Origin: Candidatus Eremiobacterota bacterium
GTDB lineage: Bacteria > Vulcanimicrobiota > CADAWZ01 > Ess09-12
DNA: 60,041 nucleotides
Direction: 5' to 3'
Assembly: GCA_031082125.1 (NCBI GenBank)
Contig: JAVHLM010000011.1
Coordinates: 1 to 60,041, forward strand
Shown piece after piece: positions 1-60,041 of the stretch. A model generated the notes under the pieces. That model was not told the origin of the DNA. It saw nothing but the letters and a program-made list of their open reading frames with translations, and did not search any database. The stretch's first letter is position 1; each line of letters opens with the position of its first letter. The position numbers and the translations under genes are program-made.

Positions 1-202
1 GTAGGCGCTTGGAGCAAAGCTGACAGATTGCATTTCATTGTGCAGGGGTCTCGGGAAGTTTTTCTGTCTTTATAAAATCTAGTTTACGGCTGCCCAAAAT
101 TGAATTCGATTTCTTCTATAGTGAGGCTCAGTCCATGTGCCACAGATTATCTCTGTAAGGTGCCAGCTCTTCGTGAACCGGGCGTGTGCGGAACCGGGGC
201 AT

Positions 203-232
203 TTGACAACCCTCACCGAACAATGGTATATT
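203..232 (+). promoter_or_regulatory. sigma70-type promoter for the AAA/DUF4143 gene
   Basis: A consensus -35 TTGACA (203-208) is followed after 18 bp by TATATT (227-232). The predicted transcription start falls about 7 nt downstream, inside the first of two palindromes, and the ATG lies about 50 nt further on. Bases 1-202 show no convincing gene; an open frame running in from the left edge stops at 75 and could be the tail of a gene, but I cannot identify it. Confidence 0.6.
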
Positions 233-276
233 TACTCAGGGTCCTGAGTAAAATTACTCAGCATATTGAGTAATTT
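232..276. promoter_or_regulatory. two adjacent perfect palindromes, probable operator
   Basis: TTACTCAGG (232-240) is the exact reverse complement of CCTGAGTAA (243-251), with a 2-bp spacer. AAATTACTCA (251-260) is the reverse complement of TGAGTAATTT (267-276), with a 6-bp spacer. All four arms share the core TTACTCA/TGAGTAA. The pair lies on the predicted transcription start and leader of the following gene, so binding there should block transcription. There is no T-tract terminator geometry, so an operator is more likely than a terminator. The other DUF4143 gene in the window (near 40.4 kb) carries the same layout with different bases. Confidence 0.6.
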
Positions 277-290
277 TTGGAGTTCCTTTG

Positions 291-1475
291 ATGAAAAGGC
301 TTTTCACCAGACAGATTAATGAGATCCTTATCACGAGGCTGAAGGAGAGCCGTCAGTTCATCCAGGTGCTCTTCGGTCCGAGGCAGGTGGGAAAGACCAC
401 GGCGCTCATGCAGGTCCTGGAATCGATTGCAATGCCTTCCCACAGTGTATCGGCAGATCAGCCCTCATTGCGGAATGCATTGTGGCTTGAAGAGCAGTGG
501 GAGGTGGCCCGCCTGCTTGCGAGGAGAGAAAAGGAAGCTGTCCTGGCCGTGGACGAGATTCAGAAGGTGCCCCTCTGGCCCGAGGTGGTGAAAAGGCTGT
601 GGGATGAAGACAGCCGCGCGGGCACACCGCTGAAAGTGGTCCTTCTGGGCTCCTCCCCGCTTCTGATCCAATCGGGACTCACCGAGAGCCTCGCAGGGCG
701 GTTCGAAGCGATCAGGGCAGGCCACTGGACATTCTCTGAATGCCATGAGTTCTTCGGGTGGGACCTCGACACATTCATCTATTTCGGCGGCTACCCCGGC
801 GCCGCGCACCTCATCAGGGACCGGGAGCGCTGGAGCCGCTATATACAGGACTCACTCATCGAAACGACCCTCTCCCGTGACATTCTGCTGATGACCAGGG
901 TTGACAAGCCTGCCCTTCTCCGGCGCCTCTTCTTCCTCGGCTGCGAGTACTCGGGGCAGGTGCTTTCCTATCAGAAGATGCTGGGGCAGCTCCACGATGC
1001 GGGGAACACCACCACCCTGGCTCATTACCTTGAGCTTCTGAGCGGAGCGGGCTTCCTTGCAGGCATTGGTAAATACTCCGGTGAATCGGTGCGAAGGAGA
1101 GCATCAAGCCCGAAGCTCCTGGTATATGACACGGCCCTCATCACCGCCCAGTCTCCTCTCACCTTCAAGGAGGCCCGTGCTGACAGGAAATACTGGGGGA
1201 GACTCGTCGAATCGGCCGCTGGCGCGTATCTGCTGAACCTCGCTGCCGACAGGAAGCTCAACCTGTTCTACTGGCGCGAGGGAGACCGGGAAGTTGACTT
1301 CGTGCTGCAGAAAGGGAAAAAGCTCATCGCGATGGAGGTAAAGAGCGGTGCCTGGAAAGGGAGCCTTTCAGGCATGGCGTCATTCGACAAGGCGTTTCAC
1401 CCTGACCGCAGGCTGCTCGCAGGAGCCGACGGCATTCCGCTCGATGAGCTCCTCCGGTGGGAGCCCTTCTCGTAA
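291..1475 (+). CDS. AAA ATPase with C-terminal DUF4143 domain (COG1373 type)
   Basis: A predicted ATPase of 394 residues of the AAA_14/DUF4143 family, common in bacteria and archaea and of unknown target. The Walker A motif is GPRQVGKTT (K35) and the Walker B is AVLAVDEIQ. The C-terminal DUF4143 half carries the typical REGDREVDFVLQ...AMEVKSG pattern, which resembles a PD-(D/E)XK nuclease core. I take ATG 291 rather than the TTG just before it. Members of this family are often solitary, mobile between genomes and sometimes discussed as toxin-antitoxin-like or defence-like; that is family knowledge, not shown here. Two relics of similar genes occur in this window (11.5 and 40.0-40.4 kb). The promoter and palindromes upstream suggest tight regulation. 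Confidence 0.85.
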   Translation: MKRLFTRQINEILITRLKESRQFIQVLFGPRQVGKTTALMQVLESIAMPSHSVSADQPSLRNALWLEEQWEVARLLARREKEAVLAVDEIQKVPLWPEVVKRLWDEDSRAGTPLKVVLLGSSPLLIQSGLTESLAGRFEAIRAGHWTFSECHEFFGWDLDTFIYFGGYPGAAHLIRDRERWSRYIQDSLIETTLSRDILLMTRVDKPALLRRLFFLGCEYSGQVLSYQKMLGQLHDAGNTTTLAHYLELLSGAGFLAGIGKYSGESVRRRASSPKLLVYDTALITAQSPLTFKEARADRKYWGRLVESAAGAYLLNLAADRKLNLFYWREGDREVDFVLQKGKKLIAMEVKSGAWKGSLSGMASFDKAFHPDRRLLAGADGIPLDELLRWEPFS

Positions 1476-1663
1476 AAAGCTCATGAATATTTATTAAAAC
1501 AGTAACCCACAGAAAAACAGTCTCAGCGGATCAGGCTGCACGGCCAATCATGGTATGATACTTCTCTCTGTCCCCGATATGAATCAAGCCACTGCCCGGG
1601 AGAATTTTCAGAAAGAGAGAATTATTCCATGCTATCATATTGATGAATGGGGGTGGGGAACAG

Positions 1664-3325
1664 ATGCCTCAGTATTGCACCGAATGCGGCAGGGACAACA
1701 ATGAGACGTCAAAGTTCTGCTCTGTATGCGGAGCACTCCTTGAAGGCCTGAGCACTGCCCCCCTGGTAAAGCCCGCCACTGTCCTGGATGATCGCTACGA
1801 GATTATCAGCGTGGTGAAAGCAGGCGGGATGGGCTGCATCTACAAAGCCCGCGACCAGCGCCTCAAAGAGGTGGTTGCGGTGAAAAAGATGAGCTCACCG
1901 CATCCTTCCCCAGAGGAGCAGAAGAAGGCGGAGGAGCGCTTCGAGGAAGAAGCCCGCTTCCTTTTCAAGCTGCATCACAATGGCCTCCCCAATGTCAGCG
2001 ATTTCTTCACCGATAAGGACCCGGATACCGGTAAACCTGCTCATTTTCTTATCATGACTTTTATTGAAGGCGCTGATCTGGAGACATTGATGGAAGGACA
2101 GGGGCGCAAGCCTCTCCCTGTGGAGAAAGTCATTTCCATAGCGGGGCAGATACTGGAAATACTCAAGTACCTGCACTCTCAGGATCCCCCCCTGATTTAT
2201 CGTGATCTCAATGCCCGTAATGTGATGCTGAAAGACGATAAGATATTTCTCGTTGACTTCGGTATCGCCCGAGTCTTCAGGCCCCATCAGAAGGGCACTG
2301 CAATAGGCACCCCCGGCTATGCGGCACCTGAGCAGTACAAGGGATTTGCGGATCCCAGGAGCGATCTCTATTCCCTTGGAGTGTTAATGCATTACCTTCT
2401 CACGGGGATTGATCCCGAGGATCCTTCCCGGCCTCCTCACCGCTTTGAGCCGGCGATGAAGATAAACAACACGGTTCCCGCCGCTCTGAACGCCCTTGTC
2501 ATGGCTCTCCTGGATAATATCATCGAAAACCGCCCCGGGTCGGCACAGAAGGTGGAAGAGCTGCTGAAGACAGCTCTCACAGATAAGGCTGACACTCTCA
2601 TCAGCCACGCGTCTCCGGCAATAGCGACTCCTCAGCAGATAAAACCCGTCAATCCGATGCAGACTGAATCCAGGAGGAAACAGACCGTCATTGTCAGCCC
2701 CGACGAGATAAATACGAAGAAACCACAGGGCATACATGAGGAAATATTGATTGCGCTTGTCTCCGTTGCGATTTTGCTCATTGTCGGCCTTATTTCTTAT
2801 AGTATTTTCAGGATGGCTATCGATTCAGCTTCCAAAGCCCGCAAGAAAGAGGGGAAAAGGGGATCTCTCACTGTGCTTGCTGCTTCAGAGGGCGAGCTCA
2901 ATAAATATCTGAAAATTCTTAAGGATAAGGGAATTGAAGCGCAGGCCGGCTCAGAAGATACCTATGAGAATAAGGGGATACTGGGCTATGTGGTCGTGGG
3001 AAGCTTCAGGACCGAGCTTGCGAAGTCCGTCACAGAATATCTCAAGGCCAATAACTACAGGTCAGCCCTCATGCCGCCCGACAGGAATGGCTTCTCAACG
3101 GTCCAGATAGGCGATCACTACAAGAGCAGGGACTCTGCTGACACTGTAGTGAAGAGGCTCCAGAATGAGCTTTCAGTGAAATTTCACACCGAGCCACTCT
3201 ATGAGCAGGCAAAAGTAACCCGCTTCTATCTTGTCATAAATGATGTGGATGAAAAAAAGGCCGGCGACATCATCTCTCTTCTGAAAGTGAGATCTGAAGA
3301 TGCGAAGCTCGAAATATCGCCATGA
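1664..3325 (+). CDS. zinc-ribbon Ser/Thr protein kinase with membrane anchor and SPOR-like tail
   Basis: A Hanks-type kinase of 553 residues. A zinc ribbon (CTECG near residue 5, CSVCG near residue 19) precedes the kinase domain at about residues 45-320, with glycine loop KAGGMG, lysine VAVKK (K74), catalytic loop YRDLNARN (D181, with Tyr replacing the His of HRD), DFG (D198) and APEQ. One membrane segment near residue 370 (LIALVSVAILLIVGLI) follows. The outer C-terminal part has two halves resembling SPOR repeats (VVVGSFRTELAKSVTEYL and VQIGDHYKSRDSADTVVKRL), which in other proteins bind denuded peptidoglycan; that match is my inference. I prefer ATG 1664 (MPQYCTECG), preceded by a GGGGTGGGG ribosome site, over ATG 1643. 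The next gene overlaps its end. Confidence 0.85.
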   Translation: MPQYCTECGRDNNETSKFCSVCGALLEGLSTAPLVKPATVLDDRYEIISVVKAGGMGCIYKARDQRLKEVVAVKKMSSPHPSPEEQKKAEERFEEEARFLFKLHHNGLPNVSDFFTDKDPDTGKPAHFLIMTFIEGADLETLMEGQGRKPLPVEKVISIAGQILEILKYLHSQDPPLIYRDLNARNVMLKDDKIFLVDFGIARVFRPHQKGTAIGTPGYAAPEQYKGFADPRSDLYSLGVLMHYLLTGIDPEDPSRPPHRFEPAMKINNTVPAALNALVMALLDNIIENRPGSAQKVEELLKTALTDKADTLISHASPAIATPQQIKPVNPMQTESRRKQTVIVSPDEINTKKPQGIHEEILIALVSVAILLIVGLISYSIFRMAIDSASKARKKEGKRGSLTVLAASEGELNKYLKILKDKGIEAQAGSEDTYENKGILGYVVVGSFRTELAKSVTEYLKANNYRSALMPPDRNGFSTVQIGDHYKSRDSADTVVKRLQNELSVKFHTEPLYEQAKVTRFYLVINDVDEKKAGDIISLLKVRSEDAKLEISP

Positions 3326-5951
3326 GGTATCGCAGCCCTATCAGGGGGCCATCCTGCACCATCTGATGATGGTACTGCTCCTTTTCCTGCTCTCAATTCC
3401 CGCTGAAGCGGTCGAGCTGCCTGCACCTCCCTTCAGGAAATCCTGGGCCTGCGAAGTGGGAAAGAAGCTTGGCGAGCAGCCCGGGTACTATGTCCTCAGC
3501 AATGGAGCATTGTGCTTTACTGCATACCAATCCTTTGGTGCCATTGACTTTTCTTCCGGAAAGATCCTCTGGAAACAATCCCTCAAGAACCAGGCCGTGC
3601 TGACCGCGGACTGCGAAGATGACAGATTTTATGTAGCGCTCGGGAAAAAGGCTTCCTTTTCCGATGAGCACCAATCAGGGAAAGAGCAGATCGTAGCCTT
3701 TGATCCCCGCTCCGGGAAAGAGTTATTGGATATCCCGCTTGACGGGATTGACTGCAAGCCTGCCCTAGAGGCCCATATATTGTATTGCGTCTTTGCTGAC
3801 AATACGATGAAGGCGATTGATCTGAACACGCGGACGGCGCTCTGGACGATACCGGTTAAGGATTTCAACAAAAGAGAGAAGAGCCGATACTTCAGAAATG
3901 AAAAAAGCCTCACGGTGGTAAAGCCAAATATTTTCATCAAGAATGATCACAGACTGTTCTGCGCAGACTGCCGTACAGGCATTATTCAATGGAAGTATGA
4001 TATCAAAGATGCCTATTGGCACTATTCAACGGATGAGAAGGGAGCGCATGTCTATCTCGCTCATGAGAATGAGGTCATATCGATTGATGGGCGGGATGGA
4101 AAGCTGGAATGGGCTGTCTCGATTCATAGTGCTGTTGATGGATCCCCGGTTTCCAGCGGAGGCCTTATTATTCTTACCAGCCGCGATTTTATGCTCTATG
4201 CACTGCAGGCCGACAACGGGAGAATCAAATGGACCTATGAGCTTTCCAAATCACCGCGGTCGCGTATCAGAGAGCCTCTTGTCCAAAATGATACCGTCAT
4301 TGCGGCAGTTAACAGCAAGATGCTCGCCTTTACGATGTCAGGAGAGAAACTCTGGGAGTTTGACACTGAAGTCTATGATCTCTGGGGCATTATATTTGTG
4401 GACGATGGATTCCTCTTCTCATCGGGCCATGAAATCCTGCGATATTCCATGGGCACACCACCTGAAATCCCCTCCACGGCAAAGGAAAGACGAATCCTCG
4501 CCGAAGAGCTTGTCTCCCGCTTTGACCGCCTGGGAGAAGATGAGAGGTGGATCCTGGGTAAACTGGGTGACGAAGCCTTCGAAGCCCTTCTGCCATCAGC
4601 AAAAAAGCGATTGCAGGCATTCGACAGGACACCTCCGGAAAAGACGGCGTCCTGGAGAGATTATTACCGGAATGTCGATGACAGGAGCGAGGAATACCGC
4701 AGGTTTGATCGTGCCCTTGGTGTGCTTCAAAACACCGTGAGCAGCGCGCATACGCCCGAGCTCTTTTCCCTGTTATCGATGGCACAGAAGGACACCGCAA
4801 AGTACGCGATCCTGAAAGTCATCTCCACAAAGGGGGATGAGAAGCTTACGATCCCATTCTTCCTTGATGTGCTGAGGGCGGGCGGCAGGAAGGATAAAAA
4901 AACCTTCGATTATCTTTATACCACCGCTCTTTATGCCGTTGCGGATTCGAAGTATCAGGCCGCCGTTGATTATCTCATCGGGGAGCTTGCCAGACCTCAA
5001 TCCCCTGTTCGGCACACCGCATACTTGAGCCTGGGGAGCACAGGGGGCGAGCGGGGAGCGCGGGCAATACTCGCCGCCAGAGACACCTCCCTCACGATTC
5101 CAACAATCGAGAGCTATGCAAAGTTCTATGAACTTGGTCCGGAGGTCAGCAGGACCGAAACCAATATTTTTGACGACCGATTGGCCCAGGTGAGAAAAGA
5201 TCGCAATGGGACAAAGTGGGGGCTTGCGCAGTCATATGTTCTCGGCTCCCTGCAGGATGCCTGGATTTTGAAATTCGACGGCAAGGAGTGGAAGGAGCCG
5301 CTCTTCACCGGGAAGACAATCAGAGAGCTTGATATGGAAAAAAGCGATTGGATTTCCACGCTGGCTCTCAACGGCGACATGAGAAAAGACAGCGACGGCG
5401 ACGGATGGACCGATGAAGTGGAGAAGCGCCTGGGCACCGATCCGCTCAATAAGGACACCGACGGGGACGGCCTCATGGACAGTATCGACAAAAATCCCCT
5501 CGCAGCGCCACGGGCTTTGAGCGAAACTGAAAAAGTTCTGAGAGCCGCCTTTGAGGGCAGGTTCTGCTTCTCATCCGGTGATGGATTCAGGGTTCCCTGC
5601 CTGGTGAAGCTTCCCGAAGGCATCGAGCCGCTGGAGCTCATCGGGTATGACTGGCTCATCATCCCGGAAAAGAAGGGAGAGAAGAGCCCTCTCGAAAAGG
5701 CCATGGCTGTCGTGGATCGCCTGGGTGTCGCAGTGGTGAGCTTTGCCATGCCCCCGAGTGACTTTGATGGAAATATCCTGCGTGAAAACAAAGAAGGCAG
5801 GTTCATTCTCTGGAACAAGGACAATACGGAAGCAAAGCTGCTTATCTCAACGAATTACGGTAATCTCAACGCCTCGGACACTGAGATTCATCTCAAAAAA
5901 TTCGGCGACGACTGGATCGTGGTAAAAATGCGGGTTATCAGTGTTTCCTGA
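3300..5951 (+). CDS. secreted PQQ-type beta-propeller / HEAT / TSP3 calcium-repeat protein
   Basis: A protein of 883 residues. A hydrophobic signal segment (MMVLLLFLLSIPAEA) is followed by PQQ/WD-like propeller blades to about residue 390, recognisable by repeated W-aromatic strands such as GKILWKQ, TALWTIP, GIIQWKY, GKLEWAV and GRIKWTY. A helical HEAT-like region spans about residues 440-620. A thrombospondin type 3 calcium loop (DSDGDGWTDEVEKRLGTD, then DTDGDGLMDSID) lies near residue 700, followed by a conserved C-terminal domain. ATG 3300 overlaps the kinase gene by 26 nt; ATG 3365 is an alternative start that begins directly at the signal sequence. It is a full-length paralog of the protein at 11.7-14.3 kb. 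Coupling to a membrane kinase suggests a sensing or scaffold role, which is inference. Confidence 0.8.
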   Translation: MRSSKYRHEVSQPYQGAILHHLMMVLLLFLLSIPAEAVELPAPPFRKSWACEVGKKLGEQPGYYVLSNGALCFTAYQSFGAIDFSSGKILWKQSLKNQAVLTADCEDDRFYVALGKKASFSDEHQSGKEQIVAFDPRSGKELLDIPLDGIDCKPALEAHILYCVFADNTMKAIDLNTRTALWTIPVKDFNKREKSRYFRNEKSLTVVKPNIFIKNDHRLFCADCRTGIIQWKYDIKDAYWHYSTDEKGAHVYLAHENEVISIDGRDGKLEWAVSIHSAVDGSPVSSGGLIILTSRDFMLYALQADNGRIKWTYELSKSPRSRIREPLVQNDTVIAAVNSKMLAFTMSGEKLWEFDTEVYDLWGIIFVDDGFLFSSGHEILRYSMGTPPEIPSTAKERRILAEELVSRFDRLGEDERWILGKLGDEAFEALLPSAKKRLQAFDRTPPEKTASWRDYYRNVDDRSEEYRRFDRALGVLQNTVSSAHTPELFSLLSMAQKDTAKYAILKVISTKGDEKLTIPFFLDVLRAGGRKDKKTFDYLYTTALYAVADSKYQAAVDYLIGELARPQSPVRHTAYLSLGSTGGERGARAILAARDTSLTIPTIESYAKFYELGPEVSRTETNIFDDRLAQVRKDRNGTKWGLAQSYVLGSLQDAWILKFDGKEWKEPLFTGKTIRELDMEKSDWISTLALNGDMRKDSDGDGWTDEVEKRLGTDPLNKDTDGDGLMDSIDKNPLAAPRALSETEKVLRAAFEGRFCFSSGDGFRVPCLVKLPEGIEPLELIGYDWLIIPEKKGEKSPLEKAMAVVDRLGVAVVSFAMPPSDFDGNILRENKEGRFILWNKDNTEAKLLISTNYGNLNASDTEIHLKKFGDDWIVVKMRVISVS

Positions 5952-6227
5952 TGCCAGGCCTCATCCCGTCAACCTGCCGAGAGCCTGAGGACACATTCCT
6001 GGCTCAAATTCCCATTATTATCCTTTTCTGCTATAATGATATCGTAACAGAGATTACCGCAGACAGTACAATCGCCCGCCATGAGACAATATTTTCAGCC
6101 ACCACTTTGCAGGACAGGGAACAGGATATCCAATAAGTAAAATCACACCGGGCCGGCGGATTCCTGATGTTGATCTGAGAAACCAGGCGGCATGAGAGCT
6201 CAGAAAGCTGATATGGACAGGACGGTT

Positions 6228-8210
6228 ATGAAGAAAAGCCTTCATTGGATCATTTTACTATTGATTCTCTCCCCGACTCTCTGCCTGTGCGCCACTTCTC
6301 AGGAAGAAGAGCTCTGGAGCAAAGCCTGTGAATATTACGGCGCCTCGGTGACTCTTGAAAAAACAAGCTACAGGGCCGCTTTAGAATCATATGAGAAAGC
6401 TCTCACCGCACTTGAAGAAATCGTGACCTCCTTCCCCGACTCCCCCACTGCCAGGCAGCTCCAGAGCGGGGAGAGAAAGCTGGGAAAGCTCACCTATCAA
6501 GAATTCAGGAGCTCACTGCTTCCAAGGGCACGACTGAGAGCGGAAGCGGAAGAAGACCCTGTCGCCTGTGCCATATTGATATGGGAAAAGACCAAAAGAA
6601 ATGAGTTTTATGGCGCAATTCTCGCTTCAGAGGCTTATGCGAAGAGAGGGCAGCCTGACAAGGCCATTGCCTACGCGGAAACAGAAGCCAACGTGCATTT
6701 AAGAGAAGATGCCTTCATAGAGGTGACCAGGGCATGCGCTGAAAAAGGCGATATTGAGGGAGCAAAGCGAGCCTTGAAGAAATTGCAGGAGCTGGAAAAA
6801 GCTGACGAGAGTGGCGGATTTGTCTATAAGCTCATCAGGGCCATTGTCTGGCTTGACTCTGCACTGGTGAAGGCTGGAAGAGTCAATGAGGTGTCCTCAG
6901 TGCTGTCCCAGGCTGTCGCACAGGGAAATGACTGCTCAAAGGTTTATGAAGTGGGGGCAAAAGCTTACCTTGAAGCCGGCATCTATGAAAAGGCCTTTGA
7001 ATGCGCTCTTGAGATTCCCGATCCCGAGACTCGCTCGGAAACACTCTGTGAGCTTTCCCGCCAAATGATCAAGGTGAGCGATTCAGAGATGGCACTCAGG
7101 TATGCGGGGCTGATCAGCGAGCCAAGTAACAGGGCAAAGGCATATGCCTCCCTGGTAAAATTCTACCTTGCGAGAGATGAAGATGTGCAGCTTCCCCTCG
7201 ATGAGGCTCTAAAGAGTGCACAGCTGATCAAGGATCCCTATGAACGAATAGATAGACTGTGTGAGATTGCAGAAAGTCTCGCGAAAGCGGGCCATAAAGA
7301 GCAGGCGCTTGAAGCGCTCGAATATGTAAAACAAGCAGTTTCGGCGATGAATAAGGGCACAAAGAGACTCATCCCAGGTGTGTATTACCTGCTTCCCGGA
7401 TATCTGCTTCTCAATCGGAAGGACCTGGCTCGCTCAGCCTTGATGGAGTACTTGAATGGAAAATATGCCCTGCCTGATAAGAAAGACCGCACAAGGGTGG
7501 CTGCTCATGGCTTTGCCATAATAGGCGATTATAAAAAGGCCTGCAGTTATGCGGGAAATGATGGGCAGCTCATGACTTATATCGCTGAAAGCGCCGCCAA
7601 AGCTGGGTGCTATGATGATGCATTCAGAATTGCAGGGATGATCAAAGATGAGCAGTACAGGCACAGCGCAGAAACAGCTCTCCATGCCATTCAAGCCCAT
7701 CATTACAGAAAGCTGGGGAATAGTGGAAAGTCCCAGGAGGCACTCAGGAAAGCAGTGGCAGCGGCTCATTCCATAAAAAAAAGCTGGCTGCTTGATTCCA
7801 CTATGACAGGACTCGCGAACTGGTTTGAGCAGAAGGGCGATATCGAGGAGTGGAAAGTGATAGTGGAAAAGATATCGTGGTATAATCAACGCTCCAATCT
7901 GCAATATCTGCAATATTGGATCATCCGGCATTATTTGGAGTCCGGTGAAGTTGAAAAAGCACATCAGAAGGCGGCAATGATAAAAGGAGGATTGCTTTCG
8001 ATGCTTATAAGATCACAGGCATTCGAAGAAACCTCGGTTGGATATGCAAAAAGAGGTGATTGGGAGCGTGCCCTCGAGGTAGCCGGGGAAATAGATGATG
8101 ACTGGAGCAGGGTAGTCGCACTCTGCACCATTGCGCCTTACTGCAGGGAGCCTCTTACCGAAAGGGGAAAAAACGCCCTTCACCGGATTATAGAAAAGCT
8201 GGAGCAGTGA
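6228..8210 (+). CDS. secreted TPR-like helical repeat protein
   Basis: A protein of about 660 residues, with a signal peptide (MKKSLHWIILLLILSPTLC) and then helix-turn-helix repeats of TPR/SEL1 style throughout, for example DKAIAYAETEANVHLREDA and DIEGAKRALKKLQELEKA. No enzymatic motif is visible. ATG 6228 is chosen because it starts directly at the signal peptide and has AGGA upstream; ATGs at 6192 and 6213 are in frame. The 3' end overlaps the convergent gene at 8180 by 31 nt. Bases 5952-6227 upstream hold nothing I can support. It is probably a periplasmic or surface protein-interaction scaffold. Confidence 0.7.
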   Translation: MKKSLHWIILLLILSPTLCLCATSQEEELWSKACEYYGASVTLEKTSYRAALESYEKALTALEEIVTSFPDSPTARQLQSGERKLGKLTYQEFRSSLLPRARLRAEAEEDPVACAILIWEKTKRNEFYGAILASEAYAKRGQPDKAIAYAETEANVHLREDAFIEVTRACAEKGDIEGAKRALKKLQELEKADESGGFVYKLIRAIVWLDSALVKAGRVNEVSSVLSQAVAQGNDCSKVYEVGAKAYLEAGIYEKAFECALEIPDPETRSETLCELSRQMIKVSDSEMALRYAGLISEPSNRAKAYASLVKFYLARDEDVQLPLDEALKSAQLIKDPYERIDRLCEIAESLAKAGHKEQALEALEYVKQAVSAMNKGTKRLIPGVYYLLPGYLLLNRKDLARSALMEYLNGKYALPDKKDRTRVAAHGFAIIGDYKKACSYAGNDGQLMTYIAESAAKAGCYDDAFRIAGMIKDEQYRHSAETALHAIQAHHYRKLGNSGKSQEALRKAVAAAHSIKKSWLLDSTMTGLANWFEQKGDIEEWKVIVEKISWYNQRSNLQYLQYWIIRHYLESGEVEKAHQKAAMIKGGLLSMLIRSQAFEETSVGYAKRGDWERALEVAGEIDDDWSRVVALCTIAPYCREPLTERGKNALHRIIEKLEQ

Positions 8211-8809
8211 AAACGAGGCTTATCCATAGCAAGGCCTGGAAATTGTGTGTCAATCGGTGAGAGAATAAGATGCCCCTGCAGGCTCACTTGCTTGCTGCTA
8301 TGACGCAGGCTGTTGAAGATAGGGCGAGATGCTACACAATTCACATTATATTTTTCTATAACCCACCTTCCCCTTTTTTTCAACATATAGAAAATCCCAT
8401 GAGCAGCAGCAAGACCATCCTTTAAATAGCCTCCGCCGACTTCTGCCCTTGAGGCGCTTGTGAACCTCAGAGAATCTATATCAAAGATGACTCCATTTTC
8501 TCCAGTCTCTTTGTCATATATCTGGTAAAGAGCTTTTACATCCCTGGTCGATGATTCTGATACTTTTTTCACCGGCGGTCTGTTTCCCTGAAAGCGATTC
8601 ATAATACTATCCCTTGGGTCTCTCCCATGAAGAGAGAGAAAAAAGACCTTTACTTCTTTCCAGGAGGTAAATTCCTTTATCTCGTGGCGGAAGACGACCA
8701 CAATTATATCGTCTATATCTTTCTGCCTCGACGGGGAAGCTGTGCCGGGCATGGGAAAAGCGACCGTGAAGAAAAGACAGAGCACTATTGACAGAAAAGT
8801 CTTATTCAT
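8180..8809 (-). CDS. small secreted protein, family shared with the gene at 24.2 kb
   Basis: About 209 residues with a signal peptide (MNKTFLSIVLCLFFTVAF). I do not recognise the family. The core motif HGRDPRDSIMNRFQG-NRPPVKK recurs as LDGRDPGDNVIRHFSG-HRPPVKK in the protein at 24.2 kb. Both also share KETGE, SRAEV-GGYY-like and RGRWVIE-like segments, so this is a real conserved family. The present copy carries about 50 extra C-terminal residues. The start at 8809 has a good ribosome site (AAGGGG) and a TATAAT box just upstream. The 3' end overlaps the convergent TPR gene. The fold may be NTF2-like or a small beta domain; I cannot tell which. Confidence 0.65.
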   Translation of the reverse strand: MNKTFLSIVLCLFFTVAFPMPGTASPSRQKDIDDIIVVVFRHEIKEFTSWKEVKVFFLSLHGRDPRDSIMNRFQGNRPPVKKVSESSTRDVKALYQIYDKETGENGVIFDIDSLRFTSASRAEVGGGYLKDGLAAAHGIFYMLKKRGRWVIEKYNVNCVASRPIFNSLRHSSKQVSLQGHLILSPIDTQFPGLAMDKPRFHCSSFSIIR

Positions 8810-8822
8810 AGGTCCCCTTACT

Positions 8823-8828
8823 ATTATA
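8823..8828 (-). promoter_or_regulatory. extended -10 box for the small secreted protein
   Basis: On the minus strand TG-A-TATAAT forms an extended -10 element with no good -35 at 17 bp. The SD sequence follows within about 7 nt, so the transcript would have a very short leader. Confidence 0.4.
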
Positions 8829-8908
8829 TCATACAGAGATAACAAGTTCTGGCAAGGGCGGAATCTGAATCTTTATCATACGGCATTGAACGGCATTGCA
8901 TCGCCGCT

Positions 8909-11251
8909 TCAGGAAGCCCTCACCACGAAGGTGAGATTATGGGGCGCCTGTCCCCTGATGATGAGGTGCCCCTCGTGGACACACCTGAGGTGGTGGGCCA
9001 TGCAGAGGGTGATGAGATTGCTCTCAATGTTGGAGCCGCCGCGGGAGCGGTAAATGATGTGATGAATGTGAAGGCCCCGGCGGCACGTGCAGCCCGGCAC
9101 CTGGCATTGAAAGTTATCGCGCCTGAGGATTCTGGAATGGAGATCCCTTTTTTCTGGAGAGGGGTCCCAGGTGGCGAGGAACGTGTCAAGAAGGGCCTCG
9201 ATGAAGAGGGTGAGGTCATCTCCGCCCCAGAGCATCACGGCGTGGTTCCAGAGAGGGACCAGGTCGGCGGCGAGAAAGAAGCGGATCGTGGCTTCCGCCT
9301 CCTTGACGTTCATCTCGAAGGGGGAGATTTCATTGTGCTCCCCGGGAGGCAGATCATCGACCTGGGATGCCTGTGCGAATTTCTGGAAAAATTGAAGAGA
9401 ACGGCTCTCTGAAGGGCTTCCGCCGGTGACCTTCCATGCGCACCCTCTCTCGCCCTTGCCCAGGGTGACGACCTCTTCTTCCGCGAGGCTGACCTTCCTC
9501 GTGGCCCTGCCCGTGGCGGCGAGCTCCAGAGTCTCGGGTGAAACCCTCCACTTCCTGTGGGGAGCCTTTTCGGCATAGCGGAGAAAAGCATCCACGGTGC
9601 AAGAAAGGGTGGAGACCGGGACCTGCCCCGCGAAGGAGAGCCACTCGCCTTTGAGCTCCGTTCCCTCGTCGAGGACCCTGGAGATGAGGCGCGCCTGCTC
9701 CGGCGTGAGAGAGCCCGCTTTCACGAGGTCGAGCACTTCGGGGTATTCCAGGTAATGACGCTCGAGCGAGATGAGCCCATAGGCGGTGCTCTTGGAGATC
9801 CCCAGGCGCTCCCTGGTGTAGTGGCCAAGGGAGAGAAAAAGCATGTCTTTATAGAGGCCGAAATTGTTGAGAGTACGAAGGAGCCGCCCCTGGTAAAAGG
9901 AGATTGAGTGCCTGAGGGCCGTGATCTTCCTGAGCCGGGAGACTGCCTCGGAGGGATCGAGAGGAGCGGGAATGCAGAGGCCAGGAGCCTGCAGCTCACC
10001 TGGGAGCTCAACCTGCACGGGCTTCCAGGGGAGATACTCCCAGAAATGGGACACTTCCTCGAGATCCCTGTGGACCTGGCGGGCAAGCTCCCTGTCCTTT
10101 TCGGAAGCATCAGGGTCAAGCAGAAACGCTGCCCCGAGGGCTGCCTGAGGAGAGCCGCCGCACAGATACAGGGGCTTTCCCACACCCGAAGGCTGAGCCT
10201 CCGTGGAATGGAAGCTGGCAGAGTGCCGGCCCCCTTCGTGGGAACAACCCGAGGCGCTGAGAGCCTTCACCCCATCATTGCCTGTCTTCCCCTGCAGATC
10301 CGCCACACCGGAACCATCGGAAAAGCATTTCCCTGAGCTCTCTTCACCACCATTGTGGCACTTTGCACAGGCTCCATGGTTTCCACCGGCAGAACTGTAC
10401 TCATGTGAGCAGCAGCCTTCGTGACCTTTCTCACAAGCTTCTCCCTCAGCCCCCACAGCAGCCGAAGCGGCATACTCCGCGAGAAGGGCCTCAACGAAGG
10501 TCCCAGGGGGAAGATTTGACTCCTCCATTCTGCGGAACACCTCCAGCGCTTTATCCCACTTTGCCGCCACGGCGAGAGGAACCCTCACGGAGACAGGGAT
10601 GGCTTTACCCTCCTCATCATCCTCTCCGGGAGCAAAAAAATCAATGTCCTCCTTTCCTTGTGAATTCTCAGATATAAAACGGCGCACTTCTTCCTCAAGA
10701 CCCCGCACGGTGAGGCTCGTGGCCTTGGAGAGCCACTGCTCCTCGGTCTCAGGCTTCACGACCTGGAAGAGGTACCGCAGGGCGCTCTTGCGCAGAAGGC
10801 CATTCTCGAAGGCTTCACGGATGCGGGGGAGCTTCTGAAGGGCCTTCGCGTTCCTCATAAGCTCATAGCCGCTCCTTGAAGAGAGCCCCAGCTCTTCGCG
10901 AACAAAGTCAGAAATGCGAACGGAGCCGAGCTTCTCGAGCTTCCCGTTGAGGGAGAGCAGAGCCTCGCCTGTGAGGAGATCGAGCCTGTTGCCCGCCTGC
11001 GAGAGGCACCAGAGGTTCCAGTCCAGGACCTCCCCTGCGAGGTCCCTGAAGATGTGCCTTCGCTCAGAGCGCGAGAGCACCTCGTCGGCTCCGTAGGTCA
11101 CCAGGGGAAGGCCGGGGCCTGCCTGGAAGACCTGCCCGCCCGCCATCACGGCCTCGTAGCCGGGATACTCGCGGCGAGCCGCCAATGAAGAAGCCTCAGC
11201 CACGGGAGCTGCTGAAACATCCTCCTTTTGAGCGGTTGCCGCGATAAGCAT
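8909..11251 (-). CDS. HNH-endonuclease-domain protein with internally duplicated helical modules (copy 1)
   Basis: A protein of 780 residues. The C-terminus has an HNH nuclease signature: CQVPGC-C, HIHHIIYRSRGG and NLITLCMAHHLRCVHEGHL. Two related helical modules precede it: VRISDFVREELGLSSRSGYE (about residue 112) with a following LRKSALRYLFQVV, and YTRERLGISKSTAYGLISLE (about residue 480) with LTPEQARLISRVL. They look like an ancient internal duplication of a DNA-binding or DUF222-like unit. A Cys/His/Gly-rich linker (residues about 270-370) is poorly conserved in the paralog at 42.7 kb. The start has an ideal ribosome site (AAGGAGG) and a perfect consensus promoter. The role is unknown; possibilities are a mobile homing-type gene, a defence nuclease or a DNA repair protein. 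Confidence 0.8.
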   Translation of the reverse strand: MLIAATAQKEDVSAAPVAEASSLAARREYPGYEAVMAGGQVFQAGPGLPLVTYGADEVLSRSERRHIFRDLAGEVLDWNLWCLSQAGNRLDLLTGEALLSLNGKLEKLGSVRISDFVREELGLSSRSGYELMRNAKALQKLPRIREAFENGLLRKSALRYLFQVVKPETEEQWLSKATSLTVRGLEEEVRRFISENSQGKEDIDFFAPGEDDEEGKAIPVSVRVPLAVAAKWDKALEVFRRMEESNLPPGTFVEALLAEYAASAAVGAEGEACEKGHEGCCSHEYSSAGGNHGACAKCHNGGEESSGKCFSDGSGVADLQGKTGNDGVKALSASGCSHEGGRHSASFHSTEAQPSGVGKPLYLCGGSPQAALGAAFLLDPDASEKDRELARQVHRDLEEVSHFWEYLPWKPVQVELPGELQAPGLCIPAPLDPSEAVSRLRKITALRHSISFYQGRLLRTLNNFGLYKDMLFLSLGHYTRERLGISKSTAYGLISLERHYLEYPEVLDLVKAGSLTPEQARLISRVLDEGTELKGEWLSFAGQVPVSTLSCTVDAFLRYAEKAPHRKWRVSPETLELAATGRATRKVSLAEEEVVTLGKGERGCAWKVTGGSPSESRSLQFFQKFAQASQVDDLPPGEHNEISPFEMNVKEAEATIRFFLAADLVPLWNHAVMLWGGDDLTLFIEALLDTFLATWDPSPEKRDLHSRILRRDNFQCQVPGCTCRRGLHIHHIIYRSRGGSNIESNLITLCMAHHLRCVHEGHLIIRGQAPHNLTFVVRAS

Positions 11252-11305
11252 TATTCCTCCTTTTGATTACTGTATTTTTGGGACTCATCCGTATCTCTCT
11301 ATTTG

Positions 11306-11334
11306 ATTATACAGTAAAGAAAGCTGTATGTCAA
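11306..11334 (-). promoter_or_regulatory. perfect-consensus sigma70 promoter for HNH copy 1
   Basis: On the minus strand TTGACA (11334-11329), 17 bp, TATAAT (11311-11306). This matches the sigma70 consensus at all twelve positions with the optimal spacer, about 55 nt upstream of the start codon. Confidence 0.8.
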
Positions 11335-11532
11335 ATGAGCCGATAGCTAGAATACCTGTGGTTATAAGGTTCCAGGGCCATCGCAGGATGGCCTCCGGTG
11401 AGATGAAGTGCTCTGTTTCTCGGTTTTTTTGCCCAAGACCCTGAAAAACTCTCCAGACCAAAGATTTCGCCATAGTCCGGCTGTGCCAGAGAGGGACTTC
11501 CCTAAAGGCGGGCTTAAAAATTTTTTATTCAT

Positions 11533-11557
11533 CAGGTGCTCTTCGGTCCGAGGCAGG
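11533..11557 (+). pseudogene. relic of an AAA/DUF4143 ATPase gene (Walker A segment)
   Basis: These 25 bases are identical to bases 363-387, which encode the QVLFGPRQ part of the Walker A region in the first gene. The same reading frame (F-I-H-QVLFGPRQ) is kept for only a few codons on each side. The rest of the 11335-11645 gap shows no gene. I read this as the surviving seed of a deleted DUF4143 gene. Confidence 0.5.
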
Positions 11558-11660
11558 ATCGAGAGCCTCATGCATTCTATTCTTGTCAATATGGGCTTAT
11601 TTTGTTACAATGAGCGCACAAGAGAAAATCGCAAAAAATCAAAGCATGGAGATAACTGCA

Positions 11661-14309
11661 ATGAGGTGGGGAAATCAGTATGCGCAGGCATACAGACTGG
11701 CTTTTTGCGCTCTTCTCGTTTTTCTCCTTCTCCCGGCATCGGGAGAGGTCTTTCCCTCGGAAGCCCTTCACCCTCCCTTCAAACAGCTCTGGGAATATAA
11801 ACACCTTTATGGATGCACATCAGGCAATGGTTTGGTGTTCACTATAAAATCTCATATAGTTCGGGCGATAGAGGGGGCTACAGGGAAGATAGTATGGGAA
11901 AAAGCTATCCCTGATGAAGTGACGCATTGTAGCCTTATGTGCGATGAAAACTTTCTCTTCATCATGCTGAAGGGAAAAGAAGTTCTGATATGTGATATAA
12001 AAAACGGCGCTGTAATATGGAGTCTTCCCTGTGCCTATCAATACTGCGAATGCCTCACAGATAGTGAAAGATTATATGTGACAAAAAGAAGAGGGGCCAT
12101 AGCAGCCTACGATCTCAGGAAAAAGTGCCTGCTGTGGTCCAAGGACTTCCTTCCCTCCCTCTCTGACAGTGAAAGAGAGAAGTGCAGCATCTTTCTCTCT
12201 TTTGTGGCGAATCACGGTGCTCTCTATGCATTAAAAAGGGTAAACTATAAAATCAGCAGGATTACCTGCCTGGATGGCTTGACGGGAACCATACTGTGGA
12301 AGTCACCTGTCCTTCCAGAAAAATATAGTCTAATAGTTGAAAGAGACAGGATTTATGCACAAGGCTCTAAAGATCTTACTTGCTTTGCAATCTCTCCCTG
12401 GAGAAGAATTTGGAATCTTCATCACGAAAAATTCTTTATGCCCAAGCCGTTACTGTATCAGGATCTCATCGCAGTGGCATCATATGATGGAAACCTTTAT
12501 GGCATAGGTGCCTCTGATGGAAGAGTCAGGTGGTCTTCGAGGGTATCGGAGAAGCCTCGGCCTGAAATATCAGATCCCCTCATCCATGATGGAATACTCT
12601 ATATCTCAGGTGATAGCATCCTCTATGCTTTTGATACTGCAGGAAACAGGCTCTGGGAATTCGATATGGATTACCTTCATTTAGTCTCTGTGGAATGCCT
12701 GGAAGGCTTACCCCTCGTTCTTACAAGATACGATGGAAGCACCATCTGCCTTACCCCTGGAAATCCGCCTGAACCTCCTTCAGACAAAGATGAGCGTCTT
12801 GCGCTGGCACGGTCTCTTGCCGCGCGATTCGACAAATTGAGCGTGGAAGAGAAAAAGACATTGTATAGGCTCGGCGATGAGGCATTTCATGCACTTTTAC
12901 CTTATCTTGAAGAGAGCCTCTCTCTCTACGAAAAAATACCGTCTGACCACTGGGAAGAGAGAATGAATTTGGAAGGACCACTGAGAAAAATTTGTGAAGG
13001 GGTTGATAAGGTCACTTCGGAAGAGCACACCGAGCAACTGGTCGGGGTCCTTGACGCCCTCAAATCTTATGATGCAAAGGCTGATATCCTTGCAATCCTT
13101 TCCCGAAAGGGGAAAGACACCATAGTGGCTCCAGTCTTCCTGGACATACTGCAGAATAAAAGCGATAAGAAAGCCCCGTTATCTCATCAAATCGCCACTG
13201 ATTATCTTGAAAGATCAAGCGATCCTCGGGTCATCTCATTTCTCATGAGCCAGCTTTCCGATGAAAGAGCCTCACAGAGCATGCGTGAGCTTGCTTTTGT
13301 CGCACTTGCCCGAAACGGCGGGGAAAAAGGCCGTGAAGCGGTGCTTTTCGCAAGAAGGCACATTCGGACGCATCCAAGGCTGGAAAGAGCGCTTGATATG
13401 GAGAAGCTGATCAAGGTAATTACGGAGCCTCGTTTTGAGGCGGGGCTGTTGAAGTTATATGCCAATCAGGAGAAGCCAGTGAACAAGGCTTTCATGAAAA
13501 AGCATGAAAAGGAAATCGTGTTCAATCAGGCAGAGTTCAGCGGGCATTTCCAGAATCAGCTGCTGTCGTTGAAGAAGGAAAAGGATGGGACGCTGTGGGG
13601 GCTTTTTCTCTCCCCCCTGCTTGGCTCCACATTCGATCTCTGGGTGTTCAGAATGAAGGGAACCCGTGAAAAGGAATATTATTTCACCGGAGCATCATAT
13701 ATGACCTTGAAAGGGAAATCATGGGCCAAGGAACTCATCAATAACAGCGAGATTGAAAAGGACAGCGACAGTGACGGGCTCACCGATTTAATGGAAAAGC
13801 GTCTCGGCACCAATCCTGAAAATGGAGACACCGACGGAGATGGACTTGCAGACGCCATTGACAGCAACCCGACGGCGGCGCCGAGAAGCCTGGAGAGTGA
13901 TGAAGAAAAAATCATCTACGCGGCATATGAGGCCCGTTTCATGTTCGACGGGGGGAGAAATGTGCCCTGCGTCGTGGAGCTTCCAAAGGGGATAAAGCCT
14001 TTCGAGCTCAGCGGCTGGAGATGGATCACGATACCTGAGGAATCAGGCCACAAGGCATCCTTGAGAAAAGTCAGGGACGAGGGAGCTGCCTTTGTCTCTT
14101 TTTTGACTCCCGGGCTTGATTTCGAGGGAAAGGCAATATTGGTCCGGGACAACGTGAACTATATCGTGTGGAACCAGGATCACACCGAGGCAAAGCTCGA
14201 GCTCATCACAAGCTTCGGGCCTCTTGATGCCACGGGATATGATATCCATCTCAGGAAATTCGGAGATACCTGGTTCGTGATCGAAATGAAGATGGCATGG
14301 ATCTCATAG
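11661..14309 (+). CDS. secreted PQQ-type beta-propeller / HEAT / TSP3 protein (paralog of 3.3 kb gene)
   Basis: About 882 residues from ATG 11661, which has a GGAG site 9 nt upstream and opens directly onto a signal peptide (LAFCALLVFLLLPASG). Propeller strands such as GKIVWEKA, GAVIWSLP, TILWKSP and GRVRWSS run to about residue 370. A helical HEAT region follows (GDEAFHALLPYLEESL is close to GDEAFEALLPSAKKRL of the paralog). The TSP3 loops are DSDSDGLTDLMEKRLGTN and DTDGDGLADAID, and the conserved tail ends in LRKFGDTWFVIEMKM. Its architecture and order are the same as in the 883-residue protein at 3.3 kb. Here the neighbour is a decayed toxin-antitoxin pair rather than a kinase, so the pair seems to be a dispersed duplicate family. 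Confidence 0.8.
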   Translation: MRWGNQYAQAYRLAFCALLVFLLLPASGEVFPSEALHPPFKQLWEYKHLYGCTSGNGLVFTIKSHIVRAIEGATGKIVWEKAIPDEVTHCSLMCDENFLFIMLKGKEVLICDIKNGAVIWSLPCAYQYCECLTDSERLYVTKRRGAIAAYDLRKKCLLWSKDFLPSLSDSEREKCSIFLSFVANHGALYALKRVNYKISRITCLDGLTGTILWKSPVLPEKYSLIVERDRIYAQGSKDLTCFAISPWRRIWNLHHEKFFMPKPLLYQDLIAVASYDGNLYGIGASDGRVRWSSRVSEKPRPEISDPLIHDGILYISGDSILYAFDTAGNRLWEFDMDYLHLVSVECLEGLPLVLTRYDGSTICLTPGNPPEPPSDKDERLALARSLAARFDKLSVEEKKTLYRLGDEAFHALLPYLEESLSLYEKIPSDHWEERMNLEGPLRKICEGVDKVTSEEHTEQLVGVLDALKSYDAKADILAILSRKGKDTIVAPVFLDILQNKSDKKAPLSHQIATDYLERSSDPRVISFLMSQLSDERASQSMRELAFVALARNGGEKGREAVLFARRHIRTHPRLERALDMEKLIKVITEPRFEAGLLKLYANQEKPVNKAFMKKHEKEIVFNQAEFSGHFQNQLLSLKKEKDGTLWGLFLSPLLGSTFDLWVFRMKGTREKEYYFTGASYMTLKGKSWAKELINNSEIEKDSDSDGLTDLMEKRLGTNPENGDTDGDGLADAIDSNPTAAPRSLESDEEKIIYAAYEARFMFDGGRNVPCVVELPKGIKPFELSGWRWITIPEESGHKASLRKVRDEGAAFVSFLTPGLDFEGKAILVRDNVNYIVWNQDHTEAKLELITSFGPLDATGYDIHLRKFGDTWFVIEMKMAWIS

Positions 14310-14323
14310 CGGCAAGCCCTTGA

Positions 14324-14437
14324 CCCGGAGGAAAACTACTCTTCATCGTGATCGAATACAAAGGAAACAGAATGGCGAGGCCCAAAACGGCAAGAAGGGC
14401 TGAGCTGCCTGAAAGAAAGCGATTCGAAAGGGGGTGA
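14324..14437 (+). pseudogene. C-terminal remnant of a BrnT-family toxin (DUF497)
   Basis: The frame from 14324 reads LLFIVIEYKGNR then ARRAELPERKRFERG and a stop at 14435. This resembles the BrnT C-terminus (..RIISARRA..RER..YE.G). No start codon or N-terminal half remains: an in-frame TGA sits just upstream, next to the end of the previous gene. It directly precedes a CopG-type antitoxin, the usual BrnT partner. The family match is from memory of the consensus. Confidence 0.55.
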
Positions 14438-14442
14438 ACCCA

Positions 14443-14708
14443 ATGGCAAAGATCCCAAAGTTCAAAAGCGAAGAAGAAGAGGTGAAGTTCTGGGATGAGC
14501 ATACTCTCGATGAATTTGCCGAGGACCTGGAGCCCGCCGAAGACGTGGAATTTGTAAAACCCAGGAAAAAGCTTATCTCCCTCAGAATGGACCCTCACCA
14601 GATAACGGCTCTGAAAAAATTGCATCCAGAAAGGGCATAGGGTATCTCACGCTCACCCGAATGTGGATTACTGAAAAAATAAATGAGACTCTGAAGAAGA
14701 GCTCATAA
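14443..14708 (+). pseudogene. CopG-family antitoxin (COG5304-like), frameshifted
   Basis: The first frame gives MAKIPKFKSEEEEVKFWDEH...KLISLRMDPHQITALKK, typical of the CopG antitoxin family that pairs with BrnT. It then stops early, at 14638-14640. One base of shift after the AAAAAA run near 14615-14621 restores ASRKGIGYLTLTRMWITEK to a stop at 14706-14708, completing the expected ribbon-helix-helix. A single A lost from a seven-A run explains it. The start has a strong ribosome site (AAAGGGGGTG). It is either a genuine decayed gene next to a truncated toxin, or a base-calling error in a homopolymer. Confidence 0.7.
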
Positions 14709-14794
14709 GTGCCGGAGCTCTGCCTGGTGCGAAGGATACTGCAGAGCATGGCACAAAATAGCCTTCGGGCAGAAAGTGTGAGGGTGATACTCTG

Positions 14795-15817
14795 TTGACT
14801 CCCGGGAGCTCTGCAAAAAGACTCTTTTCAAAATGGAAATGGGAGGCGGGATTCCTGTGTGCCCTGGCATTCTGGGGCTACCTGGGATTTTTGATTGTCC
14901 TCCCGCTGCTCTTTATGATCTTCGCTGAATCTCACTGGATTCTCGTGCTCCTTCGATTTGCACCACCCCTTTCTTATCTTGCGGGGCTTGCACTGGTGTC
15001 GATTGCGGCCAGGATCTTCAAAGTGAGATACTTCTGGCAGGGAGCTGCTGCCGGGCTCATTATCGTGTTGACCTATTATATGGGCTTCCAGCTTCATCTT
15101 TCACGGGTGCCCGCGGGTGGCACGCTGTCGGTCATGAGCTTCAACATTCATGCGGGAACGGGTGGAGAGGAGGCAATCGGGTCTTTTCTGGCAGGCTCCC
15201 GCTGCGATATCATCGGCCTCCAGGAAGCCAGGAAGCCGCTCCTTGTGAACCTGCCCGACCCCGTTCCAAAAATCGCGGCAATGCTGCCCGGTTATTCTCT
15301 CGCCCGCGGAGGGAGCCGCGGAGAGCTCGCCACCTTGAGCCGATATCCCATCGTATCATTCGAAGAGCATCCTCTCGATGACTTGTGCATGTGCACGGAA
15401 GCGGTCATAGATATACGAGGCAGAAAGCTCCGGTTTCTGAATGTGCATGTCATAACCGGCGATCCGAAGGGAATATTGAAAGGAGCGGACATTCGGCAGC
15501 GCCTGGTACTGACTGCCAGGACGCGCTCTGTCCAGGCCGAGGCTTTGCATACGCTGATCTCTACAGGCATTCTGCCGGTGGTTATAGCAGGCGACTTTAA
15601 TTCCCCGCCAGATTCCGGGCTTCACAGGATAATGAGAAGTAATCTCAAAGACAGCTTTTCTGAAGCCGGGAACGGCTTCGGCTATACTTACAGGGCAAAC
15701 TTGCCGCTCTGGCGTATAGACTATGTCTGGGCCAGCGGCCTGAACACCACAAGATGCCGGACGCTGAACCCGGGGCTCTCGGACCACAAAGCAGTGGAGG
15801 TCCTCTTTGACTTCTGA
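14795..15817 (+). CDS. membrane endonuclease/exonuclease/phosphatase (EEP) family protein
   Basis: 340 residues, with three N-terminal membrane segments (about residues 18-105). An EEP domain follows with its signature residues: SFNIHAG, GLQEAR, GDFNSPPDSG, RIDYVWAS and SDHKAVEV. The family hydrolyses phosphodiesters (nucleases, sphingomyelinase, lipid phosphatases). With the membrane anchor and an outward-facing domain, a lipid or extracellular nucleic acid substrate is possible. No in-frame ATG precedes the membrane region, so TTG 14795 (with GAGGGTG upstream) is the likely start. The kinase gene follows after 12 nt, so they are probably co-transcribed. Confidence 0.8.
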   Translation: MTPGSSAKRLFSKWKWEAGFLCALAFWGYLGFLIVLPLLFMIFAESHWILVLLRFAPPLSYLAGLALVSIAARIFKVRYFWQGAAAGLIIVLTYYMGFQLHLSRVPAGGTLSVMSFNIHAGTGGEEAIGSFLAGSRCDIIGLQEARKPLLVNLPDPVPKIAAMLPGYSLARGGSRGELATLSRYPIVSFEEHPLDDLCMCTEAVIDIRGRKLRFLNVHVITGDPKGILKGADIRQRLVLTARTRSVQAEALHTLISTGILPVVIAGDFNSPPDSGLHRIMRSNLKDSFSEAGNGFGYTYRANLPLWRIDYVWASGLNTTRCRTLNPGLSDHKAVEVLFDF

Positions 15818-15829
15818 AGGAGTGAATTC

Positions 15830-18298
15830 ATGAGCGCATCGAAGAACCGGCGGGACGATAAAATCCACATGGAACGTGATAATGACGCCGATTCCATGGA
15901 TATCATCCCTGATCCTGACACTGTCTTCTCGGAGCAGGCGCAGGAAGCTGCGCGAAAAGACTCGCTCGCGTCTTCCGGATCATCATCGCCTTCCATTCCC
16001 GGATATGAGCTCTCGCATCCGATAGGCGCAGGGAGCTTCGGCGAAGTATGGAGCGCCGTGCAGAAAAGCACAGGCCAGAAGGTGGCGGTGAAAATCCTGC
16101 GCCGCCGCAGCTTCAGCGATATTTCATATATGGAGCGCGAAGTCTCAAGGCTTGCCAGCGTGACCGAGCATCCCACCATAGTCACGCTCATCGATGCAGA
16201 TCTCACTTTTGACACGCCTTACCTTGTGACCCCTCTCCTGCCCGGCTCTCTGGCGGGATACAGGAATGTCCCGATGGAGGACAGGGGTCAGGTAGTGAAA
16301 TGGTGTGAGCAGATCGCAAAGGCGCTCCAGTATGTCCATGGAAAGGGAATACTGCACTGCGATCTGAAGCCCGGCAATATCCTTATCGACGAGGCGGGAA
16401 ATGCAAGGATCGTGGATTTCGGCCAGGCGCGGCTCATGGGGGAGGGGGAAGCGAGCCTGGGAACCCTGTGGTTTATGGCCCCGGAGCAGGTCCGGATAGC
16501 GGATGAGGCGGTGAGCCGGCAATTGCCTGATGTCTCCTGGGATATCTACGCGCTCGGCGCCACAATGTACTGCCTTCTTACAGGATTCCCACCCAGGGTG
16601 ACGGAAGAGCTGCGAAAAGAGCTGGCCGCTGAAAGCGATGCAAATCAGCGCCTCAGGAAATACCGCGAGATCATCAGCGAGACGCCGCTCAAGCCAATCA
16701 GGCGCATCAATCCTTCTGTTGACGCAGATCTCGCCGCCATTATCGAGCATTGCCTCGAAGTCGATCCCTCAGGGAGATACGATACAATCAACTCACTGCT
16801 CCAGGATCTGCAGAACCGAAGAACAAAGATGCCCCTGCGCTGTGTTCCCAAAAGCATGCTCTACTCAGCGCGGCGTTTTATGATGAGGAACCTTGCGGTG
16901 CTGGTATTGATTCTGGTCGCCCTCATAAGCTCATTCCATACCTGCGTTCAGATCATAGAGAAGAACAAAATGATCCGCCGTTACGATCTCAAAGTGAAAA
17001 CAACCCGTGAACGACTCGCTCGCATGGAATTCGAACATGGGCTTGCCTTGGCAGGCGACCCTGAAAGCTGTCTCTGGATGGCGCGGGCTTATGTTGATTC
17101 ACCATCCGCCTTTTACCGCAACGCAATATTTACCCAATTAGAGAGATTTCCGGGGCTCTACAGAATATTTCCGGGCTCGGGCAGGATTACCGCCGACTCC
17201 ATAAGCCCCGATGGAAGAAAAATAGTTTTGATCACTGAAGACCGAGCCGCCAGCATATGGGACATCAAGACTGGTGTGAGGCAGCAGGCTTCACTGGCCC
17301 ATGAGGACAGGCTGACATCGGCTTCATTCAGCCCTGATGGGGGGAGAGCGGCAACCACCTCTCTTGACAGGACCCTCAGGATATGGGACACAGAAAAGGC
17401 AGCGGGCCTCACCATATCAATGCTGCACGAAAGCGCGGTGCTTTTCGCCTCATTCAGCCCGGACGGGCGAAAAATAGCTTCCTGTACGGTCGATAACACT
17501 CTCAGGATATGGAATGCAGAAACAGGCAGGGCAATTACACCTCCCTTGAGCCACAGAAATAAGATCACCTCTTTCATGTTCAGTCCCGATGGAGATGAAA
17601 TCATGACGACCTCCGAATCTTGCGCCGCACAGCTCTGGGATGCTGAGAGCGGCGAGCTCAGCAGCCAGTTCACCCATGGAAGAGGCGCTGTCAATGCCGC
17701 CGCTTTCAGTCCTGATGGAAAGAGAATCCTTACCGGGGGAAGCGATGCAACCGCCAGAATCTGGAACGTGAATACGGGAGCGGAAATGACTCCACCTATA
17801 CGCTGCGGCGGCGCAGTCAGCTCAGCCTCATTCAGCCCCGACGGCATGCGCATTGTCACTGCAACGAACGGCGGAGCTGTGCAGCTCTGGAATGCGGAGA
17901 ACGGTAAGCCCTTCACCCCTCCCATGCAGCACAGCATGAAAGTTACGTGCGCTTGTTTCACTCCTGATGGAAAGGAGATCATGACTGCCTGCGCAGACAA
18001 CACCGTGCGTCTATGGCATATTGAGACAGAGAAGGAGCCTCAGCCGGGCGCTCAAAACAGACAGATATCTGATCCCGCTTCCGCTATCGGTGAGGGTTAT
18101 GTATGGCAGCTGAAAAATGATGATGATGCGCCTCCTGAGCTTATTGAGCTTGCGGTGCAGCTGTGGAGAGGCGCCTTTCTGGACGCCGGGGGAGCTCTTC
18201 ACCCCATGGATTTCAATGATTATCTGAAAAGAAAGGCACGCTTTAACAAGGAGCTCTCAAGCCATGAAAAAAAATGCAAGTATAAGCACTATGAATAG
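15830..18298 (+). CDS. Ser/Thr protein kinase with C-terminal WD40 propeller
   Basis: 822 residues. The kinase domain is at about residues 58-330: GAGSFGEVWS, VAVKI (K88), HCDLKPGN (D178, a non-RD kinase with Cys in place of Arg), DFG (D196) and APEQ. One membrane segment lies near residue 350 (LAVLVLILVALI). At least seven WD40 blades then follow, each with the phrase SFSPDG and R-IWD/LWN strands, to about residue 730. A TM-anchored kinase with an outer WD40 sensor is a known actinobacterial, planctomycete and cyanobacterial architecture. The start has GGAGTG upstream. The next gene encodes an FHA-domain ATPase; FHA domains bind phosphothreonine, so it is a natural substrate or effector. Confidence 0.9.
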   Translation: MSASKNRRDDKIHMERDNDADSMDIIPDPDTVFSEQAQEAARKDSLASSGSSSPSIPGYELSHPIGAGSFGEVWSAVQKSTGQKVAVKILRRRSFSDISYMEREVSRLASVTEHPTIVTLIDADLTFDTPYLVTPLLPGSLAGYRNVPMEDRGQVVKWCEQIAKALQYVHGKGILHCDLKPGNILIDEAGNARIVDFGQARLMGEGEASLGTLWFMAPEQVRIADEAVSRQLPDVSWDIYALGATMYCLLTGFPPRVTEELRKELAAESDANQRLRKYREIISETPLKPIRRINPSVDADLAAIIEHCLEVDPSGRYDTINSLLQDLQNRRTKMPLRCVPKSMLYSARRFMMRNLAVLVLILVALISSFHTCVQIIEKNKMIRRYDLKVKTTRERLARMEFEHGLALAGDPESCLWMARAYVDSPSAFYRNAIFTQLERFPGLYRIFPGSGRITADSISPDGRKIVLITEDRAASIWDIKTGVRQQASLAHEDRLTSASFSPDGGRAATTSLDRTLRIWDTEKAAGLTISMLHESAVLFASFSPDGRKIASCTVDNTLRIWNAETGRAITPPLSHRNKITSFMFSPDGDEIMTTSESCAAQLWDAESGELSSQFTHGRGAVNAAAFSPDGKRILTGGSDATARIWNVNTGAEMTPPIRCGGAVSSASFSPDGMRIVTATNGGAVQLWNAENGKPFTPPMQHSMKVTCACFTPDGKEIMTACADNTVRLWHIETEKEPQPGAQNRQISDPASAIGEGYVWQLKNDDDAPPELIELAVQLWRGAFLDAGGALHPMDFNDYLKRKARFNKELSSHEKKCKYKHYE

Positions 18299-18327
18299 CT
18301 ATCTTTTTTCTTGATCCCGGAGGGGAA

Positions 18328-19830
18328 ATGAACGTCTGTCTGCGTGTGATGCATATCAGAACAGGAGAGCAGCAGGTCTTCGCTCTGCCGGAGACACCGG
18401 TTCTCATCGGCCGGCAGTCAGGAGATGATGAGCCCGGCAAGCTTGTGATCCTTTTTGACCCGACCCTGTCAAGGCGTCATTTCGTGGCGCACTGGAACGG
18501 GAAGCGGCTCGGCGTGAAGCGTGAGAAAGGAAGCAAACAGGCCCTTTTTTTCAAAGGGGAGCCCCTTGACGAATTTGCGCTCTCTCCCGGTGAGCATTTT
18601 TCGTCGGGCTCAACGCGATTCCAGTGTGTCATCGAAGCATCCTCTCCCGACAAGGAGACTGAAACAGCAGGATCTGAGGGCACAGAGGCACAGTTTCAGA
18701 TACGAAACCCTTATATTGCAGGAAATCCTGTTACCGGGAGCTCCATGTTTTTCGGGCGGCAGGATATTTTTAAATTCATCAGCCGCCAGGCTGCCCTCGC
18801 TGAGTGCCGCACCGCACTTGTGCTCCATGGGGGGAGAAGGACGGGAAAAACCTCCCTGCTCTGGCAAATCGAGCATGGTCGCCTTGGAGAGAGATTCATA
18901 CCCGTGTACTGCGATCTCCAGGAGATGGCTGATATGGATACCCATTCGTTTCTTGCAGAAATTGAGAAGCGCATTCTTTCTTCATTTCATCAGCACGGGA
19001 TCACCATCGAGAGCGAAGCTACTTCCGGAAATCCCTATGAGCAGTTCAGTCATTGCATCAGTGAGATTGAGCATCACCTGGAGGGCGACAGGCGTTATCT
19101 GCTGCTTCTGATCGATGAATATGAGATCCTTGGTGATAAAGTAAGGCGGGGGCAGCTCTCCCCCGGGATCTTCAGTTATTTCAGGGCTTTGATGCAGAAC
19201 AGGCCGAATATCTCTTTCATTTTTGCGGGAACCCGCCAGCTTGAGCACTTGAGCGGCACCGACTGGTCACTCATGTTCAACCAGGCCAGATACCGAAAAA
19301 TCTCATTCCTCGAGGAGCAGGAAGCCAGAAGACTGATCGAGTCGCCTGTGAGGGGAATCATAGAGTATGAGCCCGATGCAGTGGATGAGATTCTGAGACT
19401 GGCTTCCGGGCATCCCTATTTCACGCAGCTTATCTGTCTCAGCCTTATTGAGACCGCGAACCAGGAGAACTTGAAGAAGCTTGGCACGGATCATATAAGG
19501 CAGGTGATACATTCCCTGTGCCTGCACCCGGTCCCCCACCTGATTTACCTTTGGAAAGAGCTTGCAAGGGAAGAGCAGGTGGTCCTTGCAGCTCTTTCTC
19601 ATATCCTCACTGAATCCTCCTCCTGGTCTGATCCGCGGGAAATTGATGATTTTCTGGCACGGAGCGGTATTTCAATAAGCAGTGAAAAACTCGGGGCGGC
19701 TCTCGATGCCTGTGTGAACAGTGAGCTGCTCGAGCACTCAGCCACAGGGGCCTGCCGTTTCCGCATGGACCTGCTGAGGCACTGGATAGCCGCAGACCAC
19801 CCTTTCTGGCAGGTGGCCGGGCACAAATGA
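18328..19830 (+). CDS. FHA-domain AAA/STAND-like ATPase
   Basis: 500 residues. The N-terminal FHA domain (about residues 20-105) has IGRQ, the conserved LSRRH and a later aromatic strand. After a linker comes an ATPase with a sensor phrase NPYIAG...FFGR, Walker A GGRRTGKTSLLW (K174) and Walker B LLLLIDEYE (D263, E264). The C-terminal helical or winged part (SGHPYFTQLICLSL onward) matches the archaeal-type/STAND ATPase layout. The start has CGGAGGGG upstream. It sits 30 nt after a Ser/Thr kinase, so recognition of a phosphothreonine made by that kinase is likely. It is related to the ATPase at 20.6 kb. Confidence 0.85.
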   Translation: MNVCLRVMHIRTGEQQVFALPETPVLIGRQSGDDEPGKLVILFDPTLSRRHFVAHWNGKRLGVKREKGSKQALFFKGEPLDEFALSPGEHFSSGSTRFQCVIEASSPDKETETAGSEGTEAQFQIRNPYIAGNPVTGSSMFFGRQDIFKFISRQAALAECRTALVLHGGRRTGKTSLLWQIEHGRLGERFIPVYCDLQEMADMDTHSFLAEIEKRILSSFHQHGITIESEATSGNPYEQFSHCISEIEHHLEGDRRYLLLLIDEYEILGDKVRRGQLSPGIFSYFRALMQNRPNISFIFAGTRQLEHLSGTDWSLMFNQARYRKISFLEEQEARRLIESPVRGIIEYEPDAVDEILRLASGHPYFTQLICLSLIETANQENLKKLGTDHIRQVIHSLCLHPVPHLIYLWKELAREEQVVLAALSHILTESSSWSDPREIDDFLARSGISISSEKLGAALDACVNSELLEHSATGACRFRMDLLRHWIAADHPFWQVAGHK

Positions 19831-19891
19831 AGACCGGCAGGAAAACCCCACATCGGTATTTGAGCATCTCACGGTGAAGGCACCATAGTCT

Positions 19892-20359
19892 CTATTCTTC
19901 AGGCATATTCCAGCTCACGATGTCATCTTCTCCCTCTATGCCGTCCTGGCCATAGCAGGTAAGGTCATAATAGCCGAATCTGCCCTCGCGCTTTTCACGG
20001 TCAGCATCGCTCTTGCGCCCATGATCAGCGCCCGGACAGAGATAAATGAACTGATTCTTCCAGGGATCGAGAGGAACTTTGTCCATATACGGCCTCCACT
20101 TTCCAGGCCTCGGCTCGCTTGTCGGCTCTTCCACAAGGGCCGACAATCCCTGCTCTGTCGTTGGATAGGCACCATTGTCCAGCTTGTATAAAGCAAGGGC
20201 GTTCATCACCTGCCTCATCTGGACAACGGCCTTGGTCTTCCGGGCCCTTTCCATGGAATCAATCACTCTCGTGGTGACCAGGCCCGCCAGTATGGCGATG
20301 ATGGCAACGACAACCATAATCTCAAGAAAGGTAAATCCCCGGGACAACGATCTTTTCAT
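19892..20359 (-). CDS. gspG: type II secretion major pseudopilin GspG-like protein
   Basis: 155 residues. A prepilin signal KRSLSRG|FTFLEIMVVVAIIAI has the peptidase site after Gly and Glu at mature position 5. The GspG body follows: ARKTKAVVQMRQVMNALALY, YKLDNGAYPTTEQGLSAL and the calcium-region phrase VPLDPW. The family forms the pseudopilus of type II secretion. No other gsp gene is nearby, so this is either a solitary paralog serving a distant system or a secreted protein with a pilin-like N-terminus. The ribosome site is GAGGTGA. It is convergent with the FHA-ATPase gene. Confidence 0.85.
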   Translation of the reverse strand: MKRSLSRGFTFLEIMVVVAIIAILAGLVTTRVIDSMERARKTKAVVQMRQVMNALALYKLDNGAYPTTEQGLSALVEEPTSEPRPGKWRPYMDKVPLDPWKNQFIYLCPGADHGRKSDADREKREGRFGYYDLTCYGQDGIEGEDDIVSWNMPEE

Positions 20360-20608
20360 GCTTCATTCACCTCGTTTATTCTGCTTCGCTGCAAGGTGCA
20401 TGTATTTATGCCCATTTTAATCCCCCGCTCAGTACCCTTGGCTCCATTATATTGAATGGCGCCTGGAGCGTCCCACAGATACATGGCGGATTTTGATAGG
20501 ATTCTGTGCAGATTTGATATCTGGGCTGAAGACAGGAGTCCCGGAGGGCTCATTGAAATCCCATGAGTAAGAGGACAGGTGAGCGCTTCCTGTCCAGGGA
20601 TGGCATAT

Positions 20609-22090
20609 ATGAAAAACATCGCTCTCACTGATATCGCCGATCCTGGTACTATCGTCGAGAACCCCTGCAGCTTTCTTGATCGGGAATTTCCCCGATGGCC
20701 GCAGATCCGCGATATGACCATGAAGAAATTCAGGGAGAAGAAAGGCTATCATCCAAAACAGCTTCATCAGGTCATGCTCTATGTTCTGGCGGCTGCCCGG
20801 AAGGGTGAGACTCAAATTCCTCTGGCGTACCTGAAGAGATTCATTGAAAACAACTATGCCGGCGGGTCAGAGCGCGACCTGCCATGCCTGATGAAGGCCT
20901 TTAATGATTCTGCAGCCTCACTATTCAAGCTTGAGCAGGCTGATTTTCCTGCAATCAGAAGACATGGTGCGTACTGGATACTGAGTGATGCCTTATGCAG
21001 AATACTTTCAAGCGAAACGGCGGCATCCGGTCAGAATGCGCAGGGGCCTCCTGGAGAGCCGATGCAGCCACCGCCCTGGAACAATCCTTATGGCAACAGG
21101 AAGATGATAAAGGATCCATCTCAGTTTTACGGGAGAAAGGAGCTTTTGAACCGGGCCTTTTCAAGGCTCGGGGGCGCGCGCCCCCAATGCCTCTCGATAA
21201 TTGGTGAGCGACGCATCGGGAAATCATCGCTCCTGTGGAACCTGCAGCATCCGGAAGTCTATTCGCGGTATCTCCCGGAGCCCGGGCTCACCATCTTCGT
21301 TTTCATGGACCTCCAGGAGAACACGGCACAAACTGTCGATGAATTTTTTGAGATTTTCTTCTTATCCCTCCAGAGAGTCCGATCTGAGAGCACCGCCCAT
21401 GAATCAGGGGGATATCCGGCTTTCAAGGATCTGGCGGAGCACCTTGAGAATTCCCGCGAGCGCCTTATCATACTCCTCGACGAGTTCGAAAGGGTCTCCA
21501 TGAACCCGAATTTTGACCCGGAGTTCTTCTTTTTCCTTCGTGCCATGGCAAACCGCTATGAGATAGCATTCATAACCTCATCAGCCAGGGATCTCCAGCA
21601 ATTGTGCTCATCAAAGGAAATAGAGGCTTCACCTTTTTTCAATATCTTTACCCCGCTCCAGCTGTCTGTCTTCAGATCCAATGAAGCTTCAGAGTTCATC
21701 GAAAGCTCTTCCAGAAGCGCACCGGTCTCACTGGCGCCCTGGACCAGGCAGATTCTCGATCTTGGAGGCTTTCACCCCATGTTCCTGCAAATCGCCTGTT
21801 CCGCGGCGGTAGAGGCTTCAGAACGGAGAAAAAGCTCTCAAATCAACTGGCATAAGGCAAGAACCATATTCCTGGAAGAAGCCGGCCCTCACTTTCTTCA
21901 TTTCTGGGAGCATCTGGGAGAAGAAGAGCAGTCTGTCGTAAAGCTGGTCGCTCATCGGGCCGATCTGGCCCCGGAGCACAGGCAGATTCTGCGGGACCTG
22001 CGAAAAAGGGGAATAGCTTATGAATATGAGGGATCAATAGTATTCTATTCGCCGTTGTTCACGGAGTTCGTGGTATCCTCCGGAGAGTGA
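20609..22090 (+). CDS. AAA/STAND-like ATPase, related to the FHA-ATPase
   Basis: About 493 residues from ATG 20609; ATG 20600 and an upstream start at 20579 are in frame, and AGGG 9 nt before 20609 supports that choice. The N-terminal domain (1-135) is helical, possibly winged helix. A Pro-rich linker then leads to FYGRKEL, Walker A GERRIGKSSLLW (K205) and Walker B LIILLDEFE. The C-terminal helical region has GGFHPMFLQIACS, matching SGHPYFTQLICLS in the gene at 18.3 kb, so the ATPase cores are paralogous while the N-terminal input domains differ. Bases 20360-20600 hold no other gene. Confidence 0.75.
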   Translation: MKNIALTDIADPGTIVENPCSFLDREFPRWPQIRDMTMKKFREKKGYHPKQLHQVMLYVLAAARKGETQIPLAYLKRFIENNYAGGSERDLPCLMKAFNDSAASLFKLEQADFPAIRRHGAYWILSDALCRILSSETAASGQNAQGPPGEPMQPPPWNNPYGNRKMIKDPSQFYGRKELLNRAFSRLGGARPQCLSIIGERRIGKSSLLWNLQHPEVYSRYLPEPGLTIFVFMDLQENTAQTVDEFFEIFFLSLQRVRSESTAHESGGYPAFKDLAEHLENSRERLIILLDEFERVSMNPNFDPEFFFFLRAMANRYEIAFITSSARDLQQLCSSKEIEASPFFNIFTPLQLSVFRSNEASEFIESSSRSAPVSLAPWTRQILDLGGFHPMFLQIACSAAVEASERRKSSQINWHKARTIFLEEAGPHFLHFWEHLGEEEQSVVKLVAHRADLAPEHRQILRDLRKRGIAYEYEGSIVFYSPLFTEFVVSSGE

Positions 22091-22182
22091 CTGAAGCCTG
22101 GCATAGAGGCAGATGGGGCTTATTATGGTGCCCGCCATTGCTCAGAGCCACTCTATACTGGCAATCGGCTTCCCAGTAATGC

Positions 22183-22266
22183 CGCCTTTCCTCCCGCAGC
22201 ATGCCGGTCAAAGAAGAGCCTTCCTCAAAGATCCCGCAGAAGGCCTCCACGGGGTTCTCCGGTATC
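22183..22266 (-). pseudogene. fragment of an AbrB-type antitoxin C-terminus
   Basis: This 84-bp stretch matches 25573-25656 at 82 of 84 positions and encodes IPENPVEAFCGIFEEGSSLT in frame. There is no AbrB N-terminal DNA-binding half and no VapC gene. The rest of 22091-22307 is empty. Confidence 0.65.
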
Positions 22267-22307
22267 CTATCTGACAAGTTTTATATTCTGGCAATCAATC
22301 CTTCCAT

Positions 22308-23579
22308 CTATTGTTTCAGCTGACGGCTTTGCAAAAGCTCAACGATAGTGCCAAAACCTTTTTTCTTTGCATACATCAGTGGAGTATTTCCTCTCTTGTC
22401 CTTGATAGAACCATCAGCCCCCCAATAAAGCAGGAGCTTTACAATATCTGTATCACCTTCAAGCACTGCACAATGAAGCGGTGTATATCCCGCATCATTC
22501 ACCGCATTTATCTCCGCCCCTCTGGAGATAAGCAACTGCATGACCCCATGGAATAATACGGAAGGATGCTTTGGGCGGGCCCAGAACAACGGCGTGCTCC
22601 CTCTCTCATCTTTCCCGTTCACATCGGCACCTCTTGCGATCAAAAGCTTCGCCATTTCAAAATTACCATCTTTCACTGCAAAATGAAGAAAAGTGGCCCT
22701 TTCATTTGGTGGACCCCGGTGAAAGCATTTCTTTACCAGTTCTGGGTACTTGTCAAGTAATTCCTTCGCTTTCCTCAGCCCTCCCGAATCAACGGCCAGC
22801 AGCATTTCAATCTCCCCTGGCTGGTAATCGAGATATTGATCGAGGAGATCATTGAGATACTCTTCTGATTCCTTTGATTGCTCTGGTGTGAGCATTTTGT
22901 TTTTGAAAGATGCTGTCCTTCCCTTTTCAAAATCCCTCCGGGCTTTCTCATTATCGTGCAGAAAAAAACGCATGGCCCCAGAGATAAGATAAAATTCCTT
23001 CAGCCTGTCTTTATATTTTGGGTCAGCAATGAGCCTCTCTGCATACCCGAGAGCCTGTTTTCTTGACTGAGTGGTCTGCTCTGTCAGCCCAGCCCTGTCA
23101 TAATGATAAGCTGCCATGAGGTAAAAGTGACAGTTTGTCTCATCACTGCTCTTCAGAGCTCTGTAGACTCTTTCTGCAATAAAGAGCCTCGATGTCATTG
23201 GAATCATGTAATAAGTGGCCTTACGAAAATAATCATTTCTGCTTCCTTCAGGTGGAGGCAGGTCAGTGCCTGCAAGCACCATTTTCATGTCTGCGGCGGA
23301 CTCTTTGGGGATCTTCCTTTTGAAATCATCAATGAGGCAGGTAAAATGGCACTTCTGGCAGGCATAAAGGCAATCAGGCTCGGTATATGGGTAGAATACC
23401 ACCTGAAACCTGGATAGTCCGCTGTATATATAGGATCCAAAGCTCGCCACGTCGCCATAGTAATCCTTTATGCCGCACAGGGGACAGGCATAGCGATTAT
23501 CAATAATCATGGTCCCCCAGGCTGCCGGGGTGATGCTGATAATAAAAAACAGGGTCAATATTAAGAATGAGAGCCTCAT
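22308..23579 (-). CDS. secreted DUF2225-like / ankyrin-repeat protein
   Basis: 423 residues with a signal peptide (RLSFLILTLFFIISITPAAW). A DUF2225-like metal-binding N-terminal domain carries CPLC and later CQKC with surrounding Tyr/Phe. A helical TPR-like middle follows. Four C-terminal ankyrin repeats include TFLHFAVKDGNFEMAKLLI, TPLHCAVLEGDTDIVKLLL and TPLMYAKKKG. ATG 23579 overlaps the TGA of the upstream gene (TGATG), so the two are translationally coupled. DUF2225 proteins are otherwise found in Firmicutes, spirochaetes and similar groups, with unknown function. Confidence 0.75.
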   Translation of the reverse strand: MRLSFLILTLFFIISITPAAWGTMIIDNRYACPLCGIKDYYGDVASFGSYIYSGLSRFQVVFYPYTEPDCLYACQKCHFTCLIDDFKRKIPKESAADMKMVLAGTDLPPPEGSRNDYFRKATYYMIPMTSRLFIAERVYRALKSSDETNCHFYLMAAYHYDRAGLTEQTTQSRKQALGYAERLIADPKYKDRLKEFYLISGAMRFFLHDNEKARRDFEKGRTASFKNKMLTPEQSKESEEYLNDLLDQYLDYQPGEIEMLLAVDSGGLRKAKELLDKYPELVKKCFHRGPPNERATFLHFAVKDGNFEMAKLLIARGADVNGKDERGSTPLFWARPKHPSVLFHGVMQLLISRGAEINAVNDAGYTPLHCAVLEGDTDIVKLLLYWGADGSIKDKRGNTPLMYAKKKGFGTIVELLQSRQLKQ

Positions 23580-24106
23580 CACTGCGTTCCTTTTATTGTT
23601 TGTCCCATAGGGGCTTTTTGTTTCGTTTCATACTTTTGATTATTCCAACCTTTGTATGAACCTGCAAGCGAGCCCACTATAAAACCTGAGATACCTGTGA
23701 CTGTCACTACCTCAAGCAATTGCCTTGAATCCTTTGATTCCAATGATTCCATCATAAGAAAGATCTTCTGGTATACAGGACTGAAAATCGCTATACCAAT
23801 CGCTGAGAAGAGAACCAGAATCAATACAACTAAAAAAATGAAAAGATTTTTCTGCAGAGCCCCGATCATGCGAAATATCTTATATGTCACCAGGAGCGCT
23901 ATGATATATGTGACCGTAAAAGAAAAAGCCGCCAGGAGAAGGCGAGATACAATATAACCCCAAAAAGCAAGCAAATACGCGGGTTTAATGCCAATACACA
24001 AGCCTGCCACCATAATGAGAGGCAATAGAGCCAACAGTGCGATAAGAGCCCAGACCAAGGCCAGGGGAATGCTCAAATCGTAGATTCCCGGAAATAACTT
24101 TCTCAT
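23579..24106 (-). CDS. four-helix membrane protein of unknown function
   Basis: About 175 residues with four hydrophobic segments (IPLALVWALIALLALLPLIM; a second near residue 45; LFIFLVVLILVLFSAIGIAI; and VVTVTGISGFIVGSLAG). I do not recognise the family. ATG 24106 has AGGTGA upstream, better than the GTG at 24115. It is coupled to the DUF2225-ankyrin gene, so it may anchor or export it. Confidence 0.65.
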   Translation of the reverse strand: MRKLFPGIYDLSIPLALVWALIALLALLPLIMVAGLCIGIKPAYLLAFWGYIVSRLLLAAFSFTVTYIIALLVTYKIFRMIGALQKNLFIFLVVLILVLFSAIGIAIFSPVYQKIFLMMESLESKDSRQLLEVVTVTGISGFIVGSLAGSYKGWNNQKYETKQKAPMGQTIKGTQ

Positions 24107-24196
24107 AAATTTCACCTGTAATCCATCAAGCGAAAGCCCAGCCGAAAGTAAATTTTGAGCCCTGGAGTATCAATGGCTGAAATAGCTTCAGCACTT

Positions 24197-24667
24197 TCAC
24201 TGCTGCCATTCACAGATATCCTCTGTGACAATCCATTTCCACCCTTTTCGCAAAACACTATATTTATTACCTGAGGCGCTCAGGCTGCCTTCGTAATAGC
24301 CTCCTTTCACCTCAGCTCTGCTCCAGGAGATCCACTTGATGGAGTCAACTCGAAACAGAAGTCCTTCCTCTCCTGTTTCTTTGTCAATCACCGAATCTCC
24401 AAGGCCGACTTGTTTCACCTCACACTGAGATTTCTTTTTCACAGGGGGTCTATGACCGGAAAAATGCCTGATCACATTATCGCCAGGGTCCCTCCCATCG
24501 AGTGTGGAGAGGAAATAGGCTTTGGCATTTTGCTGCTTGCCGGAAAGATTATGCTGAAACTGGTATTGAAAAACTGTTGCCATGATATCATCAGCCTGGC
24601 GCTGTGTGATAATAATAATCCCCTCGCAGGCCAGGAAGAAAAATATTATCGCCAGACAGATCGGCAT
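24197..24667 (-). CDS. small secreted protein, paralog of the 8.2-kb gene
   Basis: 156 residues from ATG 24667. It shares LDGRDPGDNVIRHFSG, HRPPVKKK, DKETGEEG and SRAEVKGGYYEG with the protein at 8.2 kb. Starting at ATG the signal peptide lacks positive charge. A CTG at 24694 is in frame, has a GGGGAAAG site just upstream, and would add RKRLYSLL, giving an ideal signal peptide; a non-ATG start is therefore possible. A TATAAT box lies at 24729-24734. Upstream of the membrane-protein gene in the same direction, it could belong to one operon. Confidence 0.6.
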   Translation of the reverse strand: MPICLAIIFFFLACEGIIIITQRQADDIMATVFQYQFQHNLSGKQQNAKAYFLSTLDGRDPGDNVIRHFSGHRPPVKKKSQCEVKQVGLGDSVIDKETGEEGLLFRVDSIKWISWSRAEVKGGYYEGSLSASGNKYSVLRKGWKWIVTEDICEWQQ

Positions 24668-24728
24668 GAGAAGAGAATAAAGTCTTTTTCGCAGCTCTTT
24701 CCCCCCCCGGTCGATTATCCTACCCTTT

Positions 24729-24734
24729 ATTATA
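24729..24734 (-). promoter_or_regulatory. TATAAT -10 box upstream of the 24.2-kb secreted protein
   Basis: On the minus strand TATAAT is preceded at 18 bp by TTGTGA, a partial -35 match. The transcript would start near 24722, leaving room for the G-rich ribosome site before the candidate CTG start. Confidence 0.4.
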
Positions 24735-24930
24735 CTATGTTTCTCTGCCTCCTCACAAGCATTGACATCCCGAATCGGCGCAGCTTTAACAGGGCATTTC
24801 CCAAACCCGCACTCTCATTTGAAAGAGACTTCACCTGCAAACTAGGGAGCACCATCAGGCCGCCTGTGACAGGCCCCTGGATATATGTTATAATCTAAGG
24901 TGAACCCTGATTCTGCCTGGAAGGACAATG

Positions 24931-25185
24931 ATGGATCGTCAATCACTCTCTCACTACAGGGACTGGAACGAATCCCGCCTTATCGAATCCGTTTTTTCTG
25001 CCGGTACCAGATCACTCGAGGAAAAATGGAGAGATTTCAAGGATCTCACCGCCTTCTGCCTGATGCTGAAGGGCGGCCAGAGCCCCGCCCAGCAGCTCCT
25101 CAAGGCAAAAGAGCTGGAACATTACTATGAGATGATGAAACTTTTCGAAGAGAAGAGAAAGACCCTCAAATCCATTCAATTTTGA
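24931..25185 (+). CDS. small charged helical protein, unknown
   Basis: 84 residues (MDRQSLSHYRDWNESRLIES...), mostly helix-forming and charged. GGAAGG sits 6 nt before ATG 24931. I do not recognise it. Its 3' end overlaps the convergent vapC by 20 nt. Confidence 0.5.
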   Translation: MDRQSLSHYRDWNESRLIESVFSAGTRSLEEKWRDFKDLTAFCLMLKGGQSPAQQLLKAKELEHYYEMMKLFEEKRKTLKSIQF

Positions 25186-25558
25186 CCAGTTGCTCGACAT
25201 GCCTGAATTCCTTATCGCCGGTAACGAGCACTGCATTTTCCCTCTTTGCGGCCGCCACCGCAAAGGCATCGGCACATGAGAGGGTATAGCCTGCCCTGAT
25301 CCTGGCTGCATCGATCACGAGAGGAAAGGTGCACGGCAGTATCCGGATGGGAAGAAGGGGCAGAATGTTGTTCAGAAAGGTTTCCGCGTCCCCGGGGGAG
25401 CGGGCCCGTGAGATGATGTAATATGCTTCTCCCACGTTGATATCAGTCATCATGACCTCAAGTCCGCTCGAGAGGATTTCACTTACTTTTTGATAATTTT
25501 CTTCCTTTTTGAGATACGCGAGAAGGGCGTACGAATCCAGAAGCCATTTTTTTCTCAA
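25166..25558 (-). CDS. vapC: VapC-type PIN-domain toxin ribonuclease
   Basis: 130 residues. PIN-domain acidic residues are visible in LLDSYALLAYL (Asp), NVGEAYYI (Glu), LSCADAFAVAAA (Asp) and LVTGDKEFRHVE (Asp). The family cuts tRNA or rRNA and is held by its antitoxin. The start is TTG 25558, which has AGGAAAGGG upstream. The antitoxin frame continues 80 nt into this gene, an unusually long overlap. Confidence 0.85.
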   Translation of the reverse strand: MRKKWLLDSYALLAYLKKEENYQKVSEILSSGLEVMMTDINVGEAYYIISRARSPGDAETFLNNILPLLPIRILPCTFPLVIDAARIRAGYTLSCADAFAVAAAKRENAVLVTGDKEFRHVEQLVKIEWI

Positions 25559-25787
25559 TTTCCCTTTCCTGGCGCCTTTCCTCCCGCAGCATGCCGGTCA
25601 AAGAAGAGCCTTCCTCAAAGATCCCGCAGAAGGCTTCCACGGGGTTTTCCGGTATCGGGTAAATCTCCACTTTCTCCCTGTCCACGACGTTCAGAAAGAC
25701 CTTCTGCCCCGGCTTGATTCCAAGTTTCTTCCTGATTTCTCCCGGTATAACCAATTGCCCCTTGGAGGAAGTTTTTACAATAGGCAT
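25479..25787 (-). CDS. AbrB/SpoVT-type antitoxin
   Basis: About 102 residues. The N-terminal swapped-hairpin domain is IVKTSSKGQLVIPGEIRKKL then GIKPGQKVFLNVVD. The C-terminal toxin-binding tail is PENPVEAFCGIFEEGSSLTG. It neutralises the VapC encoded downstream and probably represses the operon. ATG 25787 has GGAG at 6 nt; ATG 25799 is an alternative. The last 26 codons run over the vapC start in another frame. The tail is duplicated as a relic at 22.2 kb. Confidence 0.85.
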   Translation of the reverse strand: MPIVKTSSKGQLVIPGEIRKKLGIKPGQKVFLNVVDREKVEIYPIPENPVEAFCGIFEEGSSLTGMLREERRQEREIEKKMASGFVRPSRVSQKGRKLSKSK

Positions 25788-25818
25788 ACTTTTCTCCATA
25801 AGTTTTACTTCTTCTTAA

Positions 25819-25847
25819 ATTGTAGCAAAATAAATGAAAGGTGTCAA
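25819..25847 (-). promoter_or_regulatory. promoter of the AbrB/VapC operon
   Basis: Minus strand: TTGACA (25847-25842), 17 bp, TACAAT (25824-25819). Confidence 0.75.
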
Positions 25848-25862
25848 TGATCCTCATTGACA
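25842..25862. promoter_or_regulatory. palindromic operator formed by two divergent -35 boxes
   Basis: TGTCAATGA (25842-25850), spacer TCC, TCATTGACA (25854-25862): a perfect 9-bp inverted repeat. Each arm contains the -35 hexamer of one of the two divergent toxin-antitoxin promoters, so a single dimer bound here would shut both. Confidence 0.7.
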
Positions 25863-25885
25863 TAGACGCATATCAGGCGTATAAT
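25857..25885 (+). promoter_or_regulatory. perfect-consensus promoter of the RHH/RelE-like operon
   Basis: TTGACA (25857-25862), 17 bp, TATAAT (25880-25885). All twelve consensus bases and the optimal spacer are present, about 32 nt before the antitoxin start. Confidence 0.8.
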
Positions 25886-25916
25886 GGTGGTATGGATAGG
25901 GAGTAAGGAGAGCGCC

Positions 25917-26171
25917 ATGGCCAAGGGAAAACTCAATATCACCCTGGATTCCGATCTCATACAGTATGTGAAAATGTATGCGAGCGAGAACAGGACTACC
26001 GTATCAGAAGTAGTGGGCCAGTTCCTGCTGAACCTCAAAAGAGCAAGGGAAAATGACCCGACCGAGATAATCTTTTCTGATCCCTCTTTCAAGGAAACTA
26101 TGCTGGAATGCCTTGACAAGATCAGAAGCGGCAGGATGAAATGGCACAGTTATAAAGAGGTTTTTAAATGA
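25917..26171 (+). CDS. ribbon-helix-helix-type antitoxin
   Basis: 84 residues. MAKGKLNITLDSDLIQYVK is an RHH strand-helix start (KLNITLD-like, as in the DUF6364 group), followed by TTVSEVVGQFL. The C-terminal half (FKETMLECLDKIRSG) should bind the toxin. ATG 25917 has AAGGAG upstream. The stop overlaps the toxin start (ATGA), the classic coupling of type II modules. Confidence 0.75.
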   Translation: MAKGKLNITLDSDLIQYVKMYASENRTTVSEVVGQFLLNLKRARENDPTEIIFSDPSFKETMLECLDKIRSGRMKWHSYKEVFK

Positions 26172-26485
26172 GGGTCCTTTTTTCCTCTGACTTCAAGAAA
26201 GCTCTTGAGAGGCATTCTTTGCTCAAGAGAGCGATTCAGAAGAAAGTTGATATGATCATCGAGCAGTCTCTCGCCCTTGGCGAGCCTCTCAAAGGGATGC
26301 TCAAGGGCTACTCCAGCTCTCCTTTGAAAAAGAATTTCCTCATCATCTACTTGTACTGCAATGCCTGCAGAAGAAGAAAAGATGATCAGATAGTGGCCTG
26401 CTCAGACTGCGGCGAATACCCTGATGAGACAATAAAATTCGTGACCATGGGCCCCCATGATAAGGCATATAAGGATGCCGTTTAG
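26168..26485 (+). CDS. RelE/ParE-superfamily toxin (YafQ-like)
   Basis: 105 residues: MRVLFSSDFKKALERHSLLK, helices, then GEPLKGMLKGYSSSPLKKNFLIIYLYC, the RelE-fold strand order with a Lys-rich active face, and a C-terminal FVTMGPHDKAYKDAV in which His-Asp-Lys-Ala-Tyr matches the YafQ/RelE tail. An inserted CNAC...CSDC four-Cys pair is unusual for the family and could bind zinc. The family cleaves mRNA at the ribosome. Confidence 0.75.
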   Translation: MRVLFSSDFKKALERHSLLKRAIQKKVDMIIEQSLALGEPLKGMLKGYSSSPLKKNFLIIYLYCNACRRRKDDQIVACSDCGEYPDETIKFVTMGPHDKAYKDAV

Positions 26486-26690
26486 AAGAGGACATGGAAG
26501 AATGGCCCCTGGCTTCACGGTTCCAGCTTTCAGAGCTTTTACGGGAACTGTACAGAGGAACAAGGCCACGGAGGGAGAACTTCACCGGGTTGGATTTTCA
26601 CTTCCCGGGCACCGCTGCCGGGAGACCCGGCAGCACTGGAGAAACAGGGCGGCCACGCAGCCAAGAGGCGCCGGGGAAACAGAGAGCGCT

Positions 26691-27428
26691 ATGAGACACG
26701 TTTCCGAGGGAATCACCATACTGAACCATTACGGCGGCTTCAAGACCGCGTGCTGGCTCTTTCACCACGGCGGCGAGGCGGCGGTTATCGAGATGCCTCC
26801 CTTCACCCGCTACCGGGAGAACGCTCCCTACAGCGATGCGAAGGAAGTGACGGATCGCCATGGCATCTTCGTCAAGTACGCCTTCCTGAGCCATTCTCAC
26901 TGGGATCACTGCAGGACCCTCCCCTACTTCAGGAAGAAGTTCCCCCACACGGCCTTCGTGACCCATGCCTCCTTCTATGCCGACCGCTACTTCAGGAGCC
27001 TCATCCACTCCATCCCCTGGCGGAGGGGCGCCTATTCACGGAACGTGCAGACCCACTTCGACATGGTCTTCAATGACGTGATATGGAGAGGCTTCATCGG
27101 GGGCGAGCCGGTGTACCTCATCTACGCCCCGAAGCATTCCTACACCGATCTCCTCATCGTCTTCAAGGGGGCTATGATAACGGGGGACTGGTATATAGGG
27201 GACCTGGTGGACTGCAACAACCTGGTGAGGCCCTCGGACAAGATAGCATCGATAAACATGGTCATGCATCTCATCGGGAGCCTCGGCTACGGCGTGCACA
27301 TGCTTTTTGCGGCCCATGGGAACAACCTATACTACGATGTGGACTTCTTTTCCGTGATGGAGCAATGCAAGCACCACCACGGGGGGAGAGGCGCCTCCAT
27401 AAGGGGAAGGTTTGTGAGGGGATGCTGA
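26691..27428 (+). CDS. metallo-beta-lactamase-fold hydrolase
   Basis: 245 residues from ATG 26691. The metal motif is SHSHWDHC (HxHxDH). A second metal site is suggested by GAMITGDWYIGD (Asp), and a late AAHGNN by its His. The frame is open upstream to 26457, but the extension is Arg/Gly-rich and unlike coding sequence, and MRHVSEGITILNHYGG is a natural start. The substrate is unknown; the short family could be a hydrolase of lactones, glutathione esters or nucleotides. Bases 26486-26690 hold no supportable gene. Confidence 0.75.
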   Translation: MRHVSEGITILNHYGGFKTACWLFHHGGEAAVIEMPPFTRYRENAPYSDAKEVTDRHGIFVKYAFLSHSHWDHCRTLPYFRKKFPHTAFVTHASFYADRYFRSLIHSIPWRRGAYSRNVQTHFDMVFNDVIWRGFIGGEPVYLIYAPKHSYTDLLIVFKGAMITGDWYIGDLVDCNNLVRPSDKIASINMVMHLIGSLGYGVHMLFAAHGNNLYYDVDFFSVMEQCKHHHGGRGASIRGRFVRGC

Positions 27429-27523
27429 CCCCCGGGGGAGAGCCGCTATGAAGGGACTGGCGGCTCCGTGGAGAAAAGAACACTCCGGGATGTAAAGGCA
27501 CCCGGGAACGGGGAGGGTGACAT

Positions 27524-28330
27524 ATGAAGGTACGGCGGGCGGCGGTTTTTCTTCTGCTGGCTTTCCTTTTCGAATTCACGGCCTTCGCGGCTGCCCTTGC
27601 GCAGGATTCCGACGTGAACGTCGAGGACACCGGGGAAGACAGTCTCTGGCGCGAGGCGAAGCGCTACCTGGACGCGGCCTATACCGGCAAGATGGACAAG
27701 GCGAAGGACATCCTCGAGAGCAACCCCCGGATCGTCTATGCCAGGGATCCCACCATGTTCACCCTCCTTCACTACTGCGTGAGGGAAGGCAAAAAGGAGG
27801 CGGCCGCCCTCCTGATAGAAAAGGGAGCCCGGCTTGAGCTGACCAACAGGTACTCCATGACTCCTCTTGACATTGCATGCCAGGAGGGGAACATTCCGAT
27901 GGTGGCGATGCTTCTCAAGAAAGGGGCAAGAATCGAAGGTCCTCCCGGCACTTCGCCTCCCCTCAGCTATGCGGCAACTTACCGCCATATGGCCATGGTG
28001 AAGTATCTTGTTGAAAAGGGGGCGAAGGTAAACAGCGAAAGTGAAGGCTGGTCCGTAGCCCTTCTCTGCGCGGCCCGCAACGGCGACGAGGAGATGATCT
28101 TCTACCTGCTCTCGAAAGGGGCCGGGGTGCAGTACGGAAATCCCAGCAGCTGGACGCCCCTCCATTACGCCGCGCAGCAGGGAAACGTGATGCTGGTCGA
28201 GCTCTTCATCTCCAGGGGCGCTAACGTCAACGCGAGGGCCTGGGACGGGTGGACCCCCCTCAGGTGCGCCTCCAACAAGGCCCACCGCGAGGTGATGGAA
28301 ATCCTGAAGCGCCACGGCGCCAGGGAATGA
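27524..28330 (+). CDS. secreted ankyrin-repeat protein
   Basis: 268 residues. The signal peptide (VRRAAVFLLLAFLFEFTAFA) ends near ALAQD. Six ankyrin repeats follow, with clear cores TLLHYCVREGKKEAAALLI, TPLDIACQEGNIPMVAMLL, TPLHYAAQQGNVMLVELFI and TPLRCASNKAHREVMEIL. GGGAGGGTG precedes the ATG. It differs from the ankyrin protein at 22.3 kb in lacking the DUF2225 part. Confidence 0.85.
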   Translation: MKVRRAAVFLLLAFLFEFTAFAAALAQDSDVNVEDTGEDSLWREAKRYLDAAYTGKMDKAKDILESNPRIVYARDPTMFTLLHYCVREGKKEAAALLIEKGARLELTNRYSMTPLDIACQEGNIPMVAMLLKKGARIEGPPGTSPPLSYAATYRHMAMVKYLVEKGAKVNSESEGWSVALLCAARNGDEEMIFYLLSKGAGVQYGNPSSWTPLHYAAQQGNVMLVELFISRGANVNARAWDGWTPLRCASNKAHREVMEILKRHGARE

Positions 28331-28446
28331 CGCCTCATGGAAATCACCTGGCCGCGGGAAAAACCTTGGAAAAGGGCTCCCCGGGGAAAAAGCGAAATTG
28401 AAAGCCCAGGAGCAGAAAATAACCTTAACAGGAGCCGGAGCTTACC

Positions 28447-28923
28447 ATGATAGCACAGTCCTCCCAGGCCACGATGTATTACAATTTTGCGCGGACATAC
28501 GGACGCGCGGGGAATACCGGCAAGAGCCTTGACTACCTTTTCAGGGCTTTTAACACCGGCATCTCGCCGCCGGAAAAATTTGAACGCGATGAGAGCTTTG
28601 AAACGCTGAGGAATGTGCCGGAGTTCATCAATCTTCTGGAGTCGCTCCGTCTTGTGAGCGAAGCCTCTCTTCTTGACATGACGGGAGCTTCTCTTGAAGC
28701 TGAAGAGTCGCTGAGGAACTCGGCGCTGCTCTCCCCCGGTTATGCCTATCCACATTACCTCCTTGCAAGGCACTATGCCCTGCGAGGCCTTGGCGAGGAG
28801 TCGCTCGAGCATCTCAAAAAGGCAGTTTCTCTTGGTTTTAAGAACTTCTGCATGATCATGGCAGAGGAGGCTTTCGAGGGGCTCAGGGCGCGGCCTGAGT
28901 TCCAGAGGCTCCTTAAAAACTAA
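28447..28923 (+). CDS. TPR-like small protein
   Basis: 158 residues with two to three TPR-like pairs (YNFARTYGRAGNTGKSLDYL; YLLARHYALRGLGEESLEHL). Each is followed by a segment of the type F..D..FE.LR..PEF..LL, a known variant in which a tetratricopeptide meets a PEF motif. GGAGC lies upstream of the start. No signal peptide is seen. A rho-independent terminator overlaps its stop codon. Confidence 0.75.
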   Translation: MIAQSSQATMYYNFARTYGRAGNTGKSLDYLFRAFNTGISPPEKFERDESFETLRNVPEFINLLESLRLVSEASLLDMTGASLEAEESLRNSALLSPGYAYPHYLLARHYALRGLGEESLEHLKKAVSLGFKNFCMIMAEEAFEGLRARPEFQRLLKN

Positions 28924-28950
28924 GGCCCTGCCGGGGCAGGGCCTTTTCTT
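28922..28950 (+). terminator. rho-independent terminator
   Basis: AAGGCCCTGC pairs perfectly with GCAGGGCCTT (10-bp stem, 4-nt CGGG loop) and is followed by TTTTCTT. It starts at the last base of the TPR gene stop codon and closes the operon from 25.9 kb onward. Confidence 0.9.
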
Positions 28951-28974
28951 AATCCCTTTTCTTCTCTGCTTCTT

Positions 28975-29055
28975 CTATTTCTGCCCGCTCAGAAGCGTGC
29001 AGAGGTATACTTCGAGCATCAGGAAAAGTCCAATTGCTGCAATCAGGATATACAT
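28975..29055 (-). CDS. possible 26-residue membrane peptide
   Basis: An ORF with MYILIAAIGLFLMLEVYLCT and a short polar tail, a single membrane helix. Length and helix resemble KdpF-type peptides, but no kdp genes are in the window and only a distant G-rich ribosome site is present. The surrounding 28951-29215 gap holds nothing else except two GTAAAC direct repeats 21 bp apart (29155 and 29176). Confidence 0.25.
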   Translation of the reverse strand: MYILIAAIGLFLMLEVYLCTLLSGQK

Positions 29056-29215
29056 ACTACCACTGCGCTCCTCCCCTGCATAATTCCCATCTCTTTTCTA
29101 CCCTCATTTTAGCAGAAAATGCCGGGGAGTAAAGGCATATTTCTTTAACAAATTGTAAACAGTTCTCAATGAATGGTAAACATCTGGAGGAGGAGGTGAG
29201 CACAAGAAAGAAGAA

Positions 29216-32200
29216 ATGAAACTGGGTCCCAGAATCCTTTCTTCCATGGCTGAAAATATAGTAAGGAGCCTGATGAGCCAGCACGATACTCTTTCATATC
29301 TTGCGCAGTTTACTGAGCTTCTGGAAGTCATAGAGCCGGGCATATCACAGTTCTCGGTGCACCAGAAGGATACCCGTCTCGGCATCTCGTCATTCCTCAA
29401 GGAGTTTGTCCGCGAAAACGGCTATGACGAAAAGGAAAAGGTCACTATCGAGCACCTTCTTGAATTCCAGAGCTTTGTGGAGAGCCGCTATGATTTCTTT
29501 TTCCTGGCGGCGCCCTTCATTGAGCTCATAAGGAGGAGCATCTCCCGCGTGATAGATGCCTATACCGGCGAGGCCATATTTATCGGAGATCATCACCACA
29601 TATACCAGCCCGACCGCTTTGACAAGGGCTTTGCAGACTTCATCCACGACAAGGTGAGCAGGGAATGCTATGAGAAAATGGCAAGACTCTACCGCTTTTA
29701 TTCTGTCGATATCGGCCCCACCCTTGCGGAATGGCTCAGGTCCAGAAGGCCCGATATCTACCAGACCATGCTGAGAAGCCACAGAACAGAGCCCTTCATC
29801 GCCCAGTCATACACCCACCGCATCCTCCCCCTCATCAGGGAGGAAGAAGACCTCCTCGCCGAGGTTTTGGCAGGCCTTCTCTATCATGAGAGGACCTTCG
29901 GGTATCATCAGAAGGAGTATCCCAGGGGAATGTGGCTCCCCGAGTGCTGCATCAGCAGGCGGGTGGCGGCGGCAGTGGCGGCGGAAGGCATAGATTTTGT
30001 CATACTCCGCTCCGACCAGACCGCCTATTTTATCGAGCCGGGACAGGTGTACCACCTGGAGACAGGGGAGAGCACTCCGCCCCTGGTGGCATTCTTTTAC
30101 CATTCCTTCAGCAGGGAGCTCTCCTTTGACAAGTGGACCACCGACAATCCCGCCCTCACCCTGGACCACTTTCTCTCAGGTGCCCAGAAGAACCGCTATT
30201 ACCTCCTCGCCCATGACGGGGAGCTTGTCCATCACCGCTTTGAGCACTGCGGCGTAGACGTGACAGGCTTTTTCAGGGAGCTCCCCCTTGAGGCATACAG
30301 GAGAAGCAGCCCTTTTATAGTGATGATGTCACCGGCACAGTACCTCAGGTTCCTCAGGATGAGAGCCTCCCTGATGGGAGAGCCCCTTGAGCTCCCTTTC
30401 ACGAGCCTCCCCGACTTCCCTACCTCATGGTCATGCGGAGGCTACGGCCTCAGGACATTCAAGGAGGAAAAGGGCACCGACATCGACAGCCTCCCCGAGA
30501 AAAGCGACAGCGACCTGCTCTCGCTCTATGCCGAGTTCCTGGTGCTGCGCGATCTCCAGCGCTCAGACTGCGATCCCGTCGATGAGGAAACCTGGAAGAT
30601 AATGGTGAAGATGAAGAAGGAGACGCTCCTTGAGACCTACCCGGGAGGGGAGCTCTCGCCCTATGAGAAGCAGTCCATTCTGGACGATATCGCCAGGGGA
30701 GTCAACATCTGTTACGACAACAGGCGCTTCCTTGACATGAAGGTGGCGGGTGCGGGGAGATGGGCTTACGGCAGCCTTGACTCCGGCGATTCCCGCTACC
30801 AGACTTATCTCCACGGGGCGGCGACTCTTCTTGAAGAGCAGGTGCACCGCATTCTTTCTGAAAAGACCGGGGGGCTTTTCAGAGACAGGGCCCGGGCCAA
30901 AGCCTTTTTTCTGGCCACAGGCCTTGAAAGGCTCGAAAACCTGAAGGGCTCCCCTGAGGAGCGCCTCAGGTTTCTCCAGGAACAGCTCTCAAAGACCATT
31001 ACCGCCCAGGAAGCCCTGTGCTTCAAATCAAAGGAGGAATTCTTCCAGGAACACCTTGTGAAACCAGGTGAGACAAAGGATTATGACTACCTCTTCGCCC
31101 TCCTCAAGCTCTGGTCGCTCGTGCGGGCGGCAAAAACCTCATGCGCCTACTTTTTTGACGATCTCAACAACCATGTAAGCGAAGACGCCGTGCTGCGGAT
31201 CGCCGAGGTGGTCCACCAGCTTGAGGATGTCCACGGCGAGAGAGTCTCTCCCGAGGTCTTTGAAAGCCTCAGGCAGTGCAAAAGCCGCTTCCGGGCGTCC
31301 CGGGGCCAGGGCCCTGATGTGACGGCTTACGAGGTGGCAACGCGGCACCTCAACATCCTGAGGATACGGCACTACATCACAAAGTATGAAGAGATAAGCA
31401 TTGAGGCATTCAATGACTACATTAAAAACAACCCTTACGGCCTCCCCCACCCCGAGGGGAGCAGCAGGGAATACTACCGTGCCTTTGTCGGCGACAGGCT
31501 CATAGGCTTCACTTCCTTTGACGGTGTCGAGCTTGTCCTCTCAAGGCTCTCGCGCGAGGTTTCCCGCACAGGGAAAGACTTGCAGATCACCGTGGAGAAG
31601 CGGGATCTTGAGAACGGGGAGATCATCAACAGGCTCCAGATGGAGGTGAAATACAGCCAGCTCATTGCCGAAAAGCCTTATGTGCCCTCGGCAGCAGATC
31701 CTGACCTCTATCTCTCCATCAAGCTTGACGACAGGGATGCGCCTGTCATCACCTTCTTCGTCATGAACAACGTGGTGCCGGCCCTCAGTGAGTACGGCCT
31801 CGACAGGGAGCGCGTGCAGACCATATACGTGAACAGGGACAGAATCTCATTCGACTACGCCGATATCCACACCAGGAGCCGCCGCAAGGGGCCCTCAAAA
31901 TCCTGCGACGTCCTGTACCTGCGCCGGGGACTTGCCATTGAGCAGTTTGCCTCGTCAAAATACAACCTGAAGGCTATCGCGAAAGAGAAGCAGCTCCTCT
32001 CGGAAAAAATCAAGGCCGTCGAAGAGGTGAACCACCTCTGGATGGAAAAGCTCCCCGGCCACCTGGAGCACTTCATGCAGAGCCAGAGGGTCCGCCAGGT
32101 CGTGTACGGATACAACGGAAGCGCCGGCATCCTCAAGCAGATAGAGAAGTCACCGCAGGCCCTCCAGAAAATCCTTGAGGGCACCGTGAAAGAGATCAAG

Positions 32201-33535
32201 GAGCACTCACTGGACATAAACTGCGACCTCCTCAGGCACTTCGTGCTCCAGAGAGTGTTCCTCTCCCATGACTATCACATGGGCAATTACGAGATTGAGC
32301 AGAAAGTGAAGCACCGCCGCTCCATCACCATGGAGGAGGCCGCAGCCGAATACTGCGAAAGGGAGCACATCCCCTACGTGAAGGAAATGATTCATTTCAA
32401 GCTCTGGAAATACCGGAGCGAGGAAATCAAGCGGTACGGGGAGCTTACAAGGGATGAGGAGCGCTGCCGCCGCTATCTCCACCAGAACATGGTTCTCAAG
32501 TCCTCTGCCCAGGGTGAAGAGACCTTTACCCTCATCACCCACCCCATTGTCTATCTCCACGGGGCCGCAAACGAGGCGAACAACGAAACCTATTACCCCG
32601 ACAACGAGGTGATTCCCAGGATAATCGAGAGCTCCCCCTCAAGGGAGGTCTCCCTTCTCTTTATCCCCGGGAGCGTGGCTTATGCCGACCAGCTGAGCTA
32701 CCTGAAAAAAATCAGGCGCTACATGGGAGAGAAGTTCGGAATCAGCGACATCAGGGGCGCCCTCTTCGCCACGGGAGAAAAAGAGGAGATCCAGAGGATC
32801 AGGGACAGGGAAAAAGGGATCTTCACCATTCCCTCCCTCGATGACAGCACCATCCTGCGGTATTTCCCCGAGGAGCGCCACCGCCAGGTGTCATCGCGCC
32901 ACCTGGACATCGATTTCACCCGGGACCTCGATGAGATGGCCCAGTATCTCTCCCACTGCGATATCATATTTATCGGAGGAGGAAACTCATTCATACTGGG
33001 GCAGAGGCTCATGAGCCTCGCGATGAAAGGGGGGGAGCTCCCGTTCAGGACCGCCCTGAAGAGATTCATAGTAAGGGGCGGCCTTCTCATGACGCTCAGC
33101 GCAGGGACAATGGTGGCGGGCAGCAGAATCATCTCCTACAAGGTGAAGAAAATGGAGCGCTCCCATGATATCGAGGGCCTTGCCATCGTCAATGCCGCCC
33201 TCCAGGTGCATTTTGAGGAATACGGCCTCCCCGAGCATCTTCACGAGATCAGGGCTGCCCATCCCGGCCTGCCGGCCATCGGCATTGACACCTTCACGGC
33301 CCTCATCGATTTTGCCACATTGAAAGTGGTCACCCGGGACCCCTCGGTGGTGAAGAACTCCTGGGATCTCGACGAGACGGCGAAGAGAGACCTCGTCTCG
33401 GAGCGCCTTGTGGTCATGGGCTCAAAAACGCTGCAGATGAGAACAGACAGGACCGGCCTTTACCTTGACGGGCAGCCCGTTCCCGCCCTGAAGGGCCTGC
33501 TCTGCTGCCTTGAGAAAGAGCTGGTGGCACCATGA
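29216..33535 (+). CDS. GH57/DUF3536-like domain fused to an S51-type serine peptidase
   Basis: 1439 residues, no signal peptide. The N-terminal third resembles GH57/DUF3536 proteins: HHHIYQPDR (residues 126-133), SYTHRILPL (about 198-206) and GMWLPEC with E243 at the place of the family nucleophile. A long middle (about 440-1110) is unfamiliar. The last 330 residues resemble peptidase S51 (peptidase E, cyanophycinase): [14 protein letters not shown], nucleophile elbow LSAGTMV (S1295), [12 protein letters not shown] (H1332) and [10 protein letters not shown]51 enzymes cut Asp or cyanophycin dipeptide bonds, and GH57 enzymes act on alpha-glucans. The fusion suggests mobilisation of a storage polymer, but that is inference. 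The stop overlaps the hybrid kinase start (ATGA). Confidence 0.75.
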
Positions 33536-36246
33536 ACATGGCACCATTGAAAATGCTCGTTGTCGAGGATGAGAGGATCGTTGCCAGGGACATCTGCCTG
33601 ATGCTCGAGAACCTGGGATATCTCATATGCGGCATGAGCTATACCGGTGCAGATGCCATTAAAAAGGCCAGGGAAACAAAACCTGACATCATTCTGATGG
33701 ACATCATGCTTGAAGGAGATATTGACGGCATAGAAACAGCCTCACGCATAAGGGAAGAGAGCGATGTGCCCATCATCTTCATCACTGCCTATTCTGACAA
33801 TACCACGCTGGGCCGCATCAAGCTCACGGACCCCTCGGGATACATCCTCAAGCCCGTGGAGAGCCGGCAGCTGAAATTCACCATCGACAGCGTTCACAGC
33901 AAGGGCATTGCACTCATGAAGCTCAAGACCAATGAGCAATGGCTCGCCTCGACCTTGATGAGCGTTGCCGATGCCGTCTTCACCGCAGCCCCCGACGGCT
34001 CCGTCTCGTTCCTGAACCCCCTGGCCGAGCAGCTTTCCGGCTGGAGGCGGGAAGAAGCGCTGGGGCATCCTCTCTCCCGGGTGTGCCGCGTAGTAAAGCG
34101 CACTGTTGCCGGAGAAGAAGATACCATCATAGAAAATACCCTCTCCCTGGGCTCGCCTATGGCTTTCCCGGACGATACCTTCACCATCTCAAAGGAAGGT
34201 GCCGCCTTGCCTGTTGAAGGCTCTGCGGGGCCAATCAGGGACAAAAAAGGTGATATCATCGGGATAGTCGTCACGCTGCGAGACATCTCGGAGAGGCTCA
34301 GGATCGAGAAAGCCCTGAGGGAAAGCGAAGCGCTTTTCAGGGATCTCGCCGAGTCAAGTCCCACATCGATTCATATCTTCCAGGGCAACAGGCTGACTTA
34401 CGTGAACCCTTCTTTCCTGGCACTGACCGGCTATTCAAATGGGGAGATTGCAGCCCTTGACCCCTGGCAGATAGTGCATCCCGATTCCATAGACATACTC
34501 AGGACCTACTGGACAGCGCGCATAAACAACGAGTATGCCCCTCCCCGCTACGAGGTGAAAATTGTCACCCGCACGGGTGAGGAGCGCTGGGTAGAGATGT
34601 GCCCTCTGAGGATAGAATACATGAACCAGCCTGCAGTACTGGTTTCCTCCTTCGACATAACCGAGAGAAAGCTCTACATCGAGGAGCTGAGCCGGGCCAA
34701 GGAGGAGGCCGAGCAGGCCAACAGCGCCAAGAGCCAGTTCCTGGCCACGATGAGCCATGAATTAAGGACCCCTATCAACGGCATCCTGGGAATGACCGAT
34801 CTTCTGCTGGACACGGGCCTCAGCAATGAGCAGAAAGAGCTCATAGAGACAATAAAGAGCTGCACCTCGTCACTCCTCTCCGTCATTGTGGATATCCTGG
34901 ACTTCTCCACCATCGAAACGGGGAGGCTCAGGCTCCAGTTCGACAATTTTGGCACCCATGAGCTCTTCAGCGCCCTCAGGAAGAAATTCCTTCCCTCCGC
35001 CTCTGCAAGGAAACTGGACCTGGAATTCACTACAGGCCGGGACGTGCCGTCCATTCTTTACGGTGATAAGATGCGCCTGCTGCAGATACTGGAAAACCTC
35101 GTGGAGAATGCCTTGAAGTTCACCGAAAAAGGAACTGTCTCCCTTCTCTGCGAGAGGCACGAATCGCTGGAGCACGCCGTTATACTCAGGTTTTCAGTAA
35201 AAGATACAGGGATCGGCATACCGGCTGACAAGATCACCCGCCTTTTCAGGTCATTCTCGCAGCTTGATTCATCGACGACAAGAAAATACGGCGGCTCGGG
35301 CCTGGGTCTTGCGCTCTCCAGAAAGCTCACCGAGATGATGGGAGGCACCATCGGCGTCGAGAGCCAGGTCGGCGCAGGATCAACTTTCTGGTTCACCGTG
35401 ATGCTGGGAACACCTCCCGCTGAGAGGGATGAGTCCCGGAAAAGAGGGAGCGCCGATTCCCCGGGAGAGAGCAGCGGCCCCCTCAGTATTCTCCTTGCAG
35501 AGGATGACCTGACAAGCCAGGATCTTGTCAAGCATTACCTCGAAAAGAAGGGCCATTCAGTCACCATTGCGCAAGACGGGAAAAAGGCGCTTGAGACCAC
35601 AGAAAACACGGCCTTTGATGCAATTCTGCTGGACATCAACCTCCCTGAGCTCGATGGCTGTAAAGTGGCGGAGCTCATCAGGGAAAGGGAAAAGTCAACA
35701 GGAGGCCATGTGCCTCTCATTGCCCTCACGGCCCATGTGATGAGCGACACAGTGGAAAGCGCCATAACACCCTTCATGGATGCTGTCGTCTCTAAAATGG
35801 CACATCCGCAGCAGGCATTGAAGGTAATAGAGGAGTTGACGTCTTCACTTTCGCACTCATTGGAGCCCCATCCACCTGAAAAAGATTCAGGAGAAGCCCT
35901 CTTTGACCGCCCTGCACTCCTTGAGCGCATTGAAGGTGATGAAGGGCTTCTCAAGGAGCTCATCTCGTTGTTTCTCAGTGATTCAGAGGTCCAGATGGAA
36001 AAGCTGAGGGCCCATGTGAAGAACGGCAGCTTTCCCGATGTAGAGAGAAGCAGCCACACGCTGAAAGGAGCCGCTGCGAATATGTGCGCCGAGAGCCTGA
36101 GGGGCCTTCTTCAGGAACTTGAAACAGCTGCCCATGACGGGAGCCTCGAGAGGGTCCGGCAGTGCGCCCTGAGCCTTGATTCAGCCTATGAAAGCCTCAA
36201 GACAGCGATGAACTATGAGCTTCGCTTCATCAACCCTGCAAAGTAA
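33532..36246 (+). CDS. hybrid histidine kinase (REC-PAS-PAS-HisKA-HATPase-REC-HPt)
   Basis: 904 residues. Receiver 1 has D57 (IILMDIML) and ILKP. Two PAS domains follow (about 140-260 and 265-385). HisKA has the phospho-acceptor [10 protein letters not shown] (H409). The HATPase has [16 protein letters not shown] and GGSGLGLAL. Receiver 2 has D701 ([11 protein letters not shown]). The HPt domain has [10 protein letters not shown] (H842). All phosphorelay residues are present, so a full relay could run within one protein. In receiver 2 the usual Lys-Pro pair is Lys-Met (VSKM). An N-terminal receiver means it takes a signal from another kinase. It is coupled by ATGA to the GH57/S51 gene. The 3' end overlaps the convergent yfhO-like gene by 34 nt. 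Confidence 0.9.
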
Positions 36247-38507
36247 TCTGCCCCTGCAAGGCCTGCTGCAAGAATGAGCGAAACAAGCGTTATCATAGCC
36301 CCTTTTTTCAGCGACTCCGGCGCATAGCGGAATTTCACTCTCCGCTCACCGGGATACACCGGGACGGCGCGGAAAATATAATCCGCCCTCACCACGGGGC
36401 GGGACTGGCCGTCAACGGCCGCCTTCCACCCGGGATAAAAAATCTCCCCCAGGAAAAGCCATGAGGGCCTCTCGACGGAAATCTCCACTTCAATGACATC
36501 AGGTGAAAAACTGGTTATCTCGGCAGAACCGGGCGGCGCGGCATCGTTTGTCACTGCAGGCGGCTCGCCGCCATGGGCAGCTCTATCCGGGCCGTCCTGG
36601 AGCACGATCACCTTCGTGGGATCGAGGGCACCACTCCTGAGGCCCTCAAGGAGGGACTCGCTCTTTTCCTCAAAGAGAGCATGAGACACGAGAAAAGCCC
36701 TGGGATATGAAGAGGTGAGCTTCTCCCCGTCAAGGGAAACCCTCCCTTTCTCCACCGTGGCGCGGAAAGCCCGGGAGGTGCCAAGAAGGCGGATCATGGG
36801 CGTGTCAAGATTCCTGAGGCCGAATACATTCCCTTTAGCCGTGAGCCTTCCGCAGACTTCCATGCCGGGAAGCTTTCCATAATCGCTGTAAATGAGGTAC
36901 TCAACATACCGCGTGAGGCAGAATGAGCTGTAGCCCACTATATTTGAGACGCCTTCGATAAAAGGATAATTGATGGTCTCCTTGAGCTCATAGGGAGGAT
37001 AATAGTGGACTCTCACTGGAGGGCTCTTCCAGGAAATCCCTGAGAACGAGGCTGCAAGCTCACGGAACCGGGCCTCGGTGATGGTGGGATTCCAGGTAAG
37101 GCCGAAGGAACAGCAGGATATGACCACTGCCACAAACATGGCAAGCTGGTTTTTCTCATGGGGGATTACCCTGAAGCGCGAAAAAATGATCAGCACCAGG
37201 GCGGCGCATCCCATCAGGAGATGGACGGTCATGCCCTTTGTGATGCCATAAGGGGACTGGACGATCAGCAGGGTGGAAAGCGCAGCGAAAAAGAGCACCG
37301 GCAGCGCAATGCTCCCCGCCAGGCTCTTCCTGCCTCCCGCCGGAGCCTCACGGGAGCGGGAGGGGAGGTATTCCAGCGCCACTGCCACCATATAGGAGAG
37401 AAAAAGAAGCAAAAGCACGAGATACCGCATTGGCAGGCGGAAGGAAGAAAAAATGGGGAGCCGGTAAAGGAGGCCGTAAAAAGGCAGATATTTCCCCAGG
37501 GCCAGGAAGAGCCCGGTGATGGCCATGACCAGGAAAGCCCGAAAGCGCCCCTTCTCTGCTGCGGGCAGGGTGAAGAGGGCCGCCATGGCGGCCATTACGG
37601 GGAAAATACCGACATAGAAGCAGAGCTCCCAGTAAAAATAGTCTCCCCTGAAGGGCGGTCCCACAAGGGGATGGCCCTGGTAATCAGGGACAAACCACAG
37701 GGCGAGATCCCTCAGGCGGAGCGAATGGGCTGTCGCCTCGGCCATGCTGATCGATGAGCTCCTGGTGGTCTCATGGAGATATTCATAAGTGGGAAAAAGC
37801 TGGATGGCAGGGAGCGAGACGGCTACGATGACTGCAGGTATGAGAAGCAGGGTAAGCCTTGCGAGCGTTGTTCTCTTCTCCCTGCTCAGATAGATCCAGC
37901 AGAAGAGTGCCACGGCCAGGCAAATGGTCATCTGCGGCGAGCCGGCGAGAAGATGGATGCCCGTAAAGGCTCCCAGCAATAGTGCCGAGGTGAGATTGGC
38001 CCGCTCGAGAAAGCGCTGGGCGAGGAGGAGGCCCGGGGGGATCAGGCAGTAGGCAGCAAAAATCTGTATATGAATGACATTGAGGACGGGAAAGCCTCCC
38101 AGCGAGAAGAGCACTGCCCCCCCGAGGGCGGAAGGCGGAGAAAAGCCTGTCTTTCTCAGGAACAGGAAGAAACAGATCGCTGCCAACAGAAAGTGGCAGG
38201 TCACGAAATAGACAATACCCCTCCCCGGAGGTACAAAGAAAAAAATCCATTCGGGGGGGTAGAAGAGGGCCGACTCCATGGCCCCGCAGAATGGCTGCCC
38301 CGAGAACATGTAAGGGTTCCATAAAAAAAGCTGGTGCGCTTTTCCCATCTCGTACTGGTAATTCCTCGCGGCGTAGCTCCACATCTGGATATCGTCCAGG
38401 TAAAAAATCTTCCCGGTAAAAAGGGGATCAAAAAGAAAAAGCAGGACGATGAAGACCAGCAGGATGAGCCAGGGACCATTGGACCGGGGATCAAGAAGGG
38501 ATTTTAT
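36213..38507 (-). CDS. yfhO: YfhO-family multi-pass membrane protein, apparent ATA start
   Basis: About 764 residues. Around a dozen membrane segments are followed by a long outer C-terminal part ending in a last membrane helix, the layout of YfhO. In Firmicutes the protein is linked to lipoteichoic acid glycosylation and is treated as a membrane glycosyltransferase. The first in-frame ATG (38384) would remove the first membrane helix ([19 protein letters not shown]) and the following YLDDIQMW. The frame is open back to a TGA just before an ATA at 38507-38505, which overlaps the TAA of the upstream gene as ATAA, where ATGA would be expected. AAAGGATG lies 9 nt before it. Confidence 0.75.
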
Positions 38508-39862
38508 GGGAGATCATCCTTTCCGCAAGGTTCAAGAATCGCTCCCTCCTCTGCGAGCTCCCGCCGTACCTCACCGGCGTCAAGCTCACGGGGGGAGCAC
38601 TTTCTTCTGAGCGCCAGAGCACATGCCGCACCAGCCGCATGGCCCGTCGCCATGGCAGTGGCCTGGACCCTCCCTGACGCATGAGCCTCGAAGGAGGCGG
38701 AAAAGCATTTTCCCACGACGAGCAGGTTGGCCGCTCCCGCGGGAAGAAGGCAGCGGTAAGGGACGCCGTAAAATCCCCGCCCCCCCAGGCTCACGGTCTC
38801 AATGCCCGAAGCGCCCGGCAGGTGAATGTCCACGGGAAATCCCCCCAGGGCCACTTCGTCAGGGAATCTCGCTCCCTTCACGACATCCTCGCCGGTGAGC
38901 ACATAGTCTCCCCTGATTCTCCTCACTTCGCGAAGCCCCAGTGAAGGCGCCACGGCGGAGATCACCGAGGATTCAAAGCCCGGCACGGAGGATCTCAGGA
39001 ACCGGAATATCTGGAAGACCTGCTCCCTGGCAGCCCTGTATGCCCCCGCTGCAGCGGCATTATCCAGGGGATCATAGCCGAGTACCCGCGTGGAGTTGAT
39101 GCTCACCTCGTCGCTGTTGAGAGTCTGGTAGAAAAGAAGCCTGTCGCGCGGTACGGGAAGGGCAGCCTCGCGCCAGAGGGTGAAAAAGCCCGATACGCCC
39201 AGGGCCGGTGTTTTTCTCACATGGCTGAAAAGGGTCTCCCCGTGGAACTCATCGTGGTGTGACTCCATATACGAGCAGACTTTCCCGAGATCGATGGAGC
39301 GGACGGAAAAAATGAGCGTCGCGGGCATCACGGGCCCCGCTCTCCCCCTTTCAAAGGGGCAGCCTGCCCTGGCGGCCAGGGCGCCTTCGCCGGAGGCGTC
39401 TATATAGAGAGGGGCTCTTGCCTCGCCATGGCCGCCCGATGAAAAAAAAGTCACCGCTTCAATGCGTTGAGAAGATACTTTCGCCCCGGTGAAGGAGGTC
39501 TCAAGAAGGAGGGTGACTCCTGCCTCATCAAGCATTTCCTGAAGGAGAAGGCCGAGGGAGTCGGGATCGAAGGGAGTCACCGAGTGCGCCACGCCTATAG
39601 TATCGAGGATATGGCCGCATGTCCCGCCCCGCTCCTTCAGCCTGTCTATGATCTCCTGGGGAATCCCTCCGACAATCCTCTCCCCTTCCCTTCCGTGAAA
39701 GGTGAGCATGGAGTGAACTCTGGCAGCGACGGCCACACCGCCGGGGCTCGTATTCTTTTCCAGCAGGAGCACGCGGGCTCCCCGGCGCGCCGCGGCAAGG
39801 GCTGCCACGCCGCCGGCAAGGCCGCCGCCGACGATTACGACATCTGCTTCAAGGGTGCTCAC
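38504..39862 (-). CDS. FAD-dependent oxidoreductase (FAD_oxidored family)
   Basis: About 452 residues. A dinucleotide fold opens at the N-terminus (DVVIVGGGLAGGVAALAAAR and LLLEKNTSPGG). A later phrase YIDASGEGALAARAG and the C-terminal GRVQATAMATGHAAGAACAL are typical of PF12831, which includes dehydrogenases acting on sugars or polyols. GTG 39862 is chosen: it has AAGGAG 10 nt upstream and places the Rossmann motif at residue 8. The frame is open to 40048 but without a ribosome site. It is followed without a gap by the YfhO-type gene, so the two form an operon. Confidence 0.8.
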   Translation of the reverse strand: MSTLEADVVIVGGGLAGGVAALAAARRGARVLLLEKNTSPGGVAVAARVHSMLTFHGREGERIVGGIPQEIIDRLKERGGTCGHILDTIGVAHSVTPFDPDSLGLLLQEMLDEAGVTLLLETSFTGAKVSSQRIEAVTFFSSGGHGEARAPLYIDASGEGALAARAGCPFERGRAGPVMPATLIFSVRSIDLGKVCSYMESHHDEFHGETLFSHVRKTPALGVSGFFTLWREAALPVPRDRLLFYQTLNSDEVSINSTRVLGYDPLDNAAAAGAYRAAREQVFQIFRFLRSSVPGFESSVISAVAPSLGLREVRRIRGDYVLTGEDVVKGARFPDEVALGGFPVDIHLPGASGIETVSLGGRGFYGVPYRCLLPAGAANLLVVGKCFSASFEAHASGRVQATAMATGHAAGAACALALRRKCSPRELDAGEVRRELAEEGAILEPCGKDDLP

Positions 39863-40004
39863 CTGGAGAGGGCTCCTTCCCTGGAGGGATTCATTTTCAG
39901 TGAATTCCTTGCGGCGGGGAGAAATCCCTTTTGAGGGGGGCTGGACGACTCTCATCGCGCCGTTATCAGACAAACCCCTTTCCGTTATCCATCCTGGCAG
40001 GTGC

Positions 40005-40379
40005 CTATGAAAGCAATTGCCTCGCGGGGATTGCCCAGAGCCGATCACTCAATGCCATGGCTGAGTCGCCGTTATAACAGAGGATCGCAGCCCTGCAGAG
40101 AGGAGTCCCTTCAAGAAAAGCTTTAAGGTCTGAAAAATCACGGTTATGCCATCTCGCCGCGGATTTTATTTCTATGGCGAAAATGGAGCCCCCTGATTCA
40201 ATGACAAGGTCGACCTCGTGACGCCCCTGGACATTCCAGAAATAAAAGCGGGCACCCGGGAGATGGGATTCCACTGTGGCGATGATATTCTGCATGCAGT
40301 AGCTCTCAAAAAGCGCACCCTTAAGAGGTTCGGGAGAAGAAGTACCTGAGAGGCTCACGCCGGAGAGGTAATCTGTCAT
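40005..40379 (-). pseudogene. 5'-truncated AAA/DUF4143 ATPase, C-terminal DUF4143 part only
   Basis: About 124 residues: DYLSGVSLSG, GALFESYCMQNI, FYFWNVQGRHEVDLVIE and IFAIEIKSAARWH. These match the REGDREVDFVLQ and AMEVKSG segments of the full gene at 0.3 kb. The Walker ATPase half is missing. It still has its own promoter and palindromes and an ATG at 40379 only a few nucleotides from the predicted transcript start. An internal deletion probably fused the promoter to the last third of the gene. A standalone DUF4143 protein is possible. Confidence 0.7.
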
Positions 40380-40419
40380 AATATAACATATTATGGCGGC
40401 ATTTTGACATATTGTCAAA
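40377..40419 (-). promoter_or_regulatory. promoter with two palindromes before the truncated DUF4143 gene
   Basis: Minus strand: TTGACA (40418-40413), 17 bp, CATAAT (40395-40390). TTTGACA (40403-40409)/TGTCAAA (40413-40419) is a perfect palindrome over the -35 box. CATAATAT (40377-40384)/ATATTATG (40388-40395) is a perfect palindrome over the -10 and start. Confidence 0.65.
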
Positions 40420-40766
40420 TTAAACCATGACAGGCACCGGGTCTATGGGTGAGGAACTCCTGAAGCGGGCCGTCATCGAAGGTGCCGGTGAGGCTGTCGA
40501 ATTTCAGCGTGAATATCTTTGCCATCATGGGTATGACGTTTCTCCTATGTGCTGTACTGTGTATAACTTGATAAAACTGCGCTCATGCAATGGCAGGGAA
40601 GGCTTCATGGGCCGCCGAACGCACCCTGTCCCACGGCATCTCACCTGCTCACTGCTCCGCTCCCGGCAGGATGCTGCGGGGCGGGGGCCCTTTCGGGCGT
40701 GCCCTCCACCGCCACACCTGCCTCACTTTTAACCCGCAAAGAGTAAAAGCGTAAAAGTGCAAAGGG
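40420..40766. other. intergenic region without a supportable gene
   Basis: Open frames here are short and lack coding character or ribosome sites. The last part before 40766 is GC-rich. I see no repeat, RNA or terminator. Confidence 0.5.
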
Positions 40767-42064
40767 TTATTTGGTCCTCACAAGACGAAAGCCGATGCCA
40801 TAGTATCGGTCCTCCGGGTCGTCGCTGAACCAGCTCGAAGACTGGCAGGCGTCGGAAAGACTACTGAAGCACCCGCCGCTAACGTCACGGAAACCGCCAT
40901 CAACCTCATTGGACCATTCCCACACATTGCCGCTCATGTCATAGAGCCCCCAGAGGTTGGGTATCTTCAGCCCTACGTTTTTGGTACCATTGGGTGAATT
41001 ATTCCCGCTATACCAGCAGTAATCAGTGCCGGCCCTGCAGGAATATTCCCATTCGCTCCGGTTTGTCGTGCCGGCGTTATTGCACAGCCTGTAGCCTTTC
41101 GGGCCCGCCGCATTGGTACTGATTGTAGGAGTTTCAAACCCGGCGGCCGTCACGGTATAATACGGGGTCACCCCTTCCAGGGAGCTGCGGTAGTTGCAGT
41201 AAAGCACCGCTATATACCAGGAGACCTGCTCGGCGGGCAGCAATTCGGATCCGGTGAAAAAGTTGGTATGGCCGCTGATATTATAGTAATTGGCCGAAGG
41301 CGTATTGAGGAATGCCATGAAGCCGCCGCCGGGTGAGGTCACGCTGAGGGTCGGGAAGGTATAGCCCGGCGAGTTGAAATTGATAGAATACTGGGTGCCC
41401 GGCGTGAGGCCGTAGAAGATTATCTTCTCGTTACTATAAGACGATGTGGCGTTCCAGTCTATCGTGGGAGGCGTGCCGTCGGTGAAGTAGCCTATCTTCA
41501 CTCCCGCCGAGGGGGTGATGGAGGTCGTGACGCCTGCCGTTATCGCTGTCCTGGCAGGGATGTCGGCCTGCACGATGAGGTAATCCTTGGAAGGGTCATA
41601 GGGATTGTCGGGCCTGCGAGCTGGGTCCACTGCAAGGTCTGCACCACCGTGCGGTCCAATCCTGCCGTGTCACCCGTCACCGAGAGATCGTTCACCTCTG
41701 AGGTGATATAGTCAGCACTGGTGAACCTTATGGTGTAGGTCCCCGAAGCCATGCCAGTGAAGCGGTAAGTGCCGTCAGCGCCTTTCGTGGCAGTGCTTAC
41801 CGTCACGGTCTCTTTTGGATTCCTCATGAAATCCTCGATGAAGTTCCCGCCTTTTGTCTGAAGGAGAGTGCACGTGGTGCCCTGCACTGGACTGTTGCTG
41901 ATGGTGTCGTGGAGCGTGCCTGAGACAGAGTAGGTCTGCGAGGCGCTCCCGCCTCCGCCGCCCCAGAAGGCCGACCCTGAGTCACCTCCCCCGCTGCAGC
42001 CACTTATCCCCAAAAGTCCAATAAGGATGGCATGCAGCAAAAAGAGCTGAAAAGCCCCTCTCAT
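40767..42064 (-). pseudogene. lipoprotein with formylglycine-enzyme-like (SUMF1) domain, frameshifted
   Basis: Read through one shift, this is about 432 residues. The N-terminus has a lipobox (LLGISGC) and a Gly/Ser linker. A carboxypeptidase-regulatory-like beta domain follows (YSVSGTLHDTISNSPVQGTT; GTYRFTGMASGTYTIRF). The C-terminus is FGE-sulfatase-like: EQVSWYIAVLYCNYRSSLEG, GPKGYRLC, SEWEYSCRAGTDYCW, LWGLYDMSGNVWEW and GFRLVRT. The first frame loses sense after LQWTQLAGP, and the second resumes DNPYDPSKDYLIVQAD. One missing G near 41609 explains it. The N-terminal GGTFTMG segment of true FGE is absent and the RLPTEAEWEY phrase is disrupted. A structural, non-catalytic domain is likely. 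Confidence 0.7.
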
Positions 42065-42652
42065 AAGGCACCTCTATAAAATGCCGACGTAGATTCTATG
42101 ATAGGATAAGGAGTTGAGTCGGTGGGGAAACAGTTTGTAGAAACAGGGTGGATATTTCTAGCAGGACATTCCTTTTATAAGGATTCTTCTACAAGATTTC
42201 ACCACACCACCGAAAAAATCTTTCTTAAAAAACCAGTGATTACGCCATTTATACGGGTAAGGCACCACCAGGGGCATGCACAAGCGGTGCATTGGCAGGC
42301 CAATCACCTGCATATATCACATAACAGGACCTCCTTATTCCTGTTATTATATTTTAGCGTGAAACCAACAAATTACCTATATTTCTCATATGCTCATTAG
42401 TCCGCTTATGGGTGCACTTTAGTCTAGACACTATGAATATTGGAGTACCCCCGATCATAATAAATGTTTTTCCTCCCCCCCATTCCCTCCGCTCTTCTTT
42501 GTCCTTCTGCAGAGTGCCTTTTTTCTTCGCTGGAGAGGCTTTTAGAGGCTCTGAATGAAAAAATCGCAAAACAAGCCTTCCCGTTCCTCCATGACCCATG
42601 TGGTGATGACTCCAAAACCCAATGTACATGGGACATTCCGCAGATAGCTTTT
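42065..42652. other. 588-bp intergenic region, no gene seen
   Basis: AT-richer than its neighbours. The open frames here (for example 42122-42400 on plus) have no ribosome site and improbable composition. No repeat or RNA structure stands out. It lies between a minus-strand lipoprotein gene and the promoter of the plus-strand HNH gene. Confidence 0.5.
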
Positions 42653-42681
42653 TTGACTTACACTCCAATATAGGGTATAAT
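42653..42681 (+). promoter_or_regulatory. near-consensus promoter for HNH copy 2
   Basis: TTGACT (42653-42658), 17 bp, TATAAT (42676-42681): eleven of twelve consensus bases at the optimal spacer. HNH copy 1 has the same arrangement with a perfect match. Confidence 0.75.
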
Positions 42682-42742
42682 AAAATAAAGGATACGCATG
42701 TAACCCCATGGCATATAAACCACTGATGAAAGGAGGATTATC

Positions 42743-45148
42743 GTGAATATCCCAGCCGGCGCTCACCTCAAGGAGGCTCCTCACCGGGAGGAAGCTTACC
42801 GCGAGTATCCCGGCTACGAGGCCGTGATGGCGGGCGGCCAGATCTTCCAGGCTGGCAATGGTGAGCCCCTGGTGACCTACGGCGCCGACGAGGTGCTCTC
42901 GCGCTCTGACAGCCGGCATATATTCCGCGATCTCACCGGGGAGGTCCTGGACTGGAACCTCTGGTGCCTCTCTTCTGCCGGCAACAGGCTCGACCTTCTC
43001 ATAGGGGAGGCTCTTCATTCCCTTAACGGGAGGCTCGATAAGCTCGGCTACGTCCGTATCGGCGATTTTGTGCGCGAGGAGCTTGGGATCTCTTCCAGGA
43101 GCGGCTGTGAGCTGATGAGGAACGCCAAGGAGCTTCAGAAGCTCCCCCTCATCAAGGAAGCCCTTGAGAGCGGGAGGCTCCGCAAGAGCGCGCTGCGATA
43201 TCTTTTCCAGGTCGTCACTCCTGAGACCGAGGCGGAGTGGCTTTCAAAAGCCATGCAGTCCACCATAAGAGATCTAGAAGAGGAGGTGAAGCGTTTTAAA
43301 GCCGGTGCCGGGGAGGCCGGCATCAACACATTCGGGGCCAAAGATGATGACGAAGAGGATACAGGGAGCCTCGCGGTAAGCGTGCGGGTTCCTTTTTCCG
43401 TTGGCGCGAAATGGGATCGGGCCATCGAGGTCTTCCGCAGGTGTGAGGAGGCGGAGCTCCCTTCGGAGTCGTTCGTGGAGGCCCTTCTTGCGGAGTTCGC
43501 CGCTTCGGCGCCGCTCGGGGGTATCGAGGCGCAGGGCTCTGAGGCGCCTGGAGCATCAGGCCGGGGCCTGATTGCAGGGAGCTTGGAGACTCCGAGAGCT
43601 GTCGGGGCTCCTGAATCTGCGGGAGCTTCGCTCTGCCATCAGCAGGGGAAAGGCTCCCAGGGCATTGAGGCCTCCCATGGCGCCTGCGCAACTCGCGGCG
43701 ATGGGGCACACTCTCAGAGTGGCCTTGATGCTTCCGGCACAAGGGAGACAGGCGCCGATCCCTCCTTCGGGGAGAAGGCTCTTCTCCTTGGCGCCCTTGC
43801 AGGAGCCATCGGCTCCCTCGATGACGAGGCCTCCTTCGGCGAGCGGGAAAAAGAGCTGGCCAGGCAGGTCCACAAGGACCTCGAGGAAGTCTCTCATCTC
43901 TGGGAGTTCCTGCCCTGGAAGCCCGTCACGGTGGAGCTTCCCCAGGAGTTCCAGGCTCCAGGGACCCACAGACCCGATGCCGATACCGCCGTCACTCCCG
44001 ATGGATCCCTGGTGCATCCTCCCGCAGATCCCTTCGAGACGGTCGCCCGCCTCCGGAAGATGGCGGCCCTTCGCCACTCCCTCTCCTTCTATCAGGGGAG
44101 GCTCCTGCGGACTCTCAACAATTTCGGACTCTATAAAGATATGCTCTTTCTGAGCCTGGGGCATTATACCAGGGAGCGCCTCGGGATGTCCCGCAGCACC
44201 TCGTATTCCCTCATCAAAATGGAAAGGAGCTATTTAGAGTATCCTGATATGCTTGACCTCGTGCAGGAGGGGAAGCTCACCCCCGAGCAGGCGCGCCTGC
44301 TCTCAAAAGTCTTCATTGAGGGGACCCGCGTCCAGGGGGCGTGGCTCTCCTACGCCCGGGAGGTTCCTGTCGCCACCCTCATCCAGGCTGTTGAGGGTTT
44401 CCTTCGTTTTGCGAAGAGGGCGGTCCACAAAAAGTGGGACATCGCTCCCGAGGCTTTCGAGGTGGCCGTCACGGGGAGGTCTGTCAAGAGGGCAGCCCAG
44501 GCATGTTCAAATACCCAGGAATCCAGTGGGGATATGGGTTTGGATGCTTCAGTCCAGATGTGTACACACGAGCCGGGGACCCCCTCCCGCCAGGATGGGC
44601 TCACCCCTGTCATCTGGAAGGTCACCTGTGGCGGTGCCCACCCTGAGCTTCCCGAGATACTCTCCATTCTCGCTGGAGAGACACCGAAAGAAGGGACCTT
44701 CGGATCAAATCCCTCAGACCGGGGCGCCCTTATCCGCTTCTTCCTGAAACGGGACCTCATCCCCCTCTGGAACCACGCGGTGCGGCTCTGGGCCGCCGGC
44801 AGGCCAGAAACGGCCGTCGATGACAGCCAGGAGCTTGCCCTCTTCATCGAGGCCCTCCTTGACACCTTCCTCGCCGCCTGGGACCACGCCGAGAAGAGGG
44901 ACCTCCACAGCCGCGTGATCGCCCGGGATCACTACCAGTGCCAGGTCCCCGGCTGCCGGTGCCGGCGCAATCTCCATGCCCACCATATCAGGTACCGCTC
45001 CCACGGCGGCCCCACTACCGAGGGCAATCTCACCACCCTCTGCATGGCTCACCACCTCAGGTGCCTCCACGAGGGCCACCTTATCATCAGGGGCACGGCA
45101 CCTCACTGCCTCACCTTCATTTTTCTCCGCCGCACACGAAGCATTTAG
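42743..45148 (+). CDS. HNH-endonuclease-domain protein with internally duplicated modules (copy 2)
   Basis: 801 residues from a GTG with AAAGGAGG upstream. It is a full-length paralog of the protein at 8.9-11.3 kb: YPGYEAVMAGGQIFQAG, IGDFVREELGISSRSGCELM, YKDMLFLSLGHYTRERLGMS and, at the end, CQVPGCRCRRNLHAHHIRYR plus NLTTLCMAHHLRCLHEGHL (HNH). The two helical modules are near residues 112 and 475. The linker between them (about 260-400) and a second insert near 600-640 differ almost completely between the copies, while the flanks are nearly the same. Function unknown. Confidence 0.8.
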   Translation: MNIPAGAHLKEAPHREEAYREYPGYEAVMAGGQIFQAGNGEPLVTYGADEVLSRSDSRHIFRDLTGEVLDWNLWCLSSAGNRLDLLIGEALHSLNGRLDKLGYVRIGDFVREELGISSRSGCELMRNAKELQKLPLIKEALESGRLRKSALRYLFQVVTPETEAEWLSKAMQSTIRDLEEEVKRFKAGAGEAGINTFGAKDDDEEDTGSLAVSVRVPFSVGAKWDRAIEVFRRCEEAELPSESFVEALLAEFAASAPLGGIEAQGSEAPGASGRGLIAGSLETPRAVGAPESAGASLCHQQGKGSQGIEASHGACATRGDGAHSQSGLDASGTRETGADPSFGEKALLLGALAGAIGSLDDEASFGEREKELARQVHKDLEEVSHLWEFLPWKPVTVELPQEFQAPGTHRPDADTAVTPDGSLVHPPADPFETVARLRKMAALRHSLSFYQGRLLRTLNNFGLYKDMLFLSLGHYTRERLGMSRSTSYSLIKMERSYLEYPDMLDLVQEGKLTPEQARLLSKVFIEGTRVQGAWLSYAREVPVATLIQAVEGFLRFAKRAVHKKWDIAPEAFEVAVTGRSVKRAAQACSNTQESSGDMGLDASVQMCTHEPGTPSRQDGLTPVIWKVTCGGAHPELPEILSILAGETPKEGTFGSNPSDRGALIRFFLKRDLIPLWNHAVRLWAAGRPETAVDDSQELALFIEALLDTFLAAWDHAEKRDLHSRVIARDHYQCQVPGCRCRRNLHAHHIRYRSHGGPTTEGNLTTLCMAHHLRCLHEGHLIIRGTAPHCLTFIFLRRTRSI

Positions 45149-45190
45149 TGGCTGAGGCCCCGGAGAAGGCGAGCAGCTGAGAATATGCCA

Positions 45191-45296
45191 GGAGGCCGGG
45201 GGAAATTCTCCTCTTCAGCAGGCGTTTGAGTTTGTCCCTGCAGGTGTAACCAAGCACAGACAAACTCTGCCTGCCGGGAGAATTCCCCTGGCCTCC
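45191..45296. repeat. long imperfect inverted repeat between convergent genes
   Basis: The left arm (45191-45236) and right arm (45259-45296) pair over most of their length, in blocks GGAGGCC/GGCCTCC, AATTCTCC/GGAGAATT and GAGTTTGTC/GACAAACTC. A loop of about 22 nt separates them. It lies between the HNH gene and the convergent Arg/Glu-repeat gene. It could be a bidirectional terminator without a T-tract, or a small non-autonomous element. Confidence 0.55.
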
Positions 45297-45365
45297 CTCT
45301 GCACCACAAAGCTTTTTCATGAAGAACCTCTTTGGTGGAATCCTGAGCAGCCTGCGGTGCCGCTT

Positions 45366-48101
45366 CTACCGGGCGGCGTCGAGCATCGCGAAGAAGTCGC
45401 TGAACTCGGCATCATTCCGGATATCATCAATGGTGGGCTCGAGATATGGCTCGTTGAACTCTTCGAGATAGGCCTCTTCAAAGCCCTGGTCAGCCAGGTG
45501 CTTCACCGCGCCGATGAACTCCTCACCGGTGAGGCCGTCAAAAGCCCCTTCCTCAATGGTATCTTCAGGGCTCCGGTATTCCTGCTCCTCATAACATGAA
45601 GGCTCACCGTAGAAAGAGCTGGTGAAGCGTGCATAGGGCAGATTTTTTGAGAGGAGCTTCTGGTAGAACACAAAGATATAAAACCAGCGGGTGATCTGCG
45701 AGGAGTGGCTGAAGCCCGCCGGAAGATCCTCTTCAGATTCATCCACGAGGGGCTCGTACCTTCTCTCAGGCGTCACAAGGGCGACCTGTGCAGGGAAAAG
45801 CGACTGGGGGAGCAAGGATGGCTGCTGAGAAAGAAGCTTTTCGCGAAGGCTTCCCTTCACTTCTTTCCTGCGGGAGGAAGGGCCTGGCTCATCTTCTCCG
45901 CCTTCATCGCCCTCTTCCCGCTCCAGGGCATATGCCCCCTGCCTGTCCCTGCCCTCCCACCGGGCGGTGCCGCGGGGTGCCTCACGGGGAAGGGCGACAG
46001 GTTCACTTTTCTCCCGGGCAGAAGCAGATATAAGGGCGCCGGATTCTTCAGCAGCCAGCCCGGCAGGCCCTGCATCATCAGTTTCGGCAGGCTCCTGCTG
46101 ACGAGGGTGGTCTGCAGTGGCAGGAAGGGTATCTTCAGACCGGAAAGGCTCTGCCGGTGTCTCAGCGGCAGGCCCGGGGATTTCATCGGCCTCCTCCGTG
46201 CCTTCGTCGGACTCCCCACCGCCCTCATCTTCCTGATCCTCATGCTCTTCCTCCCTGCCCTGTCCCGAGCTTCCCTCCTTATCGCCGTCTATTTCCTCAA
46301 GGGCATCCTCGTCCTCATTCTCGGGTTTGGGACCTTCATCGTCAGTCATCATCCCACCCTGGGGCGGCAGGGCTTCGTAACCTTGTTTCTCAGCTTTCCT
46401 GAGGAGCGCCGCAAGAACAGCAAACTGGGACGGAGGCTCCATGAACGCGAGGAGCATGCCGCCCTGCCCGCTGCTGCTCTGGCTTGCGATGAAGCTTTTG
46501 AGCTCTGCAAGAAACTTTTCAACGCTCCCCGAGGCGTCAATGAGGCCGGAAATAAAGGCCCTCTGGGTCGCAGAGGCTGCTCCCTGGAGATAGCCGGCAA
46601 TCAGCTTGGTCACAAGGGCCTGCACGACATTTCTCGGAAGCGTGGAGAAGGCCTCCTGGAGCCTTGCCTCCAGCTTCTGGAAAATGCTCTTGTCAGCGCC
46701 TTCGGCTTTCAGGAGAGCTGATGACAGTCTTTTCAGCTCAGTTTCAAGGTTCTCACGGCGCTCCTGGCGGTTCTCCACACGTTCCTGCCGGTTCTCCACG
46801 CGCTCCTCGCGGCGCTCCTGAAAACGCTCCCGAAGGCTTTCCGGCTTCTCCTCGCGCCGATCCTGCATGCGCTCCTGAAAGCGTTCCCGAAGGCTCTCCG
46901 GCCTGTCCTCGCGCCGATCCTGCACGCGCTCCTCCCGGCGCTCCCGGAGGCTCTCGGGCTTCTCCTCACGACGATCCTGCACGCGCTCCTCCCGGCGCTC
47001 ACGAAGGCTCTCGGGCTTCTCTTCGCGCCGATCCTGCATGCGCTCCTGGAGACGCTCCCGAAGGCTCTCGGGCTTCTCCTCACGCCGATCCTGGCGGTTC
47101 TCCATACGCTCCTCTCGGCGGTCCTGAAAGCGCTCACGGAGGCTCTCGGGCTTCTCTTCGCGCCGATCCTGCACGCGCTCCTGGAGGCGCTCACGGAGGC
47201 GCTCACGAAGGCTCTCAGGCTTCTCATCGCGCCGATCCTGCACGCGCTCCTGGAGACGCTCCCGAAGGCTCTCGGGCTTCTCCTCACGACGATCCTGGCG
47301 GTTCTCCATACGCTCCTCGCGGCGCTCCTGAAAGCGCTCACGAAGGCTCTCGGGCTTCTCCTCGCGCCGATCCTGCACGCGCTCCTGGAGACGCTCACGA
47401 AGGCTCTCAGGCTTCTCCTCACGCCGATCCTGCACGCGCTCCTGGAGACGCTCACGAAGGCTCTCAGGCCTGTCATCACGCCGATCCTGGCGGTTCTCAA
47501 CGCGCTCCTGGAGGCGCTCACGGAGGCTCTCAGGCTTCTCCTCGCGGCGGTCCTGAAAGCGCTCACGGAGGCTCTCAGGCCTGTCCTCGCGCCGATCCTG
47601 CACGCGCTCCTGGAGGCGCTCACGAAGGCTCTCCGGCTTCTCCTCGCGCCGATCCTGCACACGCTCCTGGAGGCGCTCCCGAAGGCTCTCCGGCTTCTCC
47701 TCGCGCCGATCCTGCACGCGCTCCTGGAGACGCTCCCGAAGGCTCTCCGGCTTCTCATCGCGCCGATCCTGCACGCGCTCCTCCCGGCGCTCCTCCCGGG
47801 CTTCCTGGCGCTCCTCCCGGGCTTCCTGGAGCTCCTCCCGGGCTTCCTGGCGGCTCTCCGCCCGCTCCCGGCGGCTCTCAGAAGCTACTTCCTGGAAAAT
47901 ATCGCGAAGGCGTGACTCGGTGTTCTGCCTCCTGAAGTCAAATTTTCCCTCAGGGCCTTCTGCGTCCTCATAATCGCCGGAAAGCCGCTCCTCCCGGGCC
48001 TCCTCAGCATCCCTCTTCTCGCGGAGGCGCTCAAGGGCGTCGTCAACGTCCAGGCGCTCCCTGAAGGGGAAGCCATCTCTAAAAAACCGGTGAATATCCA
48101 T
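45366..48101 (-). CDS. large Arg/Glu repeat protein with acidic and C-terminal globular regions
   Basis: About 911 residues. A charged N-terminal part (residues 1-115) leads into 16 tandem copies, mostly 19 residues, of the type EEKPESLRER-LQERVQDRR (about residues 118-452). Each copy alternates R and E like a single alpha helix or coiled coil, with a Pro as hinge. A helical domain follows (LETELKRLSSALLKAEGADK...), then an acidic Asp/Glu-rich linker, then a compact C-terminal domain (SSQITRWFYIFVFYQKLL, TGEEFIGAVKHLADQGFEE). No known family is recognised, no signal peptide is seen, and the protein is likely cytoplasmic. ATG 48101 or GTG 48110 starts it. It could be a filament, phase-separating or cytoskeletal protein. 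Confidence 0.75.
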   Translation of the reverse strand: MDIHRFFRDGFPFRERLDVDDALERLREKRDAEEAREERLSGDYEDAEGPEGKFDFRRQNTESRLRDIFQEVASESRRERAESRQEAREELQEAREERQEAREERREERVQDRRDEKPESLRERLQERVQDRREEKPESLRERLQERVQDRREEKPESLRERLQERVQDRREDRPESLRERFQDRREEKPESLRERLQERVENRQDRRDDRPESLRERLQERVQDRREEKPESLRERLQERVQDRREEKPESLRERFQERREERMENRQDRREEKPESLRERLQERVQDRRDEKPESLRERLRERLQERVQDRREEKPESLRERFQDRREERMENRQDRREEKPESLRERLQERMQDRREEKPESLRERREERVQDRREEKPESLRERREERVQDRREDRPESLRERFQERMQDRREEKPESLRERFQERREERVENRQERVENRQERRENLETELKRLSSALLKAEGADKSIFQKLEARLQEAFSTLPRNVVQALVTKLIAGYLQGAASATQRAFISGLIDASGSVEKFLAELKSFIASQSSSGQGGMLLAFMEPPSQFAVLAALLRKAEKQGYEALPPQGGMMTDDEGPKPENEDEDALEEIDGDKEGSSGQGREEEHEDQEDEGGGESDEGTEEADEIPGPAAETPAEPFRSEDTLPATADHPRQQEPAETDDAGPAGLAAEESGALISASAREKSEPVALPREAPRGTARWEGRDRQGAYALEREEGDEGGEDEPGPSSRRKEVKGSLREKLLSQQPSLLPQSLFPAQVALVTPERRYEPLVDESEEDLPAGFSHSSQITRWFYIFVFYQKLLSKNLPYARFTSSFYGEPSCYEEQEYRSPEDTIEEGAFDGLTGEEFIGAVKHLADQGFEEAYLEEFNEPYLEPTIDDIRNDAEFSDFFAMLDAAR
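46755..47759 (-). repeat. tandem in-gene repeats, 16 copies of a ~57-bp unit
   Basis: Copies of 45-99 bp, mostly 57 bp, encode the PESLRER unit. Variants (RPESLRER, FQDRREERMENRQDRR) are interspersed in higher-order patterns, as expected from unequal crossover. The low-complexity DNA keeps other frames open (plus 46664-47935 and minus 46733-47758), which are not genes. Confidence 0.9.
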
Positions 48102-48179
48102 GCCCTGCACCGCCGTCTCAGCTTTCTGCCATGACTCTTATCTCATATTATAGCAGAAGATAAGCCTCCGGGGGAACGG

Positions 48180-48241
48180 TTAACAGAAAGATAACATCTG
48201 TAAGAATCCTGTAAGGAGGCTGTAAGAATCCTGTGAGCCTT
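48180..48241. promoter_or_regulatory. array of 11-bp direct repeats, Pho-type operator candidate
   Basis: CTGT starts four consecutive 11-bp units at 48198, 48209, 48220 and 48231: CTGTAAGAATC, CTGTAAGGAGG, CTGTAAGAATC and CTGTGAGCCTT. TTAACA (48180) and ATAACA (48191) before them have the same 11-bp pitch. PhoB/PhoP-type winged-helix regulators bind such head-to-tail repeats. On plus, TAATAT (48248-48253) follows with no usual -35. On minus, TATAAT (48147-48152) also lacks a good -35. Both fit activator-dependent promoters for the divergent genes. Confidence 0.55.
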
Positions 48242-48289
48242 ATTTAGTAATATAGTCATGGGAGCACGAATGGATAAGAGGTGAGAGTT

Positions 48290-48841
48290 ATGGTGAACAC
48301 CACTGAAGAGAGCGGACTTTCAGGTGCGGAAGGATGCGACGGGGGCCACATGTCAGATGAAGCGGCAGCAGAGGGAGCGCGGAGACAGCCCCGCAGGACC
48401 CGCAGGTCCATAAACGCCGAGGAGCTTATCGACATTATCAACATCAGCTCCGAGTCATGGGAGACCCTTGATCCCGGCGATGTGGAGCCCGAGAAGTTCG
48501 ACCGCCTCAGGAATTATTATGTTGATGTGGCAGTCTACAACAGGAAGCTCGAGCTTGTCAAGCAGGGATACTACGATGTCTTCGAGGAGCCCGACCTGAG
48601 GGTCTTCAATGACCGCCTCACCCTCAGCCTGAAAAGCCAGTTGAATCTCAGGGAGCTTATGGTACCGCAGGAGCCGGCCCCGTGCCCTCCGGAAGAAGCA
48701 TTGGAAGCGGCCCCGTGCCCTTCAGAAGAGGCATCGCAAGAGGCCCCGCCAGAAGCCCCGGGGAGCGCCGGCCTGCTTGAGAGTATCATCGGCATCTTTT
48801 TCCCCGGCAAGCCATCTCAGGTGGCGCCATCGATAAGCTGA
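48290..48841 (+). CDS. small protein of unknown function divergent from the repeat protein
   Basis: 183 residues from ATG 48290, with AGGTGAG upstream (GTG 48281 is in frame). A basic RRQPRRTRRSINAEELIDII segment, a helical middle (LRNYYVDVAVYNRKLELVKQG) and an Ala/Pro/Glu-rich low-complexity tail with a final amphipathic ESIIGIFFPG. I do not recognise it. Its 3' end overlaps the convergent regulator gene by 25 nt. The shared operator array suggests joint control with the Arg/Glu repeat protein. Confidence 0.6.
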   Translation: MVNTTEESGLSGAEGCDGGHMSDEAAAEGARRQPRRTRRSINAEELIDIINISSESWETLDPGDVEPEKFDRLRNYYVDVAVYNRKLELVKQGYYDVFEEPDLRVFNDRLTLSLKSQLNLRELMVPQEPAPCPPEEALEAAPCPSEEASQEAPPEAPGSAGLLESIIGIFFPGKPSQVAPSIS

Positions 48842-51357
48842 TAATAGATCTTCATCACTTCGGGATCGGGGGGGATTCCCAGCTCCTTCTCGATCTTCCT
48901 CGAGTATTCATGGTACTTTTTCGCTGCGGCATCACGCCTCCCGGCCCTGCAGGAGGCCTTGAGGTAGGAGACGAGGCCCTGGCCGCTGAATTGATCGGTT
49001 TCCAGCATCAGGCGGGCATATTTCAGGGCTCCTTCATCATTTCCCCTCTCAAGGTGATATTCCGAGATTTTCGCAAGGGCGGAAAGATAGTGCTCCTGGA
49101 GCTCCTCCCTCCTGGTGAGGCACCAGTCCTCGTAAATGCCTTCAAGGAGCGCTCCGGAATAGAGGTTCTGGGCTTTCTGGCAGGCTATCACGGCTTTTTT
49201 CCTGTTCCCTGAAGCTTCATACCCCGCCGCTTCGGCGATGCAGCCTTCGAACTCCTCGACATCAAGCCAGTAGTGGGCATCGGTGTTGAACCTGATCAGC
49301 TCCCCGGATTTCACCACATACTCCTGAATGTCCATGTCATGGTAATGCTTCCTGAAAACGTTCCTGATACGCGTAAGGGTCGTGAGGAGATTCTGCTTGG
49401 CCTTGTCGGGAGGGCTCTCCTGCCAGAAGAGATCCATGAGCCTGTCTTCCGTCACGGGCTTCCCCCCGGCGAGGACAAGGTATATGAAAAGAAGCCTGGC
49501 ATATTTCGTCTGCCAGAGGGCTTCATCGACGGGCCTCCCGTCAAGAAAGAGCGCAAAGTGCCCAAGGCACTGGATTTTCAGAAGCGGCTTCTCCAGGCTG
49601 CTTATCGTGGAGAAGGCCTCAGATGCCTTTTTTCTCACGCCGCCGTCCTGGGAGTCCAGCAGAAGAGAGAGTCCCTCCTTGCCTCTCTTGCCGCCAAGCT
49701 CCTGAAGGAATGAGATGATATATTCCTGCGCGGCAGGGCTCCCCTCGGCAAAGGCTCTTATGGTCTCCAGAGGATAATGCCTTATGAGAAGCCCCACGAT
49801 CCTCCCTGTCTGCTCCCCTTCGATATTCCACTCTACTGCCGAAACGACGAGAGGGAGAAACTCAAGGCCCTCGTCGATGAGGAGCGTGCCTGCCCCCGCC
49901 GAATAGACCTGCGACAGGGTGTCCTCCAGGGCCGATCTGAAGCCCCCGTCAGGCATCTTCCTGAGAAGGAGGAGCTGTTCCAGCATGACCCGTGAGAGCT
50001 CGAGCTCATCACCCCACTTCTCAAAGATCTCTCTTGCTTTCCCGAGGGCAAGACCGGCCTCGCCGCTCTTGCCGAGGCGGCTCCAGATAGTCCCCAGGAT
50101 CATGAAGGCATGGGCCGTGAGCAGGTGCTCACCTATTTTTTTTGCCGACTTCAGGGCTTCCTGGGCGCTTTCAAGGGCGCCCTGAAGATTTCCGCCGTGG
50201 GTGAGGATCCTTGCCCTGAGGAGCTCTGCCTCCACCATCAGATGAATCCGCCCCGGGGCTGAGCTCCCGGAGAGCTCAAAAAGCTTTGCAAGCGCCGAAC
50301 CGGCAAGCACAAAATCCCCTGAGCGTGAGTAATGCTGGGCAAGCATGAGGATGTTCCTGAGGCTCTTCTCCTCTGCATCGCCGGCGCCGGTGCTCTCCTT
50401 CTCTTCCCCGACTGCCCTCTTGAAGGCATCGACCACCGAAGGATCATACCGTGTGCCTGACTCCTTCACGATTATCTCAAGGGCATCGCCGGCGCTCTTC
50501 TTTTCACGGTGGGGCCTCGGTGACACAAGGCTTATGTATGCCTCTGCCACGGCAAGAATCCTGGATTCCAGCGGTATCTCCTCTCCCTCTATGCCTTCAG
50601 GGTACCCTGAGCCGTCGAACCTCTCATGGAGATGGTAAATCATGGGAAGAAGGGGCCTCAGCCCCTCGACATCCTTCAGCATGGTCCTTGCGATGTGGGG
50701 TGTCTCCTTTATCATTGCCTGTTCGGACTCCTCGAGATAATCCGCTTTCTCGAGGACTGCCTCCTTGATGCCGAACATCCCTACGTCGTGGAGAATTGCC
50801 GCGATCCTGAGCAGGTCGAGCTTTTCCTGGGGGAATCCCATCTCGCGGCCTATTTTCATAGCCATGGCTGCCACGTCCTTGGCATGATCATGAAAATGAG
50901 CGTGGTCTTTCTCTACTGCAAGGATGAGATTCTCCAGCAGCTCGTGGTAATGTCGCTGCAGCTCCGCCACGGACTCCCCCTTTCCAACTGAGGTCCCGCA
51001 GCGCTCGAGAGAGCGCCTGATGGAGTCAATGAACTCTTCCATCTGGAATGGCTTCTTCAGGTAGTCATCAGCCCCGAGCTTTATCGCCTCTATGGGTGCC
51101 GAATCCGAGGCGAAGCCTGTCACCACTATGGCCCTGCTCCTCGAGTCCCGGGCCCTTATCTCTTTAAGGGTCTGGAGGCCGTCCATGCCGGGCATTCTCA
51201 CGTCGGAGATGACAAGATCGAAGCTCTCGCCCTTCACCAGCTCCAGGGCTTCCGCGCCGCTTGCTGCAGTCCTCACATGGAAATCCTGCTTTTTCAGCAC
51301 CCTCTCGATGGTGGCGAGAAAAAGCTCATCATCGTCAATTACCAGAATCCTTTTCAT
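48817..51357 (-). CDS. response regulator with HD-GYP, TPR and SARP/BTAD-like DNA-binding regions
   Basis: About 846 residues. The receiver (ILVIDDDE; D52 in VISDVRMPGMDG; YLKKPF) is followed by an HD-GYP cyclic-di-GMP phosphodiesterase domain with HFHDHAKDV, ILHDVGMFGI and HERFDGSGYPEG. A helical TPR-like stretch follows (about 330-570). The last 270 residues form a winged helix (KIQCLGHFALFLDGRPVDEA) and a BTAD helical domain (YSGALLEGIYEDWCLTRREE), typical of SARP/AfsR-type activators. ATG 51357 has AGAGG 9 nt upstream. It would link a phosphosignal, c-di-GMP removal and transcription. Its cognate kinase gene overlaps it by 23 nt. Confidence 0.85.
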   Translation of the reverse strand: MKRILVIDDDELFLATIERVLKKQDFHVRTAASGAEALELVKGESFDLVISDVRMPGMDGLQTLKEIRARDSRSRAIVVTGFASDSAPIEAIKLGADDYLKKPFQMEEFIDSIRRSLERCGTSVGKGESVAELQRHYHELLENLILAVEKDHAHFHDHAKDVAAMAMKIGREMGFPQEKLDLLRIAAILHDVGMFGIKEAVLEKADYLEESEQAMIKETPHIARTMLKDVEGLRPLLPMIYHLHERFDGSGYPEGIEGEEIPLESRILAVAEAYISLVSPRPHREKKSAGDALEIIVKESGTRYDPSVVDAFKRAVGEEKESTGAGDAEEKSLRNILMLAQHYSRSGDFVLAGSALAKLFELSGSSAPGRIHLMVEAELLRARILTHGGNLQGALESAQEALKSAKKIGEHLLTAHAFMILGTIWSRLGKSGEAGLALGKAREIFEKWGDELELSRVMLEQLLLLRKMPDGGFRSALEDTLSQVYSAGAGTLLIDEGLEFLPLVVSAVEWNIEGEQTGRIVGLLIRHYPLETIRAFAEGSPAAQEYIISFLQELGGKRGKEGLSLLLDSQDGGVRKKASEAFSTISSLEKPLLKIQCLGHFALFLDGRPVDEALWQTKYARLLFIYLVLAGGKPVTEDRLMDLFWQESPPDKAKQNLLTTLTRIRNVFRKHYHDMDIQEYVVKSGELIRFNTDAHYWLDVEEFEGCIAEAAGYEASGNRKKAVIACQKAQNLYSGALLEGIYEDWCLTRREELQEHYLSALAKISEYHLERGNDEGALKYARLMLETDQFSGQGLVSYLKASCRAGRRDAAAKKYHEYSRKIEKELGIPPDPEVMKIYYQLIDGAT

Positions 51358-52903
51358 ACCAAGCATCCTCTCCGCTCGCATGCGCCACCGGCAGGAGCAC
51401 CATAAACTCGGAGCCACAGTCTTCTTTTGACTTCACCGTGATTTTTCCTTTCATCTTTTCCACGATAGTCCTCGCAAGCCACAAGCCCAGCCCGGTGCCC
51501 TTGCCCACATCCTTTGTGGTAAAGAAGGGGTCAAAGACTCTTTCCATGAGCGACGGGCTCATCCCTGTGCCGTTGTCAGCGACACAGAGAGAGACATTCA
51601 TTCCCTGCCGCTCAATGACCACCGTCACCTTCCCGCCGGGAGTGCCCTTTGATGCTATGGCATCCCTGGCATTGAGCACCAGGTTCTCCAGCACCGAGAC
51701 GATCTCATCATAAGTTCCCGAAACAGGAGGCGCCTCACCCACCCTTCTTTCCAGCTCCACGCCGGCTTCATCAAGGAGCGGCTTCACCTCGGCAAGAGCC
51801 TGGTCAAGGGCGGAAGCCAGTGAGAATGAGGTGACCTTCAGATCTTCCCTCCGGGCATAGAGAAGAAGGGTCTCCGTGATATTTTTGCAGCGCAGGGCAC
51901 CTTTGCGGATCATCTCAAGTGACTGCTTCACATCGGGATCATCAGTGAACGAGAGGGCAAATTCCGCGTTGGTGAGGACAGTGCCAAGGGGCGTATTCAG
52001 CTCATGGGCAACGCCTGCCGAGAGCTTTCCTATGGAGGCAAGCTTTTCCGCCTGGAGAAGCTGTCCATGGGTCTTCTTCATGAGGGCTCCATAATGCTGT
52101 GCCTTTGCCAGAAGCGCGGTTTTCTCGGCGGTGAGCCTTTTCAGCTCCCCGTTGAGACGCCTCAGCTCCTCGTTTTCAATGCCCTTCCCCATCCCGAATG
52201 AATAGACATAGAGGGTGCCTGCGAGAGGGATAAGAAGGAGCAGCACCACGGGAGGGCCCAGGGAGGTATAGACCAGCACGGTGAGCACCGAAAGGGGAAA
52301 AAGGGAAAAATCAAGCAGGTAAGGGAGAAGATCATGCCTGTGAAGCGGTGCCTTTTTCTCTTCCCTCGCCTTGCTGAAGGACCTGACAAGGAACAAATCG
52401 CTTGCCACGTACCAGAGAAAAAAGCCGGCAGCCGGCAGAAGAAGGGCCGGAGTGAGCCTCCCGAAGGCGAGCGCCCCCCCGGCGCCGCAATATATCATCA
52501 GTGCAGGGATAAACCTTATGGCATCGCCGGAGGCATTCAGCACGACAGTCCAGAGTCGTTCCTTTTTGCCCAGGTCCGCGATGATGCCCCCCAGCAGGAG
52601 AGGCACAACGGCCTCCGGGCCAAAGAGCAGAAGCGACGCCGATATCAGCACATATCCCACATTCAGTGATATCATCCCCGCGAGAGGGATATCACCCAGC
52701 TTGATTCCCAGAAAGAGAGCCGTAAGAACGGCAATGACCTGCCATCCGCTCCCGGAAGGGAACTGCCTGCTGAAGATAAGAAGCATTGCGCAGAGGGCGC
52801 ACCCAAGCAGGGCGCAGGATATGATGAAAATCCTGAGAGAGCGCGGAAGCGTTCTGAAATCTCTTTTCACGGGACTCGAGGATTCCTCTTGACTGTGCAC
52901 CAT
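51335..52903 (-). CDS. membrane sensor histidine kinase
   Basis: About 522 residues from ATG 52903; an upstream start at 52972 is possible. Several N-terminal membrane helices (SLRIFIISCALLGCALCAML to LLLLIPLAGTLYVYSFG) form a MASE-like sensor of unknown signal. A coiled linker leads to HisKA with GVAHELNTPLG, then HATPase with NLVLNARDAI, VADNGTGM and GTGLGLWLA. It has no receiver of its own. Overlap with the HD-GYP/SARP regulator gene makes that protein its likely partner. Confidence 0.85.
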   Translation of the reverse strand: MVHSQEESSSPVKRDFRTLPRSLRIFIISCALLGCALCAMLLIFSRQFPSGSGWQVIAVLTALFLGIKLGDIPLAGMISLNVGYVLISASLLLFGPEAVVPLLLGGIIADLGKKERLWTVVLNASGDAIRFIPALMIYCGAGGALAFGRLTPALLLPAAGFFLWYVASDLFLVRSFSKAREEKKAPLHRHDLLPYLLDFSLFPLSVLTVLVYTSLGPPVVLLLLIPLAGTLYVYSFGMGKGIENEELRRLNGELKRLTAEKTALLAKAQHYGALMKKTHGQLLQAEKLASIGKLSAGVAHELNTPLGTVLTNAEFALSFTDDPDVKQSLEMIRKGALRCKNITETLLLYARREDLKVTSFSLASALDQALAEVKPLLDEAGVELERRVGEAPPVSGTYDEIVSVLENLVLNARDAIASKGTPGGKVTVVIERQGMNVSLCVADNGTGMSPSLMERVFDPFFTTKDVGKGTGLGLWLARTIVEKMKGKITVKSKEDCGSEFMVLLPVAHASGEDAWYEKDSGN

Positions 52904-53054
52904 CACCTCCAGCGCACATGAGATTTCAAGAAAGGAACTTGCTGATCCTCTCCAGAATTCATGGACCATCACATGGCCATGGAGCAGCCATAGCTCCCTT
53001 TGCTCATCATGTAACTGGCAGAGCCATTTAATAACAGGATGGAGAGTATGCTCT

Positions 53055-53594
53055 ATGAAGTGCGATTACTGTCAGACGGAACATCAGGAAAAAGACCTGG
53101 GAAAGCACAAGGACCAGAGGGTATGCTTCAAGTGCGCCACAGACAGGGGCATTCCCGCCGATTTTGAGGATTTTCTCGCCGAGACGCCCCTCAGTGAAGA
53201 GCCCAAGCCTGGAAAAGCAGTCACCACTGTTCAGAAGGACCCTGGAAATGTGACCGTCACTTTCCTGATAAGCGCCCTTCTCGCTGCGGCCTGCGGATAT
53301 TTCTGGCTCCACCAGTTCACTACCACAGGCATAAAGCTCAACTACCTCTTCATTGTGCAGGGAGTCCTGAGCGGCGTGCTGGTGAGGCTGCTGCAGAAAG
53401 GAAGGGGGAGCAATTACCAGAATATCGTCTCCATCATGGTGATGCTCTCGTTCCTCTTCCCTTACATGAAGCTCATGCAGCTCAATCCTGACTTTGATAT
53501 AATGCAATGCCTCAAGGATTTCGGATGGCTCATACCGGGTGTTTTTATCCCCTATTTCATGCTCGCTGATTTCAGGCCGAAGAAAAAGGAGTAG
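53055..53594 (+). CDS. zinc-ribbon membrane protein
   Basis: 179 residues. CDYC and CFKC near the N-terminus form a zinc ribbon. Four hydrophobic segments follow (VTFLISALLAAACGYFWL; LFIVQGVLSGVLVRLL; IMVMLSFLFPYM; LIPGVFIPYFMLADF). Unknown function. GGAGAG lies upstream of the start. It is divergent from the histidine kinase. Confidence 0.65.
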   Translation: MKCDYCQTEHQEKDLGKHKDQRVCFKCATDRGIPADFEDFLAETPLSEEPKPGKAVTTVQKDPGNVTVTFLISALLAAACGYFWLHQFTTTGIKLNYLFIVQGVLSGVLVRLLQKGRGSNYQNIVSIMVMLSFLFPYMKLMQLNPDFDIMQCLKDFGWLIPGVFIPYFMLADFRPKKKE

Positions 53595-53606
53595 CCGGGA
53601 GCCTCA

Positions 53607-55472
53607 CTACCACAGCACCTCGAAAACATCGGAAGAGTCCGCCCCGAGAGGATGGACTCTTCCCTTCAGCAGGGCGCCTTCATTTTCCCTGCAGGTGGAC
53701 TCACCGATGAGTATCTGGCCGGGCAGGGCCTCGCTGCAGAGCTGAAAGGCTCTCGACACGGTCTTCCCGACAACGGTGTAGTCCTTTCTCTGGTATGACC
53801 CTATATTTCCCACGATGGCGTCGCCCGTGTAAATTCCAATACCCATTGCAATCGGGGCTTCATTCTTCTTGGCCCTGATCCTGTTATACTTCTTGAGGGC
53901 TTCCATCATGCCTATTGCAGCTTCAAGTGCCCGCTCGGAATCGTTCCCGTAAGTGACGGGGGCGCCAAAGTACGCCAGGATGGCGTCACCGATGAATTTG
54001 TCAATTGTCCCCCTGGAGCGGTGAATCACCTCCACCATGAGGGCGAAGTAATCATTCAGCATGGCGACAATCTCCTCGGGCTCCCTTTCCTGTGAGAACT
54101 CGGTATAGCCTCTTATGTCAGAGACAAGGACCGTCACTTTCTGCCTGGTGCCCCCGAGGGCCGATTTCTCAGCACCGGTGAGAATATCGTCCATGACCTG
54201 CCTGCCCACGTATCTTCTCAGCTTCACGCGGATCCACTCATGCTCGGCCACCTGCCTGATAAGCTCTTCAAACCTCGCAATCATCCATGGCGCTCTCAGC
54301 AGCTCCGCCTTGTCCAGGGCCTTCTCGAGGATCTCAAGGGCCCTCAGCTTGTCACCCCGCTCCAGCAGCATCGTGCCGGCCTGCATCTCCATGCCGATAA
54401 GGTCAAAAGGCATGTCCAGCTTCTGGAGAAGCGAAAGGGCCTTTTCATAACACTTATCCGCTTCCTCCCACTCTCTCCTCCGCCAGTGGAACAGGCCGCG
54501 AATCCCATGGGCCTCTGCAAGAAGGCGCTCATTCCCAAGCTCCAGGGCGCTCTTCTCCACTTCATCGAGAGTCCGCTCCACGCCCTCCTCTTCGCCAAGG
54601 AGGACCATGCCATGGGCAAGATCCTTGCGGTTAATCATTACCCATACCCTGTTTCCAAGCATTTCCGCAATTTTCAGGCTCTCCCTCACCAGATCGCCTG
54701 CGCTGCCTGCATCGCCGGAGTGGAGGTACGTCCTTCCCATGTTATTGCACATCACCATCTGCCCGAAGGCATCTTTCTGCTTTCTGCAGAATTCCAGGTC
54801 CCTGGCGAAATACTCAAAGGCTTTCTGATGATCGGCCATCATCAGATGGGCTCTTCCAAGATTTCCCCACGTGATGGCAAGACCCAGCCGGTCACCGGCC
54901 TTTTCCTTGAGCGCCATGGACTCCTCAAAATTGCTCACTGCCTCGGCGAGATCGCCCATGTCAAAATAAAGCTGGCCCCTTGAGTCATAGACTCGCGAGG
55001 CCTCTTCAAGAAGGCCGAGATCGAGGGATATCTCAAGGGACGCTCTGAAGTCATCGAGAGCCTTTGCTTTTTCCCGGAGCCTGTAGTGAAAAATGCCGCG
55101 GTAATGGTGAAAGAGGGCCCTGCCTTCTGCCTGGTGGGGCCCCTGGATCACTGCTGCGGCCTCATCAAATAACCGGCGCGCTTCTTCATAAGCGCCGCCC
55201 TTGATGGCAATGAGGGCGAGCTCCAGGAGCGGGAATATCTCTCCGCCTCTCAAGAGCGGTTTTTCCCGCTGCAATGCCTGGAGGAAATACTGGCGGGCCG
55301 CCTCCCCCTCCCCCCCGAGGCTCTTGATCCTCCCAAGGAAAAAGAGAAGGGAGCCTCCTGTGGATGGGCTTCCCTTCTCCTCAAGAAAAAAAGCATATGC
55401 CTCAGGGAGCTTTCCTTCCCTGACGAGCGCAAAACCCCGCTCGAAAAGACCCTGGGTGAGATAACTCTTCAT
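53607..55472 (-). CDS. TPR protein with C-terminal class III adenylate/guanylate cyclase domain
   Basis: 621 residues. About ten TPR repeats (for example DLAEAVSNFEESMALKEKAG and AFEYFARDLEFCRKQKDAFG) fill residues 1-420. The cyclase domain follows with VLVSDIRGYTEFS (metal Asp), GTIDKFIGDAILAYFGAP (second metal Asp), MGIGIYTGDAIVGNIGS and RKDYTVVGKTVSRAFQL. The substrate residue pattern does not let me separate cAMP from cGMP. Its start lies 5 nt after the stop of the Ro60-like gene, so both are in one operon. A TPR sensor plus cyclase could report binding of another protein. Confidence 0.85.
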   Translation of the reverse strand: MKSYLTQGLFERGFALVREGKLPEAYAFFLEEKGSPSTGGSLLFFLGRIKSLGGEGEAARQYFLQALQREKPLLRGGEIFPLLELALIAIKGGAYEEARRLFDEAAAVIQGPHQAEGRALFHHYRGIFHYRLREKAKALDDFRASLEISLDLGLLEEASRVYDSRGQLYFDMGDLAEAVSNFEESMALKEKAGDRLGLAITWGNLGRAHLMMADHQKAFEYFARDLEFCRKQKDAFGQMVMCNNMGRTYLHSGDAGSAGDLVRESLKIAEMLGNRVWVMINRKDLAHGMVLLGEEEGVERTLDEVEKSALELGNERLLAEAHGIRGLFHWRRREWEEADKCYEKALSLLQKLDMPFDLIGMEMQAGTMLLERGDKLRALEILEKALDKAELLRAPWMIARFEELIRQVAEHEWIRVKLRRYVGRQVMDDILTGAEKSALGGTRQKVTVLVSDIRGYTEFSQEREPEEIVAMLNDYFALMVEVIHRSRGTIDKFIGDAILAYFGAPVTYGNDSERALEAAIGMMEALKKYNRIRAKKNEAPIAMGIGIYTGDAIVGNIGSYQRKDYTVVGKTVSRAFQLCSEALPGQILIGESTCRENEGALLKGRVHPLGADSSDVFEVLW

Positions 55473-55476
55473 ACCG

Positions 55477-56790
55477 CTAAACAGCTTTATTGAACTTCTC
55501 TATCTCGCCGATATACTTGAGAACGGCCTCGGACCAGCCGTCTATGTGGAGCCATGCCCCGTACCCCACGCCGTTCTTGTAGGAGGCCACATTTATCATG
55601 TAGCCGCGTGTCGCGGGATCGTGCACTTTGTCATGGGCCTGCTCGTCGGTGATGACCACAAGCCTGTCAAAGCGGCAGCTTTTGTTGCAGTGATCTATGG
55701 CGGCCCCGAGCATGGTGCTGCCGTGAGGCTGCGAGCTGATTATGGCGTCTCTCAGGGCAAAGCCATGGCGGGCAGGGATCTGAATGGTCTTGTCGGTGAA
55801 GGAGAATATCTCCACATCCTCGCAGAGCTCCCTTGCAAGCACCGCCAGGCCGCATGCGGCATCCATCCTCGTCATGTCGGACTTCCCTGAGAGGCCCGCA
55901 TCCATTGAGCCTGAGATATCGACAAGGAGCACCGTCTTTCCGCCCATTTTCTCAGCACCCTTGAGGCATTTCATCATTGCCTCCTCCAGGTAAGGCTCCC
56001 ACTGGGGGGCATGCCGGGCTGCAGAGATGAATCTGAAGGGCAGGATCCTCTCGGTGTGCATGGACTTGATTGATTCTATCACAAGCTTTTCATCGACAGA
56101 GGCCTGCTTCATGTTTCTCAGGTTCCTGAGCAGGGCAAGGGCTCCCAGCTTTTTCTCCTTCATGAGCCTCTCCCATGTCTCTTTCTTGTCCTTCCCCGCC
56201 GAGAGAGATACCTCCCAGGTATCGGGAGGCGCAAGAGTGCCTTCGGCAAGCTTCTTCCAGATCTCCCCCTGCTCCTCGCTCGAAGGCGAAGGATGGACCA
56301 AGAACATCACGTCCCTGAGCTTCACTGCCCCCTCGCGGTCATATTTTGCGAGCTGGTAGGCATCGAAGCTGGTGAAGGCCTTCGCGAGGCCCTTCTTCAC
56401 CTGCCCCGAGAGAGGCTGCTTCCCCTCCTTCCAATAAATGGCAAGAAACTCTGCCAGCTCGTCGGCTCTCTGGATAACCCGCGGAAGGGTATCGGATACG
56501 AATTTCTTGTGGGGAGCTGAGCGTGCCATCTCTCTCACGATGAGAAGGGGCATATGCCGGAGCTTCATCTGCTCACGTGCTTCGATGGCCAGCAGCGCCA
56601 CCTTGCCCGGCTCCACCTTAGGGATCAGGTCGGCTATGCGCTTCGCGATTTCAACGCCATCCTCGTAAAACTGGTCCTCCCAGAGAAGGCAGGCCAGCAC
56701 GGACCGGCGCAGCTGAAGCTCCGGGCTTATCGACCGCGCGGGAGCGCCTTCGTGAGTCCTCTCCTGTACCTTTTTGTTGAGTTTCGCCAT
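55477..56790 (-). CDS. rsr: Ro60-like TROVE / vWA protein (bacterial Rsr type)
   Basis: 437 residues, shorter than the usual 520-540. An N-terminal TROVE-type helical ring is suggested by RRSVLACLLWEDQFYEDG, VREMARSAPHKKFVSDTLPR and LGALALLRNLRNM. A C-terminal von Willebrand A domain has an intact MIDAS (LLVDISGSMDAG, D291; GSTMLGAAID; VVITDEQ). Bacterial Ro proteins bind Y RNA and help exoribonucleases degrade structured or damaged RNA, notably after stress. The ribosome site is AAGGAGG, 8 nt before ATG 56790. A strong promoter and structured leader lie upstream. A TPR-cyclase follows in the operon, in place of the rtcBA genes sometimes found with rsr. Confidence 0.8.
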   Translation of the reverse strand: MAKLNKKVQERTHEGAPARSISPELQLRRSVLACLLWEDQFYEDGVEIAKRIADLIPKVEPGKVALLAIEAREQMKLRHMPLLIVREMARSAPHKKFVSDTLPRVIQRADELAEFLAIYWKEGKQPLSGQVKKGLAKAFTSFDAYQLAKYDREGAVKLRDVMFLVHPSPSSEEQGEIWKKLAEGTLAPPDTWEVSLSAGKDKKETWERLMKEKKLGALALLRNLRNMKQASVDEKLVIESIKSMHTERILPFRFISAARHAPQWEPYLEEAMMKCLKGAEKMGGKTVLLVDISGSMDAGLSGKSDMTRMDAACGLAVLARELCEDVEIFSFTDKTIQIPARHGFALRDAIISSQPHGSTMLGAAIDHCNKSCRFDRLVVITDEQAHDKVHDPATRGYMINVASYKNGVGYGAWLHIDGWSEAVLKYIGEIEKFNKAV

Positions 56791-56814
56791 TTCATAGCCC
56801 TCCTTTCAGGCAGT

Positions 56815-57028
56815 CCCTCTTTCCCGAAAATGAAAACCGCCGAGGAACAAGCGGCAAGAGTACGGCTGGCTCCTTGCGGGGCCAGTTGTGGTTTCAAAGC
56901 CACTCGAAAATGGTTGAAGTAACTCTTACCTACACCATCGGCGGTCTGTCACTGCGTAGTGTCGGGGAACAGGCGGACAGGGCATTTGTCGTGGGTAACG
57001 AAGTATCCCTGTCCTTCACCACCGACAT
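56815..57028 (-). ncRNA. candidate Y RNA / structured leader upstream of the Ro60-like gene
   Basis: From a predicted start near 57028 the minus-strand RNA opens with TGTCGG (57027-57022), which pairs with CCGACA (56965-56960). An asymmetric internal loop follows, then GGACAGGG (57014-57007) pairs perfectly with CCCTGTCC (56982-56975) around a 24-nt loop. That stem, internal loop, stem, loop shape is the Y RNA pattern. Further hairpins follow: ATGGT/ACCAT, GTGG/CCAC around a TTTGAAA loop (vaguely T-arm-like), and CTGGC/GCCAG. A weak CCGC/GCGG stem then runs into TTTTCATTTT before the rsr ribosome site. Position beside rsr is typical of Y RNA genes; sequence homology is not established. Confidence 0.5.
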
Positions 57029-57032
57029 CATG

Positions 57033-57061
57033 ATTCTAGCAGAAGGGAGATCACCTGTCAA
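57033..57061 (-). promoter_or_regulatory. strong promoter for the candidate Y RNA / rsr operon
   Basis: Minus strand: TTGACA (57061-57056), 17 bp, TAGAAT (57038-57033). The -35 hexamer overlaps the TGA stop codon of the preceding VanX-type gene. It lies about 240 nt before the rsr start codon, with a large untranslated stretch between. Confidence 0.75.
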
Positions 57062-58101
57062 TTCCCCGGGATCTTTTTGGCCCTCAGGTCTTCAAAGGGG
57101 ATATTCATTATGGGATACCTGTCGCTGTCACGGTAATTGAAGTGCCACCACTCGTAAGGATAGACGGTAAAGCCTTCCTGCCCCATCAGGAAGCGGAGCA
57201 CTTCTCTGTTCCACCGTGAAAGGGAGGTCCCCCCCTGGTATCCCGGGGAGGAGCGCTCCCCGAACTCGTCGTAAAAGCCGCCCATGTCGAGGGCTTTTCC
57301 CGTTTTCAGGTCATAGAGCGTCACGTCGGCGGCGACTCCCCTGTTGTGAACCGAGCCGGTCTTAGGGTCGGCTACAAATTTCTTCTGGCTGTCAGGAGTG
57401 CCGTCCCAGAACATCCTGGTCACGTACCACGGGCGGTACGCGTCGAATATGACGAGGCCAAGGCCATGAGCCTTGAGCTTTTTTGAGACCCTTGCGAGGG
57501 CTTCCGCAGCGGGGCGCTGAAGATATGCTTTCGCGCAGCTGTAAAAGGGCGCCCCCATGAAATTGTTGGCGGTGGCATAGCGGATATCAAGCTGCACCGA
57601 GGGATCAAGGGTTATCATCTCCACGAGGTCGGGCGCAAGGAACTGCCCCTCTTCAGCGGGCGGTTTCGCCTTGAGAGCCTCTTCGCGGAGATCCTTTACT
57701 GGCTTTGACGGGTTTATTCTGCCCGTATGCGGGACTCTCTGAAAATACCTGCCCCCGGCCTTGCAGACCGTCACCGCCCCTGTCTTGCTGGAGAGGAACT
57801 CCAGCTTCCATGTGCCGAGAGCATTATCCTGGGGAAGGCTCCACGAGGCAGCGCCCATGGGCCTGAGGGGGATGTATTTTTTGTGATAAAGGAGATAAAG
57901 GGCGTTGTTCCTCTCCAGAACCGTGATGGACTCGCCACCCAGCTCATAATCTCCTATTACCGAGAGCATGGAACCTGATGCTGCCGGGGGCTTTCTCGCA
58001 AAGAGCTCCTCCTCGGTAGACACCATCTGGGCTGAGAGATATCCGGGGAGTCCCAGCGCCAGAATAAAGATGATCGTGATGACCAGCGCCAATCTTTTCA
58101 T
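57058..58101 (-). CDS. VanX/DdpX-type D-Ala-D-Ala dipeptidase, secreted
   Basis: 347 residues with a signal peptide (LALVITIIFILALGLPGYLSA). An N-terminal beta domain (about 45-125) is not part of VanX. The C-terminal half carries the zinc peptidase M15D motifs: AYRP (R223), SVHNRGVAADV (H252, D259) and EWWHF (E317, H320). It should hydrolyse D-alanyl-D-alanine or related peptidoglycan dipeptides in the periplasm; without van genes nearby, a recycling role is more likely than resistance. The ribosome site is GGAAGGAG. It may be co-transcribed with the zinc-ribbon gene upstream. Confidence 0.85.
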   Translation of the reverse strand: MKRLALVITIIFILALGLPGYLSAQMVSTEEELFARKPPAASGSMLSVIGDYELGGESITVLERNNALYLLYHKKYIPLRPMGAASWSLPQDNALGTWKLEFLSSKTGAVTVCKAGGRYFQRVPHTGRINPSKPVKDLREEALKAKPPAEEGQFLAPDLVEMITLDPSVQLDIRYATANNFMGAPFYSCAKAYLQRPAAEALARVSKKLKAHGLGLVIFDAYRPWYVTRMFWDGTPDSQKKFVADPKTGSVHNRGVAADVTLYDLKTGKALDMGGFYDEFGERSSPGYQGGTSLSRWNREVLRFLMGQEGFTVYPYEWWHFNYRDSDRYPIMNIPFEDLRAKKIPGN

Positions 58102-58156
58102 GATGGTAACTCCTTCCCTGAGAAAGCCTTCCTGGGAGCGGGCCTGCAGCCCTTCT

Positions 58157-58813
58157 CTATTTTATCCCGAGCAGCTCCTTGAGCCTTGCCATGTGATTCT
58201 TGAGAGGAGACTCTTCATCGTAGCTTCCTGAGTGCTTGTCCTTCCCTTCCAGGAACTCTTTGACAAGCTTCAGGTCATCGGCAGTGATCCCCCTGAACCT
58301 TGAGGGCTCCTTTTCGCCGCCGTAGCGCACCACGAGCACGAGCTCCGGCTCTTTCACCTTCGGGCTGCATTTTCTGCAGAATTCCGATTCATCAATGGAG
58401 ATGAAGCTGCCGGGCATCTCTTTTACAAGCCGCCTGCACTCAGCAAGGCCTGAATTGATAAAACCGGAAGGGCTCTTCCAGTTCCTGGACTGGGAGACGT
58501 AGAGGGTCCGCATCCCGCATGAGGGGCAGAGGTATTCGGCTCTCTCAGGAGGAAAGGCCACTTTATAGCATTCGGCGCCCATCTTGAGAGCAGAGGGAGG
58601 GGCACTATTCGCAAGCTTTTCAAGCCTCAGCCTGGCTTCATCCCTCGTAAGCGCGGCTGATACCGGGGGAACGGCACGGGACTCTGCCGCTTTCACCTCG
58701 ACGAGGGAAAAGCTTCCACGGGAGGCTCCATGGGGTGCCCTGCTCATTCCATGAGGCCAAAAGAGAAGAACAAGAAAGAAAACCACCGCGAGACCGGTAA
58801 AGAGATAGGCCAT
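58157..58813 (-). CDS. membrane-anchored zinc-ribbon protein
   Basis: 218 residues. One N-terminal helix (LFTGLAVVFFLVLLFWPHG), then an outer part with CPSCG and CRKC pairs that could bind zinc, separated by about 65 residues, and a helical tail. I do not recognise it. The wide spacing suggests a treble-clef or rubredoxin-like knuckle. Confidence 0.6.
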   Translation of the reverse strand: MAYLFTGLAVVFFLVLLFWPHGMSRAPHGASRGSFSLVEVKAAESRAVPPVSAALTRDEARLRLEKLANSAPPSALKMGAECYKVAFPPERAEYLCPSCGMRTLYVSQSRNWKSPSGFINSGLAECRRLVKEMPGSFISIDESEFCRKCSPKVKEPELVLVVRYGGEKEPSRFRGITADDLKLVKEFLEGKDKHSGSYDEESPLKNHMARLKELLGIK

Positions 58814-58903
58814 CTGATCCTCCTCCCTTGTGATGATAAACCTTCTGCCCGGGCGGCAGAAATCCCTTCGTTCCTGCCCCCCCCCCGAGCCATTGAAAGA
58901 TCT

Positions 58904-59383
58904 TCAGAACGTGATGATAGCAAAGCCCCTTTCCCTGAAAGCCTCCATTGAAGGATGGCCCGCCATATCGGAGAGGAGGGAAATCCCGCGGGCTTCCGCT
59001 TCCTTGAGGGTGCCCGCCTTTGCCGCGCAGGCCCTGCACAGGCCTGCAATGATGCCGGCAGCCTCGGCTTTGAGAAAATGCCCCCCGAGGGGCGAGCTTT
59101 CATCGAGAAGCTGGGGAACAAGGCCGCATGCCGCGCCCTCTATCACTACTGCAACAGTGAGGCCCTTCTGGTGCATATCAAGAGCGTTAAGGAGCACATG
59201 CATGAAGCACATGCTCTCTCCATTGAAAGCGAATAAGGCAATTCCTCCCCCCCTGCTCTCCTCCTCACAGGCCCTGTCGGCTGATGTCCTGTAATAGGAG
59301 CCCCTCGCATAGTCGTCAACAATCCTCCTGCGCTCCTCTTCAAAATCCCCGGTACGGGGCACTGCATTGTCGCGGTCACCCAT
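58904..59383 (-). CDS. DsrE-like family protein
   Basis: 159 residues from ATG 59383 (AAAGGAG upstream; the open frame extends to 59440). ALFAFNGESMCFMHVLLNAL, VAVVIEGAACGLVPQLL, IAGLCRACAAKAG and GISLLSDMAGHPSMEAF match soluble DsrE-fold proteins. The CRAC pair may be redox-active. Sulfur-relay relatives exist but no sulfur genes are near. The start overlaps the end of the membrane HExxH gene by 8 nt. Confidence 0.75.
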   Translation of the reverse strand: MGDRDNAVPRTGDFEEERRRIVDDYARGSYYRTSADRACEEESRGGGIALFAFNGESMCFMHVLLNALDMHQKGLTVAVVIEGAACGLVPQLLDESSPLGGHFLKAEAAGIIAGLCRACAAKAGTLKEAEARGISLLSDMAGHPSMEAFRERGFAIITF

Positions 59384-59954
59384 CCTGCGGCTCCTTTCTG
59401 AAGGCCTCGCCTGAGCGGTCCCGGACCAGCAGAAACACAAGGAAAAGGAGGTCCGCCGTGATCCCCAGGAGGCCAGTTATCCTCATGGCATCGGCAATCT
59501 GGACACTTTTGTTCAGGAGATGGAGCTGCCCGAAGAGGTAGTTCCAGTCATGCTCACCGCCGCCGAAAAGAGGGAGGATCATGAACCGGGCATCGCGCAT
59601 GTAAACGCTTACGCCGAAAAACTGGGAGAAAAACCAGAAAGCCGCCGCTCCCCCTGCAAAGTGATCCTTCCTGGCAAGGAAAAAGTAAAGGGAAAAGGCC
59701 AGGGGCAGGCCGAACTGCACAATAGTGCCGCCCAGGGCGCCCCAGAAGTCTCCGAATATGGCAAAGATGAAATGGCCCGCTTCATGAAAGGGAAGGATGG
59801 CATATTCAAGGGGGCCAAAGGGGAAGGTGTAGTCCAGGGCTCCACGGGGTTCAGTCTTGGTATAGTAAGTAAAGGAGAGGATAACCAGGATGATGAACAC
59901 GGCCAGGTGAAACCACCACCGCACGCGCAGCTCAATCTTCTTCGCCTCATCCAT
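59376..59954 (-). CDS. multi-pass membrane protein with HEAGH motif
   Basis: 192 residues with four to five membrane segments. FHEAGHFIFAIFG has an HExxH-type zinc motif within a membrane helix, like M50/site-2 proteases, and EHDWNYLFGQLHLL may supply a third ligand. The distinctive NPDG-type loop of M50 is not seen, so a non-peptidase role is possible. It overlaps the DsrE-like gene. Confidence 0.65.
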   Translation of the reverse strand: MDEAKKIELRVRWWFHLAVFIILVILSFTYYTKTEPRGALDYTFPFGPLEYAILPFHEAGHFIFAIFGDFWGALGGTIVQFGLPLAFSLYFFLARKDHFAGGAAAFWFFSQFFGVSVYMRDARFMILPLFGGGEHDWNYLFGQLHLLNKSVQIADAMRITGLLGITADLLFLVFLLVRDRSGEAFRKEPQDG

Positions 59955-59975
59955 TGCCTGCCCTCCTGCCGCCCT

Positions 59976-60041
59976 TTACCCGGTATTGTGAATATACTCG
60001 AGCATGGCCTTCATGCGGAGTTCAATGTTCTCCGCTTTGTT
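59976..60041 (-). CDS. C-terminal end of a gene leaving the window
   Basis: Twenty-one codons ending ELRMKAMLEYIHNTG and a TAA at 59978-59976. The gene continues beyond the right edge. Not identifiable, but it lies in the same direction as the following operon. Confidence 0.4.
   Translation of the reverse strand, partial: NKAENIELRMKAMLEYIHNTG

Follow-up and report, generated by a model that had tools for sequence, protein, structure and literature searches.

On the minus strand of the window, by which is meant the whole stretch of 60,041 nucleotides analysed here, a gene resembling rsr follows a long untranslated leader and is itself followed by the gene of a nucleotide cyclase. The Ro60 RNPs of bacteria have been worked out for very few species, and the locus raises the questions of what the leader encodes and whether the cyclase belongs to the same system. 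An initial annotation of this DNA had answered with a single candidate Y RNA and with a possible Ro-RNP tied to cyclic-nucleotide signalling.

A compact Ro60-like protein

The rsr-like gene (55477..56790, minus strand) encodes a protein of 437 aa. The protein is matched by Pfam TROVE with 60.5 bits (E 2e-16, cut-off 23) and by vWA_Ro60 with 28.1 bits, which is likewise above the Pfam cut-off. The latter match comprises residues 286-393, a vWA domain encoded at 55612..55935 (minus strand) that bears a MIDAS (DISGS ... TDEQ). The MIDAS residues D291, S293 and S295 of DISGS, and T381-D382 of TDEQ, do not vary across 27 sequences. The TROVE/vWA assignment with intact MIDAS in the initial annotation is thereby upheld, and the TROVE profile match that it had set as a test was obtained. 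An AlphaFold2 model, computed with 21 relatives as input, has a mean pLDDT of 87. A Foldseek search with this model has only Ro60/Rsr structures among its 13 best PDB hits; the E-values are 1e-17 for Ro60 of Thermus phage phiLo and 1e-13 for D. radiodurans Rsr (2nvo), and animal Ro60 was also matched. The model aligns along its whole length with Rsr 2nvo and Ro60 1yvp. The narrow NCBIfam equivalog RNA-bind_Rsr, on the other hand, scores it at 28.3 bits, far below the cut-off of 900, and the protein is therefore placed in a compact Ro60 clade and not with classical Rsr. By its profile matches and modelled structure, the gene product is a compact Ro60/TROVE protein with intact MIDAS and a predicted Ro60 fold.

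Promoter and layout of the leader

The leader begins at a near-consensus promoter, TTGACA-17-TAGAAT, which agrees with the consensus at 11 of 12 positions and carries a TG ahead of the -10 box. The -35 box (57056..57061, minus strand) takes in the TGA stop codon (57060-57058) of the upstream neighbour, a D-Ala-D-Ala dipeptidase-like gene (Peptidase_M15, by Pfam/profile match; 57058..58101, minus strand) that lies outside the system. The TG-extended -10 box (57033..57038, minus strand) follows after the 17-nt spacer, and Y RNA 1 (Y1) starts 6 nt later, so that its first base is the expected +1 of the promoter. Two sites of this kind were observed where shuffles predict 0.6. From the first base of Y1 to the ATG of rsr the leader measures 237 nt, and its order is promoter, Y1 (68 nt), a 16-nt gap, Y RNA 2 (Y2, 106 nt), the Shine-Dalgarno sequence AAAGGAGGG (56798..56806, minus strand; read off the sequence) and the start codon. 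The promoter, with its -35 box on the stop codon of the preceding gene, agrees with what had been noticed initially.

Two Y RNA-like elements

Y1 (56960..57027, minus strand) is a minimal form with a 16-nt apical loop, in which the stems TGTCGG/CCGACA and GGACAGGG/CCCTGTCC pair exactly, as the initial annotation had described for its two-part stem. The predicted folding energy is -28.9 kcal/mol (z -3.5), which none of 200 shuffles equalled. The further hairpins mentioned in the same annotation turn out to be a second complete element, Y2 (56838..56943, minus strand), with a 54-nt apical part of two hairpins and a predicted folding energy of -40.9 kcal/mol (z -3.8; again 0/200 shuffles as good). 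The idea of a Y RNA in this leader thus holds, while the number was underestimated: there are two elements, not one. Both follow a common plan. On the 5' side an outer stem of 6 is followed by TGGTGWA, an inner stem of 8, nTACTTC and the variable apical part; on the 3' side GCY-TGTTCC lies between the returning stem strands. The permuted T-arm/D-arm of the tRNA-like module was sought and is absent from both.

Rfam gave no Y RNA match in the entire window at the gathering threshold or in the rsr region at E 10, and its YrlA model (RF02553) matched neither Y1 nor Y2. A covariance model built for these elements, R1, gives 65.9 bits for Y1 and 66.2 bits for Y2. R1 included the RNAs of the window itself, and a second model, R2, was therefore built without any sequence from the host genome. 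The held-out R2 scores Y1 with 64.9 bits and Y2 with 56.3 bits, the best background being 13.8. Both elements lie immediately upstream of the Ro60 gene, and the 237-nt leader is predicted to encode two small tandem Y RNAs of the kind carried by Ro60.

Conservation in relatives

Of the 67 named relatives that a contig scan provided, most are Alphaproteobacteria and Acidobacteriota, and two are Bacillota. A scan for the motifs plus stems under strict rules yielded 123 elements in the fetched loci, all on the gene strand and 0 on the opposite one, and none in Markov-shuffled sequence. With R1 the matches numbered 270, every one of them on the gene strand and 0 on the other, and each of the 67 loci had at least one. 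The tRNA-like module occurs in Y RNAs beside rsr at 58 of these loci. An Rfam search of the loci of six relatives returned tRNAs only, with no Y RNA match.

The stems covary strongly among homologous leaders, a result that the initial annotation had asked for. In a set of 49 diverse elements, all 14 pairs of the two stems change on both sides, and the covariation score is 0.858; shuffles score 0.209 +/- 0.017, and slid partners no more than 0.175. This set had been chosen partly by pairing, and a second set of 94 elements, chosen by motif only, was therefore examined. Its outer stem is paired in 93% versus 65% with swapped partners and its inner stem in 75% versus 57%; none of 500 partner swaps reached the observed pairing.

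Such elements also accompany phage relatives and one relative on a plasmid of Deinococcus gobiensis. We also note that in phages of Brevundimonas, Xanthomonas, Caulobacter and Microcystis (L105, L106, L107 and L108) a compact Ro60 gene is adjoined by 2-7 Y RNAs. Annotated tRNAs overlap Y RNAs in two of these, a tRNA-Gln in the Caulobacter phage and a tRNA-Ser in the Brevundimonas phage, so these annotations may represent tRNA-like modules of Y RNAs. Three genomes of the same phylum with a long-type TROVE protein (G008, G026 and G027) gave no R1 match, so R1 reaches the Y RNAs of the compact clade and of some phages but not every Y RNA. In another genome of the phylum (G012), which lacks a TROVE match, a weak Y RNA-like match of 28 bits was seen at L098 1501-1589.

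Y RNAs away from rsr

R1 gave six matches in the 7.43-Mb host genome, with scores from 54 to 71 bits and the next best at 16.5. These are Y1, Y2, one element ahead of a paralogous rsr on contig C29, and three elements unlinked to rsr on contigs C24, C1 and C3. Judged from these matches, the predicted Y RNA set of the host is unusually dispersed, with two members at the window rsr, one at the paralogue and three elsewhere. The paralogous rsr is 64% identical to that of the window, and its locus has the order promoter-Y RNA-rsr-era, era being identified by an NCBIfam equivalog. The stand-alone elements, all three far from rsr, lie on C24 (L092 4720-4846, minus strand), C1 (L093 4855-4960, minus strand) and C3 (L094 4815-4945, minus strand). 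Shortly upstream each has a box that resembles TATAAT or TATACT, and a hairpin with a T-run comes after the C1 element. Of the six, only the C24 element has a tRNA-like module as in YrlA, its T-arm, acceptor-like helix and D-arm coming in permuted order. Rfam YrlA matches this element alone, with 40.5 bits (E 5e-6), which does not reach the Rfam threshold of 69. The host genome also encodes PNPase (1014 bits). RtcB was found only at C3:46182, not on the window contig, and neither rsr was seen to have an rtc neighbour.

Relatives of the same order at first seemed to be without Y RNAs because none precedes their rsr. Three of them (G001, G002 and G004) have 1, 3 and 1 Y RNAs, respectively, on contigs other than that of rsr and immediately ahead of era (NCBIfam equivalog), with promoter-like boxes: L112 4787-4853 (minus strand) in G001, L111 5588-5912 in G002 and L113 2693-2763 in G004. 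The search found none in a fourth, G003, which is 89% complete. In three Acidobacteria genomes (G062, G083 and G074), near-identical minimal Y RNAs of 67-68 nt lie near tRNA genes. Two are situated in large tRNA clusters, each between two tRNA-Gln genes: one in G062 (L114 4622-4688) with an RtcB-like gene downstream, and one on contig C122 of G083 (L118 1325-1391), whose downstream gene is confirmed as RtcB by Pfam. Another copy in G083, on the contig C29 of that genome, lies amid eight tRNA genes (L117 4704-4771), and the copy in G074 adjoins tRNA-Phe and tRNA-Pro (L119 2155-2222, minus strand).

Era is a GTPase of 16S rRNA maturation. Taken together, the dispersed Y RNAs with promoters of their own in this order, those of its family f2 that are unlinked from rsr and sit immediately ahead of era, and the copies in Acidobacteria tRNA clusters, two of them followed by rtcB, might point to a role of Ro60 and Y RNA in rRNA and tRNA maturation, with Y RNAs that searches confined to rsr would miss. 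We hold this reading tentatively, at slightly less than an even chance. Novelty is possible for the dispersed set, the linkage to era and the copies in tRNA clusters.

Proposed mechanism and alternative explanations

We consider it very probable that the leader is a tandem pair of Y RNAs that are co-transcribed with rsr, are either freed from the transcript or terminated ahead of rsr, and associate with the ring of Ro60. The stems and motifs are read from sequence; excision and binding are what we infer. The transcript would have the first base of Y1 as its start and extend over Y2 and rsr, and probably over the gene of the cyclase. Both Y RNAs would be excised from the leader or terminate ahead of rsr, and would bind the Ro60 ring through the conserved basal stem. 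In papers on the D. radiodurans and Salmonella systems, basal-stem binding to the Ro ring, substrate gating and PNPase tethering are described (PMC4726728, PMC8394870, PMC7790460). By analogy, a bound Y RNA may cover or gate the RNA-binding face of the ring, and Y RNAs with a large apical module may tether an effector, for example the PNPase of the host. Y1, with its 16-nt loop, would then serve mainly as a gate, and the C24 element, with its tRNA-like module and own promoter, would be the tether. An RNA made ahead of the Ro message could keep the partners in proportion.

Could the leader instead act in cis as an autoregulatory site? Ro would then control rsr expression by binding to the Y-like structures of its message, and Y RNA would not be made in free form. 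Y1 and Y2 do share a leader with one promoter, and at 56855-56836 the end of Y2 coincides in part with a weak terminator-like site, one of 4 in the region where 1.5 are expected; an alternative hairpin that uses the 3' strand of Y2, with a T-rich tract after it, could be an attenuator. However, the same RNAs stand alone with their own -10 boxes, one with a hairpin-T-run terminator, and occur before era and in or beside tRNA clusters, where they could not act on rsr in cis. They vary, moreover, in length and apical part, from 64 to more than 200 nt, around an unchanging basal stem. Autoregulation in cis is on these grounds unlikely, albeit the strongest of the alternatives. Another possibility, hairpins that arise incidentally in a long leader and are not Y RNAs, would fit the missing Rfam matches of Y1 and Y2, but it is hardly credible given the held-out R2 scores, covariation across phyla, the 270:0 strand bias and the placement upstream of orthologous genes.

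The remaining alternative, an Ro-RNP tied to cyclic-nucleotide signalling, takes the neighbouring cyclase as a functional partner. The TPR-class III nucleotide cyclase gene noted initially (53607..55472, minus strand) is indeed present, on the same strand and 4 nt past rsr; its product matches Guanylate_cyc (E 2e-21) and contains TPRs. The 4-nt gap makes co-transcription with rsr likely. However, no cyclase-like ORF was found in the fetched flanks of the 67 named relatives or in the 1.5-kb flanks of four same-order ones, and the paralogous rsr has era downstream instead. With 11 class III cyclase domains in the host genome, finding one beside rsr is unremarkable. Active class III adenylate/guanylate cyclases have a transition-state Asn and Arg besides the metal-binding Asp pair; the window cyclase keeps the Asp pair, with Ser in place of Asn and Gln in place of Arg, while two other cyclases of the host retain both residues. 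The cyclase looks like a chance neighbour that is not part of the conserved system; it was rejected as a conserved Ro partner, and the proposed tie to cyclic nucleotides appears very improbable. Farther along the window, a large regulator with response-regulator receiver, HD and BTAD (SARP-type) domains (48817-51417, minus strand) is adjoined by a histidine kinase gene (51335-52972).

Implications

Y RNAs accompany the Ro60 gene of the compact clade in all of the named relatives examined. A covariance model of the predicted Ro-binding stem picks up Y RNAs missed by Rfam, and reveals those off rsr, ahead of era and in or beside tRNA clusters. The role of Ro60 in healthy cells becomes testable: does it lie in rRNA and tRNA maturation, and are minimal Y RNAs gates and tRNA-like ones tethers?

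Comparison with known systems

The rsr-Y RNA locus of Deinococcus radiodurans was reportedly described by Chen et al. in 2000 and 2013, and bacterial rsr-Y RNA pairs are said to have been found by Chen et al. in 2014 in more than 250 species. Deletion of rsr is reported to lower Y RNA levels in D. radiodurans. The window locus is predicted to belong to this known bacterial arrangement, a Ro60 gene with Y RNA genes next to it (Chen et al. 2014, cited in PMC7790460). The known loci (PMC4726728, PMC8394870) resemble that of the window in having a Ro60 ortholog with adjoining Y RNAs on the same strand, in the long basal stem formed by the 5' and 3' ends, and in the occurrence of minimal forms and forms with long apical parts. 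The window differs in its compact 437-aa Ro60 and in two tandem leader Y RNAs that lack the tRNA-like module; the host genome differs in three Y RNA genes far from rsr, one of which is the only tRNA-like one.

Like YrlA (RF02553) of Salmonella and Mycobacterium, the C24 element has a permuted T-arm, acceptor-like helix and D-arm; its match spans positions 24-84 of the 114 in the model and leaves the basal stem outside, while Y1 and Y2 have no match. The RNA repair operon rsr-yrlBA-rtcBA of Salmonella (PMC7790460) shares with the host the joint occurrence of Ro60 and Y RNAs and the presence of RtcB in the genome; in the host, by contrast, RtcB is encoded on another contig, C3. The closest solved structure is that of Ro60 from Thermus phage phiLo (PDB 9l5y, 9kop), with 26% identity and TM 0.75/0.71 to the window protein, than which it is somewhat longer (463 modelled residues).
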